Position numbers and translations under genes: made by a program. DNA of 41,417 nucleotides. Source: Methylorubrum populi. GTDB lineage: Bacteria; Pseudomonadota; Alphaproteobacteria; Rhizobiales; Beijerinckiaceae. Positions 1 through 41,417 of this stretch are shown piece by piece (the stretch's first letter is position 1; the number at the start of each line of letters is the position of its first letter). The stretch is taken from positions 1 through 41,417 of the forward strand of contig NZ_AP014813.1 in NCBI RefSeq assembly GCF_002355515.1, in the 5' to 3' direction. Below the pieces are notes generated by a model. That model worked only from the letters and a program-made list of their open reading frames with translations, did not search any database and had not been told where the DNA came from.

Positions 1-112
1 TGGCTAGGCGAAGCTGGAGAGCGACAGGCGCTGCCTCGGGATCGTCAAGCAGCGATAGTGCCTCGCGCATTAGAGACAAAGCGACCGCGACGGCATCTAC
101 GCATTCACACAT
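1..112 (-). CDS. Small acidic hypothetical protein, N-terminal part (gene crosses the window ends)
   Basis: ATG at 112, preceded on the minus strand by GGGAGGGAGT as ribosome binding site. The frame is open to base 1 and continues without interruption from base 41417 to a TAG at 41332-41334, giving 65 residues in total. The joined protein contains ALSLMREALSLL and LRLAIEEAEGLNSP, matching ALILMRQAAELL and LRLAIETAEKMCSP of the protein at 12287-12466. The match runs through the join, which is the main evidence that the molecule is circular. Function is unknown; the composition suggests a small helical protein. It converges with mobC and lies downstream of the cargo antiporter gene. Confidence 0.75.
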   Translation of the reverse strand, partial: MCECVDAVAVALSLMREALSLLDDPEAAPVALQLRLA

Positions 113-238
113 ACTCCCTCCCACTATGATGCCATCACGGGGCGATTAAAGGCGCTCACCGCGTAGTGACCAGCAGCCTCCGATCCGCCTGCGATAGCGC
201 AATGGAGCCAAAAGAGCGTGCCAGCCTGAAAATCCGGT

Positions 239-1435
239 CTACGCTTTCTCCAATATATGCCGACCTTTCGCCAGCATCGGCGTGACGATCGGCATCGTCA
301 GCATTGTCGATCCGATAGCCACCAGAAGGAGCGTCGTGAAAAGATCAGAAGTAATGATCCCCTTATCCAGAAGAACGGTTATGAAGATTATCAATATGAG
401 GGCCTTGGTCTGTAGAAGCCATCCTATAAGCAACGACTCGGACAGTTCCCATTTGAGGATGCGCCCCGATGCGACCATTCCCAGAATCTTTGCTGCAACG
501 GAGACGGCGAGCAGGATGCCGGCTGCGACGAACGCGCCAGCGCCACCCATCTCCCAAGTAGTCTTCAAACCGGTCGAAAGGAAATAGAAAGGCATGATCG
601 ATATTAGGATGTTGTTTCTAAATGCATCCATCTTTTCAATCTTAAACCATTTGCTGTCGAGAACAGCTCCGGACAAGAATGCGCCTACCATGTAATGCAG
701 TCCAGCCCAATCCGCGCCAAGGCTGCAAAGAGCAAGCCATAGCAAACCATAAATCCACCGATCTTCGTCTTTTGCGGACGAGATGAGCTTGCGGATTATC
801 ATGGAGAACGGCACAAATAAGACGAAAAAGAGCGATTGCCGAGCAAGTCGCTCCACATCGATCAGGATCAAGGATAGAACGGCCCAGATCGCAACATCAT
901 CAAGGCTGGCGTATCGTAAAATCCTCTGACCCAGGCCAGTCCGAAGGATGGCCATGTTCTCCATCAAGAGGATCAGGATCGGCAGCGCCGTGACGGAGCA
1001 AGACATACCAACGCCGACCACTACCTGCCACGGTGCGCTATTCGGCCCCGCCCAATTGAAATGGGGCATGAGGACAGACGCGGCGATTGATCCTAGCGTC
1101 AGCGGCATAAGAAGCGCGAATGCAGCTACTGTTCCAGTTTCTCCGCGCTTCCGCCATGCTTCGCGAAGATCAAGCTCAATTCCAGCGATCCAAACAAACA
1201 GCATAATCGCCCACCAAGCGATGCCATTTATCGCGGTGAGAACCTGGGGGTTCATGATCGTGCCATATGTGCTTGGTGCCAACGATCCGAGAATGTTTGG
1301 ACCCAACAGTATTCCGCCTATGATCTGAACGACGACCAGCGGAGCCCAATCACTTCTACCAAGTAGACGCCAGACAATGTAAGGGGCGCCAAATATAACG
1401 AGCGTCGAGACGAGGAAAAGCTCTGTAACGGTCAT
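239..1435 (-). CDS. CPA2-type cation/proton antiporter
   Basis: 398 residues, nearly all in 11 to 13 hydrophobic membrane segments, with the glycine-rich LLGPNILG, a buried acidic pair in SLDDVAIW, and GAFLSGAVLDS and MPFYFLSTGLKT. These are typical of the Na+/H+ exchanger domain of the CPA2 family, but there is no C-terminal RCK/TrkA domain, so it is the short form. The inner-membrane protein would exchange a monovalent cation, or possibly an organic ion, for protons. It is the last gene of the cargo operon, 38 bases after the azoreductase gene. In a biosynthetic operon it may export product or protect the membrane potential; that role is inference. Substrate cannot be read from the sequence. 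Confidence 0.85.
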   Translation of the reverse strand: MTVTELFLVSTLVIFGAPYIVWRLLGRSDWAPLVVVQIIGGILLGPNILGSLAPSTYGTIMNPQVLTAINGIAWWAIMLFVWIAGIELDLREAWRKRGETGTVAAFALLMPLTLGSIAASVLMPHFNWAGPNSAPWQVVVGVGMSCSVTALPILILLMENMAILRTGLGQRILRYASLDDVAIWAVLSLILIDVERLARQSLFFVLFVPFSMIIRKLISSAKDEDRWIYGLLWLALCSLGADWAGLHYMVGAFLSGAVLDSKWFKIEKMDAFRNNILISIMPFYFLSTGLKTTWEMGGAGAFVAAGILLAVSVAAKILGMVASGRILKWELSESLLIGWLLQTKALILIIFITVLLDKGIITSDLFTTLLLVAIGSTMLTMPIVTPMLAKGRHILEKA

Positions 1436-1473
1436 GGAAAAGAAAAGCCTCTATCGAATAGCTCGTCAAGAAA

Positions 1474-2100
1474 TCACCAAGTGTCGGCGGCTGCCGCCAA
1501 GTCATTTCTGGCGTTTTCGATAGAAAGCTCAACGGCTTCTGGAGAGCCCCACTGATTTCCCGCGTTTACGGAACGGAAGTCGATCAGCCCCATGAACCCG
1601 AAGATAAAGCTCACATATTTAGTGAAATGGTCATACGCCTCGCCAGGAGTTCCCGGCGGATACTCTCCTGCACTTGCCCATACGAGCAGAAGCTTCTTTT
1701 TGGGGTCGAGTAGAGGACCAAAGCCCTTATCGGGGCTAAACGAAAACGTGTGACCCACTCGAACAATATTATCGATATATGCCTTGAACTGCCACGGAAG
1801 GGTAAAGTTGAACATCGGCGACGAAATGACAATATGACTTGCGCGATGAATGTCAGCTATCAAGCCGTCCGAAACAGCCAGAAGGTCGATCTGATCGACG
1901 GTGCGCTCTGGCGGTGGAGTCATGTTGGCCTTTATCCACGCATCGGACGGACCCTCCACGGGAGAAAGCCCGTAATCCTTTGAAATGGACCGGGCGTCCG
2001 GGTGAAGTGTGCTCCACTTATTGATGAATTGCTCTGCCAAGCGCCGGCTGACGGATTCAGAGCGTGGCGAAAAGTTGATGTAGAGGAGAGTGGCGGTCAC
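1474..2100 (-). CDS. FMN-dependent NAD(P)H azoreductase/quinone reductase-like flavoprotein
   Basis: 208 residues with a flavodoxin-like fold. INFSPRSESVSRRLAEQF near the N-terminus is the FMN phosphate-binding segment, and SPMFNFTLPWQFKAYIDNI (residues about 93-111) is the AzoR family signature around the isoalloxazine ring. Length fits AzoR (about 200). The family reduces azo compounds and quinones by two-electron transfer from NAD(P)H. The start overlaps the amidase stop by four bases (2097-2100), so translation is probably coupled. In this operon it could supply reduced flavin to the halogenase-like enzyme or detoxify a quinone intermediate; neither is shown by sequence. Related reductases are sometimes controlled by Rrf2 regulators, and one is encoded divergently at 9831. 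Confidence 0.82.
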   Translation of the reverse strand: MTATLLYINFSPRSESVSRRLAEQFINKWSTLHPDARSISKDYGLSPVEGPSDAWIKANMTPPPERTVDQIDLLAVSDGLIADIHRASHIVISSPMFNFTLPWQFKAYIDNIVRVGHTFSFSPDKGFGPLLDPKKKLLLVWASAGEYPPGTPGEAYDHFTKYVSFIFGFMGLIDFRSVNAGNQWGSPEAVELSIENARNDLAAAADTW

Positions 2101-3611
2101 AGGGCAACTCCGTTTTCTTGAGCAATCGACAGTTCCAGAGCGAGAGCTGCCGAGATTGAAAGATGGTCGCCGCCGGGGTGCGCGACGATCTGAACAGCTC
2201 GGGGCAGTCCTTCACGTCCCATAGCGATCGGCGCGACGGTGGCGGGATTACCCAAGGCGTTGAAGATCGCGCAGCTCGCGATATCGAATGGGTACAGGAA
2301 GGCCCTGTTGTGACGTGGAGCTGCCCCAGGCACAGGAGGGCAGATCAACAGCGCATCGGGCGCGAGCATCGCCGACAGCTCGTCCGCAAGGGATTTCCCG
2401 CGGTCGGACCAGCGCTTCCAATATCGGGGTCCGGTTTGGTCTACGCGGGCTGCGAAGGCCAGGATAAGGCCGGCTGCGGTGTGTGTTCCGCGGCCGACGA
2501 ACTGGGCTGAGGCCTCTCGGATCAACTTCACCCGTGACCCGTTGCCGATCATCAGACCGAGATCAAAGTCGGCCGCCGACCGCAGCGTACCGAGCCAGAT
2601 GAGAAAGGCATCGCGCAGGAGATCTGCACGCACCTCTTTTACGCTCGCTCCCCATGTTTCCAGATGGCGGGCTGCGGTCTCGATCGCGGCGACTTGAGAT
2701 GGGTCGAACCGTCTGGAGCCCCAAATGGTCGGCTGCGGCAGCAGATAGACCGTTTTTCCAGCAATGGTCGCCGCGGAGGGAGCCTCCCGAAGCGGATCGT
2801 GGGAGAGGCCTGGCTGAATGCCGTCCGCACCCGCGACTACCTTGAGCAAGGGCCACAGGTCGCGGGCGCTCTTTGTGATCGGACCAGGTGTGAAGAATTG
2901 CGCTAAGGCGCCGGCGTGAGCGGTCGAGCCCTGATCCATAGGCGTGTGGCCGGTCAGGGGCACAGCGCCCGCACTCGGCTTGTGAGCGAACAGTCCGCAA
3001 TAGGCGGCGGGTATGCGTACTGATCCGCCCCCGTCTGCACCCATTGCCGCCGTCACTGCGCCTGCGGCTACCAGCGCGGCATCGCCGCCAGAGCTACCCC
3101 CCGGCGTCCGTGTTGGGTTTTGCGGGTGAAGAGCGCGGCCAGTCAGGCGGTTCACTGTCTCCGGCCACAGCGCCATTTCCGCCATAGACCCCAATCCGAC
3201 GATGACCGCCCCTGCCGCCCGCAGCCGCGCGACTACACTTCCGTCCTCCTGGGCGACACGGTTTCGGTTCAAGCAAGAACCCATCATCCAGGGCGCGCCG
3301 GCTACGCGCAGCCCCTCCTTGACGGTGATAGGCAATCCCAGCAGTGGATGGGTGCTCAGGGCCGCCATGCCGTCCTGAAGAGCAACCCGATCTGCGGCCT
3401 TCGCATCGCTTCGGGCTTGGTCCTCGTTGAGCCAAGCCAGAGCGCCCAGCCGCGGACCCGAACGCCGGAGGCGTCCGAGGGCGGCTTCCGCGAGATCGAC
3501 GGCCTGCAATTCGCCGCTGGCCACGGCGCGCGCGATCGAACAACCGTCGTCCACCGCAGTGAAAGGGGGGCCAGGGCAGAGATCGGACACTGTGGCGGCG
3601 TCGCCGATCAT
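2097..3611 (-). CDS. Amidase-signature family amidohydrolase
   Basis: 504 residues. The Ser-cisSer-Lys triad is recognisable: Lys98 in LPITVKEG, the glycine/serine loop GGSSGG (171-176), and the nucleophile Ser197 in DGGGSVRIPAA. The family hydrolyses C-N amide bonds; it includes fatty-acid amide hydrolases, GatA and aryl-acylamidases. The usual GSDTGGS is GADGGGS here, still compatible with catalysis. Overlaps both neighbours by four bases. With an N-acyl amino acid synthase in the same operon, a plausible substrate is the N-acyl amide it makes, or the enzyme could transfer the acyl amide to another acceptor. That assignment is inference. Confidence 0.85.
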   Translation of the reverse strand: MIGDAATVSDLCPGPPFTAVDDGCSIARAVASGELQAVDLAEAALGRLRRSGPRLGALAWLNEDQARSDAKAADRVALQDGMAALSTHPLLGLPITVKEGLRVAGAPWMMGSCLNRNRVAQEDGSVVARLRAAGAVIVGLGSMAEMALWPETVNRLTGRALHPQNPTRTPGGSSGGDAALVAAGAVTAAMGADGGGSVRIPAAYCGLFAHKPSAGAVPLTGHTPMDQGSTAHAGALAQFFTPGPITKSARDLWPLLKVVAGADGIQPGLSHDPLREAPSAATIAGKTVYLLPQPTIWGSRRFDPSQVAAIETAARHLETWGASVKEVRADLLRDAFLIWLGTLRSAADFDLGLMIGNGSRVKLIREASAQFVGRGTHTAAGLILAFAARVDQTGPRYWKRWSDRGKSLADELSAMLAPDALLICPPVPGAAPRHNRAFLYPFDIASCAIFNALGNPATVAPIAMGREGLPRAVQIVAHPGGDHLSISAALALELSIAQENGVAL

Positions 3612-5365
3612 GCAGCCGCCGCTTCTGTTGGCTCGTGTGAATTTACCGTATTTTCACGATGCCCCGAACCAATAGCTCTCCCTGCATGGTTCGCATGGTC
3701 ATGGTACAAAAACGCATAGGGAGGCTGAAACTCACTACGCTTGAACGGGTCGGACGATGCCTCACGTTCGTATGTCCAAGGAGCCACACGTAACAAAGCA
3801 GAACGAGCGATATCAGCGAACGCAGGGACAAGTTGAGTTGCTGCAAGAGTCCAGTATCTAGGTTTCCCTATAACATCCAGCAGCGAGATTGCTTTCAAGC
3901 GCAGAGAGGCGCGTTTCAGAAAATATCTGCTAATCAGCTTTCCGCGAGGAATGTCATCGGGTCTGTAATAGCTAAATGGTACTGTAAGCTCGTACAGCGC
4001 AGGCGCCCGCCGAATAATCGAATGAGGGTCGTCAGTGCGCGCAAGGGCGTCGAGCAGCTTCGGAAAAGGGTAGACAGCCGGTTGAGACCCAGGAGGGTAT
4101 CTTTTAAGTAGCTTTGCTACTTGCATAGCGACACCGGCATTGAGAAATGCGCCGCTCATATAATTTGGAACAACAAGGTGGAAATACCCCATGTTGGCGA
4201 CCACAAGGGTCCAAGCCATTTTGATGGGGTCGTCCATTATTTCGTACCAGTTACTCCACTGGTCTTGTAAGGCGAGCTGCGCGCGAAGATGAGATTCCAT
4301 TGCCCCAACATATGAGGGGGTGAGAGAGCCGTTTTCATGCTTGCGTATGATCGATGTGATTTGCGGAATCTGGTGTGCGAGATAGGCTATTCCGGCGCTG
4401 TTAGCCGGATCAAAGGTGAAACCCGCGTCGCCCAAGAGGAACCAACGTCCTTTCGGGTCATAATAGCTTTTAGCTTCGTACATATAATTGTAGTATCGAC
4501 TTTCATCGACCTTTCGCCCGGATAATACAAATCGCGCCAATGAGGGGTGATCCCTCTCAAGCACTTCAATCAGCTTATCCATGCTCATTGTTTTATCGCC
4601 GAGCATTTCAGGTCTGTAGGTAATGCCGAAGCTCACCAAATCGGCACCGGAGGCAGAGCGCATCGGAATGACCCAAATCCAATAGCCGCGGCCATAGAAA
4701 TGATGGGTCACATAGTATGAGTCGAAGCAATGATGCTTTATCTTAGAAAGGTTGAGGCCCGTGAGAATTTCACGCTTGAACCCTTCTAGTCTGAACCAGT
4801 AACTGCATCGCTGATAGGCTGGCTCAGCCTGCAAATGGAGTTGTTTCGTAAGGAAGCGAGACCGACCCGAACAGTCAATGACGTAATCGGCCTCTATTGT
4901 TTCGATCGCATCTTGATTGGTTTTTATATCAACCCGGTGCTTTATTTTTGGCTCGCCCGACAGATGTACATGCTGGACACGCCCCTTTATAGGAGAGGAA
5001 ATGGCATCTACCCGCCGACCCAACTCGCGGTCAAAGCTATGTCGGTTCAGATTGTACGACGGTAAGCGGATGATGCCAGGAGCTTCGTGTTGGATATACT
5101 CTGGTCCCGCTCCAGATGCGTCACGGGGAAGCTTGAAATAATAAGTGAGGCCATATTTATGTAGATGCTCCTCTTCTAGGTGATCGCCTAATCCCAAGGC
5201 TTTGAGGAACTGAACTGTGACCTCCACCGTCGACTCGCCTACGACGGGAAGGCGATCATCGCCCGCGTCGATTATGGTGAGGCTGGCATCCGGTAGCTGG
5301 TTGGCCAGGTAGAGAGCGGCCAGCTTGCCGGAAAGGCCGCAGCCAATGAGCGCGATCTTTGTCAT
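3608..5365 (-). CDS. Flavin-dependent halogenase-like FAD oxidoreductase
   Basis: 585 residues, somewhat longer than typical tryptophan halogenases (about 500-540). The N-terminal Rossmann motif is IGCGLSGKLAA (residues 7-17). GESTVEV (43-49) resembles the GE(A/G/S)T motif of PF04820. Lys70 in HLHKYGL sits where the catalytic lysine of PrnA/RebH lies. WIWVIP (229-234) fits the WxWxIP motif that separates flavin halogenases from monooxygenases. GDAGFTFDPANSAG (312-325) matches the second FAD contact. These suggest a two-component enzyme using reduced flavin from elsewhere. Base composition looks clearly AT-richer than the backbone. Overlaps its neighbours by four bases. A non-halogenating oxidoreductase of the same fold remains possible. 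Confidence 0.75.
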   Translation of the reverse strand: MTKIALIGCGLSGKLAALYLANQLPDASLTIIDAGDDRLPVVGESTVEVTVQFLKALGLGDHLEEEHLHKYGLTYYFKLPRDASGAGPEYIQHEAPGIIRLPSYNLNRHSFDRELGRRVDAISSPIKGRVQHVHLSGEPKIKHRVDIKTNQDAIETIEADYVIDCSGRSRFLTKQLHLQAEPAYQRCSYWFRLEGFKREILTGLNLSKIKHHCFDSYYVTHHFYGRGYWIWVIPMRSASGADLVSFGITYRPEMLGDKTMSMDKLIEVLERDHPSLARFVLSGRKVDESRYYNYMYEAKSYYDPKGRWFLLGDAGFTFDPANSAGIAYLAHQIPQITSIIRKHENGSLTPSYVGAMESHLRAQLALQDQWSNWYEIMDDPIKMAWTLVVANMGYFHLVVPNYMSGAFLNAGVAMQVAKLLKRYPPGSQPAVYPFPKLLDALARTDDPHSIIRRAPALYELTVPFSYYRPDDIPRGKLISRYFLKRASLRLKAISLLDVIGKPRYWTLAATQLVPAFADIARSALLRVAPWTYEREASSDPFKRSEFQPPYAFLYHDHANHAGRAIGSGHRENTVNSHEPTEAAAA

Positions 5366-6963
5366 GAGGATGCGTCCGCGGTTTGGAACGAAGGGGAGGG
5401 ACGTTGGTATCGGCCGGGGGCAATCAGCCCGTCAGGGTCGATCACAGCCGAGATGGATTGCGCTAGCCGCCAGTGGTCGTCCGCAGTGCTGGTGGCTTCT
5501 TCCATAAGCGCGCTGTGAAAGCGGTAAGGCTGGAAGCCGAGCTTGCGTCCTTCATCGATCAAATGACGCAGGCATTCCAATGCGCGGGCGCTATTCGCTT
5601 CATCTCGTGGAAAAACGAGCGGTATCGTACTGTCAAACCCCGAAGCGGAAACAGTAGAGAATGTTATGGCGGCGTCAAATCCATGTTTCTGGCAAATGCT
5701 ATTTGCCATTTCAGTGTAAAGAGATACGGAAGCAGCTCGCATCGGAACTATAGGTGCGTACCAAAGAAGCCCGCATTTATCTCTTGCTGGATTGAGGTTG
5801 CTTTCTGGAACGTCACCAGCCCGCTTGCTGTATGCCAAAGGCAGAGCAAATTCCTCTGGATAGCCGGATAGTACGTTATGCGCCGAAGCAACCGAGTTTT
5901 GAAGCGCAGTGAGTTTCCGCCCGATGAGCGGAATGCCCGAGCAAAACCGCAGGAGTCGAAGTTTCATAGGGTTGATGAATACGACTCGACGCGACAGGGG
6001 GCTTAAAGCGCGGCGTATGATCTTCCGGCCTGCGGCTATCGCTGCCGGATCGCCATAGAGAACGCCCGTCCCGATCCACGGCGCCCCGGCTGACGCGGAG
6101 CTTCCCGCCACCAGCGAAACTCTGGCCGAGTTCATCAGGTTGATGCCCCCGATCATGAGACCTGATCGGGTCATCAACTCCCTCACCGCCGCGACCGCGG
6201 CCGGAAGGTGGCGCTCGTCTGACAGCCAGAAGCAGAACATTTCGGTTCGCTTGGGCCGAGGGGCGAGCTGGATGGTGGCGCTGGTGACGATCGCACCGCC
6301 ATTCTGAGCGAACAGGCCGTCAAGGTAAGGGCCGACACCCCAGCGGTAGACCGGAAGCCGGGACGCGTCGGTTCCGTTCGGATCGAGAAAGGGAGAGGTG
6401 TATCGCGTGCCGCTCGCCAGCACTGCCGTCAGGCCGAGGACGGCTTGGAAGTGGTCCGCGATCGGGGTGAGGCCATAGCCTCGCTCAAGGGCATTGCCGA
6501 GCAAGCTGCAAGAAGGACCGGCGCCCGTCGTGGGAACCATGTACGAAGCATCCCGCGCCTTGAGAAATCGATCAAGATCGCCCTGGGTGACGCCTGGCTG
6601 GACCGTTACGATACCGAGTTCTTCGTCAAACGAGAGGATGCGGGTCATCCCGCTCAAATCGAAAATGACTTTGGTGTCGCTGGACGCCGGGCGGATCGAG
6701 CCGTAGCCCCAGTTTCGGCCGGTCGATACGGGTTGAACGCTCAAGCCGTGCTGGCGCGCCAGCGCAAGTGCCCGCTCCACTTCGTCTGTCGTAGAAAGCT
6801 TGACGATGACAAACGGCGCGCAATCATCGCCATGAGCAAAGGTGTCTCGACCTCTTACCAAGGCCTCCCGATCATCGAGCAGTCGGCCCGCATCTCCACA
6901 TTCCGAGATCGCATCTCGAAAGGCCCAAAGCTTTGCAGTCTTGCTGTTACAATCCATCTTCAT
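5362..6963 (-). CDS. VAO/PCMH-type FAD-linked oxidase (4-cresol/vanillyl-alcohol oxidase-like)
   Basis: 533 residues. The N-terminal FAD-binding_4 domain shows the pyrophosphate loop STGRNWGYGS (80-89) and GNALERGYGLTP, which in this group contacts FAD. The C-terminal half, with NPMKLRLLRF, KCGLLWYAPIVPM and ITFSTVSASG, follows the pattern of p-cresol methylhydroxylase and vanillyl-alcohol oxidase, which oxidise 4-alkylphenols through a quinone methide. Such an activity would fit an N-acyl tyrosine or tyramine substrate made by the neighbouring synthase; that is inference. It overlaps the methyltransferase stop and the halogenase start by four bases each. The covalent flavin attachment residue could not be located with confidence. 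Confidence 0.8.
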   Translation of the reverse strand: MKMDCNSKTAKLWAFRDAISECGDAGRLLDDREALVRGRDTFAHGDDCAPFVIVKLSTTDEVERALALARQHGLSVQPVSTGRNWGYGSIRPASSDTKVIFDLSGMTRILSFDEELGIVTVQPGVTQGDLDRFLKARDASYMVPTTGAGPSCSLLGNALERGYGLTPIADHFQAVLGLTAVLASGTRYTSPFLDPNGTDASRLPVYRWGVGPYLDGLFAQNGGAIVTSATIQLAPRPKRTEMFCFWLSDERHLPAAVAAVRELMTRSGLMIGGINLMNSARVSLVAGSSASAGAPWIGTGVLYGDPAAIAAGRKIIRRALSPLSRRVVFINPMKLRLLRFCSGIPLIGRKLTALQNSVASAHNVLSGYPEEFALPLAYSKRAGDVPESNLNPARDKCGLLWYAPIVPMRAASVSLYTEMANSICQKHGFDAAITFSTVSASGFDSTIPLVFPRDEANSARALECLRHLIDEGRKLGFQPYRFHSALMEEATSTADDHWRLAQSISAVIDPDGLIAPGRYQRPSPSFQTADASS

Positions 6964-7832
6964 AGTGGTGCGGCCAGTCCGCCCAGCTTTAGAAATAACC
7001 GAAGCTGGTTGAGTTCGGACTGACGGCTGCGACTCAAAGTCTGGACCGCACGCCGATAAGCAGTAACTACCGATGGCCGCAGCGGAGTGGAGGGAAGCGG
7101 TGTGCTCACGACTATCACGAGCGGCGCGATGATAGTACGATGCAACTCGATCCCGACCCGATCGAGTTTGACAACCTCGTCGGCAAAATCGGTTGGCAGA
7201 AAGGCTGCTTTCAGGCTCGCGCGATAATCCTCGCTCAGGGCCGTGCTTTCAGTCCGAGCCACGAGGGACACGAACACTTCGATGGCTTCCATGGAACGAA
7301 GGCGCCCGAAATCCATCAGATAAAGCGTGCCATCCGCGCGCAATACTCGCCCGATTGCGCTAAAGCAGCGAGTGAGGGCAGATCGATCGGGGAGATGATG
7401 TAACGCCATTGATGATATTACCGCGTCAGCGGAAGACGTTTCAAAATCGTCCAGCGTCGAGAAATCTCCCGAGCGATAGGTGACATTCCCCAACCCGAGC
7501 TTTGAGGCTTGCTGCCTTGCGGCGTCGAGCATCGCAGGCGCAAGGTCAACACCAATGAACTCGACGGCGGGGTTCCATTGAGCAATAATATTCAGTAACC
7601 GACCTGAACCGCAGCCGAGATCGATTACCTTGTCGCCCTCTTTCAAGCGAGCTGATACTTGAAGGGCGTTGTAAAGGTAAGGTCCATACAGTGCGCCGTC
7701 CTGATCGCCACAGCTTGAATAGTCTGCGACTGTCTGACTGGCGTTCATCACTAGCTCAGTCTCGGGAATGCGATCGGCACGACGCCCTTTGAAGGCCTCA
7801 TGCAGGACAGCTCGTACAATGGCGACGCTCAT
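6960..7832 (-). CDS. SAM-dependent class I methyltransferase
   Basis: 290 residues from ATG at 7832. This start is chosen because it overlaps the upstream stop as ATGA (7829-7832), the pattern used throughout the operon; the frame is open further upstream to 8060, inside feeM. Motif I is VIDLGCGSG (69-77), the acidic residue binding the ribose is in IGVDLAP (93-99), and motif IV is near SSADAVISSMALHHL. This is the Methyltransf_11/25 fold used for O-, N- or C-methylation of small molecules. Substrate is not readable; a phenol or carboxylate of the pathway product would fit. Confidence 0.85.
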   Translation of the reverse strand: MSVAIVRAVLHEAFKGRRADRIPETELVMNASQTVADYSSCGDQDGALYGPYLYNALQVSARLKEGDKVIDLGCGSGRLLNIIAQWNPAVEFIGVDLAPAMLDAARQQASKLGLGNVTYRSGDFSTLDDFETSSADAVISSMALHHLPDRSALTRCFSAIGRVLRADGTLYLMDFGRLRSMEAIEVFVSLVARTESTALSEDYRASLKAAFLPTDFADEVVKLDRVGIELHRTIIAPLVIVVSTPLPSTPLRPSVVTAYRRAVQTLSRSRQSELNQLRLFLKLGGLAAPL

Positions 7833-8740
7833 ACGGTCCCCTCCGCCATGAAGCTGACATCGGGGAAGTGCCGGTGTAGGACTCTTGCCTCGCGCTCTTG
7901 AATCGTTTCCGCTGACAACGAGAATCGATTGAATAAGCGGAGAACATCCACGTCCTTCAGTGGTCCGGACGACCGCTGACTTTCCGCATAGTGCGGATGG
8001 TCTGAAAAATTGAACCGATCTGTTGGGCCACAGAAAAAGCTGTAGAAGTCCCGGCGACATTTCGTATCAACGATACGATCGCGGTAAACGCGGTAAAACC
8101 GTAACTGTGCCCCGAGTATATCGAGCCTCAATGGTAACGAGGCGGCGCCTTGAAGATCCTCATAACGCTGAGGCGGGCCGATAACCTCAAATAGTAATAT
8201 GTTCTTATAGAAGAACTGTGCTGATGGATGCACGGCTATGAGGAGATCGTCCACGCGCCGCCATTGCCGAGCCCAGCGGTAGAGCATGTTATAAAGCATG
8301 ATGGACAGGCCGCTCCGCCGGTAGTCTGGCCGAACGGCGAGAGCGCCCACCTCTGCTACGCTGCGGAACAACTTTCTGATAGCGACAGCCTCGGCAGGGT
8401 GGACCTTCTCCATTGGCAGGCCAAGGTCAGAGTCCTCGATAAGCGAGATTGTCCCGATAACCTCGTCACCTGACTTCGCAATAAATGTCGTCGTAGTTGG
8501 CAGAAGACTTATGATCTGTAGCCGCATCTGCCCTTCACGAGCGATGCCGCGCCGTACATAGCTTTCTTTCAACAATTCAAAGGCGGCCGCCATCTCTGCC
8601 TCTGACGAAGCAATCTTAAACTCGACGCCAGGGAAATCCAGATCGCTCGCTGCAATGCGGCGAACGGCTACATGACGCATCAATCCGGGAGGTGTAAACC
8701 GGAGGTGAGCATTCTTAAAGCGGCCGATCTTATCCGACAT
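7829..8740 (-). CDS. FeeM-type N-acyl amino acid synthase
   Basis: 303 residues with a GNAT-like core. EVGALAVRPDYRRSG (130-144) carries the acyl-donor pyrophosphate loop seen in N-acyl amino acid synthases and related to LuxI, and HPSAQFFYKNILLFEVIG (171-188) is a conserved family segment. Known members (FeeM and environmental-DNA NAS enzymes) move a long fatty acyl chain from acyl carrier protein to the amino group of tyrosine or another amino acid. No dedicated acyl carrier protein gene is present, so host ACP or acyl-CoA would be the donor. It is the second gene of the cargo operon, 11 bases after the alkC-like gene, and overlaps the methyltransferase gene by four bases. Residue specificity cannot be predicted here. 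Confidence 0.8.
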   Translation of the reverse strand: MSDKIGRFKNAHLRFTPPGLMRHVAVRRIAASDLDFPGVEFKIASSEAEMAAAFELLKESYVRRGIAREGQMRLQIISLLPTTTTFIAKSGDEVIGTISLIEDSDLGLPMEKVHPAEAVAIRKLFRSVAEVGALAVRPDYRRSGLSIMLYNMLYRWARQWRRVDDLLIAVHPSAQFFYKNILLFEVIGPPQRYEDLQGAASLPLRLDILGAQLRFYRVYRDRIVDTKCRRDFYSFFCGPTDRFNFSDHPHYAESQRSSGPLKDVDVLRLFNRFSLSAETIQEREARVLHRHFPDVSFMAEGTV

Positions 8741-8751
8741 ATCGCACTATC

Positions 8752-9495
8752 CTAAGAAAGTGATCGCAAAGCCCTTGTGGTTATTCGCTTCGTCCGCGTA
8801 TCAGCGGGAGCCATATCCTTCCATCTTGAACACAAATCCTTGACCCACCCAGGGTTATCCTTGGCGGCGTCGTTGAGCCAATTTGCTACCGAGTCTTGTG
8901 CGTACTTCTCTGCTTCGAGACGCATCGGCTCTAGGATTGGAAGGCCAAGCGATGGATTGCTCCGCAGATCAGCAATGTGCTTGCACCAGACACCGCGGGG
9001 GCGCAGGGCTTCGACCGCAAATCTGCGAATGTTTACGTCGTTATCATGCGTCCACGTCGAAAGAATACCGATCGAAGCATCCAGATCGGATACAAGTATC
9101 GGCCGAACAGCGAGCCAAGCCCATTCCCGCACACCAAAATGTAAATCAGCGGCAAATGGGCGAACCATTGCGACAACCTGGTCAGAAGATGAGCGAGCGT
9201 GATGATGCGCCAGCCCAAATACCGAAAGACCGCGAACTGTATCGCTTGCGTGACTTGAAAGGAGCTCAAGGAGTTCAGCGCCACCATAGTTAAGGAGCGC
9301 TTCTCCATACAGACTCATCTTGCGCGAGATACCCTCGCGACTGAAGTCCGGAGACCGGAAATCAGGAACGATCGCCTTGAGGAGAATATCGAAGTCGATT
9401 TTCAGAATTTCGGCGAGGGTGCTAGAAGGAACTTCTCCGGACGATAAGGAGGCGATTCGTGCGGTGTCGATCCTAGCCTGCATATCGCCGCCCAT
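8752..9495 (-). CDS. AlkC/AlkD-like HEAT-repeat DNA alkylation repair protein
   Basis: 247 residues of helical HEAT-like repeats. HFGVREWAWLAVRP (119-132), RRFAVEALRPRGVW (157-170) and SVANWLNDAAKDNP (202-215) are the strongest family markers; the last closely resembles the VANHLNDIAKDHP type segment of AlkC proteins. The family excises N3- and N7-alkylated bases without flipping them out of the helix. It is the first gene of the biosynthetic operon. AlkD-family glycosylases occur as self-resistance genes in clusters for DNA-alkylating products (YtkR2 for yatakemycin is known). Start is uncertain: ATG 9495 or ATG 9483, neither with a strong ribosome site. Catalytic residues were not verified by alignment. 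Confidence 0.75.
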   Translation of the reverse strand: MGGDMQARIDTARIASLSSGEVPSSTLAEILKIDFDILLKAIVPDFRSPDFSREGISRKMSLYGEALLNYGGAELLELLSSHASDTVRGLSVFGLAHHHARSSSDQVVAMVRPFAADLHFGVREWAWLAVRPILVSDLDASIGILSTWTHDNDVNIRRFAVEALRPRGVWCKHIADLRSNPSLGLPILEPMRLEAEKYAQDSVANWLNDAAKDNPGWVKDLCSRWKDMAPADTRTKRITTRALRSLS

Positions 9496-9584
9496 TTGGC
9501 ATAGCGATGAAGCCCACGCCCGTAAGGTTCATAACCGCCCCCCAGACACTCATGCCGTCGTAAAGGCAATGGATACAGGAACCA

Positions 9585-9613
9585 TAGCTATTAGCGTTTG
9601 TGCGGCGTGTCAA
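9585..9613 (-). promoter_or_regulatory. Predicted sigma70-type promoter of the cargo operon
   Basis: On the minus strand a perfect TTGACA (9613-9608) is followed after 17 bases by TAGCTA (9590-9585). Transcription would start near 9578, about 80 bases before the first gene. It is the best match in the divergent space 9496-9830; the minus-10 is imperfect. Confidence 0.45.
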
Positions 9614-9747
9614 TGTGCGCGGTAGCGTTGCACCGCGGCCCCCGCCAAATGCATGGCGTGCTACGCAAGAGGTTGTAAGGAAGAGATAAAATAGGCTTTC
9701 CCGTGTGGAGCGAAATGGCGCTACGACTTCTGTCGAAGTAGTGGAAC

Positions 9748-9764
9748 TTTTGCGCGACGCAAAA
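9748..9764. promoter_or_regulatory. 17-bp palindrome upstream of the Rrf2 gene, candidate operator
   Basis: TTTTGCG-CGA-CGCAAAA, with perfect 7-base arms, lies 67 bases before the regulator start in the divergent intergenic region. A TAAAAT hexamer at 9687-9692 is the best plus-strand minus-10 candidate. Binding by the Rrf2 protein is inference. Confidence 0.4.
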
Positions 9765-9783
9765 CGGGACCGCGGAGCTCGAA

Positions 9784-9808
9784 GTCGCCCCAGATGAGAG
9801 GGGGCGAC
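9784..9808 (+). promoter_or_regulatory. Leader hairpin of the Rrf2 gene
   Basis: GTCGCCCC (9784-9791) and GGGGCGAC (9801-9808) form a perfect 8-bp stem with a 9-base loop, ending 22 bases before the start codon. No T-run follows, so it is not an intrinsic terminator. It could affect mRNA stability or serve as a second operator. Confidence 0.35.
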
Positions 9809-9830
9809 GCCCCTTGTTGAGGAACATCAG

Positions 9831-10322
9831 ATGCCTGACGGTCTAGGTAATAAGGGAGTGGACCAGAGGTTTGCGGTTGCAGTTCATGCTATGTGCGTCC
9901 TGTCCTACCATAGCCCAGAGCTGTCAAATGCGTCGTTTGTAGGCGACAGCATTTCAGTGAACCCACTTATAGCGAAGCGAATTATCGGCTCGATGGTGAA
10001 GGCTGGCCTCGCGGAAGCCGTCTTGGGCGCCAGAGGCGGATATCGTTTGGCGAGGTCGGCGGATCAGGTTTCGCTTTGGGACATATACCATGCGGTTCAG
10101 GGGAATGGTCCATTCCGAAGCCGATACGGAATGCCCGAGTCGAACTGCGATGAAGGTCGTGCCATCGACCGGGTTGTCTTCGATCTTTACGAAGATCTGG
10201 ATCAAGAGATCGAACGGCGACTTAGCCAGATAACCTTAGCTCAAATATTGCTGGCGGCGGAGCGCGTTGAGCGCATACCGCTCGATGCGATACAGGTCGG
10301 TGCCTTCTCGACCCAAGCGTGA
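9831..10322 (+). CDS. Rrf2-family transcriptional regulator
   Basis: 163 residues with an N-terminal winged helix: RFAVAVHAMCVLSYH, then IAKRIIGSMVKAGLAEAVLGARGGYRLA, the Rrf2 recognition helix and GGY(R/K)L wing. The Fe-S ligands of IscR/NsrR are not present; only Cys22 and one Cys in SNCDEG are found, so it resembles the cluster-free members that sense ligands or thiol state. GAGGA eight bases before ATG 9831 is a good ribosome site. It is transcribed away from the cargo operon and probably controls it. The IS element begins four bases after its stop codon. Confidence 0.85.
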   Translation: MPDGLGNKGVDQRFAVAVHAMCVLSYHSPELSNASFVGDSISVNPLIAKRIIGSMVKAGLAEAVLGARGGYRLARSADQVSLWDIYHAVQGNGPFRSRYGMPESNCDEGRAIDRVVFDLYEDLDQEIERRLSQITLAQILLAAERVERIPLDAIQVGAFSTQA

Positions 10323-10326
10323 CTAG

Positions 10327-11943
10327 CCTGTCTTATTCACGAGGGCAGTGGATCTGTGGTGGCGAGCGTAGCGTAAGGCATTGATAGGGCTTAGGGATTG
10401 GGTGCTGACACCAACCTTTTTCACCTGATCGAGCCCGCCATGCCCGCCATGTCCGATCCTACGGTGCTCCCGTTCGCGTTTCCATCCGTGAGAGCCAAGA
10501 AGCTCACAGCTGCCTTCGATGGCGGACGCCTGTCCTCGGACGGCGGTGTCCTGCTGCTGGCCCAGGCCGCCCGACGGTTGGGCATCGCCGAGAAGCTCGC
10601 TGCGGTGATCCCGGACCGGCGCGATCCGAGCCGGATCGTGCATCCGCTTCCCGAGATCCTTCTGGCGCGCATCCTGGCCATCGCCTGCGGTTACGAGGAC
10701 GCCGACGACCTCGACCACCTGCGCGCCGATCCTGCGTTCAAGCTCGCCTGTGGGCGGCTGCCCGAGAGCGGCGTCGACCTGATGAGCCAGCCCACTGTCT
10801 CGCGGCTGGAGAACACCCCCGGCCTGCGCGACCTGATCCGGCTCGGGCGGGTGCTGGTCGACCTGTACTGCGCCAGCTATGCCACGCCGCCCGAGGCCGT
10901 CACGCTGGATATCGACGACACCTGCGACGTGGTCCATGGCCAGCAGCAACTCTCGCTGTTCAACGCCCACCACGATGCGCGCTGCTTTCTCCCCATCCAC
11001 GTCTACGACACTGCCACCTCACGCCCGGTGGCGATGATCCTGCGTCCAGGTAAGACGCCCTCTGGCCGCGAGGTCCGAGGCCATCTGCGCCGCCTCGTCC
11101 GAGCGATCCGCCATCACTGGCCCAAGACCGCGATCACCATCCGGGGCGACGGCCATTACGGGCGGCCCGAGGCCATGAACTGGTGCGAAGACAACGGCGT
11201 CGCTTACGTCTTCGGCCTGACCGGCACGAAGGCGCTGGCCGCCAAGGTCGAGGATATCGCCGATACCATCCGGGTGGTGCGGGCCATCGGCGACAAGGAT
11301 GCGGTGCGCGGCTTTGCCGAGACCACGCACGCGGCCAAGTCCTGGCGGCAGCAACGCCGCGTCGCCGCCCGCATCGAGGCGACCCGCCTTGGTCTCGATA
11401 TCCGCTACGTGGTCACGAACATCGCCACCGGCACGCCCGAATGGCTCTACGCCGAGCTGTACTGCGCCCGCGGACAGGCCGAGAACTTGATCAAGCTCCA
11501 CAAGGGCCAGCTCGCCTCCGACCGTACCTCGTGCCGGAACCCCGCCGCCAACCAGATGCGGCTCGTCCTGCACACCGCTGCCTATTGGCTGATGCTCACC
11601 GTGCGCGAGGCCGTCCCGACCGCGCACCGCCTCGCCAGGGCCGAGTTTGCAACAATCCGCCTCCGGCTGCTCAAGCTCGGAACCCGTATCCGCGAGACCG
11701 CTGCCCGCGTCCGCCTCGCCTTCGCCGCCGCCTGTCCAGAAGCCGACCTGATCCGCCACCTTGCGACTGCGCTCGCCCCGGCACCGGCCTGAACGACGGG
11801 GCTGCGACGCCCCAACGAACCCGCTCCCGTCCCTCCATCGCCGACCGAACAATCCCGATCCACACGCGTCAGAACAGACGAGCGATCGCGCGCGCCATCA
11901 GCCCAAAACGCAGCGTACGCCGATGCCCGATGAATAAGACGGG
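10327..11943 (+). mobile_element. Complete IS1380-family insertion sequence (1617 bp)
   Basis: The left end CCTGTCTTATTCA (10327-10339) and the reverse complement of the right end, CCCGTCTTATTCA, are terminal inverted repeats of the IS1380 type. Both sides are flanked by CTAG (10323-10326 and 11944-11947), a 4-bp target duplication. It holds a single transposase gene. Intact ends plus a perfect duplication mean a recent, simple insertion just behind the regulator gene. Confidence 0.9.
10440..11792 (+). CDS. IS1380-family transposase
   Basis: About 450 residues from ATG 10440; the frame is open back to a TTG at 10398, and ATG 10449 is also possible. FDGGRLSSDGGVLLLAQA, DLMSQPTVSRLEN, the first acidic catalytic site in LDIDDTCDVVHG, and the later ITIRGDGHYGRPE and CRGQAENLIKLHKGQL segments follow the DDE pattern of IS1380/ISEcp1 transposases. 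The reading frame is full length, so the element is probably still active. Confidence 0.9.
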   Translation: MPAMSDPTVLPFAFPSVRAKKLTAAFDGGRLSSDGGVLLLAQAARRLGIAEKLAAVIPDRRDPSRIVHPLPEILLARILAIACGYEDADDLDHLRADPAFKLACGRLPESGVDLMSQPTVSRLENTPGLRDLIRLGRVLVDLYCASYATPPEAVTLDIDDTCDVVHGQQQLSLFNAHHDARCFLPIHVYDTATSRPVAMILRPGKTPSGREVRGHLRRLVRAIRHHWPKTAITIRGDGHYGRPEAMNWCEDNGVAYVFGLTGTKALAAKVEDIADTIRVVRAIGDKDAVRGFAETTHAAKSWRQQRRVAARIEATRLGLDIRYVVTNIATGTPEWLYAELYCARGQAENLIKLHKGQLASDRTSCRNPAANQMRLVLHTAAYWLMLTVREAVPTAHRLARAEFATIRLRLLKLGTRIRETAARVRLAFAAACPEADLIRHLATALAPAPA

Positions 11944-11999
11944 CTAGGCATTTGCTCGCGGCAATGGCGTAAGCGGGGCGGGGCTTGACGCTTCCAATC

Positions 12000-12014
12000 C
12001 TTGCACGGTGCAAG
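12000..12014. promoter_or_regulatory. Palindromic operator site 1 (candidate KorB site)
   Basis: CTTGCAC-G-GTGCAAG, perfect 7-base arms. First of ten dispersed copies. It lies upstream of the folded RNA and the small gene at 12287. Assignment to KorB is inferred from the korB gene at 38145. Confidence 0.7.
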
Positions 12015-12092
12015 ACTAGCGGCCCGATCCGCTTGCGTGCAGGCTTTGGTATGGTACTGGTTAGGAGCCTGCGGAGACGTGGGTGGAGGCGT

Positions 12093-12203
12093 GGAAACCT
12101 TCTGAAACGAGAGCCGGTCCTAGCTCATAGACCGGGTGGCGGACGTTTATGTCCAAGGCCGCCCGGCCCAAAGGCGTTCGCGCCTGTCTCGTTTCAGGTT
12201 TCC
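12093..12203 (+). ncRNA. Candidate four-way-junction structured RNA
   Basis: A closing helix pairs GGAAAC (12093-12098) with GTTTCC (12198-12203) and CTGAAACGAGA (12102-12112) with TCTCGTTTCAG (12187-12197): 17 perfect base pairs with a 3-base bulge. Inside are three further helices: CCGGTC/GACCGG (12114-12119, 12130-12135), a helix near 12136-12163 that includes GGAC/GTCC (12141-12144, 12151-12154), and AGGCG-TTCG-CGCCT (12172-12185), which has a UUCG tetraloop. I do not recognise it as a named family. It could be a riboswitch-like leader of the 59-residue protein or an independent RNA. The strand is inferred from the downstream gene and the UUCG loop. Confidence 0.55.
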
Positions 12204-12216
12204 AACACCCGGTTGA

Positions 12217-12267
12217 TGGCCGGCACGCTTCCGTTTTCGGAGTGTGCCGCCGGCTGTCTTGCAGCCG
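12217..12267 (+). promoter_or_regulatory. Two further hairpins before the small gene
   Basis: A long imperfect stem pairs 12217-12233 with 12237-12254 around a TTTT loop, and CGGCTG/CAGCCG (about 12251-12267) forms a second stem with loop TCTTG. No T-run follows. Together with the upstream RNA they make 11944-12286 almost entirely structured; no protein gene is seen there. Confidence 0.4.
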
Positions 12268-12286
12268 CCAATTTGTGGAGCCGGGG

Positions 12287-12466
12287 ATGGATAATGCTCA
12301 CGGGAATCCGGTTGAACGAGCATTGATTCTCATGCGTCAAGCGGCTGAATTGTTAGACTCAAGTCCCGTAGCCGAGGCTCCGGAGCATCTGAGATTGGCG
12401 ATCGAGACCGCTGAGAAAATGTGCTCGCCCGAAGCTCTGCCCGATAGGGACAGGAGGTCTACCTAG
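12287..12466 (+). CDS. Small hypothetical protein, paralogue of the gene crossing the window ends
   Basis: 59 residues from ATG 12287, with GGAGCCGGGG just upstream. ALILMRQAAELL and LRLAIETAEKMCSP align with the 65-residue protein encoded at 112..41332. Both look like short two-helix proteins. Function is unknown. Its last four bases overlap the end of the convergent relaxase gene. The two paralogues face away from the transfer and control regions and bracket the cargo, so they may mark the original backbone site where the cargo entered. The preceding 110 bases fold strongly. Confidence 0.6.
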   Translation: MDNAHGNPVERALILMRQAAELLDSSPVAEAPEHLRLAIETAEKMCSPEALPDRDRRST

Positions 12467-13563
12467 CGCTGTCGCTTTGGCCCAGGCGAACTAGAGGCGA
12501 TCTCGGGGTTGAGGCTCTGGGCTGGCGTTTGATTTCGGAAGGCATTCGGAATTTTTGTCGGGGCAGAAGGGACGGGACGTGCTTCCTGGTCGTGCCTTTG
12601 GTCGAGCACCCTGCGCAGCTCAAGGGTCATCGCCTGCCGTCGAGTCAGCGGTACGGGCATATCTGCTACATATCGCCGAATGTCGCGCGCGAGCTGGCGA
12701 TCGGCGGCATCCCCCCGAATCAGTATGTCGGCATGGGAGAGGTAGGCGCGGCGAATGGATTCCTGCCGGTTCTGAATGTCTCGACTCCAATCACGAGGTT
12801 GCGACGGCTTCGGCCCGCTTGCCTCCCGTTCCACGTCCTCGCGCTCAGCTCGGCGCACACGCGGCTCCTGGCCGCGCTGTTCGCTTCGCTGGAGAGCGGA
12901 AGGTCGGTTTTTACGAATGGCCCCCCGCGCCTGACGCGGCGTAGCCTCCGCTTCGACGCCAAGGCGCCGCAGCTCGCGCGCGAACCGCTCCCGCCATTGC
13001 TGTAGATCGGCAGGGCCGGGAGCGAGGCGTCGGCCGTCTCGCCCTACGGCGCGCACCGTAATATGGACGTGCGGGTGTCCCGTGTCGTCGTGACGGGCCA
13101 TCAGCCAATCATGCGTGCCGGCGAAGGTTTCACGCGCCCAGGTTCGCGCTGCTGCCTCGACACGATCGGGCGGGGTGCCAGGGGGCATCGACAAGATGAA
13201 GGCGACGCTCTGCGTTGCGTTCGGTGTCGATCGTCCGCGAGACTCGGCCGCATTCGCCAGCAGCCAGTCGTCATGGAGCGCGCGAAGCCGCGCCCGGTCG
13301 GAGATCTTCTCGCCGTCCTGCGTCTCGGCTTGAAGGCGCCCGTTGCGGGTGATGTAGTCGAGATGCGCTTTGAGGTGCGTCGGGCCGCCGCGCGAGCGCC
13401 CCGTCAGTTTGACCATCGCCTCTGGCGCGCGCGCCACAATCCGGCCGAGGCGGGCCTTGGCGGCGGCCGAGAGTGCGCGAGGGGAGGGGGCTTGGTTGAG
13501 CTTCGCGTCACCGCCCTTCACCGTGACGGGTAGGCGCCAGACGTGATCCTCTGCGTTCGCCAT
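12463..13563 (-). CDS. Relaxase/mobilisation nuclease, VirD2/MOBP-like
   Basis: 366 residues. HLDYITRNGR (near 67-76) is the relaxase segment that carries the catalytic tyrosine in this family, and HDDTGHPHVHITVR (near 160) is the HxDxxHPHxH metal-binding motif III. The C-terminal third is rich in Arg, Gln and Pro and probably disordered, as in VirD2-like proteins with a transfer signal. The enzyme nicks oriT and is led through the VirB/VirD4 channel covalently bound to DNA. It is 14 bases downstream of the LPD7-like gene, which in many relatives is fused to the relaxase. The candidate oriT is far away, beside mobC. Confidence 0.88.
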   Translation of the reverse strand: MANAEDHVWRLPVTVKGGDAKLNQAPSPRALSAAAKARLGRIVARAPEAMVKLTGRSRGGPTHLKAHLDYITRNGRLQAETQDGEKISDRARLRALHDDWLLANAAESRGRSTPNATQSVAFILSMPPGTPPDRVEAAARTWARETFAGTHDWLMARHDDTGHPHVHITVRAVGRDGRRLAPGPADLQQWRERFARELRRLGVEAEATPRQARGAIRKNRPSALQRSEQRGQEPRVRRAEREDVEREASGPKPSQPRDWSRDIQNRQESIRRAYLSHADILIRGDAADRQLARDIRRYVADMPVPLTRRQAMTLELRRVLDQRHDQEARPVPSAPTKIPNAFRNQTPAQSLNPEIASSSPGPKRQR

Positions 13564-13577
13564 GTAGCTCGCCTATC

Positions 13578-14537
13578 TCACCGGCCGAGGGTCCGGCGTG
13601 GAGCCTCCGGCTCGATCCGGCGACCGGCCGGTGTTGGTACTGGCGCCGGAGCGCGTGTTGGCTCGGGAGTGGTTGCGGCTCGCTTCATCTCGGCGGACAG
13701 CACGGTCGGGCCTTCCGCCCGTTCCTTCTTCACCAGCTCGGTGCCGACGAACGCCTTGATTTCGGTCTTGGCCTCGGTGTTGAGGCGGTTCATTTGCCGG
13801 TCGATCTTCTCCGAAAGTGCAGCCAGCATGACCCGCCCATCCGCCGATAGCTCCTTCTGCGCCTCGCGGATCGTGCGGCGGTTGTCCGCGATCGTCGGCT
13901 GTGCGGGTTCGCCCGGCTGCTTCTCGCGAGCCTCACGCTCGTGCTGCGCTGCTGGGGCCGGCTTGCCGGCAGCACGGTCCTCCCGCGCTTCCTCCCGCGC
14001 CACGGCGCGGACCTCGTTCGCCTGGCGGCGCTCACCGGCGCGTCGATCGGCTTCCTGCCGGTCGAGATCGCTGGGGGTGTAGCCGCGGCCTTCCAGCCCA
14101 CGCACAGTCGCCTCGATCCAAGCTTCGCGCTTGAACTCGGCTGAACCGCGAATTTCTAACGAGTGCCACCCGCGCGCCTCCGCGATTTCCAGCATGGCGC
14201 GCACCGTGTTCAGGTCTTCGCGCTTCGAGCTGATCGACGTATCGGTCGCGCGCATGGCGAGCGCCTTGCGCTGATAGTCATCGAAATAGCGGCGTTCCCT
14301 ACCCCGATCCTCGACGTAGTACGCTTTGGCGATGGCCTCGGGTTCTGTGGTGTAGGGCGCCGCTGCCTTGCCCGGAGCCGAGCCGGACGGTCTTGCACCC
14401 TGCAAATCACGATCGGGGGGCGGGGGTACGGCCTCTATCGAGTTGGTCGGACGCAATGCGTTCCGGGCGCTGTCAGCGAGAGCCATAGCGAACTCCACCT
14501 GTTGGCGGTTGGTCGGGGAGGGATGAAGAGGCGCCAT
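13578..14537 (-). CDS. LPD7-domain-like relaxase accessory protein
   Basis: 319 residues. The centre (about 85-165), with KAYYVEDRGRERRYFDDY, IEATVRGLEGRGYTP and a WHSLEIRGS segment, resembles the large polyvalent protein-associated domain LPD7 often attached to MobA/VirD2 relaxases. The rest is charged and rich in Ala, Glu, Arg and Pro. Here it is a separate gene between eexN and the relaxase. ATG 14537 follows the eexN stop by three bases; ATG 14486 has the better ribosome site (GGTGGAG). A degenerate operator-like palindrome (13 of 15 bases) lies inside at 14392-14406. Probable role: relaxosome assembly. Confidence 0.6.
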   Translation of the reverse strand: MAPLHPSPTNRQQVEFAMALADSARNALRPTNSIEAVPPPPDRDLQGARPSGSAPGKAAAPYTTEPEAIAKAYYVEDRGRERRYFDDYQRKALAMRATDTSISSKREDLNTVRAMLEIAEARGWHSLEIRGSAEFKREAWIEATVRGLEGRGYTPSDLDRQEADRRAGERRQANEVRAVAREEAREDRAAGKPAPAAQHEREAREKQPGEPAQPTIADNRRTIREAQKELSADGRVMLAALSEKIDRQMNRLNTEAKTEIKAFVGTELVKKERAEGPTVLSAEMKRAATTPEPTRAPAPVPTPAGRRIEPEAPRRTLGR

Positions 14538-14540
14538 CGG

Positions 14541-14795
14541 TCATCCGCCGTGCGCCTTGGCTTGCTCAATGAGATTGTCGATCGACTGCTTGCGGGTGAA
14601 GTCGCTCAGCCCATCCTTGGCGTTGGCGCATTCGGGACCGGCTTGCGTTCCCGCCGTGCAACTCGCCAGCACTGTGCGAGCTTCATCCGGATGCGCCGCG
14701 AAGAACTCGGCACTGCGCGGGTCACGGTCGCAGCCGGTAAGAATGGTGAGGGCGACGAATAGCATCGTGGGGGGCAGGGTCGATCGGGCATTCAT
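14541..14795 (-). CDS. EexN-like entry-exclusion lipoprotein
   Basis: 84 residues. A signal peptide ends at the lipobox LTGC, followed by DRDPRSAEFFAAHPDEARTV and a Cys pair in CTAGTQAGPECANA, the pattern of EexN/TrbK-type exclusion lipoproteins that stop uptake of a plasmid already present. Start overlaps the virD4 stop by four bases. Oddity: the last 13 residues, IDNLIEQAKAHGG, are almost identical to the C-terminus of the VirB5-like protein (IDNLIQQAKAHGG), though the rest of the two proteins is unrelated. Confidence 0.7.
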   Translation of the reverse strand: MNARSTLPPTMLFVALTILTGCDRDPRSAEFFAAHPDEARTVLASCTAGTQAGPECANAKDGLSDFTRKQSIDNLIEQAKAHGG

Positions 14796-16933
14796 CCGGC
14801 ACGTTTCCTTCCACGGGTCAGGGATTCCACGGTCGGCGTAGCGCCGACGATCGCGGCGACAGCCGCTTTGCCGTCCGACAGGCCGAACTCGCTCAGATCG
14901 ACCTCCGCCCCAAGGATCGCGCCGATGAGGCCATCCGATTGATGCGGCGCCATCGTCGGCAGCTCCGGTTCGCCGGTAGCGTCGGTCTTCGGTTCGGCGC
15001 GGCGCGCGAGTGGCGTGACGCTTTCACCCTCCGTCCCGGCCGGTTCCACCACGTTGTCGGAGGCCGGTTTCGCCCTCCGGCGAGGTGGCTTCGCGCGAGT
15101 GGGTTTGGGCGCGGCGGATGGCGGAGGGCTTGCACCGTGCAAGTCTGCCGGTGCCGGCGGTGGAGCGGGGCAGGGCGGCGGGTTGTCGGCCGCGATCGGC
15201 TCGAACCCCTTGCCCTGGTCGAGCCGCACCGTGACTTCGATCGGTTCCACGATCGGCGGGGAGCGTAGGAGACGGGTGAAGGTCCGATCCCTAAAATACC
15301 GGATGCGCCGACACCGGATCGGGTAAAGGCCAGGACGGATCAAGATCGCTTCCAGCGGCTTCAGCCGGGCGATTTCCTGCGGCAGCAGGAGCGCCCTGCG
15401 CTGATCCGTTTCCGTCAGGTTGAGCTTGTCGCGCCGAAGGGCGCGCCAGAAACGCGGCCCCGACCGGCTCGTGCCTTCAACCGTGTCGTAGCCGAGGCGT
15501 GCGCTCAGCTCTTCCGTCAGCTTCAAATCCTTGGTGCCAAAGACGACTTCCAGCCCGCAGTTGTCGAGGATGGCTTCGGCCTTGTCCGGCCCGTAGAGAT
15601 CGCGGTCGCGGAGTTGCGCCTTGCTTTGCATGATGAGCATGAGGCGGATGTTGTAGCCGGCGACATACGCGAAGGCGTCGGCGAGGACCGGCATGGGGCC
15701 GAGCAAGGGGAACTCGTCCAGCAGCATGAGCACCTGGTGCTTCGCACGGGGATCATGTTGGGGGAGGGTGCGGATCGTCAGATCAACGAGCTGTTGGAAG
15801 AACAGGGCCAGCAGCGGGCGCAGGCGCGCGATGTTGTCGGGCGTGACACCGATATAGATCGCATGGAGGGACGCGCGCAGCTCGCGCAGGTCGAAATCGC
15901 TTTCCGCCGTGGCGGCATCGATCCGAGGATTGAACCACAGCGATAACCGCGCCGTGATCGTCTTGCGGATGCTGTTCACCAGATCGGCGCTGCCCTTGAG
16001 ATAATCCTCAAGCGCCTTCACCGTCGCTTCCGTATAGGGCTTGCCCTGCTGTCGGCGTGCCTCGATCCGCTCCAACATTGACTGCGCGCCATCGACGCTC
16101 GACAGAAGGCGCAACACCTCTCCGAAGGTGAGCGGCATGTCGGGCGTCTCGGCCAGGAAGCCGGCCGCGCCGGTGAACGCCGATCGCGCTGAGTCCGTCC
16201 AGAACTGCTGATCGCCGGAGACGTGCGGGAACACCATCTGCGCGATGCGCTGAATGTCCTCGAAAGCGTCGATCGTCCCGCGCCGGACGTAGGAAAAGGG
16301 ATTGTAGCGCGCCGTGCGACCGTCCGGTGCCAGCGGATCGAACAGGAAAACCTTCTGTCCCGCCGCAGCGCGGATGCCTGCCGTCGCGGCCCAATTCTCC
16401 TTTTTCACATCGAGACAGACCAGCGTGCTTTCGTAGAGCAGGCAATTCGGGATCACGAGGCCGACGCCCTTGCCCGATCGCGTCGGGGCGTAGCAGGCGA
16501 CATGCTCCGGGCCGCCGAAGCGCAGATAGCGGCCCTGCCGGTTCTGGCCGACATAGAGGCCGCGGAACGTCTCGTAGAGGCCGGCTTTCACCAACTCGCT
16601 ACGCCGCGCCCAGCGCGTTTCGCCGTGAAGATCGCGTTGTATTATGCCCGGCCAGCCCTTCCGTGCGACACGGGCGACGAACAGGAGCGTCGGAAGGGCG
16701 GTCGCGACGCCGCCCGCGATCTTGAGCCACAGGCCGACGACAGGATGCCCGAGGCCGTAATAGTGCAGGTATTGCCAGAACTGAACGAGCGGCAGCGTGT
16801 CGGCCGTCAGAAGCTGGGTGCCGGCGAGGAATATGGTTGAGGCGACGACGGACCAGAGGACCGCGCCCAGCATGACCGCGACGAGAACCGCGAGCGCCTT
16901 GGCAGGTGCGGGCCATTCGGAGAAGTCGTCCAT
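14792..16933 (-). CDS. virD4: Type IV coupling protein VirD4/TraG
   Basis: 713 residues. Two N-terminal membrane helices are followed by a Walker A, PTRSGKGVGLVIPN (about 150-163), Walker B LMLLDEFPLLGPM (about 400) and the coupling-protein segments WAATAGIRAAAG and NPRIDAATAESDFDL. It is a hexameric inner-membrane ATPase that hands the relaxase-DNA complex to the VirB channel. The last 150 residues are Pro- and Ala-rich and low in complexity, and the DNA encoding them contains an operator-like palindrome (15129-15143). Eight bases separate it from the virB11 stop, so it closes the virB operon, followed by eexN. Confidence 0.93.
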   Translation of the reverse strand: MDDFSEWPAPAKALAVLVAVMLGAVLWSVVASTIFLAGTQLLTADTLPLVQFWQYLHYYGLGHPVVGLWLKIAGGVATALPTLLFVARVARKGWPGIIQRDLHGETRWARRSELVKAGLYETFRGLYVGQNRQGRYLRFGGPEHVACYAPTRSGKGVGLVIPNCLLYESTLVCLDVKKENWAATAGIRAAAGQKVFLFDPLAPDGRTARYNPFSYVRRGTIDAFEDIQRIAQMVFPHVSGDQQFWTDSARSAFTGAAGFLAETPDMPLTFGEVLRLLSSVDGAQSMLERIEARRQQGKPYTEATVKALEDYLKGSADLVNSIRKTITARLSLWFNPRIDAATAESDFDLRELRASLHAIYIGVTPDNIARLRPLLALFFQQLVDLTIRTLPQHDPRAKHQVLMLLDEFPLLGPMPVLADAFAYVAGYNIRLMLIMQSKAQLRDRDLYGPDKAEAILDNCGLEVVFGTKDLKLTEELSARLGYDTVEGTSRSGPRFWRALRRDKLNLTETDQRRALLLPQEIARLKPLEAILIRPGLYPIRCRRIRYFRDRTFTRLLRSPPIVEPIEVTVRLDQGKGFEPIAADNPPPCPAPPPAPADLHGASPPPSAAPKPTRAKPPRRRAKPASDNVVEPAGTEGESVTPLARRAEPKTDATGEPELPTMAPHQSDGLIGAILGAEVDLSEFGLSDGKAAVAAIVGATPTVESLTRGRKRAG
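15129..15143. promoter_or_regulatory. Palindromic operator site 2, inside virD4
   Basis: CTTGCAC-C-GTGCAAG, perfect arms, within the region coding for the disordered tail of VirD4. An intragenic site suits a ParB/KorB-type protein that acts at a distance. Confidence 0.65.
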
Positions 16934-16941
16934 CCTGCCCC

Positions 16942-17970
16942 CTATTCCGCCGCCAGAGCGCCGGGCTCCGGATGCTTGGAGAGCGGATCGAAGTGGACTT
17001 GCTCAATCGCGAAGCCACGCCGATCGCGGCGACAGTGTGCAACCACGTCGACGAGCTGGTGCAGCAGCGTGAACACATCGGCGTCGGCCAGGTGCTTGCC
17101 GGCGTCGTGCTGTTTCACCATCAGGCGTAGCGCATCGAACGCGCCGGCTGCGCTGCCGGCGTGGCATGTCGTAATCGAGCCGGGATGCCCGGCCGCGATG
17201 CTTCGGACGAAGGTGAAGGCGGCACCGTCGCGCAGCTCCTGCATGAGCACACGATCGGGTCGCATCCGCAACGCGGCTTCTATCAGATCCTCCGAACGGA
17301 CGCGGGCCACGCCCTGGTCGCCTTTCGAGTAGAAAAGCGACACGAGATTGCGCTGCGGCAGGCCGATGAACTCCGCCGTGTCCTCGATCGTAACGAGCCG
17401 TTCATCGAGCGGAATGGCCTGGATCAGCGCCTTGGCGAACGTCGTCTTGCCCGAACCCGTGTCGCCCGTGGCGATGATGGTTTTCTTCGCCTGGACGGCG
17501 AGCGGGAAGAACCGCTCCCAATCTTTGGCGCCGTGAAGTGCCATCAATTCCGTATCGAGCGGATGCGCGCGCCGGGTCGCGCCTTCCGTTCTCGCGAACA
17601 GGCCGCCGGCCGCGAGTCCCGCGATCGTCGGCGCGAAAGTGGACGGCCGCCGGATCGTCAGGCTGATCGTGCCCGCCGCGACGGCGGGCGGGCGGCAGAT
17701 TTGCACGCGCTGACCATCGGGCAGGACCGAACCGCACAGCGGGCGCTCCGGCCCCACGTCCTGTTGCGACATGGCCGCGCAAAGCGTGGCGATGGCGTCG
17801 AGTCTCTGGAACGTCAGCTCGGGCAGTTCATGCCATGTCCAACCGTCGCGGCGCTCGACGCCGGCCTCCCCCGGCCGGTTGACGACAACCTCCGTCACTG
17901 TGGGGTCGGCCAGATGCGCGGCGATCGGCGCCAGGAGAAGCCGCAGCGTGCTTTCCCCCGGCCGGATCAC
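16942..17970 (-). CDS. virB11: VirB11/TrbB-type traffic ATPase
   Basis: 342 residues. Walker A is GDTGSGKTTFAKAL (about residues 168-181), the Asp box is LVTIEDTAEFIG, Walker B is RPDRVLMQELRDGAA, and the His box is TTCHAGSA. These are the full set of the secretion AAA ATPase family, and length is normal. A soluble hexamer at the inner face of the channel powers pilus assembly and DNA transfer with VirB4. Overlaps the virB10 stop by four bases. Confidence 0.93.
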   Translation of the reverse strand: MIRPGESTLRLLLAPIAAHLADPTVTEVVVNRPGEAGVERRDGWTWHELPELTFQRLDAIATLCAAMSQQDVGPERPLCGSVLPDGQRVQICRPPAVAAGTISLTIRRPSTFAPTIAGLAAGGLFARTEGATRRAHPLDTELMALHGAKDWERFFPLAVQAKKTIIATGDTGSGKTTFAKALIQAIPLDERLVTIEDTAEFIGLPQRNLVSLFYSKGDQGVARVRSEDLIEAALRMRPDRVLMQELRDGAAFTFVRSIAAGHPGSITTCHAGSAAGAFDALRLMVKQHDAGKHLADADVFTLLHQLVDVVAHCRRDRRGFAIEQVHFDPLSKHPEPGALAAE

Positions 17971-19205
17971 TTCGTAACTCTCCGGCTTTCAGAGACGTAG
18001 CGCGGAGGCGTCGGTATCACCCGGTAGACCGTCGAGAAGTCCAGATCACGCGCCACGAAGATGCTGACCAGCTCGCCTTGGTTCTTTCGTACCGTAGGCG
18101 GTATGTTGATGCTGCCGTTCAGGCTCGATGCGATGACCGATTGTGTCGAGCCGGTGTTGATCGTCGTCGTGCCTTCCTTCGACGCGGCCGCGACGCCGGC
18201 CTGGATCACGCCGTCCACGGTCGAGAGCAGAAGAGCACCACCGAAGCGCTGCCAGAAATGGCGATCGACCTCGCCATCCATGCCGGCACGGCCGAGTGGA
18301 TCGGAGGCGGGACTGTCGAGGTTGATGACGACACCCTGCGGGGTTTCCGCGCGCGTCCAGAGCACGAACAGGCGTTCGACGCCTTGTTGCACCCCGCCCC
18401 GGAACTGACCGACGACGCGGGTGCCGCGGTCGAGCAATGTCAGGCCCGTTTTTCCCATGATATCCTGCGGGATGACGCAGGTGACGAGGCCCGGCAGCGT
18501 CGAGTCCATCGCAGTTTGCAGGATGCAGGGAACCAGCGTCCCCGTGGTCAGGAGGTAGGGCTGGTTGCGCAGCACGTTGGCCGAGACGCCAGTGAGTTGC
18601 GTCGGTTGAAGCCGGGCCGCCAGCTCGTCCCTTCCCCCTTGCCCGCCTTGGCCCCCAGGAGCCCCATAGAAGCCTGCCGGCGTCAGTCCGGCTCCATCCT
18701 GCCCCGGAGGGCCGCCGTAGCCCGCAGGCACGCCTTGGCTTCCCATTCCATAGGGGTCGGATGACATGGTGCCCGAGCCAGGTCCGTTGGAGCGGCCGGC
18801 AGCGCCGGACGTGTAGACCAGCAGACGGGGTTGCGGCCGAGGGGCCGGCGCGGCTTGACCGGGCGAGGGTTGCGCCGGCGGCATCATGACGGGCTGTGTC
18901 GGCAGTGGCGGCACCTGGTCCGGCAAGGCCGGCACGGGTGGAGGCGTCGCCGGGGGCGGCGGGACGAACGTGACCGCCGGCCGCACGGTAAGAGGCGGCC
19001 CCGGATCGGGTTTCAGGTTGGGTTTGGACGAGGTGAGCAGGATCACGCCGCAGACGATGGCGGCTCCTGCGACGATGACGCCGACACCGGCGCGCTTCGA
19101 GATGACCGGAGCGCGCCCGGCGACTTCCGAGACGTGGCGCTCGCCCTCGATCGCACCTTCTGGCGGCAGATCGGGCGCACGCGGCGGATTGTGCGTGTCG
19201 GTCAT
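17967..19205 (-). CDS. virB10: VirB10/TrbI channel protein
   Basis: 412 residues. Cytoplasmic N-terminus, one membrane helix (VGVIVAGAAIVCGVILLTSS, about 42-61), a long Pro-rich periplasmic linker to residue 130, a Gly/Gln-rich stretch to 190, and the C-terminal TrbI domain with PYLLTTGTLVPCILQTAMDSTLPG, LLDRGTRVVGQF and the antenna region near AGVAAASKEG. VirB10 bridges both membranes and responds to the ATPases. Overlaps virB9 by four bases and virB11 by four. Confidence 0.92.
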   Translation of the reverse strand: MTDTHNPPRAPDLPPEGAIEGERHVSEVAGRAPVISKRAGVGVIVAGAAIVCGVILLTSSKPNLKPDPGPPLTVRPAVTFVPPPPATPPPVPALPDQVPPLPTQPVMMPPAQPSPGQAAPAPRPQPRLLVYTSGAAGRSNGPGSGTMSSDPYGMGSQGVPAGYGGPPGQDGAGLTPAGFYGAPGGQGGQGGRDELAARLQPTQLTGVSANVLRNQPYLLTTGTLVPCILQTAMDSTLPGLVTCVIPQDIMGKTGLTLLDRGTRVVGQFRGGVQQGVERLFVLWTRAETPQGVVINLDSPASDPLGRAGMDGEVDRHFWQRFGGALLLSTVDGVIQAGVAAASKEGTTTINTGSTQSVIASSLNGSINIPPTVRKNQGELVSIFVARDLDFSTVYRVIPTPPRYVSESRRVTK

Positions 19206-20053
19206 AGACCGGCCCCCCTTACGATGCGGGTCATGTCCGGCGTGCCCGTTCCCGTGCCGGGATTGCGGCCGACCGGATCGAACCCCTGATTGATGATGCG
19301 AAGGACTTCCTGTCCGTCCCGCAGGGTGAACTCGCGCGCGGTCGTCTGAACGACGGCCATGTCACCGTTCATGGTGTAGGGAACGATTGTCTCCGTCCCG
19401 TCCGGCGCGGCCGTGTAGATCGTCGGCACGCGCATGTTGCCGGGAAAGCGGAATGCCGTCTGTCGCCCGTTATCGCTGACCTCGATCGGTTCGAGCATCG
19501 TTGACCCTTGCGCGACGTAGCGCCAGTTGCGCGGTCCCTCCGCCCAGGCTTGCGAGAGGCGGGATTGCGCGGCGTGTTCGCGCGCGACGGCAGCCGTCTG
19601 TGCGTCGATCGCGGCCCGGGCCGCGCGCGCGTCCTCCGGATAGGTGAAGGTGACGGCGTAGATCGCCGCGCTTTCCCCAGCCGGTCCACGGCGAGCTGCG
19701 AGAAGGCGGAATTGATAGGAGCGGTTCGAACCATCAAGCCGCTTGGTGACGACCTGCATGTTGGTCGAGACACGGATTTCGGTCGGCTTTATGAAAAGCA
19801 GGTTGCCGGCCGGCTGCGCGAGCCAGGCGTCGGCATCACCGATCGCGACCTGCGTGATTTCCTCCCCGGATGCGAAAATGATCTGCGTCGAGTTGGTCGG
19901 ACTTCCGACCACCCGGACGACGTTCATGGGATTGTAGGCGACGACCTGGACCCGCTCGTCGTAGCCGCCCGATCGCGGCGTCTGTTCGGCGCCGGCCGGG
20001 CTGGTGGCCAGGGCGAGGATCAGCGCCGCGCCCGCAAGCAGGGTGCGGCTCAC
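19202..20053 (-). CDS. virB9: VirB9/TrbG outer-membrane channel protein
   Basis: 283 residues with a clear signal peptide (LLAGAALILALATSPAGA). The N-terminal domain carries YNPMNVVRVVGSPTNSTQIIF and the C-terminal domain carries NWRYVAQGSTMLEPIEVSDNG, TAFRFPGNMRVPTIY and REFTLRDGQEVLRIINQGFD, all standard for the VirB9/CagX family. It forms the outer-membrane core complex with VirB7 and VirB10. Four-base overlaps on both sides. Confidence 0.92.
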   Translation of the reverse strand: MSRTLLAGAALILALATSPAGAEQTPRSGGYDERVQVVAYNPMNVVRVVGSPTNSTQIIFASGEEITQVAIGDADAWLAQPAGNLLFIKPTEIRVSTNMQVVTKRLDGSNRSYQFRLLAARRGPAGESAAIYAVTFTYPEDARAARAAIDAQTAAVAREHAAQSRLSQAWAEGPRNWRYVAQGSTMLEPIEVSDNGRQTAFRFPGNMRVPTIYTAAPDGTETIVPYTMNGDMAVVQTTAREFTLRDGQEVLRIINQGFDPVGRNPGTGTGTPDMTRIVRGAGL

Positions 20054-20781
20054 TGCACGACCTCCGTATCGGCCCGGTAGCTGGTGACGACGAAGCCCAG
20101 CGGATTGACGTTCATCGTGGAGGAGTTGACCCCGCCCGCCGCGAAGTCGAAGGCGATCGTCGCCACCATCCGCTTCATCGGCAGCGGTGTGTCACCCTTG
20201 CGCTCGATCTGGACGAAGCGGACCTGCGCGAGCTTCGGCCCGAGAAACGAGGTGGAAACCCAGCGTACCGAGGCCGAACCGTCGCGGCCGAGGACCACTT
20301 GCGGACTGTTCGGGTTGGTGCCCTGGAAGTCGGCCGCATATTCCGCCTGGACCTGCGGCGACGACATGAGCGCGACCGCGTTGAAGTTGGCTTCCGCCTC
20401 CGCGGCGCTGTAGCCCTGGCGCAGCCGGACATATTGCCAAAGGAAATAGCGCTGGGTCGCTTCCGTGGCCGCCATGTCGCCGCCGCGCACGTCATAGACG
20501 CGCTCGACCGCCCCTGTGGCGTTGTCCACCCGGAACACCAACGGCAACACTGTCTTGAAGGGAGCGAGCATGGCGACGGCGCCGACGCCGAGCAGCCCGA
20601 GCGTCGCGCCGATCGCGCCGACGATGAAGCCCGATCGCGCCAATCGTTGATAATAGCGATTGGTGTCGGCGGAATAGCTGGACACCTGACGAAAATACGC
20701 ATCGAGCACAGCCGGGTCCGAAGTGACCGGCTGCGCATACTGCGCCTGGGGCGGCGCGGTGCGGCGACCTGGTAACTTCAT
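20050..20781 (-). CDS. virB8: VirB8 inner-membrane assembly factor
   Basis: 243 residues: a short cytoplasmic tail, one membrane helix (FIVGAIGATLGLLGVGAVAML, about 49-69) and a periplasmic NTF2-like domain with RVDNATGAVERVYDV, YFLWQYVRLRQGYS and the C-terminal NPLGFVVTSYRAD. VirB8 nucleates channel assembly and contacts VirB9 and VirB10. Overlaps virB9 and the VirB7-like gene by four bases. Confidence 0.92.
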   Translation of the reverse strand: MKLPGRRTAPPQAQYAQPVTSDPAVLDAYFRQVSSYSADTNRYYQRLARSGFIVGAIGATLGLLGVGAVAMLAPFKTVLPLVFRVDNATGAVERVYDVRGGDMAATEATQRYFLWQYVRLRQGYSAAEAEANFNAVALMSSPQVQAEYAADFQGTNPNSPQVVLGRDGSASVRWVSTSFLGPKLAQVRFVQIERKGDTPLPMKRMVATIAFDFAAGGVNSSTMNVNPLGFVVTSYRADTEVVQ

Positions 20782-20978
20782 TCAGCGCCCTCCGGGTTGA
20801 GAGCTGGCGACAACGCTGGCGGGAGCGGTGCGCGGGGGCCGCGCAGATCGTCTGCCGTAGGCGCCCAGCGCCCGGCGTTGAGGGGGCGAAGCGAACCCGT
20901 CGCTTCCGCAAGTGGATGGCCGGCACAGCCGGCCAGCAGGACCGGGAGGAAAAGGGCGAAATAGAACCGGCGGATCAT
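20778..20978 (-). CDS. VirB7-like small lipoprotein
   Basis: 66 residues from ATG 20978 (AGGAACAAACG upstream). Signal peptide MIRRFYFALFLPVLLAGC with a clear lipobox LLAG-C, then a Pro-rich mature part. Position between virB6 and virB8, and a four-base overlap with virB8, match VirB7, which pairs with VirB9 in the outer membrane. Sequence alone is weak, so the call depends on context. Confidence 0.7.
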   Translation of the reverse strand: MIRRFYFALFLPVLLAGCAGHPLAEATGSLRPLNAGRWAPTADDLRGPRAPLPPALSPALNPEGAE

Positions 20979-21030
20979 CGTTTGTTCCTGGCTTTGGGCG
21001 GACTCCGGGCTTTGACGCGCGTGAGCGCGC

Positions 21031-22089
21031 CTATCCGGGGCCGCGATCGGAAAGAGAGCCGCCGGTGGTCGGGCGGACGCGCTGGTAGACCGCGCGTCCG
21101 CCTGCGAGCGCGCCGCGCCCGGCCAACGATCCGGCATAGTGGCCGAGACCGAGTGCGCCGCTGCGACCTTCGCGATAGGTGCCACCCGCTCCGTCCGGTC
21201 GATTTCGGCCGAACGAACCGATGGTGTTCTGCATCGTCCGGGCGACTGCGCCGACATGGAAGTGCAGGCCGCCGGCGAGCGAGGATGCCATGCCGGGGAG
21301 CTGGAAGGCGACGAAGGCCGCGACGGCGAAGAAGATGACGCCGGCGAGCAGCACCTGGATCATCGCCATCGAGTCGACCGACCCGAGCGCTGCGACCTGG
21401 CCGACCACCTCCGCCTCGACCTGGAGGACGATATAGAGCAGCACGATCGTCGTGATTTGCAGGATCACGCACGAGATGAGTGAGCCGATCCAGCGCTCGA
21501 AGATCGCGCGCGTCGCCGGGAAGAGGACCAGGCCGACCAGCAGCGGCCCGATCGCGATATAGAGCGCAAGCAGGACGCGCGAGATCATCCAGATCGCGAA
21601 GCAGAAGACCGTCGAGATGATCGCGACGAACCAGAACAGAACGATGACCGCCTTCTCGGCGATATCCTTCCATGAAAGTGTCCGCCAGACTTCCAGCCCC
21701 GCCCGCCATGCCTTGATCCACACCTGATCGAAGCTGTTGGCTGTGATCGTTTGCGCCCGGCCCCCGGACGTGAGCGCGTTCGCGAGGCCAGTCGGCAAGG
21801 TCGTGAAAAAGAAGTCGTAGACATATTGCTGGTAGATGCCGGCGCCGGTGATGACCCACACCACCAGCGCCATCTTGAGGATGCGACCGAGCAGCGGAGC
21901 GCCGGCCTCGTTGGTCTCGCCGCGAATGATGAGGATGCCGGTGAGCGCGATGTAGAGGACAAGGGCCACCTTGAGCGGCGCCGCCACGAACGTCAGGAAG
22001 GCGTTCATCACGCTCGCCACGGCGGTCATCAGCGGTGTCTCTACCTTCGAGACGATGTAGGCGAAGACCTGCCACTGAATGTCGTTCAT
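21031..22089 (-). CDS. virB6: VirB6/TrbL polytopic membrane protein
   Basis: 352 residues with five to seven membrane helices, for example VALVLYIALTGILII, AVIVLFWFVAIISTVFCFAIWMI and ILQITTIVLLYIVLQ, and the family segment LYIAIGPLLVGLVLFPATRAIFERW. The C-terminal 80 residues are hydrophilic and Gly-rich. VirB6 forms part of the inner-membrane DNA path. ATG 22089 lies six bases after the stop of the small upstream reading frame. The 52 bases to the virB7-like start hold no gene. Confidence 0.9.
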   Translation of the reverse strand: MNDIQWQVFAYIVSKVETPLMTAVASVMNAFLTFVAAPLKVALVLYIALTGILIIRGETNEAGAPLLGRILKMALVVWVITGAGIYQQYVYDFFFTTLPTGLANALTSGGRAQTITANSFDQVWIKAWRAGLEVWRTLSWKDIAEKAVIVLFWFVAIISTVFCFAIWMISRVLLALYIAIGPLLVGLVLFPATRAIFERWIGSLISCVILQITTIVLLYIVLQVEAEVVGQVAALGSVDSMAMIQVLLAGVIFFAVAAFVAFQLPGMASSLAGGLHFHVGAVARTMQNTIGSFGRNRPDGAGGTYREGRSGALGLGHYAGSLAGRGALAGGRAVYQRVRPTTGGSLSDRGPG

Positions 22090-22095
22090 CGCCGG

Positions 22096-22242
22096 CTATC
22101 CCCGATCTTGGCCGGCTTCAATCGCCGGGGACCGGTTCGGTGTCGCCATCGTCCCAACGACGAAGGCGAAACCCGCCAGCATCATCAGTGCGAGGTTCGA
22201 CGGATGCGCCCACCATATTTGCACGGTGCAAGGCTCTTCCAC
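22096..22242 (-). CDS. Possible small membrane protein between virB5 and virB6
   Basis: A 48-codon frame from GTG 22242 (or GTG 22224) with one hydrophobic helix, NLALMMLAGFAFVVGTM, and a polar tail. There is no clear ribosome site; translation could be coupled to the virB5 stop at 22245. The operator-like palindrome 22218-22232 lies in its first codons. In several related systems a small gene, often exclusion-related, sits at this position. It may equally be only spacer DNA. Confidence 0.35.
   Translation of the reverse strand: MEEPCTVQIWWAHPSNLALMMLAGFAFVVGTMATPNRSPAIEAGQDRG
22218..22232. promoter_or_regulatory. Palindromic operator site 3, between virB5 and virB6
   Basis: TTTGCAC-G-GTGCAAG, one mismatch from the consensus. 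It lies inside the virB operon, just downstream of the virB5 stop. Confidence 0.6.
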
Positions 22243-22244
22243 CG

Positions 22245-22937
22245 TCAGCCCCCGTGCGCTTTCGCCTGCTGAATCAGATTGTCGATCTGCTGCCGACGAA
22301 TTTCGTCGTTGCGCTGATCCTGGTTCCGTTCCTGTGCCGCCTGCCACATGGCGAGCGATTGGGCTTGGAGCTGCTGGCCCTGAAACGCTGCCTGTTCCAT
22401 CGCGATGCGCGCCTGAACATCGGCGACGGCCTTCGCATCGGGAGCGACGGTGAGCTGACCTTCGAGGCTCTGCAAGGTCTGGATATGAGATGCAGCCGAT
22501 TGATAGAGCTGCGCCGCCATTGCCTGCGTGTTGGCGATGCCGGTCGCGTTGCGCCCCATCTGCTGCGCCTGAAAGTCCTGCCCGGTTGGCGAATAGACCT
22601 TGTTCCGGTCGAGGTAGGCTTGCGCCCCCGGCGCCAGATTTCCCGACCCGTCGAGCAATCCGCCGATATTCGCCGACGACGTGCCGAGCGGGTTGCGGAA
22701 CTGGTTGGTGTTGAGCTGTTGGGCGAGCCGGTTCAGCTCGGCCTGCGGCAAGTGTGCGATGGCCGCATAGGTCTGTTGGAGCTGGGCGAGCTGGGATTGA
22801 AGCTGCCGGACCTGTTGCATCGCCTGTGCGATGGCCCGAACGTCCACCACGGCCATCTGTGCCGTGACCGGTCCGGCCGTCGTCCCGATGAGCCCCAGCG
22901 CCGCGGCGCCGGCCAGCATGTATCTACGCAACTTCAT
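22245..22937 (-). CDS. virB5: VirB5-like minor pilin/pilus-tip protein
   Basis: 230 residues from ATG 22937, chosen for the strong GGAAGGAAACGCC ribosome site and because it begins directly with a signal peptide (YMLAGAAALGLIGTTAGPVTA, cleaved near TAQ). The frame is open 16 codons further upstream. The mature protein is a long Gln/Ala-rich coiled coil (VRQLQSQLAQLQQ) typical of VirB5/TrbJ. It ends in IDNLIQQAKAHGG, shared with the EexN-like lipoprotein at 14541. Confidence 0.85.
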   Translation of the reverse strand: MKLRRYMLAGAAALGLIGTTAGPVTAQMAVVDVRAIAQAMQQVRQLQSQLAQLQQTYAAIAHLPQAELNRLAQQLNTNQFRNPLGTSSANIGGLLDGSGNLAPGAQAYLDRNKVYSPTGQDFQAQQMGRNATGIANTQAMAAQLYQSAASHIQTLQSLEGQLTVAPDAKAVADVQARIAMEQAAFQGQQLQAQSLAMWQAAQERNQDQRNDEIRRQQIDNLIQQAKAHGG

Positions 22938-22963
22938 GGCGTTTCCTTCCTCTCGCCCAGGGT

Positions 22964-25357
22964 TCAAGCTGCTGCCGACCGCCATTGCCGGCGGAACAGC
23001 GGGAGCCAGGCCGCCGGGTCCGGCCCGACTTCCGCGATCAATCGTTCCATGAGGCGTACCGTGCTCGCGCGTCCGGAAAGGACGGCCACCAGGTCATCGA
23101 GGCCGGTCAGGTCCAGCTCGCAGGCCACCGAGGCGTTGCCCTGTTTGAGCAGGAAGCGTCGGCCGCCGACCGTCAGGTCTTCGCGCACCGCCAGATATTC
23201 GGGTTCGGTCAGCTTGAGCCCGTCGCGATAGTCGGCCGCGTCCGCCCGTGTGTTGGGGAGCAGGATTTGTGTCGGGCATTGTTCGATGATGCTGTGCGCG
23301 ATCGGACTGCGCAGCGCGTCCGCCGGCGATTGCGTCGCCAGGATCACGAGGCCGTTGAGCTTCCGGATCGTCTTGAGCTTGTCGTTGACGAGATCGCGGA
23401 AGCCCGGATCGAGCAGCACCTTCCAGAACTCGTCGATCGCCAGCACCAGGCGACGGCCATCGAGCAGACTTTCCACCCGGTGGAACAGATAGGAGAGGAT
23501 CGGCCCGCGCGTGACCGGATCGTCCAGAACCGCCGTCACGTCGAAGCCGAGAAAGGGCGCATCGAGCGACACCAGGTCCTCGTCGTTGTCGAGCACCCAG
23601 CCGAGCGCCCCGCCCTTGCACCATTTGTCGAGTCTGGCCCCCGGCCCTTCCGGGTCAGACTGGCCGAGGAAGGCGCGCAGCTCGCCGAGCGAGCGTGCTT
23701 CCGCCGGCAGCGCCAGCACCGACCGCACCCCCAGCTCAAGCCGCCGTTCCTGTTCGGGCAGCATGTCACGGCCGTTCTCGAGCACGAGCGCCTTGACCAG
23801 CTCTTTCAGGAACTCGACGTCGGCGGGTGCCGTCGTGAGCGCCTTGAGCGGTGCCAGGCCCGATGGTTCTCCGGCTGGCAGGACGAGATATGTCCCGCCG
23901 ACGGCGCGCGCGAGAATGTCGCCGCCCCGATCCTTGTCGAAGAACACGACCTGCGCGCGTTGGCGCTCCGCCATCGCCAGCAGGAACAGCACGAGCGTCG
24001 TCTTGCCCGACCCGGCCGGGCCGGCGACGAACACGTTGCCGAGGTCCGTCACCGTGTCGGTCGGGGCGTGAAGATGAAAACGGTAGCCGGTTCCGCCGGT
24101 GGACCGGAATACCGTGACCGGCTCGCCCCAATGCCCGTGCGCGACGCCCGCCGGGTAATTATGCAAGCTCGCCATCGCCGCGAAGTTGCGCGAGCTGATC
24201 GCTCCCGGCCGCGTCCGCAGCCGCATGTTGCCGGGGAGCTGCGCCCAATAGGCGGCTTCCAGCGCGAGATCCTCGCGGACGATGACCGCGCCGCTTTCCG
24301 CCAGATCGCGCCGCGCCCGCGCCGCGGTTTGGCGCAGGGTGTCGAGGCCGTCCGCGAAGGTGACGAGCGTCAGGTGATGATCGCCCATGACGAAGGCGTT
24401 GGAGGCGAGCATGTCGGCCGCTTCGGTCAGCGCCGCCGTCTGGCTGGCGGCCTTGTCCTGGGCCGTCACCATCTGGTTCTGCTTGCGGGACATGATGTTC
24501 TGCGCGACCTGCTTGTTCAGGAAGCCGAACGACTGCGTGAGAACACACCGATAGGGCGCGCCGAGCACGGCATCGAACATGCCCGGCCAAGTGGTCGCGG
24601 GATACTCGCGCAGCCCGAAGCCGGCTGCGAAGGTCGAGCCCCCTGCTCCCCGGATTTCGATCGCCTCGCGACCGATGATGACGCGATCGGTGTAGATCGC
24701 CCCGCCGAGATGGCCGTTTACCAGCGGGACCGGCATGTGCTCGCCGGTCAACACCAGGCGCAGCGCCTCGGCCAACTCCGAGAACATGATTCCGTTCGCT
24801 TCGCGCATTTCAAGCTGGCGAGCGCCATAGGCGCCCAGCTCGTAGACCAGCGTCGAGACGACGTTGCCGATCGCTTCGAGGTTCGTCGGCGATGCGGCCC
24901 GCCTCCGATCGCCACGCTTGCGGCGCGCGAACAGCGCCGCGATGTTGCCTTCAGCCACCCCGGCCGAGCTGGCGGAGCGCAGCACGACCGACAGGAACAA
25001 TTCGTTTCGAAAGAGCCGGTTCGCCATGAGGCGGTCGCGATAGGCAGTGTCCAGTTCGCGCGCGAAGGCGCTCCTGCACTCGGCCTCGGGGTACTCCGTC
25101 CCATCCGCCAGCGAACGGACCACATGCGTTGCCAGCACGATCTGTTCGGAGGCGATGTTGCGAAGAAGAATGTTGCGCTGCGCGTGCCGGGCGTTGACCT
25201 CCAGAGGGTCCGCCGTCTCGAACGCCGCGCCGTCCAGACGCAGCATCGCCATCAGCGAGCCGTCATCGAGCAGCAGCACCCCCGGCGTGGCATGACCGAT
25301 ATAGGGAACGTAGGTGTCGGGCTCGCGTTCGCGCGCCGCAGCCGAGAGGTTAAACAT
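22964..25357 (-). CDS. virB4: VirB4 conjugation ATPase
   Basis: 797 residues. Walker A FVAGPAGSGKTTLVLFLL lies near residue 446, Walker B LVLAIDEFWKVL near 642, and a Gln-containing motif LVILATQSPADALRS follows. The N-terminal half carries the VirB3-contacting CagE domain. Length is typical. It supplies energy for pilus biogenesis and substrate transfer. The start overlaps the virB3 end by eight bases. The antisense frame is open over the whole gene, which is only a GC-rich codon shadow. Confidence 0.95.
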   Translation of the reverse strand: MFNLSAAAREREPDTYVPYIGHATPGVLLLDDGSLMAMLRLDGAAFETADPLEVNARHAQRNILLRNIASEQIVLATHVVRSLADGTEYPEAECRSAFARELDTAYRDRLMANRLFRNELFLSVVLRSASSAGVAEGNIAALFARRKRGDRRRAASPTNLEAIGNVVSTLVYELGAYGARQLEMREANGIMFSELAEALRLVLTGEHMPVPLVNGHLGGAIYTDRVIIGREAIEIRGAGGSTFAAGFGLREYPATTWPGMFDAVLGAPYRCVLTQSFGFLNKQVAQNIMSRKQNQMVTAQDKAASQTAALTEAADMLASNAFVMGDHHLTLVTFADGLDTLRQTAARARRDLAESGAVIVREDLALEAAYWAQLPGNMRLRTRPGAISSRNFAAMASLHNYPAGVAHGHWGEPVTVFRSTGGTGYRFHLHAPTDTVTDLGNVFVAGPAGSGKTTLVLFLLAMAERQRAQVVFFDKDRGGDILARAVGGTYLVLPAGEPSGLAPLKALTTAPADVEFLKELVKALVLENGRDMLPEQERRLELGVRSVLALPAEARSLGELRAFLGQSDPEGPGARLDKWCKGGALGWVLDNDEDLVSLDAPFLGFDVTAVLDDPVTRGPILSYLFHRVESLLDGRRLVLAIDEFWKVLLDPGFRDLVNDKLKTIRKLNGLVILATQSPADALRSPIAHSIIEQCPTQILLPNTRADAADYRDGLKLTEPEYLAVREDLTVGGRRFLLKQGNASVACELDLTGLDDLVAVLSGRASTVRLMERLIAEVGPDPAAWLPLFRRQWRSAAA

Positions 25358-25688
25358 GGACGCGGACCTCTCGCGCCTTGCGCGCCGGCCCGAGCGGGAG
25401 GGGGCTCACCGACGAGCCGCCCCAGCGGTCCTTGTTACGCGCCCGCCCCTTGGTCTCGGTCCAAAGCCGCAGCGTCTTGAACATATTGTAGTCGCGGCTG
25501 ACGAGTGCCCGCGTCGTGTAGTGGATGACCAGACCGATGAGCAGGTAGAATGGGTTGGACATGAGGACGAAGATGATCCCCGTCGCCATCCCGTTGACAG
25601 CAAGTGCTTCCAGCGGCACGCCCTGCCACATCGCAGGCCGCGTGCAGGCGAGAAACAGCGCATCCTCTGTTAGCTCACCCCGCGCCAT
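25350..25688 (-). CDS. virB3: VirB3/TrbD inner-membrane protein
   Basis: 112 residues. TEDALFLACTRPAMWQGVPL at the N-terminus is the VirB3 signature, followed by two membrane helices (about 30-60) and a basic tail. VirB3 acts with VirB4 at the inner membrane. Its ATG lies directly after the virB2 stop. Confidence 0.92.
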   Translation of the reverse strand: MARGELTEDALFLACTRPAMWQGVPLEALAVNGMATGIIFVLMSNPFYLLIGLVIHYTTRALVSRDYNMFKTLRLWTETKGRARNKDRWGGSSVSPLPLGPARKAREVRVHV

Positions 25689-26093
25689 CTACTGGCCTAT
25701 GATCTGGTTGACGATCCAAGCCGACGAGAACACCAGCATGACGCCGAGGATCACGCCGCCGGCCGCGCGCATTGACAGCGCACCCATCATCGCGCCGATC
25801 CCGACGACGCAGATCGCCAGAACCGCGATCAGCTTACCGGCCTTGCCGGTGATGATATTGACCGCGTTCTGGAAGAAGGTCGTAATATCGCCTTGTCCGC
25901 CGCCGGCTTGCGCGAAGGCGGGATCGGCGAGGGCTGTCATCGCCAGCGCCGCCAAGGCGAACACCGCGGTCCTGCGCGCGTCGAGCTGGCGCGCCCGTGT
26001 GAAGCATCGCGACGCCGCCCCCCGTACCGCACTGTCGAGCCGCGACGGCACGAGCGCCAGTGACGCCGCCAACCTGAGCATGGTGGATTTCAT
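25689..26093 (-). CDS. virB2: VirB2/TrbC major pilin
   Basis: 134 residues. A long basic leader ends in FALAALAMTALADPAFA, with cleavage after AFA giving a mature pilin of about 73 residues. Two membrane helices follow (LIAVLAICVVGIGAMMGAL and VILGVMLVFSSAWIVNQII). The N-terminal extension of about 60 residues before cleavage is longer than usual; a later start is possible but no other start has a better ribosome site. Confidence 0.88.
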   Translation of the reverse strand: MKSTMLRLAASLALVPSRLDSAVRGAASRCFTRARQLDARRTAVFALAALAMTALADPAFAQAGGGQGDITTFFQNAVNIITGKAGKLIAVLAICVVGIGAMMGALSMRAAGGVILGVMLVFSSAWIVNQIIGQ

Positions 26094-26139
26094 AAAATGC
26101 CCTCACTTGGTTGAGCAGGCGACAGGGGCGATGACGCGG

Positions 26140-26154
26140 CTTGCACGGTGCAAG
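26140..26154. promoter_or_regulatory. Palindromic operator site 4, between virB1 and virB2
   Basis: CTTGCAC-G-GTGCAAG with perfect arms, 46 bases upstream of the virB2 start, in the only sizeable gap (26094-26219) of the virB operon. It is well placed to control virB2 and the genes after it. Confidence 0.7.
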
Positions 26155-26219
26155 CGCATCGTCCGATCGCCGGGGCGGCCTGGCAGCGCCCCGATGAATG
26201 GGATGGGTGACGATCACCG

Positions 26220-26963
26220 TTATCGGGGCGATGCAGCGACATTGACGCTCGCTCCCAACTGGACGGGTTGAAGCTGGACCGGCGCTGCCTGTGCAGGCGA
26301 CGAGGCCGGGGCGGCGGATGGAACGGGCTGCGGCATCGGTCGCGATCCGCCGAAGACGGAGCTTCCATACTGGCGCGCGTAACGAGCTTGGCCGAACACG
26401 TCCCAGTTCGGAGGCGGCGGGGGAAGCTGCGGCGCGGCAGTTCCCTGCTCACCCTCCTGTCCACCTGGAGCCTCGCCACTCAGCCGGATCGCCGGCACCA
26501 CTTGTTCGGCCGATGCCTGGACCTTGGCGACATAACCGTTGGCGAAGCCGCGAGCGGGATGGCCGGTGTTGTAGCGCGAGAGTGCCTGTAAGAGCGCCGG
26601 TTGCGTATCTTGGCCCGCTGCGGGGACACGGTAGGCGGCGGTCAGCACGCGCGCTGCGCCGGCAACATTCTTGCAAGGGTCGAAGGCGTCGGCGACCGTC
26701 ATGCCGAGGCCGGAAAGGTTGGCGCTGTTGACCTGCATCAGTCCCAGGTCAACGGAATGGTGTTTGGCGACGATGAGGTCGGTCGCGAGGGCGATGGCTT
26801 CTTCGCGGGATCGCGGGAGGTAGCGGCGACGGCCGGTGTTGTCGTTGATGGCGCCGGTGTGGAAGCCGCTTTCCGTGCGGGCGATGGCTGCGAGCGTATC
26901 GACGTGGACGGAAGGCCCGCAGCTTGCGGCGAGCTGGGTGAAGACGGCCAGCGGAAGGATCAT
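26220..26963 (-). CDS. virB1: VirB1-like lytic transglycosylase
   Basis: 247 residues. The SLT domain shows the catalytic Glu in IARTESGFHTGAIN (about 28-41), GLMQVNSANLSGLG and LSRYNTGHPARGFANGYV. The C-terminal third is Pro/Gln-rich. It opens peptidoglycan for channel assembly. Residues 1-14 are a short hydrophobic signal sequence. Confidence 0.9.
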   Translation of the reverse strand: MILPLAVFTQLAASCGPSVHVDTLAAIARTESGFHTGAINDNTGRRRYLPRSREEAIALATDLIVAKHHSVDLGLMQVNSANLSGLGMTVADAFDPCKNVAGAARVLTAAYRVPAAGQDTQPALLQALSRYNTGHPARGFANGYVAKVQASAEQVVPAIRLSGEAPGGQEGEQGTAAPQLPPPPPNWDVFGQARYARQYGSSVFGGSRPMPQPVPSAAPASSPAQAAPVQLQPVQLGASVNVAASPR

Positions 26964-26990
26964 GAGGCCCTTCCTTGGCCTTCCGACTGA

Positions 26991-27341
26991 CTAGGGAGAT
27001 GGCGCCTTCCCGCCGGCTCCCTCGCTGTCCGAGAAGGAGCGATAGCGTGCCAGGTCAGGGTCGCCGTCCATGTAGAGGCCGATGAACCCGTAATATCCGA
27101 AGTCGTCGCGGAGCAGAGCGAGAAGGCGGTTGAGATCGCGGTAGGTGCGATCGTCCTTGTCCGCCCAGGTGCGGAGCGGCAGGAACTCGCGCCGCCAGCT
27201 CGGCCGAATATAGGCGAGATGTTCCGCCGCATCCCCGATCGTCTTGGTGATGATGAGGACGTTGCGCAGGTGGCCGCCGTTTTGCAGCTCTTCCCTGATT
27301 TCTCCTTCCTGTAGCCCTGTCGCCAACGGGCGCTCCCGCAA
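26991..27341 (-). CDS. Conserved-looking hypothetical protein at the head of the virB operon
   Basis: About 116 residues if read from TTG 27341; the frame is open to 27368 with no ATG in this stretch. A strong GGAAGGAG lies inside the frame near 27297-27304 but is not followed by an ordinary start, so the true start is unsettled. It contains NVLIITKTIGDAAEHLAYIRPSW and a compact acidic/aromatic C-terminal part (DDFGYYGFIGLYMDGDPD). I do not recognise the family. It is 27 bases upstream of virB1 and probably co-transcribed with it. Confidence 0.5.
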   Translation of the reverse strand: MRERPLATGLQEGEIREELQNGGHLRNVLIITKTIGDAAEHLAYIRPSWRREFLPLRTWADKDDRTYRDLNRLLALLRDDFGYYGFIGLYMDGDPDLARYRSFSDSEGAGGKAPSP

Positions 27342-27585
27342 GTTGATCGCCCGAGGGCGGAAACCTCAATGCGGACAGATTCCCCGAGACCCGCCGATCC
27401 GATGCCACTTCGCGCACCATCGATCGGAGAACCCGGAGCGAGTCGAATCGCTCCTTGACGAACGCTGCCCCTGGCTTCGTGTCTAACAGCGAAGCAGGGG
27501 TGCTTGCGAGCCGACATTGAAGGGAGGCGCTGCACCAAGCGATTCTCTCCTACCTTAATTCGTTTTCCCGACACTAAACGGAATG

Positions 27586-27603
27586 GCGTTTTTATCAAAA
27601 CGC
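27586..27603 (+). terminator. Possible plus-strand intrinsic terminator
   Basis: GCGTTTT-TATC-AAAACGC is a perfect 7-bp stem followed by TTTTCTT. The stem is AT-rich and therefore weak. No plus-strand gene clearly ends here. A second hairpin begins five bases later. Confidence 0.35.
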
Positions 27604-27607
27604 TTTT

Positions 27608-27647
27608 CTTCATAGGGCGGATTCAACCGTTTATCCGCTCTATGAAG
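27608..27647. repeat. 15-bp inverted repeat in the AT-rich gap before repC
   Basis: CTTCATAGGGCGGAT and ATCCGCTCTATGAAG pair at 14 of 15 positions around a 10-base loop. It contains TTATCCGCT, resembling a DnaA box at 7 of 9 positions. The surrounding 27540-27700 is the most AT-rich part of this region. It could be a protein site, part of an origin, or a transcript boundary. Confidence 0.45.
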
Positions 27648-27824
27648 CGCATGGAAAATGGAAAAAAAGCAAGCAATAACAGTGAAATACCGGCGGGCGG
27701 GAGCGTGGATGAGCGACGGACGCAGCAGCGTGTCCGGAATGTCACTCGCGATATAATGGAATGGCGCGATAGAGGTGTTTTGCAAAAAACGCCTCGCAAA
27801 CCTAAACTCCGCCGGTGCGGCTGA
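27642..27824 (+). CDS. Possible small basic protein
   Basis: A 60-codon frame from ATG 27642 (or 27651) ending in a basic segment (TPRKPKLRR), with RVRNVTRDIMEWRDRG in the middle. There is no convincing ribosome site and it starts inside the inverted repeat. Codon use differs from the GC-rich backbone. It may be a copy-control peptide or chance. Confidence 0.25.
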   Translation: MKRMENGKKASNNSEIPAGGSVDERRTQQRVRNVTRDIMEWRDRGVLQKTPRKPKLRRCG

Positions 27825-27880
27825 TTCTGGTTGTGAAGCGCGGCGAGGCTTCGCCGAGGCGTGCAGAAGGGTCGATCGCT

Positions 27881-27961
27881 ATGTCCGAATTGACGCGCAC
27901 AGGTTCGCGCGCCATCGTGAGAGTTATCGACGTTTTTTTGAAAGGGGATTCGCCCGAGTGA
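27881..27961 (+). CDS. Possible 26-residue leader peptide upstream of repC
   Basis: ATG 27881 is preceded by AGAAGGG at a usable distance and followed by an amphipathic stretch (AIVRVIDVFLKGDSPE) to TGA 27959-27961. It ends 22 bases before the terminator hairpin of the predicted antisense RNA, so its translation could influence folding of the repC leader. Too short for a firm call. Confidence 0.25.
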   Translation: MSELTRTGSRAIVRVIDVFLKGDSPE

Positions 27962-27974
27962 CGTAGCCCGAGCC

Positions 27975-28056
27975 GGAAAACGAAAAAGCCCCCGCGCCAA
28001 CGGAGGCTTTTTCTGAAGAGGTCACGCAGGCCGCCTGACCGACAATCTGTTTGCAC
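27975..28056 (-). ncRNA. Predicted antisense (counter-transcribed) RNA regulating repC
   Basis: A minus-strand promoter (28062-28090) would start an RNA near 28055 that ends at the terminator hairpin 27983-28012, giving about 80 bases complementary to the repC leader. Small antisense RNAs of this size just upstream of repC are known in repABC plasmids, where they set copy number and incompatibility. The promoter, hairpin and position all fit; expression is inferred. Confidence 0.6.
27983..28012 (-). terminator. Intrinsic terminator of the antisense RNA
   Basis: AAAAAGCC (27983-27990) pairs with GGCTTTTT (28005-28012), with extra C-G pairs inside. On the minus strand the stem is followed by TTTTTCGTTTTC. 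It is nearly symmetrical and could also act on plus-strand transcripts, as expected for an attenuation element in the repC leader. Confidence 0.6.
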
Positions 28057-28061
28057 TTGAG

Positions 28062-28090
28062 AGAGTAGGGGCGCCAACGATCGGCGTCAA
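28062..28090 (-). promoter_or_regulatory. Predicted promoter of the antisense RNA
   Basis: Minus strand: TTGACG (28090-28085), a 17-base spacer, TACTCT (28067-28062). Confidence 0.55.
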
Positions 28091-28100
28091 GACTCTCAAC

Positions 28101-28144
28101 GGTGGCCTGCGCCCTTTTCCCAAGGCTCCTTCAACCCCGAAGGA
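28101..28144 (+). promoter_or_regulatory. repC leader: alternative pairing and ribosome-site hairpin
   Basis: TCCTTC (28127-28132) and GAAGGA (28139-28144) form a 6-bp stem that hides the repC ribosome site. Upstream, GGTGGCCTGCG (28101-28111) can pair with CGCAGGCCGCC (28025-28035) over 11 positions with one G-U. The latter segment is within the antisense RNA target, so antisense binding would change the leader fold. This matches the logic of repABC control but is inferred from pairing only. Confidence 0.5.
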
Positions 28145-28151
28145 CCGAGAG

Positions 28152-29462
28152 ATGATGCAGTCTGCCGCGACGCCCACAGGGCGGCGCAAGATAACCGCGC
28201 GCATGTTGAGCGCGCAGGCCGCCTATGGCGGCGATTACGACCCCACGACCCCCGGCAAGGTGCTCAGCGCCTTCAAGCGGGCCTCGAATGCTCTGGGGAT
28301 ACCCCGCCGTCTGGTGGACCTTGTGGACTACCTGGTCGGCCGCACGTTCGCGGCCGACTGGTCGGGTAAAGCGGTGATGGCTTGGCCGAGCAACGCGACG
28401 CTGGGTGACGCGCTCGATCTAGGCCGGACGCAGATCAAGACGCTGATCCGCGTCGGCCAGGAGCTGGGTCTGTTCGAGATGCGAGACGCGCCGAACGGCC
28501 AGCGCTACGGCCATAGGCACGCCGGCCGCGTGACCAGCGCCTATGGCTTCGACCTGACTCCCCTCGCCGTCCGCAAGGCCGAGTTCGAGCAGATCGCCGC
28601 GGCCCATGCTGAGCAGCGCCGGGAAGCCGGCCGGCTGCGATCGGAGATCATCGTCGTGCGCAACCGCATCCTTTCTCTCACCGAGCTGGGTCAGGACGGT
28701 GGTGCCGCCGGCGACTGGCAGGGTGTCGCAAGCGAAGCTTACCGCATCGCGGGGCGTCGCTCGGGCAGCTACGACCCGCGGCACCTGGCGGCGATCCTGT
28801 CGGAGCTGGACGAGCTGCATGAAGCCGCGGTCGAGGCGCTGACGCCGGCCGAACCTGCGGAACAGATGGATCAGAACGCCGATCATGCGGTGTCCGATCC
28901 TGTGGATACTGACCCCAAGGGGCCGGAAAATCGGCCAGCTATTACACCTACAAACCCACCTTCTATTGCTAAAGCAAATACAGAAGCGGACGGGCCTAGT
29001 CGGCCCGGAGTCATCCGAAGAGGCGCAGCCAATCAACACGATACCCCAAGAACAAATATCGTGGAGGCTGCGCCTGTAAAAACGGACAAGAGGGAAGGAA
29101 GACGAGAGAGTGCCCTGCGCGGATTCGTCGTGACGACCGACTTCATCCTGAGAATCGCACCGGCCTTTCAAAGCTGGACAACAGGCCCGCAGCCATCATG
29201 GCGAGAGCTGTTGGAAGCGAGCTGGATGGTTCGATCGGAGCTGGGAATCTCGCAGCACGCTTGGGGGCAGGCATGTACCACGCTCGGCCAGACCGAGGCC
29301 GTGACGATGCTCGCCGCGATTTCTGCGCGCCATGCTGCCGGCGACGTGAAATCACCGGGCGGATTGATGCGCCGAATGGTCGAACTGCACGAACGCGGCG
29401 AGCTTCGGCTCGATCGCACGCTGTTCGGCTTGGCCGATGGTCTGAAAGGGGAGCCGCATTGA
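28152..29462 (+). CDS. repC: RepC-type replication initiator
   Basis: 436 residues. The N-terminal domain (about 17-160) shows LSAFKRASNALGIPRRLVDLVDYLVGRT, then WPSNATLGDALDLGRTQIKTLIRVGQELGL and MRDAPNGQRYGHR, the winged-helix DNA-binding part of RepC. The C-terminal domain (about 318-425) has the SWRELLEASWMVRSELGIS and SPGGLMRRMVELHERGELR segments. The linker is variable and AT-rich in DNA. ATG 28152 follows AAGGA by seven bases. Unlike classical repABC operons, repA and repB are not adjacent; ParA and KorB genes lie 9 kb away. Copy number is probably set by the antisense RNA. Confidence 0.9.
   Translation: MMQSAATPTGRRKITARMLSAQAAYGGDYDPTTPGKVLSAFKRASNALGIPRRLVDLVDYLVGRTFAADWSGKAVMAWPSNATLGDALDLGRTQIKTLIRVGQELGLFEMRDAPNGQRYGHRHAGRVTSAYGFDLTPLAVRKAEFEQIAAAHAEQRREAGRLRSEIIVVRNRILSLTELGQDGGAAGDWQGVASEAYRIAGRRSGSYDPRHLAAILSELDELHEAAVEALTPAEPAEQMDQNADHAVSDPVDTDPKGPENRPAITPTNPPSIAKANTEADGPSRPGVIRRGAANQHDTPRTNIVEAAPVKTDKREGRRESALRGFVVTTDFILRIAPAFQSWTTGPQPSWRELLEASWMVRSELGISQHAWGQACTTLGQTEAVTMLAAISARHAAGDVKSPGGLMRRMVELHERGELRLDRTLFGLADGLKGEPH
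29022..29074. other. Candidate replication origin inside repC
   Basis: GGCGCAGCC (29022-29030) and GGCTGCGCC (29066-29074) are perfect inverted arms; nested inside are CACGAT (29037-29042) and ATCGTG (29058-29063) around an AT-rich core. The surrounding 28930-29090 is much richer in A+T than the rest of repC and encodes the variable linker. In repABC plasmids oriV lies within repC, so this is the best origin candidate. Confidence 0.45.
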
Positions 29463-29473
29463 TCCACCGGTCA

Positions 29474-29508
29474 CGAAAAAGGCCCGAAGGGCGGCAACCC
29501 CTCGGGCC
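29474..29508 (-). terminator. Intrinsic terminator of the toxin-antitoxin operon
   Basis: GGCCCGAAGGG and CCCCTCGGGCC (29481-29508) form a long GC-rich stem; on the minus strand it is followed by TTTTTCG. It sits between the convergent repC and higA-like genes and may stop both. A further hairpin CCGGCTC/GAGCCGG is at 29521-29540. Confidence 0.65.
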
Positions 29509-29613
29509 TCGATCAGTGCGCCGGCTCATGCAGGAGCCGGAACACGGATAAACGTAGCAGAATCCGCGCCGAGTTACAGGGCTTCTGTTCGCGTGCCTGT
29601 CGGCGCCGAGCGT

Positions 29614-29628
29614 CTTGCACCGTGCAAG
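29614..29628. promoter_or_regulatory. Palindromic operator site 5, between repC and the toxin-antitoxin genes
   Basis: CTTGCAC-C-GTGCAAG with perfect arms, 44 bases past the antitoxin stop. Confidence 0.65.
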
Positions 29629-29672
29629 ATCGAGCGGCGTTCAAACAGGGCGCAAGCTTTCATGCCTGTGCT

Positions 29673-30002
29673 TCACGACAGAGCTTCAATGCCCTTGCGG
29701 CGAATGACGTTCAACAAAGCGAGCGCCGGTCCCTTAGCCTGCTTCGTCCCGCGTTCGAGCTGCGAGACATAGCCGGTCGTCAGGTTCAGGTATCTGGCAA
29801 GCGCGGCCTGGCTCAGATGCGCTCCTTCGCGCACGCTCCGGATTTCCTCCGGGGTGATCGGCGCAGCCGTAGGCGGCGCGTTCGGCCCCAGGTGGCGGAC
29901 GGTGATCTTCTCATAGGTGCCGGCGCTCAGCAGTCCGGCATCGTGCAGATCGTCGGCCGTTTCCAGCAGGGCTGCGGTCAGGTTGCTAAGCTTCTTTGCC
30001 AT
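29673..30002 (-). CDS. HigA-like antitoxin, XRE-type helix-turn-helix
   Basis: 109 residues. The C-terminal HTH is ITPEEIRSVREGAHLSQAALARYLNLTTGYVSQLERG (about 49-85), typical of the antitoxins that pair with RelE/HigB toxins. The N-terminal 45 residues probably bind the toxin. It overlaps the toxin gene by 17 bases and is the second gene, the order found in HigBA systems. It likely represses the pair through the direct repeats near 30376-30402. Confidence 0.85.
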   Translation of the reverse strand: MAKKLSNLTAALLETADDLHDAGLLSAGTYEKITVRHLGPNAPPTAAPITPEEIRSVREGAHLSQAALARYLNLTTGYVSQLERGTKQAKGPALALLNVIRRKGIEALS

Positions 30003-30366
30003 TTTCGATTTCCTGTAGCTTGCCGGCGTTCACGGCGTCATCGAGGGCGCTATCGGCCTGGGTCAGCAAGTCGGCGGCAATGTCTCTGAGGGTCTGCAAT
30101 TCGTCATCGTCGATGTTCTCGCGTTCGTTCTTGGCAAAGCCGTAGAGAAAGAACGCCCGATCCTCTGTTCGATAAGCCACGATCATGCGAAATCCGCCCG
30201 ATCGGCCTTGGCCAGGTCGAGCGACGCGCTGCTTGATGAGCCCGCCGCCCAGATCAGCGTCGATGATTCCGCGCTCGGCCCTCTCGATCGCCTCTTCCAA
30301 GCTCGCGTCGTTGATCCGCTCACGTCGGACGAACCGCACCATCCATTTGGTTTTGAATATCCGCAC
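29986..30366 (-). CDS. HigB/RelE-like toxin
   Basis: 126 residues from GTG 30366, the start that gives the normal family N-terminus (RIFKTKWMVRFVRRERI); ATG 30342 is a fallback. GGFRMIVAYRTEDRAFFLYGFAKNERENI carries the Arg, Tyr and Lys residues used by RelE-fold mRNA interferases. Together with the next gene it should stabilise the plasmid by killing or arresting plasmid-free cells. Confidence 0.85.
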   Translation of the reverse strand: MRIFKTKWMVRFVRRERINDASLEEAIERAERGIIDADLGGGLIKQRVARPGQGRSGGFRMIVAYRTEDRAFFLYGFAKNERENIDDDELQTLRDIAADLLTQADSALDDAVNAGKLQEIENGKEA

Positions 30367-30375
30367 GCCATGACC

Positions 30376-30417
30376 CTATAACACACAGAACTATAGCACA
30401 CAGGCGCATATTCGCAA
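30376..30417 (-). promoter_or_regulatory. Toxin-antitoxin promoter with repeated operator
   Basis: Minus strand: TTGCGA (30417-30412), 16 bases, TATAGT (30395-30390). Two 12-base direct repeats, TGTGTGYTATAG on the minus strand (30402-30391 and 30387-30376, 15 bases apart), overlap the minus-10 and the start site, a usual layout for autorepression by the toxin-antitoxin complex. Confidence 0.5.
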
Positions 30418-30428
30418 GCTGATTGGTT

Positions 30429-30813
30429 GGCGCCTGCCGCGCTGTGCGCGGCACCGCGGCTCTAGTCGCTTCGCTCCCCGAGCCCGCGAGCGGTCTCGGC
30501 CTGTCGGTGACGATCCGACTGGCGGGGCCAAGAACCGCTGGCGCGGATCTCGACCAGGTTCTTGCCGGCGCAGACGCGCCGGTCGGGGGAAGGGGGTTCC
30601 GACCCCCTCCCCCCAGCAAGGCCGACCAGACCGGCCGTGGCTCAGTCGCTGCGCTCCCTGCGCCCGCACCACCCGGTCAGCTCGACCTTGCCCCCCTCGC
30701 CCCCCGCTGTTCGCCACGAGGCAGGGGTGCAGGCGGGGCCTGCACCCCATGCATCAAGGAAGAGCGCACCATGTCCATCGTCCCACCCGATACACTCGGC
30801 GAAATCTTGATCG
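30429..30813 (+). repeat. 385-bp direct repeat, copy 1: highly folded leader
   Basis: Matches 36809-37193 with five differences and no gaps. It contains a series of strong hairpins: TGCCGCGC/GCGCGGCA (30435-30453), a long stem 30489-30501 with 30526-30539, CCGGCGC/GCGCCGG (30565-30582), a 13-bp G-rich stem (30585-30614) and GGGGTGCAGG/CCTGCACCCC (30724-30748). The last ends 22 bases before ATG 30771. No convincing protein frame lies in 30429-30770. Each copy precedes a plasmid operon, so a structured 5' leader is likely. Confidence 0.85.
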
Positions 30814-31565
30814 ACAAGGGTTTTGCCCCGAACGACTTCGTTCTCGACCTCAATCATAGCCTGACCGTTCCGTCCAAAATGGAGCTACCCGCGCCGTGGA
30901 ATCTCCCGTCGCGGCTGTTCCGCTTCCCGATCGAGGTAAGCGAGGCGCGAGAGGAGGGACGGCGCATCGGCTTGATGCACCCGCTGCTAGGCGATCATCC
31001 GTTCGTGCAGCGCGTCGCGGCCGAGCTGGGTATGGAGCTGGACCCGAACGGCGCGCCTAACGCCCACGGCGTCAGCAAACAGCGCACCGGCCTATGGTGG
31101 CACGCCGTAGACCTCGTCATGGCCGGCAAATGGCGGGAACTGTTGGCAACCCGGCATTTCACCACGGATCGCGACATAGCGGGGGCCGTCGTCTATGGCC
31201 TCGACTTCTCTCCGCACGATGCCGCCGCTGGCTGCGGCTACATCAGCACGGTCGCGGCGCGCGAGATCATGTGCGCGATCGACAGCCCCGAGCCCGGCGA
31301 CCGCGCCGCGATCCTGCGCACCTTCTCCCGCCCGACAATATGCAGACAGGATAGCGGCAAGGAGCATTGGCCGATCAACTCTGGCTGTGCCGTGGACGCC
31401 GAGGCGCGCGCTTGGGGGCGGATACTCGGCATCGAGGCCGGATGGTTCAAGCACGACAGGGCCGGTTTCCTGACATGGACCGTCGCCGGGCGCGACAGGT
31501 ACGAGGCGGGTGACGCTGCGACCTTCACCGAGCGTGCGACCGGGCAAGTCGCCTTCGCCTTTTGA
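30771..31565 (+). CDS. Hypothetical plasmid protein with a truncated second copy
   Basis: 264 residues from ATG 30771, with AAGGAAGAG upstream. I do not recognise the family. Visible features: an N-terminal PPDTLGEILIDKG segment, a central aromatic stretch (RTGLWWHAVDLVMAGKWRELLATRHF) and several Cys and His in GCGYISTVAAREIMC and TICRQDSGKEHWPINSGC. The first 14 codons are part of the 385-bp repeat, and a remnant of a second copy exists at 37151. It is followed by an operator palindrome and the DUF932 promoter. Confidence 0.7.
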   Translation: MSIVPPDTLGEILIDKGFAPNDFVLDLNHSLTVPSKMELPAPWNLPSRLFRFPIEVSEAREEGRRIGLMHPLLGDHPFVQRVAAELGMELDPNGAPNAHGVSKQRTGLWWHAVDLVMAGKWRELLATRHFTTDRDIAGAVVYGLDFSPHDAAAGCGYISTVAAREIMCAIDSPEPGDRAAILRTFSRPTICRQDSGKEHWPINSGCAVDAEARAWGRILGIEAGWFKHDRAGFLTWTVAGRDRYEAGDAATFTERATGQVAFAF

Positions 31566-31574
31566 GGCGACGGG

Positions 31575-31589
31575 CTTGCACCATGCAAG
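31575..31589. promoter_or_regulatory. Palindromic operator site 6, upstream of the DUF932 promoter
   Basis: CTTGCAC-C-ATGCAAG, one mismatch from the consensus. It starts 57 bases upstream of the minus-35; the equivalent site at parA starts 55 bases upstream. Confidence 0.65.
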
Positions 31590-31631
31590 GCGCAGCGCCG
31601 TAAATAAATATACATGCAGCCTTTACATCCA

Positions 31632-31711
31632 TTGACATTCTCGCGTCGCTAAGCTATTTCTCTACTTGTCGGTTCGAGGAACCGACCCGGTTCGGATGCG
31701 GCGGCAACCGC
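31632..31711 (+). promoter_or_regulatory. Promoter and structured leader of the DUF932-korA operon
   Basis: TTGACA (31632-31637), 17 bases, TATTTC (31655-31660); TTTACA lies ten bases upstream. The predicted transcript begins near a perfect hairpin GTCGGTTC-GAG-GAACCGAC (31668-31686) and a second one GCGG-CAA-CCGC (31701-31711). The same order and spacing is found at 37292-37371 before parA. Confidence 0.6.
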
Positions 31712-31746
31712 GTCCCAATCGGCCAACTCATGCAGGAGTTAGTCCC

Positions 31747-32571
31747 ATGCAACTCACCAGCAATTTCGCCAAGCGCAGCCCCGCCCTTCGTTCCGCTCGA
31801 CCGCTTGCGGATGACGAAATCGCCCGCGTCGCACCGTCCATCTTCGCCGCCGAGCCCCACGGCAGTCGCTCGGAACGCTACACCTACATTCCGACGATCG
31901 ACGTTCTGCGCGGCCTGCGTAAGGAAGGGTTCGAGCCCTTCATGGTTGTTCAGACCCGCGTGCGGAACGAGGCCAAGCGCGACCATACCAAGCATATGAT
32001 CCGGTTGCGTCATGCCGACCAGATCGTCGGCCGCGAGGCGAACGAGATCATCCTCCTTAACAGCCACGACGGCACCAGCAGCTATCAGATGCTTGCCGGC
32101 ATGTTCCGCTTCGTCTGCCAGAACGGCATGGTGTGTGGCGACACCCTTGCGGACTTTCGCGTGCCCCATAAAGGCGATGTGATCGGTCAGGTCATCGAGG
32201 GCGCCTTCACGGTGCTCGACAGCTTCGAGGCCGCGAACGAGCAGCGCGAGGGGATGCAGGCGCTGCGCCTTACTGATGGCGAACAGGGTGCGTTCGCGCG
32301 TGCGGCGCTGGCTCTGAAATATGACGACGAAGCCCCTGCCCCGATCACCGACGCGCAGATTTTGATCCCGCGCCGCTTCGAGGATCGCGGTTCTGACCTC
32401 TGGACCACCTTCAATCGCGTACAGGAGAACTTGACCAAGGGCGGCTTGACTGGCCGCACCCCTCGCGGGCGCGGGACGCGGACCCGCCCTGTCAACGGCA
32501 TCGACCAGAGCGTGAAGCTCAACCGCGCCCTTTGGGTGCTGGCCGACGAAATGCGCCGCCTCCGCGCCTGA
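31747..32571 (+). CDS. DUF932 family plasmid protein
   Basis: 274 residues from ATG 31747 (GCAGGAG upstream). YTYIPTIDVLRGLRKEGFEPFMVVQTRVR and HDGTSSYQMLAGMFRFVCQNGMVCGD are the core of DUF932 (PF06067), common on plasmids, phages and ICEs and of unproved function. First gene of a likely operon with the next three genes, ending in the KorA-like repressor. Confidence 0.85.
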   Translation: MQLTSNFAKRSPALRSARPLADDEIARVAPSIFAAEPHGSRSERYTYIPTIDVLRGLRKEGFEPFMVVQTRVRNEAKRDHTKHMIRLRHADQIVGREANEIILLNSHDGTSSYQMLAGMFRFVCQNGMVCGDTLADFRVPHKGDVIGQVIEGAFTVLDSFEAANEQREGMQALRLTDGEQGAFARAALALKYDDEAPAPITDAQILIPRRFEDRGSDLWTTFNRVQENLTKGGLTGRTPRGRGTRTRPVNGIDQSVKLNRALWVLADEMRRLRA

Positions 32572-32627
32572 CCCCTCGCCGGGCACGGCCAAAGCCGTGC
32601 CCGGCTCCCTTTTCCGGAGAGTCAGAC

Positions 32628-33086
32628 ATGAGAAGGCGCCCTCGCCGACTATCGAACCCCGTTATCAAGGACAGGAACCCCGCGCGCGGGCCGATCGCCG
32701 CTTCACCGGCGATCGGCCACAACAGCAGGGCGGCCGAGCCGCCGCTTTTGCCAAGTGGGGCGAGCTGCGCTCGCTGTCAGTATTGGAGTTCGCCCAGCGA
32801 GCGCGAGACGCAAGATTACGAGGCATTCCGCCTCGGCCTGGCGCGGCGTCGGGTGAAGGAGCCGAGCGGCGCCTGTGACCGCGTGCTGTTGCGCTGGAAC
32901 GGTTCCCCAACCTTTGCCGCGACCGTGGCGCGCTCGCGATGCTTCAATTTCGCCGAGCGCGAAACCCCTCTCCCTGTCGTCGATCGAAGGGGATTTGTCA
33001 CGATCTACGAAAACGGGCGGATCGTCTGGCAAGGAACAGAGGGCGACGAGCCTGCCAACTACTGGCAAGCTGAACTTGATATTTGA
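32628..33086 (+). CDS. Hypothetical protein with a possible zinc-binding Cys set
   Basis: 152 residues from ATG 32628 (CCGGAGAG upstream); the frame is open 32 codons further back but without a ribosome site. A basic N-terminus is followed by SCARCQYW, EPSGACDRV and SRCFNFAE: a CxxC plus two later Cys that could bind zinc. The C-terminal VTIYENGRIVWQGTEGD is beta-like. Family not recognised. Lies between DUF932 and a Cys-rich small frame. Confidence 0.65.
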   Translation: MRRRPRRLSNPVIKDRNPARGPIAASPAIGHNSRAAEPPLLPSGASCARCQYWSSPSERETQDYEAFRLGLARRRVKEPSGACDRVLLRWNGSPTFAATVARSRCFNFAERETPLPVVDRRGFVTIYENGRIVWQGTEGDEPANYWQAELDI

Positions 33087-33110
33087 TCGACCAAACCGAA
33101 AGGCATCATC

Positions 33111-33254
33111 ATGGAACGTGAACGTCGCCCAAACGTCGCCCCGTCATTCGTGTCGTGTCTATGGTCGACCTCTACCGGCGATGGCGCGCAGACGTGTGAG
33201 CCAGGGGGCTGCTTTTTCGTCAACAAAGAGATATGTTGCATTTACAGCTCTTGA
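33111..33254 (+). CDS. Small cysteine-rich protein
   Basis: 47 codons from ATG 33111, with AAAGG eight bases upstream, to TGA 33254. It begins MERERRPNVAPSF and ends TCEPGGCFFVNKEICCIYSS, with six Cys in all, four of them in the last 20 residues. It fills the gap between the preceding gene and korA, in the same direction. No family recognised. A small redox- or metal-responsive protein or a lipid-anchored peptide are possibilities. Confidence 0.45.
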   Translation: MERERRPNVAPSFVSCLWSTSTGDGAQTCEPGGCFFVNKEICCIYSS

Positions 33255-33284
33255 CGGACCGATGGAGCGACAGAGGAAAGCGGA

Positions 33285-33617
33285 ATGGCGAGCGGGCCGA
33301 CCATGACAGCGGAAGAGTTCGACGCGCTTCGGCCACTGGTCGGACGCCTCGCGCTCGATACCGTCGAAATCGCCCGAGCGGTCCTGGTCGACGGCATGAA
33401 GACTTCCGAAGCGGCGAGCCGTCACAGCATGACGCGGCAGCGCGTGCATGGGATCGTGCAGCGGTTCCGCGCTGCGGCTCAGGAGGTTCCGACAGGGTGG
33501 CGGCGCATCGAGATCTGGCTGCCGCCAGAACTCGCGATGCAGGTCGAGGCGATGGCCGAGAAGGCGCGCGCCGACTATGCCGCCGGGGCTTCCAAAGGTA
33601 GCTCCGGATCGGAGTGA
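33285..33617 (+). CDS. korA: KorA/TrfB-like transcriptional repressor
   Basis: 110 residues from ATG 33285 (AGAGGAAAGCGG upstream); ATG 33303 is possible but lacks a ribosome site. MTAEEFDALRPLVGRLALD, VEIARAVLVDG and the HTH KTSEAASRHSMTRQRVHGIVQRF align segment by segment with KorA of RP4 (TIEIARGVLVDG and LGLTRGAVSQAVHRVWAAF), and the C-terminal VPTGWRRIEIWLPPE matches its LPEGYARVTAVLPE. KorA is a global repressor that cooperates with KorB. Its own operator could not be identified. Confidence 0.85.
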   Translation: MASGPTMTAEEFDALRPLVGRLALDTVEIARAVLVDGMKTSEAASRHSMTRQRVHGIVQRFRAAAQEVPTGWRRIEIWLPPELAMQVEAMAEKARADYAAGASKGSSGSE

Positions 33618-33647
33618 CTTCGATTGAGGTAAGCCTCCTCACCTACC

Positions 33648-34440
33648 TGTAGGTGCTTGCAATCGTAGCGGCGTTTGCTTGCAAACAGAGCCTTTTTTTG
33701 CTCGGATTATCTGACAACCGGCTCGGCGATCTGCTCGCGCTATCTGCCAATGTGCTCGACATCATCCTGCGCTGCTCGCAATCATAAAGGTCTGCTCACA
33801 TCCCCTGCCAGCGAAACAGGGCGTCAGCGCGGCACCCGGATGGAACCTTCCGCGATCCCCTCGGCGACATTGGAGAGCATGACGGCGTAGCGATGCAAAC
33901 CGGGGAAGCGACCAGCGTTCTTGTCGATTTCACCGCCGTATCCGGCGTCGAGCAACGCCTTGAAGTCGGGCATCACGTCGAACATGCCGCCGAGCAGATC
34001 GATATCGGAGGCCCCGGTAAGCAACAGGGCGTTCGCATGGGCGTCGAGACGCTTCATCGTTTCCAGCATTTCGGTCCTGGTCATCGCATCCTGTCCGCTT
34101 GCGGGGTTCCATCGCCTAGCACGACGCGCCGGCCCTGTTCGCGAAAACCTTCCTTTCTGACGACCTCGCGGGCGGGCCATGACGACAACGCATTTCTGCG
34201 GCCCGCCGCTTGTCAGAACTGTTCTGGAAACCTGCTTCGCAAAAGCGCTTGCCGGCTACGGGTTTGGAGAGCCCATTGGCACGGAGCGTGAGCACAACGC
34301 CCCGTTTGCAAGCAGCGCCGGATGATGGCGAGCACACTGGCAGATAATTCGAGCAGGACGCTCCCCGCCAGTGGCAGAAAGCGTGAGCAGGAAATCAGGC
34401 TGTTTGCGAGCACACGCCGCTATGATTGCAAGCGCCTACA
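33648..34440. mobile_element. 793-bp transposon-like element with long iterated inverted ends, no transposase
   Basis: Ends read TGTAGG...CCTACA and are flanked by CCTACC on both sides (33642-33647, 34441-34446). Each end has about 160 bp of imperfect inverted repeat holding seven copies of a TGCT(C/T)G-type motif. Starts on the left are 33654, 33676, 33699, 33732, 33753, 33773 and 33793 (steps 22, 23, 33, 21, 20, 20); inverted copies on the right begin at 34429, 34407, 34384, 34350, 34329, 34309 and 34289 (steps 22, 23, 34, 21, 20, 20). TGT..ACA ends with iterated sites of about 20 bp recall Tn7/Mu/Tn5053-type transposons. Only one small gene lies inside. Confidence 0.65.
33824..34084 (-). 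CDS. Small hypothetical protein carried by the inverted-end element
   Basis: 86 residues from ATG 34084, with AGGA in the right place; the frame is open 32 codons upstream but that part is Arg-rich and lacks a ribosome site. MLETMKRLDAHANALLL, IDLLGGMFDVMPDFKALLDAGYG and LHRYAVMLSNVAEGIAEG suggest a compact helical protein. Family not recognised. The bases 34085-34288 hold no other credible gene. Confidence 0.55.
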   Translation of the reverse strand: MTRTEMLETMKRLDAHANALLLTGASDIDLLGGMFDVMPDFKALLDAGYGGEIDKNAGRFPGLHRYAVMLSNVAEGIAEGSIRVPR

Positions 34441-34462
34441 CCTACCGATCCTTCTTGCCCAT

Positions 34463-34482
34463 CCATACAAAATCTTGTATGG
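34463..34482. promoter_or_regulatory. 20-bp palindrome upstream of the phosphoribosyltransferase gene, candidate operator
   Basis: CCATACAA-AATC-TTGTATGG, perfect 8-base arms, 56 bases before ATG 34539. The HTH protein encoded by the second gene of the pair is the obvious candidate ligand. Confidence 0.5.
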
Positions 34483-34538
34483 GTTGCCGGTGTCGGACTT
34501 CCTAGCGGAAGGGGATAACGGCGCGAGGGACGCCACTT

Positions 34539-35129
34539 ATGCAGGTTCAGGTCAAGAAACTCGAAGGAAGCTGGCGGCTCGGATACGCCTTGCACAAGCA
34601 TACCCTGTCCAGCGTCTATTTGGGCGATGACGAGTATGGACATCCTCGCTTTGATACCACCCGATCAGAGCCAGGAGAGGCGCTCTATCAGCTCAAATAC
34701 CGAAGCGATTGGAACCAAGTTGCTCCTTTGGCGGCCCAAGTGCAGGCATCGTTGCTGCCTCTATTAGGCAAGATCGGTCTGATCGTCCCGATGCCGGCGT
34801 CAACCACGCGCGCCCGTCAGCCGGTTGACGAATTGGCTAAGGAGTTGGGCCGCATTACCAACATACCCGTGTTCAACAACATCGTGGTTAAAGCACCTGC
34901 CCCGCAAGGCAGCTCCCAGCTCAAGAACATGCACTCGCGCGAAGAAAAGGATGCAGCCCTCGAGGGGCGGTTCAGTATTAACCCGGAAATCACGAATGAG
35001 GGCTGCTGGAATGCTCTCTTGTTTGATGATCTGTTTGATACGGGGGCAACGATGGATGCGGTCTGCAAGGCTCTAAAGACTTATAACAAGATAAAGCATG
35101 TCTATGCCGCATCGATAACGTGGAAGTAG
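34539..35129 (+). CDS. ComFC-like phosphoribosyltransferase-fold protein
   Basis: 196 residues from ATG 34539. The PRPP loop ALLFDDLFDTGATM (about 159-172) and the hood segment LIVPMPASTTRARQPVDELAKELG (about 81-104) are those of orphan type I phosphoribosyltransferases of the ComFC/GntX kind. There are no zinc-binding Cys at the N-terminus as in ComFC; instead there is a domain of about 60 residues (GYALHKHTLSSVYLGDD) that resembles the predicted amidophosphoribosyl-like companions. Its stop is directly followed by the SLOG-HTH gene. Possible nucleotide-processing role; substrate unknown. Confidence 0.75.
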   Translation: MQVQVKKLEGSWRLGYALHKHTLSSVYLGDDEYGHPRFDTTRSEPGEALYQLKYRSDWNQVAPLAAQVQASLLPLLGKIGLIVPMPASTTRARQPVDELAKELGRITNIPVFNNIVVKAPAPQGSSQLKNMHSREEKDAALEGRFSINPEITNEGCWNALLFDDLFDTGATMDAVCKALKTYNKIKHVYAASITWK

Positions 35130-35131
35130 AA

Positions 35132-35992
35132 ATGACGACAGTATTCATCGCAGGATCGATATCTATAAGCCGCTTGCACGAAAAGGTGCAGGAACGGATC
35201 AGCAAGATTGTTGGTTCATCCTTCGATGTAGTTGTTGGCGATGCCGATGGTGCAGACACCTCCATCCAGCAATGCTTGCAGACCTATCAGGCTGACAAGG
35301 TTACGGTCTACTGCACAGGCGACGAGCCCCGGAATAACGTCGCTGAATGGCCTGTCCGTCGCGTCCAGTCGAACGCCAGAGCGGGGAGTCGCGCCTTCTT
35401 CACAGCCAAAGACATAGAAATGGCGCGTAGTAGCGACTATGGATTGATGATCTGGGATTGTAAAAGCACGGGGACGTTAAGCAACGTCATCGAGCTTTTG
35501 CGTTCGAAAAAGAAGTCAGTTGTCTTCGTCAATAAGAACAAGGACTTTGTCACCATCTCGGATAAAGCCGGACTAGAGCATTTAGTCTCGTTTATGTCGG
35601 CCCATGCGCGAGCAAAGGCGGAAGAAAAAATTGGTCTTTCATTAAAGATAGCGGGCATATCTCAAGAACAGCTTTCGCTCGAACCTATCGCGCCGCTGGC
35701 GAAATTAGATGACACGGCGGTTGTTTCCGAGCCTTCGAGCCGAGTTGAAGAAAGTCCGGCGCTCTCTGAAAGCATGAGGCTGCGGTCAGCGTTGATGACG
35801 GCCCTTAAAGAGCACATTGTTCGTACTCACCTAAGCCAATCGCAAGCCGCAAAAGTTTTCGGTGTCACCCAACCACGCATTTCCGATCTTACCCGCGGCA
35901 AAGCCGATGTGTTCGGGCTCGACGCGCTAGTAAATATGGCGGCGATGGCAGGGCTTCGAGTCGAGATGAACGTACATGAAGCGATGAGCTAA
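35132..35992 (+). CDS. SLOG-like nucleotide-sensing domain fused to an HTH
   Basis: 286 residues from ATG 35132; GTG 35120, overlapping the previous stop, is an alternative. The N-terminal part (about 1-150) has TTVFIAGSISI, a glycine/acidic GDADGADTSIQQ turn and DYGLMIWDCKSTGTLSNVIELLRSKKKSVVFV, the pattern of the SLOG/DUF2493 (YspA-like) Rossmannoid families thought to bind nucleotide-derived ligands. The C-terminus (about 215-280) is an XRE-like HTH with LSQSQAAKVFGVTQPRISDLTRGK. Ligand sensing coupled to DNA binding is the simplest reading. Its partner is the phosphoribosyltransferase just upstream. Confidence 0.7.
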   Translation: MTTVFIAGSISISRLHEKVQERISKIVGSSFDVVVGDADGADTSIQQCLQTYQADKVTVYCTGDEPRNNVAEWPVRRVQSNARAGSRAFFTAKDIEMARSSDYGLMIWDCKSTGTLSNVIELLRSKKKSVVFVNKNKDFVTISDKAGLEHLVSFMSAHARAKAEEKIGLSLKIAGISQEQLSLEPIAPLAKLDDTAVVSEPSSRVEESPALSESMRLRSALMTALKEHIVRTHLSQSQAAKVFGVTQPRISDLTRGKADVFGLDALVNMAAMAGLRVEMNVHEAMS

Positions 35993-36018
35993 TTCCCAAG
36001 CTTCATTATGAGCGCCAT

Positions 36019-36642
36019 CTAGGCGGCGGGCACTTCCAAGGGTAGCTCCGGGTCGGTGGGAACCCTGATCGAACCCGGTCGCTGGTTGACCGGGAAATAG
36101 CCATAGAGCGTCGCTGGGCTGACCTTGAGCCGGCGTGCCGCTTCCGCGAACGACACTGGTGGATCGCCCGACAGCATCGCCCGCGCCACGACCAAATCCT
36201 TCTCCGTCAGCTTGCGCGGCCGTCCGCCCTTTCTCCCTCGCGCCCTTGCCGCCTCCAGGCCTGCCCTCGTTCGGTCGCGGATCACGTCGCGCTCGAACTC
36301 GGCCAGCGCGCCGAACAGGTTGAAGGTCAGCCGGCCCGCGCTGGTAGACGTATCGATCGTCTCGTTGAGCGAGCGCAGCTCGATCCCGCGTTCCCGCAAG
36401 CCCTCCACCGTCTCAATGAGTTGCGACAGGGAACGCGCCAAGCGGTCGAGTTTCCAAACGACGAGCGTGTCGCCCTCGCGCATGTAGTCGAGCGCGGCCG
36501 TCAATTCCGGCCGTCCCCGGTTCGCGCCCGACGCCTTCTCAGAGAAGATGCGCGTGCAGCCAGCCGCCTTGAGGGCGTCGAGCTGCAAGGCAGTCTCTTG
36601 TTCAGCGGTCGAAACGCGTGCGTAGCCGATTAGTCCTGTCAT
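36019..36642 (-). CDS. Serine recombinase, resolvase/invertase family
   Basis: 207 residues from ATG 36642, preceded by GGAGGTGGCGACCGAG; GTG 36654 is less likely. Catalytic Ser in IGYARVSTAEQ, then DYMREGDTLVVWKLDRLARS and EFERDVIRDRTRAGLEAARARGRKGGRP, and a C-terminal HTH SFAEAARRLKVSPATLYGYF: a complete small serine recombinase of the Tn3-resolvase/Pin type. Likely resolves plasmid multimers. Repeats just upstream (36685-36793) may be its sites. An unusual proline-rich tail of about 20 residues follows the HTH. Confidence 0.88.
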   Translation of the reverse strand: MTGLIGYARVSTAEQETALQLDALKAAGCTRIFSEKASGANRGRPELTAALDYMREGDTLVVWKLDRLARSLSQLIETVEGLRERGIELRSLNETIDTSTSAGRLTFNLFGALAEFERDVIRDRTRAGLEAARARGRKGGRPRKLTEKDLVVARAMLSGDPPVSFAEAARRLKVSPATLYGYFPVNQRPGSIRVPTDPELPLEVPAA

Positions 36643-36684
36643 CTCGGTCGCCACCTCCGTCGAAAACCCGTCGAGACCTGACCG

Positions 36685-36793
36685 TTTCCGATGGGTAGGT
36701 TTCCGATAGGGTTTCCGATGGATTCTACTTGGTCAAGCGGCTTTTTGTAGTCGGTAGGGCCAGGGTGTCGAAAAACCCTCGTTTTCCGATAGG
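36685..36793. repeat. Four direct repeats TTTCCGATRGG upstream of the recombinase
   Basis: Copies begin at 36685, 36700, 36712 and 36783. Two further related segments, GTCGAAAACCC near 36660 and GTCGAAAAACCC near 36768, bracket the array. They may be recombination subsites of the adjacent resolvase, or iterons. Confidence 0.55.
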
Positions 36794-36808
36794 AGCAAAC
36801 GAACTGGC

Positions 36809-37193
36809 GGCGCCTGCCGCGCTGTGCGCGGCACCGCGGCTCTAGTCGCTTCGCTCCCCGAGCCCGCGAGCGGTCTCGGCCTGTCGGTGACGATCCGACT
36901 GGCGGGGCCGAGAACCGCTGGCGCGGATCTCGACCAGGTTCCTGCCGGCGCAGACGCGCCGGTCGGGGGAAGGGGGTTCCGACCCCCTCCCCCCAGCAAG
37001 GCCGACCAGACCGGCCGTGGCTCAGTCGCTGCGCTCCCTGCGCCCGCACCACCCGGTCAGCTCGACCTTGCCCCCCTCGCCCCCCGCTGTTCGCCACGAG
37101 GCAGGGGTGCAGGCGGGGCCTGCACCCCGTGCATCAAGGAAGAGCGCACCATGACCAACGTCCCACCCGATACACTCGGCGAAATCTTGATCG
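36809..37193 (+). repeat. 385-bp direct repeat, copy 2
   Basis: Copy of 30429-30813 with five substitutions and identical length. One difference (A at 30530, G here) restores a base pair in the long stem, and the strong hairpins are all kept. It precedes the parA-korB operon. No credible gene lies in 36655-37150. Confidence 0.85.
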
Positions 37194-37267
37194 TGGTCTG
37201 TGAAGGCCGGTCCGCATGGTGCAAGAGAGGAAAGGGCTTGCACGGTGCAAGACTGGCCGTAAAATAA
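37151..37267 (+). pseudogene. Truncated copy of the hypothetical gene at 30771
   Basis: The first 14 codons (TNVPPDTLGEILI after the start) match the 264-residue protein, then the reading runs into unrelated sequence and the operator palindrome and stops after 38 codons. It is a remnant left by duplication and internal deletion. The start codon and ribosome site remain, so it may still be translated as a leader peptide. Confidence 0.65.
37237..37251. promoter_or_regulatory. Palindromic operator site 7, upstream of the parA-korB promoter
   Basis: CTTGCAC-G-GTGCAAG with perfect arms, starting 55 bases upstream of the minus-35. A half site GGTGCAAG lies just before it near 37218. Suited to autoregulation by KorB. 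Confidence 0.75.
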
Positions 37268-37291
37268 ATGTCCAAGACGCCTTTACATCTA

Positions 37292-37371
37292 TTGACGAAA
37301 CAGCGCCTAGCCTTTAATCTGTCTGTGTCGGCTCCGGTGAGCCGGCCCGGCTCCAAGGCGGCGGCAACCGC
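37292..37371 (+). promoter_or_regulatory. Promoter and structured leader of the parA-korB operon
   Basis: TTGACG (37292-37297), 17 bases, TAATCT (37315-37320), with TTTACA ten bases upstream. The transcript would begin with a hairpin CGGCTC/GAGCCG (37329-37344) and then GCGG-CAA-CCGC (37361-37371), as before DUF932. Confidence 0.65.
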
Positions 37372-37404
37372 TGCGGCGACGGCCAGTCCATGCAGGGACG
37401 ATCT

Positions 37405-38148
37405 ATGAAAACGCTAGTGGTAATGAACGAGAAAGGCGGTGTCGGGAAGACCAACATCGTCGCCCATGCAGGGTGGTATTTCTCAGAGCGCCTACGCACT
37501 CTGGTGATCGACCTCGATCAACAGGCCAACCTCACCAAGACCCTCGGCGCGTATGTCGGGCGCGTGGAAAGCGTCGCTCTGTTCGATGAGCCGACCAAGG
37601 TTCCGAGCGTCGGTTCGCTGACCGTGACACGATCGACCCGCGAGCTGCTGGGCGTCGAGGGCGCGGATCGGGAGTGCATCGAGACGTTCCGCGATAGCCT
37701 CGCGCTGAACGCCGATGACTACGACGTGTGTGTGATCGACACGCCACCGGCGCTGACCAACCGCACTTTCGGGGCGTTGCTGGCGGCCGACGCGGTTATC
37801 GCGCCGATCGGCATGAACGACTATTCCATTCAGGGCGTGACCGAGCTGTTGCGCGCCATGAAAGGCGTCGCGCAGCATTATAAGCGCCCCCCCCATCTCT
37901 TTCTTGGCCTGCTACCATCGATCTACGATCGCAAGAGCCGCCGCGAGCGTGAGCTTTTCGAGAGCTTGGCGGGGGAAGTCGGCAAACTTCTCTTTCCGGG
38001 TGTCGTCGCGAAACGTGACCTTTATTCGCGATCGGCGGGGGAAAGTGACGCCGTGTGGAACATGAAAGGAGCTGCCGCGCGTGACGCGGGCGAGGAAATC
38101 CGCGGTGTCCTCGCGACGATCGCGCAGAAGATGGAGTTGGGCGAATGA
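37405..38148 (+). CDS. parA: ParA/IncC-type partition ATPase
   Basis: 247 residues from ATG 37405, chosen for the AGGGACG ribosome site; ATG 37390 is also in frame. Deviant Walker A KGGVGKT (about 11-17), Walker A' LVIDLDQQANLTK, Walker B VCVIDTPPAL. There is no N-terminal HTH, so regulation is left to KorB, as for IncC of IncP plasmids. Overlaps korB by four bases. It moves plasmid copies along the nucleoid. Confidence 0.9.
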   Translation: MKTLVVMNEKGGVGKTNIVAHAGWYFSERLRTLVIDLDQQANLTKTLGAYVGRVESVALFDEPTKVPSVGSLTVTRSTRELLGVEGADRECIETFRDSLALNADDYDVCVIDTPPALTNRTFGALLAADAVIAPIGMNDYSIQGVTELLRAMKGVAQHYKRPPHLFLGLLPSIYDRKSRRERELFESLAGEVGKLLFPGVVAKRDLYSRSAGESDAVWNMKGAAARDAGEEIRGVLATIAQKMELGE

Positions 38149-39233
38149 GCAAGCAGACGACCAAGAGCACCGCCAAGCCGCGCGCGTCCTTTGCCGCCGC
38201 CTCGTTTGGCAATCTGCGCGCCGCGTCCGGCGAGGGACAGGGCGAGGCTCTGCGCATCCTTCTTGCGGACATTGACGAAGACCCCGACCAGCCCCGCAAG
38301 AGCTTCGACCAGGCCGAGCTTGAGAGCATGGCCGAGTCCATCAAGCTCAAGGGGGTGGTGCAGCCGATCGTCGTCCGCCCGCCCGTGGACGGACGCTATA
38401 TGCTGGCGATGGGAGCACGCCGCTTCCGCGCCTCGAAGCTGGCGGCCGTGGCCGACATTCCGGCGATCGTGCGGGCCGCCAGCGAGGACGACTATGCCGC
38501 CCAGGTGATCGAGAACCAGCAGCGGGCGAACCTCACCAACAGCGAGCTTGCCGCAGCCGTCGAGCAGCTTTCGGCCGACAAGCACAACAACAAGCAGATC
38601 GGCGTCATCTGCAATTTGAAGGATTATCAGGTCGCGGCGTTCAAGCAGGTCGGCAAGTTTCCCGCCGAGTTGCGCGATCGTCTCGACAACGCCGATATTC
38701 GCGCGCTCTACGACCTGTTCCGCCAGTGGGGAAAGACGCCGGCCGAGATCATCGACGCCCTGCCCGACGCCGAAACCTTTATCACCATAACCGAAGCACG
38801 GCGCATCATCGGCAGCATCACGGGCAAGCCGACCGGCAGCATCGTTCTGGATCGGCCAGCGCCGGCTTCCGAGCCGCCCCTTGCTCCCGTTGCTTCGCCT
38901 GTCGCCCCTCCCGCCCGCGAGAGTGAGCCAGAGCGGGAGGAAGCCCCTGCCCCCGTTCGTCAGCCTTCGGAGCCCTTGCACAGTGCAAGTCCTGTTCCTG
39001 CCGCTCCGCAACGGTCGATCGAGGCGGAATGGGATGCCCGTCGCGAGGCGTCGCAGACCTCTGCCCCGGCCGGGAAAGGCACGCCTGTCTTCATCGTGAA
39101 GGTCGGTGACGGCGAGACAGGGCGGCTTGTGGTGGATCGGCGCGGCGAGCGCGAGGGTTCTGCGCTGGTCGCCTACGCAACCGGCATCGAGGAAGTGGAC
39201 GCCGCCGAGCTGCGGATCGTCCGCATCGAGTAG
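38145..39233 (+). CDS. korB: KorB/ParB-type centromere-binding protein and global repressor
   Basis: 362 residues. The ParB N-terminal domain has ILLADIDEDPDQPRKSFDQAELESMAESIK and MLAMGARRFRASKLA (CTP-binding box, about 85-99), followed by the HTH region NNKQIGVICNLKDYQVAAFKQV (about 147-168). A Pro/Ala-rich linker leads to a C-terminal segment (about 308-362) resembling the SH3-like KorB C-terminal domain. This end is what favours KorB over a simple ParB. It probably binds the dispersed palindromes, one of which lies in its own linker codons (38975-38989). Confidence 0.88.
   Translation: MSKQTTKSTAKPRASFAAASFGNLRAASGEGQGEALRILLADIDEDPDQPRKSFDQAELESMAESIKLKGVVQPIVVRPPVDGRYMLAMGARRFRASKLAAVADIPAIVRAASEDDYAAQVIENQQRANLTNSELAAAVEQLSADKHNNKQIGVICNLKDYQVAAFKQVGKFPAELRDRLDNADIRALYDLFRQWGKTPAEIIDALPDAETFITITEARRIIGSITGKPTGSIVLDRPAPASEPPLAPVASPVAPPARESEPEREEAPAPVRQPSEPLHSASPVPAAPQRSIEAEWDARREASQTSAPAGKGTPVFIVKVGDGETGRLVVDRRGEREGSALVAYATGIEEVDAAELRIVRIE
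38975..38989. promoter_or_regulatory. Palindromic operator site 8, inside korB
   Basis: CTTGCAC-A-GTGCAAG with perfect arms, in the codons of the disordered linker. Confidence 0.65.
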
Positions 39234-39250
39234 AGGGAAGGCGGGCCGCT

Positions 39251-39619
39251 ATGACCTACAGAGGATCTAGCTCGCCCGTCCGCCGCCTCGCTACCTTGGC
39301 GAGGCGGCTTCTCCTTGGTGCGCTGTGGATTGGCTGGGGCGTGGTCCGCTTCCTGTTTTGGGGATTCATCATCCTCACGATCCCGTTCGCCCGCCTGTTC
39401 ATCCTCTTTCCCTTGTCGATGGGGATCATTGGAGGCGCCGGCGTCGCGATCTTCTTTGCCTGGAATGGCGCATGGGCCGATGCCGGATCGGCCGCCTTGG
39501 TGTCGTTCGTCTCCGCGGTCCTGTTCGGCGGTTACAGTTACTGCGCCGAGAAGATGGACCCGACCGTTGGCATGATGCCCCCGCCTGTGCGTTGGCGCAC
39601 CGATTGGCGGTACGACTGA
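39251..39619 (+). CDS. Small membrane protein of unknown function
   Basis: 122 residues from ATG 39251 with GGGAAGG upstream. A basic N-terminus is followed by two or three membrane segments (LLLGALWIGWGVVRFLFWGFIIL, LFILFPLSMGIIGGAGVAIFF, SAALVSFVSAVLFGGYSY) and a soluble tail ending in RWRTDWRYD. Family not recognised. Its TGA overlaps the ATG of the next gene, so the two are probably coupled. Confidence 0.7.
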   Translation: MTYRGSSSPVRRLATLARRLLLGALWIGWGVVRFLFWGFIILTIPFARLFILFPLSMGIIGGAGVAIFFAWNGAWADAGSAALVSFVSAVLFGGYSYCAEKMDPTVGMMPPPVRWRTDWRYD

Positions 39620-40509
39620 TGCACGACGACGAGCTGGACGAGCTGCGCGCGCGCGTCGATTGCCGAGCCGTTCTCGAGAATGCCGGTTGGGAACTGGACG
39701 CGGCCGAAAGCACCGCTCACGCTGCGAAATATCGTGGTGGTCCCGCGCAGATCGTCATCGTCACCCACAGCGGCAAAGGCTGGTTCGATCCGCTCAACGA
39801 CGCACGCGGCGACGTGCTGGCGCTCGCGCAGCACCTATGGGGTGGCACGTTGGGCCATGCCCGCAAGGCGCTCCGGCCGCTCGCCGGCATTTCCCCGGAA
39901 ATGCGGCCGAGCCATCGGGAAAAGGCTCCGCCTGCTCCGCTGGACGCCGCCAAGGCCTGGAGGCGGGCGCACCGGGTCGCGCCGGGGTCGCAGGGTTGGG
40001 CCTACATGATGGGTAGGCGCGGCCTGCCTGTCGCGACGATCGAGCGGGCCTTGGGGGCGGACCTGCTGCGCGAAGGTATCTACGGCACGGTTTGGGCGCT
40101 TCACCGGGACAGTGCCGGCAAACCCTGTGGTTGGGAAATGCGCGGGCCGCAATACAAGGGCTTTGCGAAGGGCGGTGACAAGGCGCTGTTCTGGATCGGG
40201 GAGTTGTCGAGCGCGCAGCGGATCGCGGTGACGGAAAGCTGGATCGACGCCTTGAGCCTCGCCACCTTGGAGACATGGCCGAATAGCACCGCCTACGTCT
40301 CGACAGGGGGCGGGTTCGGTCCAAGGACGGCCGACGCGATGCGGCAGTTGCTGCCAAGGACAGCACGGCTCGTCGCGGCGACGGATCAGGGCAGGGGCGG
40401 GGAACTGCTGGCCGATCGGCTGCATGACCTGGCCGCGACCGCCTGCGCTGGCTTTGGCAGACTGCGCCCGATCGCCAAGGACTGGAACGCCCAACTCACG
40501 GGTCGCTGA
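39619..40509 (+). CDS. DUF3991/TOPRIM-domain plasmid protein (primase-like)
   Basis: 296 residues from ATG 39619 (TGATG overlap). The N-terminal half (about 1-130) fits the DUF3991-type region with GGPAQIVIVTHSGKGWFDPLNDARGDVLALAQHLWGG. The C-terminal half contains the TOPRIM Glu in IAVTESWIDALSLATL and the acidic residue in RLVAATDQGRGGELLADRL (DxG rather than DxD). Such proteins are common beside mob genes and may prime synthesis of the transferred strand. The DxG variation makes catalytic activity uncertain. Confidence 0.75.
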   Translation: MHDDELDELRARVDCRAVLENAGWELDAAESTAHAAKYRGGPAQIVIVTHSGKGWFDPLNDARGDVLALAQHLWGGTLGHARKALRPLAGISPEMRPSHREKAPPAPLDAAKAWRRAHRVAPGSQGWAYMMGRRGLPVATIERALGADLLREGIYGTVWALHRDSAGKPCGWEMRGPQYKGFAKGGDKALFWIGELSSAQRIAVTESWIDALSLATLETWPNSTAYVSTGGGFGPRTADAMRQLLPRTARLVAATDQGRGGELLADRLHDLAATACAGFGRLRPIAKDWNAQLTGR

Positions 40510-40521
40510 CGACGGATTGAC

Positions 40522-40536
40522 CTTGCACCGTGCAAG
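40522..40536. promoter_or_regulatory. Palindromic operator site 9, upstream of oriT and mobC
   Basis: CTTGCAC-C-GTGCAAG, extended by one more pair on each side. Lies 12 bases after the TOPRIM gene. Confidence 0.7.
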
Positions 40537-40577
40537 GTGTCCGCGCCTCCCGTTCCTTTCCTCTCGCCCGCCGAGGA

Positions 40578-40625
40578 CCAAGGCGAAGAACGAAGTTCTT
40601 TGGCTTGGGACTAGGGCAGGATATG
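40578..40625 (-). other. Candidate origin of transfer (oriT)
   Basis: A 14-base imperfect inverted repeat, CCAAGGCGAAGAAC (40578-40591) and GTTCTTTGGCTTGG (40595-40608), pairs at 12 of 14 positions. Eight bases away, the minus strand reads CATATCCTGCCC (40625-40614), matching the MOBP nick core YATCCTG^C of RP4; the nick would fall between 40617 and 40616. It lies directly before mobC, a normal place for oriT. In RP4 the inverted repeat is on the other side of the nick, so the call is moderate. Confidence 0.5.
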
Positions 40626-40648
40626 TTTGATGGGAGCAATGTATTACA

Positions 40649-41314
40649 GTGGCCGTCATGGGCGGACGGAACGGACAAGAGCTTCTATCGACGTGGGTGC
40701 CGGCGGACCTCGCCAAGGCATTCAAGACGCAGGCACGGGCCACTGACGGGGGCGCGTCGGCCGCGCTGCGCCGACTCGTGTCCGAGGCCGTAACGGGGCA
40801 TGCGCCGACTATACCGAAAGGCGTTGGAACCGGCGCGCAGATCGGAGTCCGGCTCAAAGCGGCGGAGCGTGCCGCACTGGCAGAAGCCGCCCAGGGGCAG
40901 GGGACCAGCCCGGCGAATTGGCTGCGATCACTTGCGATCGTCCATCTGGCGCGTCGGCCTCAATGGAACGCGGCCGAGATCGAGGAGCTGCGCACTCTTT
41001 TTCGGGAGCTTCGCGCGATCGGGAACAACGTCAACCAGATCGCACACGCCCTCAACGTCGCCGTTCAGACCGGGGTGTATCCGCCGAACCAAGGTGCGGC
41101 TGCGCGGGAAGCCGTTGAGCTGCTGCGCTTCGAGGCACGCCGCGTTGTAGCGGTGATGAGCGGTAATTTCGATTACTGGGGATTACCGGACGAAGACCGG
41201 CCTACGGCTGCGCTAGGCGCGGTGGAACGGGAGGATGCGCGAGCAAGCTTTGCCGAGGAGGCGAGGAGGCGCAGACCGCGACGGCGACCGGGGCGCTTCA
41301 AGGAAGGGGAATAG
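40649..41314 (+). CDS. mobC: MobC-like relaxosome accessory protein
   Basis: 221 residues from GTG 40649; ATG 40658 is an alternative and neither has a strong ribosome site. The centre (about 60-150), with IGVRLKAAERAALAEAAQGQG, TSPANWLRSLAIVHL and the diagnostic LRAIGNNVNQIAHALN, is the MobC relaxosome domain (PF05713). The N-terminal VPADLAKAFKTQARATDGGASAALRRLV resembles a ribbon-helix-helix. An Arg-rich tail follows. It should bind the adjacent oriT and help the relaxase encoded at 12463. Confidence 0.85.
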   Translation: MAVMGGRNGQELLSTWVPADLAKAFKTQARATDGGASAALRRLVSEAVTGHAPTIPKGVGTGAQIGVRLKAAERAALAEAAQGQGTSPANWLRSLAIVHLARRPQWNAAEIEELRTLFRELRAIGNNVNQIAHALNVAVQTGVYPPNQGAAAREAVELLRFEARRVVAVMSGNFDYWGLPDEDRPTAALGAVEREDARASFAEEARRRRPRRRPGRFKEGE

Positions 41315-41315
41315 G

Positions 41316-41330
41316 CTTGCACGGTGCAAG
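41316..41330. promoter_or_regulatory. Palindromic operator site 10, after mobC
   Basis: CTTGCAC-G-GTGCAAG, extended by three more matching bases on each side, giving the longest version of the palindrome. It sits two bases after the mobC stop and one base before the stop of the convergent small gene. Confidence 0.7.
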
Positions 41331-41331
41331 C

Positions 41332-41417
41332 CTATAGTGTCCCGTCACCCTCACTAGCGAAGCCTCCCGCTGTTCTGGAGGGCAGGCGAGGAGAGTTCAG
41401 CCCTTCGGCTTCCTCAA
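41332..41417 (-). CDS. Small acidic hypothetical protein, C-terminal part (continues from 1-112)
   Basis: Continuation of the minus-strand gene starting at 112. Joined across the ends it reads LRLA-IEEAEGLNSP and then a Ser/Gly-rich tail to TAG 41332-41334. The alignment with the paralogue at 12287 continues across the join, so the ends are contiguous in the real molecule. Confidence 0.75.
   Translation of the reverse strand, partial: EEAEGLNSPRLPSRTAGGFASEGDGTL

Follow-up and report, generated by a model that had tools for sequence, protein, structure and literature searches.

The window, that is, the whole 41,417-nucleotide stretch of Methylorubrum populi DNA analysed here, carries eight minus-strand genes spanning positions 239-9495, a divergent regulatory gene and an IS element that adjoins the cluster from 10323 onward. 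The genes are as follows, in their order of reading for the minus strand, with the regulator last.

8752..9495, minus strand: HEAT-repeat protein of the AlkC type, 247 aa, candidate alkylpurine-DNA glycosylase with a proposed role in self-protection
7829..8740, minus strand: FeeM-type N-acyl amino acid synthase, 303 aa (PF21926 and a match to FeeM 2g0b)
6960..7832, minus strand: SAM-dependent methyltransferase, 290 aa (Methyltransf_31/25, DLGCGxG)
5362..6963, minus strand: flavoprotein of the VAO/p-cresol methylhydroxylase family, candidate para-phenol oxidase or dehydrogenase
3608..5365, minus strand: flavin-dependent halogenase-type enzyme, 585 aa (PF04820, motifs, profile)
2097..3611, minus strand: amidase-signature family amidase, 504 aa, candidate deacylase (PF01425)
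1474..2100, minus strand: azoreductase-like flavoprotein (Flavodoxin_2), candidate quinone reductase (PF02525)
239..1435, minus strand: cation/proton antiporter, 398 aa, CPA2-like (PF00999)
9831..10322, plus strand: regulator of the Rrf2 family, divergently oriented, candidate sensor of redox state or electrophiles (PF02082)

The sequence-only reading had described a plasmid-borne operon of eight genes joined mostly by ATGA overlaps and free of polyketide or nonribosomal assembly lines, and each of these points stands. All eight genes are confirmed, and no assembly line is found among them. ATGA overlaps occur at four of the seven junctions (FeeM/methyltransferase, 7829-7832; methyltransferase/VAO, 6960-6963; VAO/halogenase, 5362-5365; halogenase/amidase, 3608-3611), and the amidase/azoreductase junction is a GTGA overlap (2097-2100). 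The two gapped junctions measure 11 bp (HEAT/FeeM) and 38 bp (azoreductase/antiporter). The relatives of the methyltransferase align from 7832, so its start is placed there and not at 8060, where the longer ORF begins. The location on a plasmid fits, since the contig carries genes for RP-C, a T4SS coupling protein, MobC/NikA and a relaxase, together with ParA/ParB-like ORFs recognised by eye. The end given earlier for the operon, 9613, lies roughly 120 bp beyond the start of its first gene, on the upstream side. A sigma-70 scan returned 11 matches against 5.6 expected and a terminator scan 6 against 10 expected.

The enzyme assignments were likewise upheld, including the two on which the earlier reading had staked itself, the synthase and the halogenase; both exceed their Pfam cut-offs. 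The synthase scores 133.7 bits with PF21926 (cut-off 27) over residues 52-207, the full model length, matches FeeM 2g0b at 1.8e-7 and continues at its C-terminus for about 95 aa past the FeeM domain. As a FeeM-type synthase it would transfer an acyl group from ACP to the amine of an amino acid, for which tyrosine is the simplest candidate. The fee clusters of eDNA also belong to the FeeM-type N-acyl amino acid clusters. The methyltransferase reaches 75 bits with Methyltransf_31/25 (cut-off 27; the longer start was scanned), keeps DLGCGxG in 6/6 clusters (see below), and its PDB relatives include named C-, O- and N-methyltransferases.

In the VAO-type protein, FAD_binding_4 scores 78.2 bits against a cut-off of 26.4, and p-cresol methylhydroxylase (PCMH, 1dii) is matched at 1.2e-43. 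It resembles p-cresol methylhydroxylase, eugenol oxidase and vanillyl-alcohol oxidase over most of its length. Its Tyr87, Tyr480 and Arg481, kept in 6/6 clusters, align with PCMH Tyr95, Tyr473 and Arg474, which we take to form the phenolate-binding site; these kept residues fit a para-phenol substrate. Unlike the PCMH-type oxidases, the cluster enzyme sits in a FeeM operon and has Asn391 in place of PCMH Tyr384, the flavin-linking residue. Covalent FAD is not universal in the VAO/PCMH family. Family membership stands despite Asn391, because some members bind FAD non-covalently, and covalent binding is not claimed.

The halogenase-type protein scores 50.6 bits with PF04820 (Trp_halogenase; cut-off 21). 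Flavin-dependent halogenases are recognised by GES, a Lys, WxWxIP and DPxxSxG; the corresponding features were found here, with Lys70, WxWxIP at 229-234 and FxPxxSxG at 318-325, and the enzyme may incorporate halide. Lys70 and WxWxIP are invariant across 20 aligned homologues. Among the best 8,000 candidates scored, 78 homologues were found; WxWxIP is present in all 78 and all four halogenase patterns in 71. A profile search retrieves solved halogenases first (PltA 2.3e-26, CmlS 1.6e-24, then ChlB4, PltM and RadH). The cluster enzyme shares with PltA, CmlS, PltM and RadH the Lys, WxWxIP, FxPxxSxG and the sequence profile. Of 19 homologues aligned with it, chosen from the 78, 14 are 42-66% identical, after which identity falls to 31-34%. 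Homologues listed include those of Burkholderia, Pseudomonas, Collimonas and Snodgrassella. The stretch around a distant homologue in one further genome (G1431) holds no other cluster genes. PF04820 relatives also include non-halogenases, for instance the LodB and GoxB maturases.

The amidase scores 236 bits with PF01425 (cut-off 27). The motifs TVKE, GGSSGG and DGGGSxRIP, which we take to carry the Lys/Ser/Ser catalytic residues of the amidase signature family, are present in 6/6 clusters, and PDB relatives include urethanases, ClbL, FAAH and aryl acylamidase. The azoreductase-like flavoprotein, found in five of six clusters (the window included), scores 110 bits with PF02525 (cut-off 27); its matches to NADH-azoreductase NF010075 (2.4e-15) and KefF (0.007) both lie below cut-off. 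The antiporter scores 93.9 bits with PF00999 (Na_H_Exchanger; cut-off 26.2) and matches TIGR00932 at 6.5e-21, below cut-off. The regulator scores 89.7 bits with PF02082, and its HypR match (3.8e-14) is below cut-off. A Kef module consists of a CPA2 exchanger with a C-terminal KTN/RCK domain plus KefF. Kef systems are reported to protect against electrophiles (PMC10224563). A Kef-type efflux module made of the flavoprotein and the antiporter was considered and rejected: Pfam finds only Na_H_Exchanger in the antiporter, which lies outside the conserved core, and the KefF match of the flavoprotein is weak (0.007).

Six genes, coding for the AlkC-type protein, the FeeM-type synthase, the methyltransferase, the VAO-type protein, the halogenase-type enzyme and the amidase, form the core. 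They lie together on one strand in 6/6 clusters, namely the window and five loci from five other genera (L005 to L009), Defluviimonas denitrificans DSM 18921 being one environmental strain that carries the cluster; in L009 the AlkC-type gene is shifted inside the operon but retained. The antiporter is the least conserved of the eight genes: homologues 62% identical occur in L005 and L006 and a distant one in L009, and none was found in L007 and L008. Rrf2-family copies are divergent in L005 (81% identical) and downstream in L007 (57% identical), and none was found in L006. When the distances of the six core proteins are compared in pairs, all fifteen correlations fall between 0.965 and 0.993; they rest on five lineages at most, because L005 and L006 are near-duplicates (an 11.0-kb block is 91.9% identical between them). 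Joint inheritance of the core genes is observed together with the conserved gene set, the active-site motifs and a predicted AlkC-like fold.

The first gene had been read as coding for a DNA-repair protein. Its relation to repair proteins of the AlkC type holds by sequence and predicted fold, and the reading is refined in that AlkC is closest, AlkD is further away and the gene is a core member. The protein falls below both Pfam cut-offs (HEAT_2, 25.9 vs 27.7 bits; DNA_alkylation, 16.4 vs 21 bits), so that the AlkC-type assignment rests on AlkC sequence matches and the predicted AlkC-like fold, both of which cover the AlkC HEAT-like domain. AlkD2 is the second-best fold match; the AlkD2 family is reported to be devoid of a critical recognition motif (PMC4433238). 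AlkD as the nearest relative was rejected, AlkC being closer in sequence searches and in fold. In the alignment, the Glu of the AEFAIR stretch of AlkC, presumably the catalytic residue, is replaced by Trp127 in the cluster protein. Glu124, Trp125 and Trp127 are invariant in a 37-sequence alignment, with Glu124, a possible catalytic residue, one helical turn before Trp127.

AlkC relatives overall are not rare: at E 1e-8, 50 of the 200 genomes sampled from the phylum have one, and 6,141 database proteins are matched. Close relatives of the cluster protein (E 1e-30 or better) occur in 3 of the 61 related genomes sampled and in 5 of the 200 from the phylum, the genome of the window being counted in both. 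Each of the six cluster genomes has one AlkC-family match, which is always the cluster gene. Six other genomes have a close copy. Five of them were inspected, the sixth being G695, whose match lies close to the end of a contig and spans just residues 73-232; other cluster genes were found near the copy in none of the five stretches of 18-19 kb. Its presence in every cluster, the single match per genome and the uncommon close subtype mark the repair gene as cluster-linked and not housekeeping. The presence of an AlkC-type gene suggests that the cluster product or an intermediate alkylates DNA, and this gene, present in every copy examined, may protect the producer.

Our preferred reading, which comes close to an even chance without reaching it, is that these genes make up a biosynthetic operon which spreads horizontally and whose product is a small, reactive phenolic metabolite made by a mask-modify-unmask plan. 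The FeeM-type synthase would move an acyl chain from a host acyl carrier protein and thereby mask the amino group of a para-phenolic amino acid or amine, of which tyrosine is the simplest choice. The flavin-dependent halogenase would halogenate this masked phenol ortho, and the methyltransferase would act on it. The VAO-type enzyme would bind the phenolate and abstract a hydride para to it, giving a quinone methide and, from it, a dehydrotyrosine or beta-substituted tyrosine unit. The amidase-signature enzyme would strip the acyl chain and release the active compound; its family suggests this unmasking step, and it could form or hydrolyse some other amide instead. Handling and sensing of the electrophile would fall to the azoreductase-like flavoprotein and an Rrf2 (or MarR) regulator, and removal of alkylated purines from the producer's DNA to the AlkC-type protein. 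We infer, rather than observe, tyrosine as the substrate, the halogen, the order of steps, what the amidase, flavoprotein and regulators do, and that the product alkylates DNA. Against this reading count the non-halogenases among PF04820 relatives, Trp127 in the AlkC-type protein, the second rank of AlkD2 in fold, the abundance of AlkC relatives overall, Asn391 in the VAO-type protein and the G+C of the amidase gene, 65% where its neighbours have 51-59%.

The acyl chain might also be retained in a lipid product, with the amidase serving turnover and the AlkC-type gene ordinary stress. Known FeeM-type clusters are reported to make such lipids (PMC12479983) and N-acyl alanine methyl esters (PMC11580390), and a methyltransferase beside FeeM suits methyl esters or ring methylation. 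However, the N-acyl dehydrotyrosine clusters combine NasY with a ThiF-family protein and a nitroreductase, and the portion available mentions for them neither halogenase nor amidase (PMC12479983); a Pfam search at E 0.1 finds neither ThiF-family nor nitroreductase partners among the window's eight proteins. An uncommon AlkC subtype in 6/6 clusters is also hard to attribute to general stress, and we regard retention of the chain as unlikely, if still a serious competitor. It is somewhat more doubtful that the PF04820 protein is a flavin monooxygenase, the product being hydroxylated or quinone-type without halogen and the rest as in the preferred reading. Its best NCBIfam matches (LodB, CmlS and GoxB) are all below cut-off, two of them, LodB and GoxB, are non-halogenases, and single-sequence PDB matches are weak (0.0021); against this stand the invariant Lys70 and WxWxIP and the halogenases ranked first by profile.

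An island for degrading or detoxifying phenolic N-acyl xenobiotics would account for the amidase, VAO and azoreductase families, all of which occur in degradation, and for the urethanases and aryl acylamidase among the solved amidase relatives. We hold it to be improbable, as synthesis, not breakdown, is what FeeM and a halogenase-type enzyme carry out, and the Pfam scan shows no ring-cleavage gene among the eight. The adjoining IS element and the lower G+C of the cluster (56% vs 64% in the backbone) could be taken for chance co-location on the plasmid. This was rejected and has next to no probability: the neighbourhood comparison, named in the earlier reading as a possible refutation, finds the same six genes together at 5/5 relatives elsewhere.

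The gene combination was not described in the literature searched, which reached little subscription literature and was judged mostly by title-level entries. No plasmid with the cluster appeared in the PLSDB searches run: the near search gave 78 bp of the IS end in 3 records, and protein searches gave 4 records for the halogenase and 15 for FeeM, all below 60% identity and none covering 80% of the query. In IMG/VR, none of the 5 pattern matches is a relative.

With the FeeM-type clusters for stieleriacine, thalassotalic and kyonggic acid (PMC12479983), the window shares the committing FeeM/NAS-family synthase, a methyltransferase near it in some, and a para-phenolic amino acid as the likely acceptor; it differs from them in the VAO-type oxidase, halogenase-type enzyme, amidase and AlkC-type protein and in having neither a ThiF protein nor a nitroreductase among its eight genes. 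A repair-glycosylase-family gene within the cluster is shared with the DNA-alkylator clusters of yatakemycin (YtkR2), CC-1065 (C10R5), azinomycin (AlkZ) and trioxacarcin (TxnU). Their self-resistance glycosylases are reported to be AlkD-type (YtkR2/C10R5) or HTH_42-type (AlkZ, TxnU/LldU) (PMC8626424, PMC8934636, PMC9040887). The AlkC-type protein has a HEAT-like repeat architecture in common with the AlkD type; its cluster, in contrast to those of Streptomyces, uses the AlkC branch, has proteobacterial hosts and shows no polyketide or nonribosomal assembly line among the eight genes.

More tentatively, and probably too specific to hold in full, the genes may represent a new minimal proteobacterial cluster family that has no carrier proteins of its own and makes a halogenated quinone-methide-type DNA alkylator, with a FeeM mask, VAO benzylic dehydrogenation, amidase arming and, from the AlkC branch, a glycosylase for self-resistance that would be the first of its kind. 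If true, this branch would join the two families reported to remove natural-product adducts, YtkR2/AlkD and AlkZ/YcaQ (PMC8934636). The compact mobile gene set with its built-in prediction of product action would then also help genome mining to find DNA-reactive metabolites made outside assembly-line pathways. For N-acyl dehydrotyrosine, a 2022 review gives the enzyme as unknown and cites a suggested dehydratase (PMC8762209), and later work proposes a nitroreductase (PMC12479983); VAO-type phenol oxidation of N-acyl tyrosine would be a different solution from either.

The eight minus-strand genes of the Methylorubrum populi plasmid operon belong to a real, conserved, mobile and biosynthetic cluster. 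They span 9495 down to 239, with 4-bp stop/start overlaps at five of the seven junctions (four ATGA, one GTGA), as the sequence-only reading of a mostly ATGA-joined gene row had it. The operon is bounded by the contig start on one side and by an IS element on the other, next to a regulator gene:

9831-10322, divergent from the operon: Rrf2 regulator
10323-11792, + strand: IS element adjoining the cluster, with a DDE_Tnp_1_4 transposase at 10398-11792 (535 bits)

When 84,980 species genomes were scanned for the halogenase-type protein, 14 pattern matches came up, five of which encode a relative (Pannonibacter carbonis and Rhizobium sp. FKY42, L005 and L006; Defluviimonas denitrificans, L007; Pseudoalteromonas flavipulchra, L008; Vreelandella stevensii, L009); since the scan depends on exact short peptide patterns, this number is a lower bound. 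In all five loci the AlkC-type, FeeM, methyltransferase, VAO, halogenase and amidase genes lie together on one strand, which disposes of chance co-occurrence on the plasmid. In Vreelandella the AlkC-type gene is not first and stands between VAO and halogenase. The azoreductase-like gene comes after the amidase in L005, L006 and L007, is upstream and divergent in L008, paired with a MarR-type gene (the pair at L008:4302-5453), and was not found in the L009 locus. Antiporter homologues (62% identical) occur in L005 and L006 and were not found in the L007 or L008 loci; the L009 counterpart is a Na_H_Exchanger-family protein, 23% identical. Because presence varies across the five loci, these two, the last genes of the eight-gene operon originally proposed, are accessory to a six-gene core. 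A close Rrf2 gene is present in L005 and L007 and was not found in the L006 locus; L008 and L009 have MarR-type genes. Behind the Vreelandella amidase, L009:10256-14051 holds an IS21-type element (IstB match) and then the Na_H_Exchanger-family gene. In Defluviimonas, a TauE/SafE-family exporter gene (L007:13804-14778, 76 bits) behind the azoreductase-like gene takes the place of the window's antiporter, and in Pseudoalteromonas the cluster has a second methyltransferase gene downstream (L008:13280-14089).

Of the whole case, the link between the AlkC-type gene and the cluster says most and is the best controlled. AlkC relatives in general are common, since 50 of 200 phylum genomes have one at E 1e-8 and a database search gave 6,141 proteins. 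In 45 of those 50 the match was partial and mostly fell in the protein's latter half; the open frames concerned are 300-590 aa long. At E 1e-30 or better, close relatives were found in 5/200 phylum genomes, one of them matching at residues 73-232 only, and in 3/61 closely related genomes, the own genome being included in both counts. All six cluster genomes give a single match apiece (own genome at E 1e-5, the other five at 1e-8), and it is the cluster gene. No other cluster gene was found at E 1e-5 in 18-19-kb stretches of non-cluster genomes with a close copy (five of six inspected). These single matches and solitary copies point to a general family of short AlkC proteins, one member of which the cluster recruited and kept. 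In the AlkC-type protein, a candidate glycosylase, Trp127 takes the place of Glu in the AEFAIR of AlkC; Glu124, Trp125 and Trp127 (alignment numbering 120, 121 and 123) are invariant across an alignment of 37 sequences.

When the six core proteins are compared across the six clusters, their pairwise distances run in parallel, with correlations of 0.965 to 0.993 for all 15 gene pairs, values inflated by the near-duplicate pair L005/L006. These two loci (21.7 and 19.6 kb) share one 11,005-bp block, 91.9% identical and covering the cluster, with no further match at E 1e-10, pointing to a recent move from one genus to another. Genomes with the halogenase-type gene are rare: among 385 class genomes (E 1e-40), 248 family genomes (1e-30) and 398 phylum genomes (profile at 1e-60), the own genome alone had it. 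For the genome of L008, it was present in 1/98 members of the family, that genome itself, and in 2/369 of the class; the second is a distant homologue, and the stretch around it contained no other cluster gene.

The halogenase-type protein retains GxGxxG, GES, Lys70, WxWxIP and FxPxxSxG; the WxWxIP, GES, Lys and FxPxxSxG motifs are marks of halogenases. Among 78 homologues, WxWxIP occurs in 78, DPxxSxG in 76 and GES in 75, and 73 show a loosely defined Lys-x-Gly pattern within residues 51-110; 71 have all four, and of the seven that do not, three are shorter proteins lacking GES. A 20-sequence profile first matched PltA, CmlS and other solved halogenases. The host's largest contig carries a separate PF04820 halogenase-family gene (L001, G000:C1:2696964-2698304; 298.8 bits, 2-449 of 458). 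In the VAO-type protein, Tyr87, Tyr480 and Arg481 align with Tyr95, Tyr473 and Arg474 of p-cresol methylhydroxylase, its phenolate site, and Asn391 stands at the flavin-linking Tyr384. The amidase Lys/Ser/Ser motifs are kept in 6/6 clusters; among its relatives of solved structure are fatty acid amide hydrolase, urethanases, aryl acylamidase and ClbL, the amidase of colibactin. Past its FeeM domain, the FeeM protein (window 7829-8740) runs on for about 95 aa at the C-terminus (residues 208-303); a handful of columns there are conserved across the six clusters, and this stretch has no Pfam match.

The observed genes, their conservation, their motifs and the predicted fold are the basis from which we infer the rest of the mechanism. 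Missing carrier proteins are no obstacle, as FeeM needs only host acyl-ACP and an amine. With its phenolate site intact, the VAO-type enzyme would take a para-substituted phenol, and the simplest amine to suit both enzymes would be tyrosine or tyramine. In the VAO family, a quinone methide arises when the substrate is oxidised para to the phenolate, and the same would happen here; phenol halogenation and methylation would be compatible before or after this step. The presence of a fatty-acid-amide-hydrolase-superfamily amidase in an operon with FeeM suggests later removal of the acyl chain, which would then have served as a mask or prodrug group. A quinone methide or related electrophile would explain the kept alkyl-base repair-type protein, as well as the quinone-reductase-like flavoprotein and redox-type regulators.

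N-acyl dehydrotyrosine clusters have ThiF and a nitroreductase (PMC12479983); the window operon has neither and is not classed there. The enzyme forming N-acyl dehydrotyrosine is called unknown in PMC8762209, which cites a suggested dehydratase. Two glycosylase families, YtkR2/AlkD and AlkZ/YcaQ, were found to remove bulky natural-product adducts (PMC8934636), and YtkR2 and C10R5 are described in PMC8626424; in the portions of PMC8934636 and PMC9040887 consulted, AlkC is mentioned just as a comparison enzyme or among the references. The present gene combination was not found in the literature searched; each kind of enzyme is known and the combination is, to that extent, new.

The host genome comprises 5.94 Mb in six contigs, the window being contig C5 (41,417 bp). 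A plasmid backbone, in line with the plasmid-borne operon first proposed, is marked by genes for an RP-C replication protein, a T4SS coupling protein, MobC/NikA and a relaxase, along with ParA/ParB-like ORFs read by eye. A Roseomonas mucosa plasmid matches the transfer region at 76.4% identity over 55% of the query. The G+C content of 56% against 64% in the backbone makes the cluster look acquired. Taken by itself, the amidase gene reaches 65%. A 78-bp stretch of the IS element (10323-10400) matches Methylobacterium/Methylorubrum plasmids at 86-95%. The backbone also encodes a DUF932 protein (31666-32571, + strand, 192 bits), and the plasmid carries a ShosT/PsyrT-like protein (34539-35992, + strand; PADLOC PsyrT 3.8e-9, ShosT 2.5e-4) overlapping an HTH_37 protein, the two together resembling a ShosTA/PsyrTA-type toxin-antitoxin defence pair.
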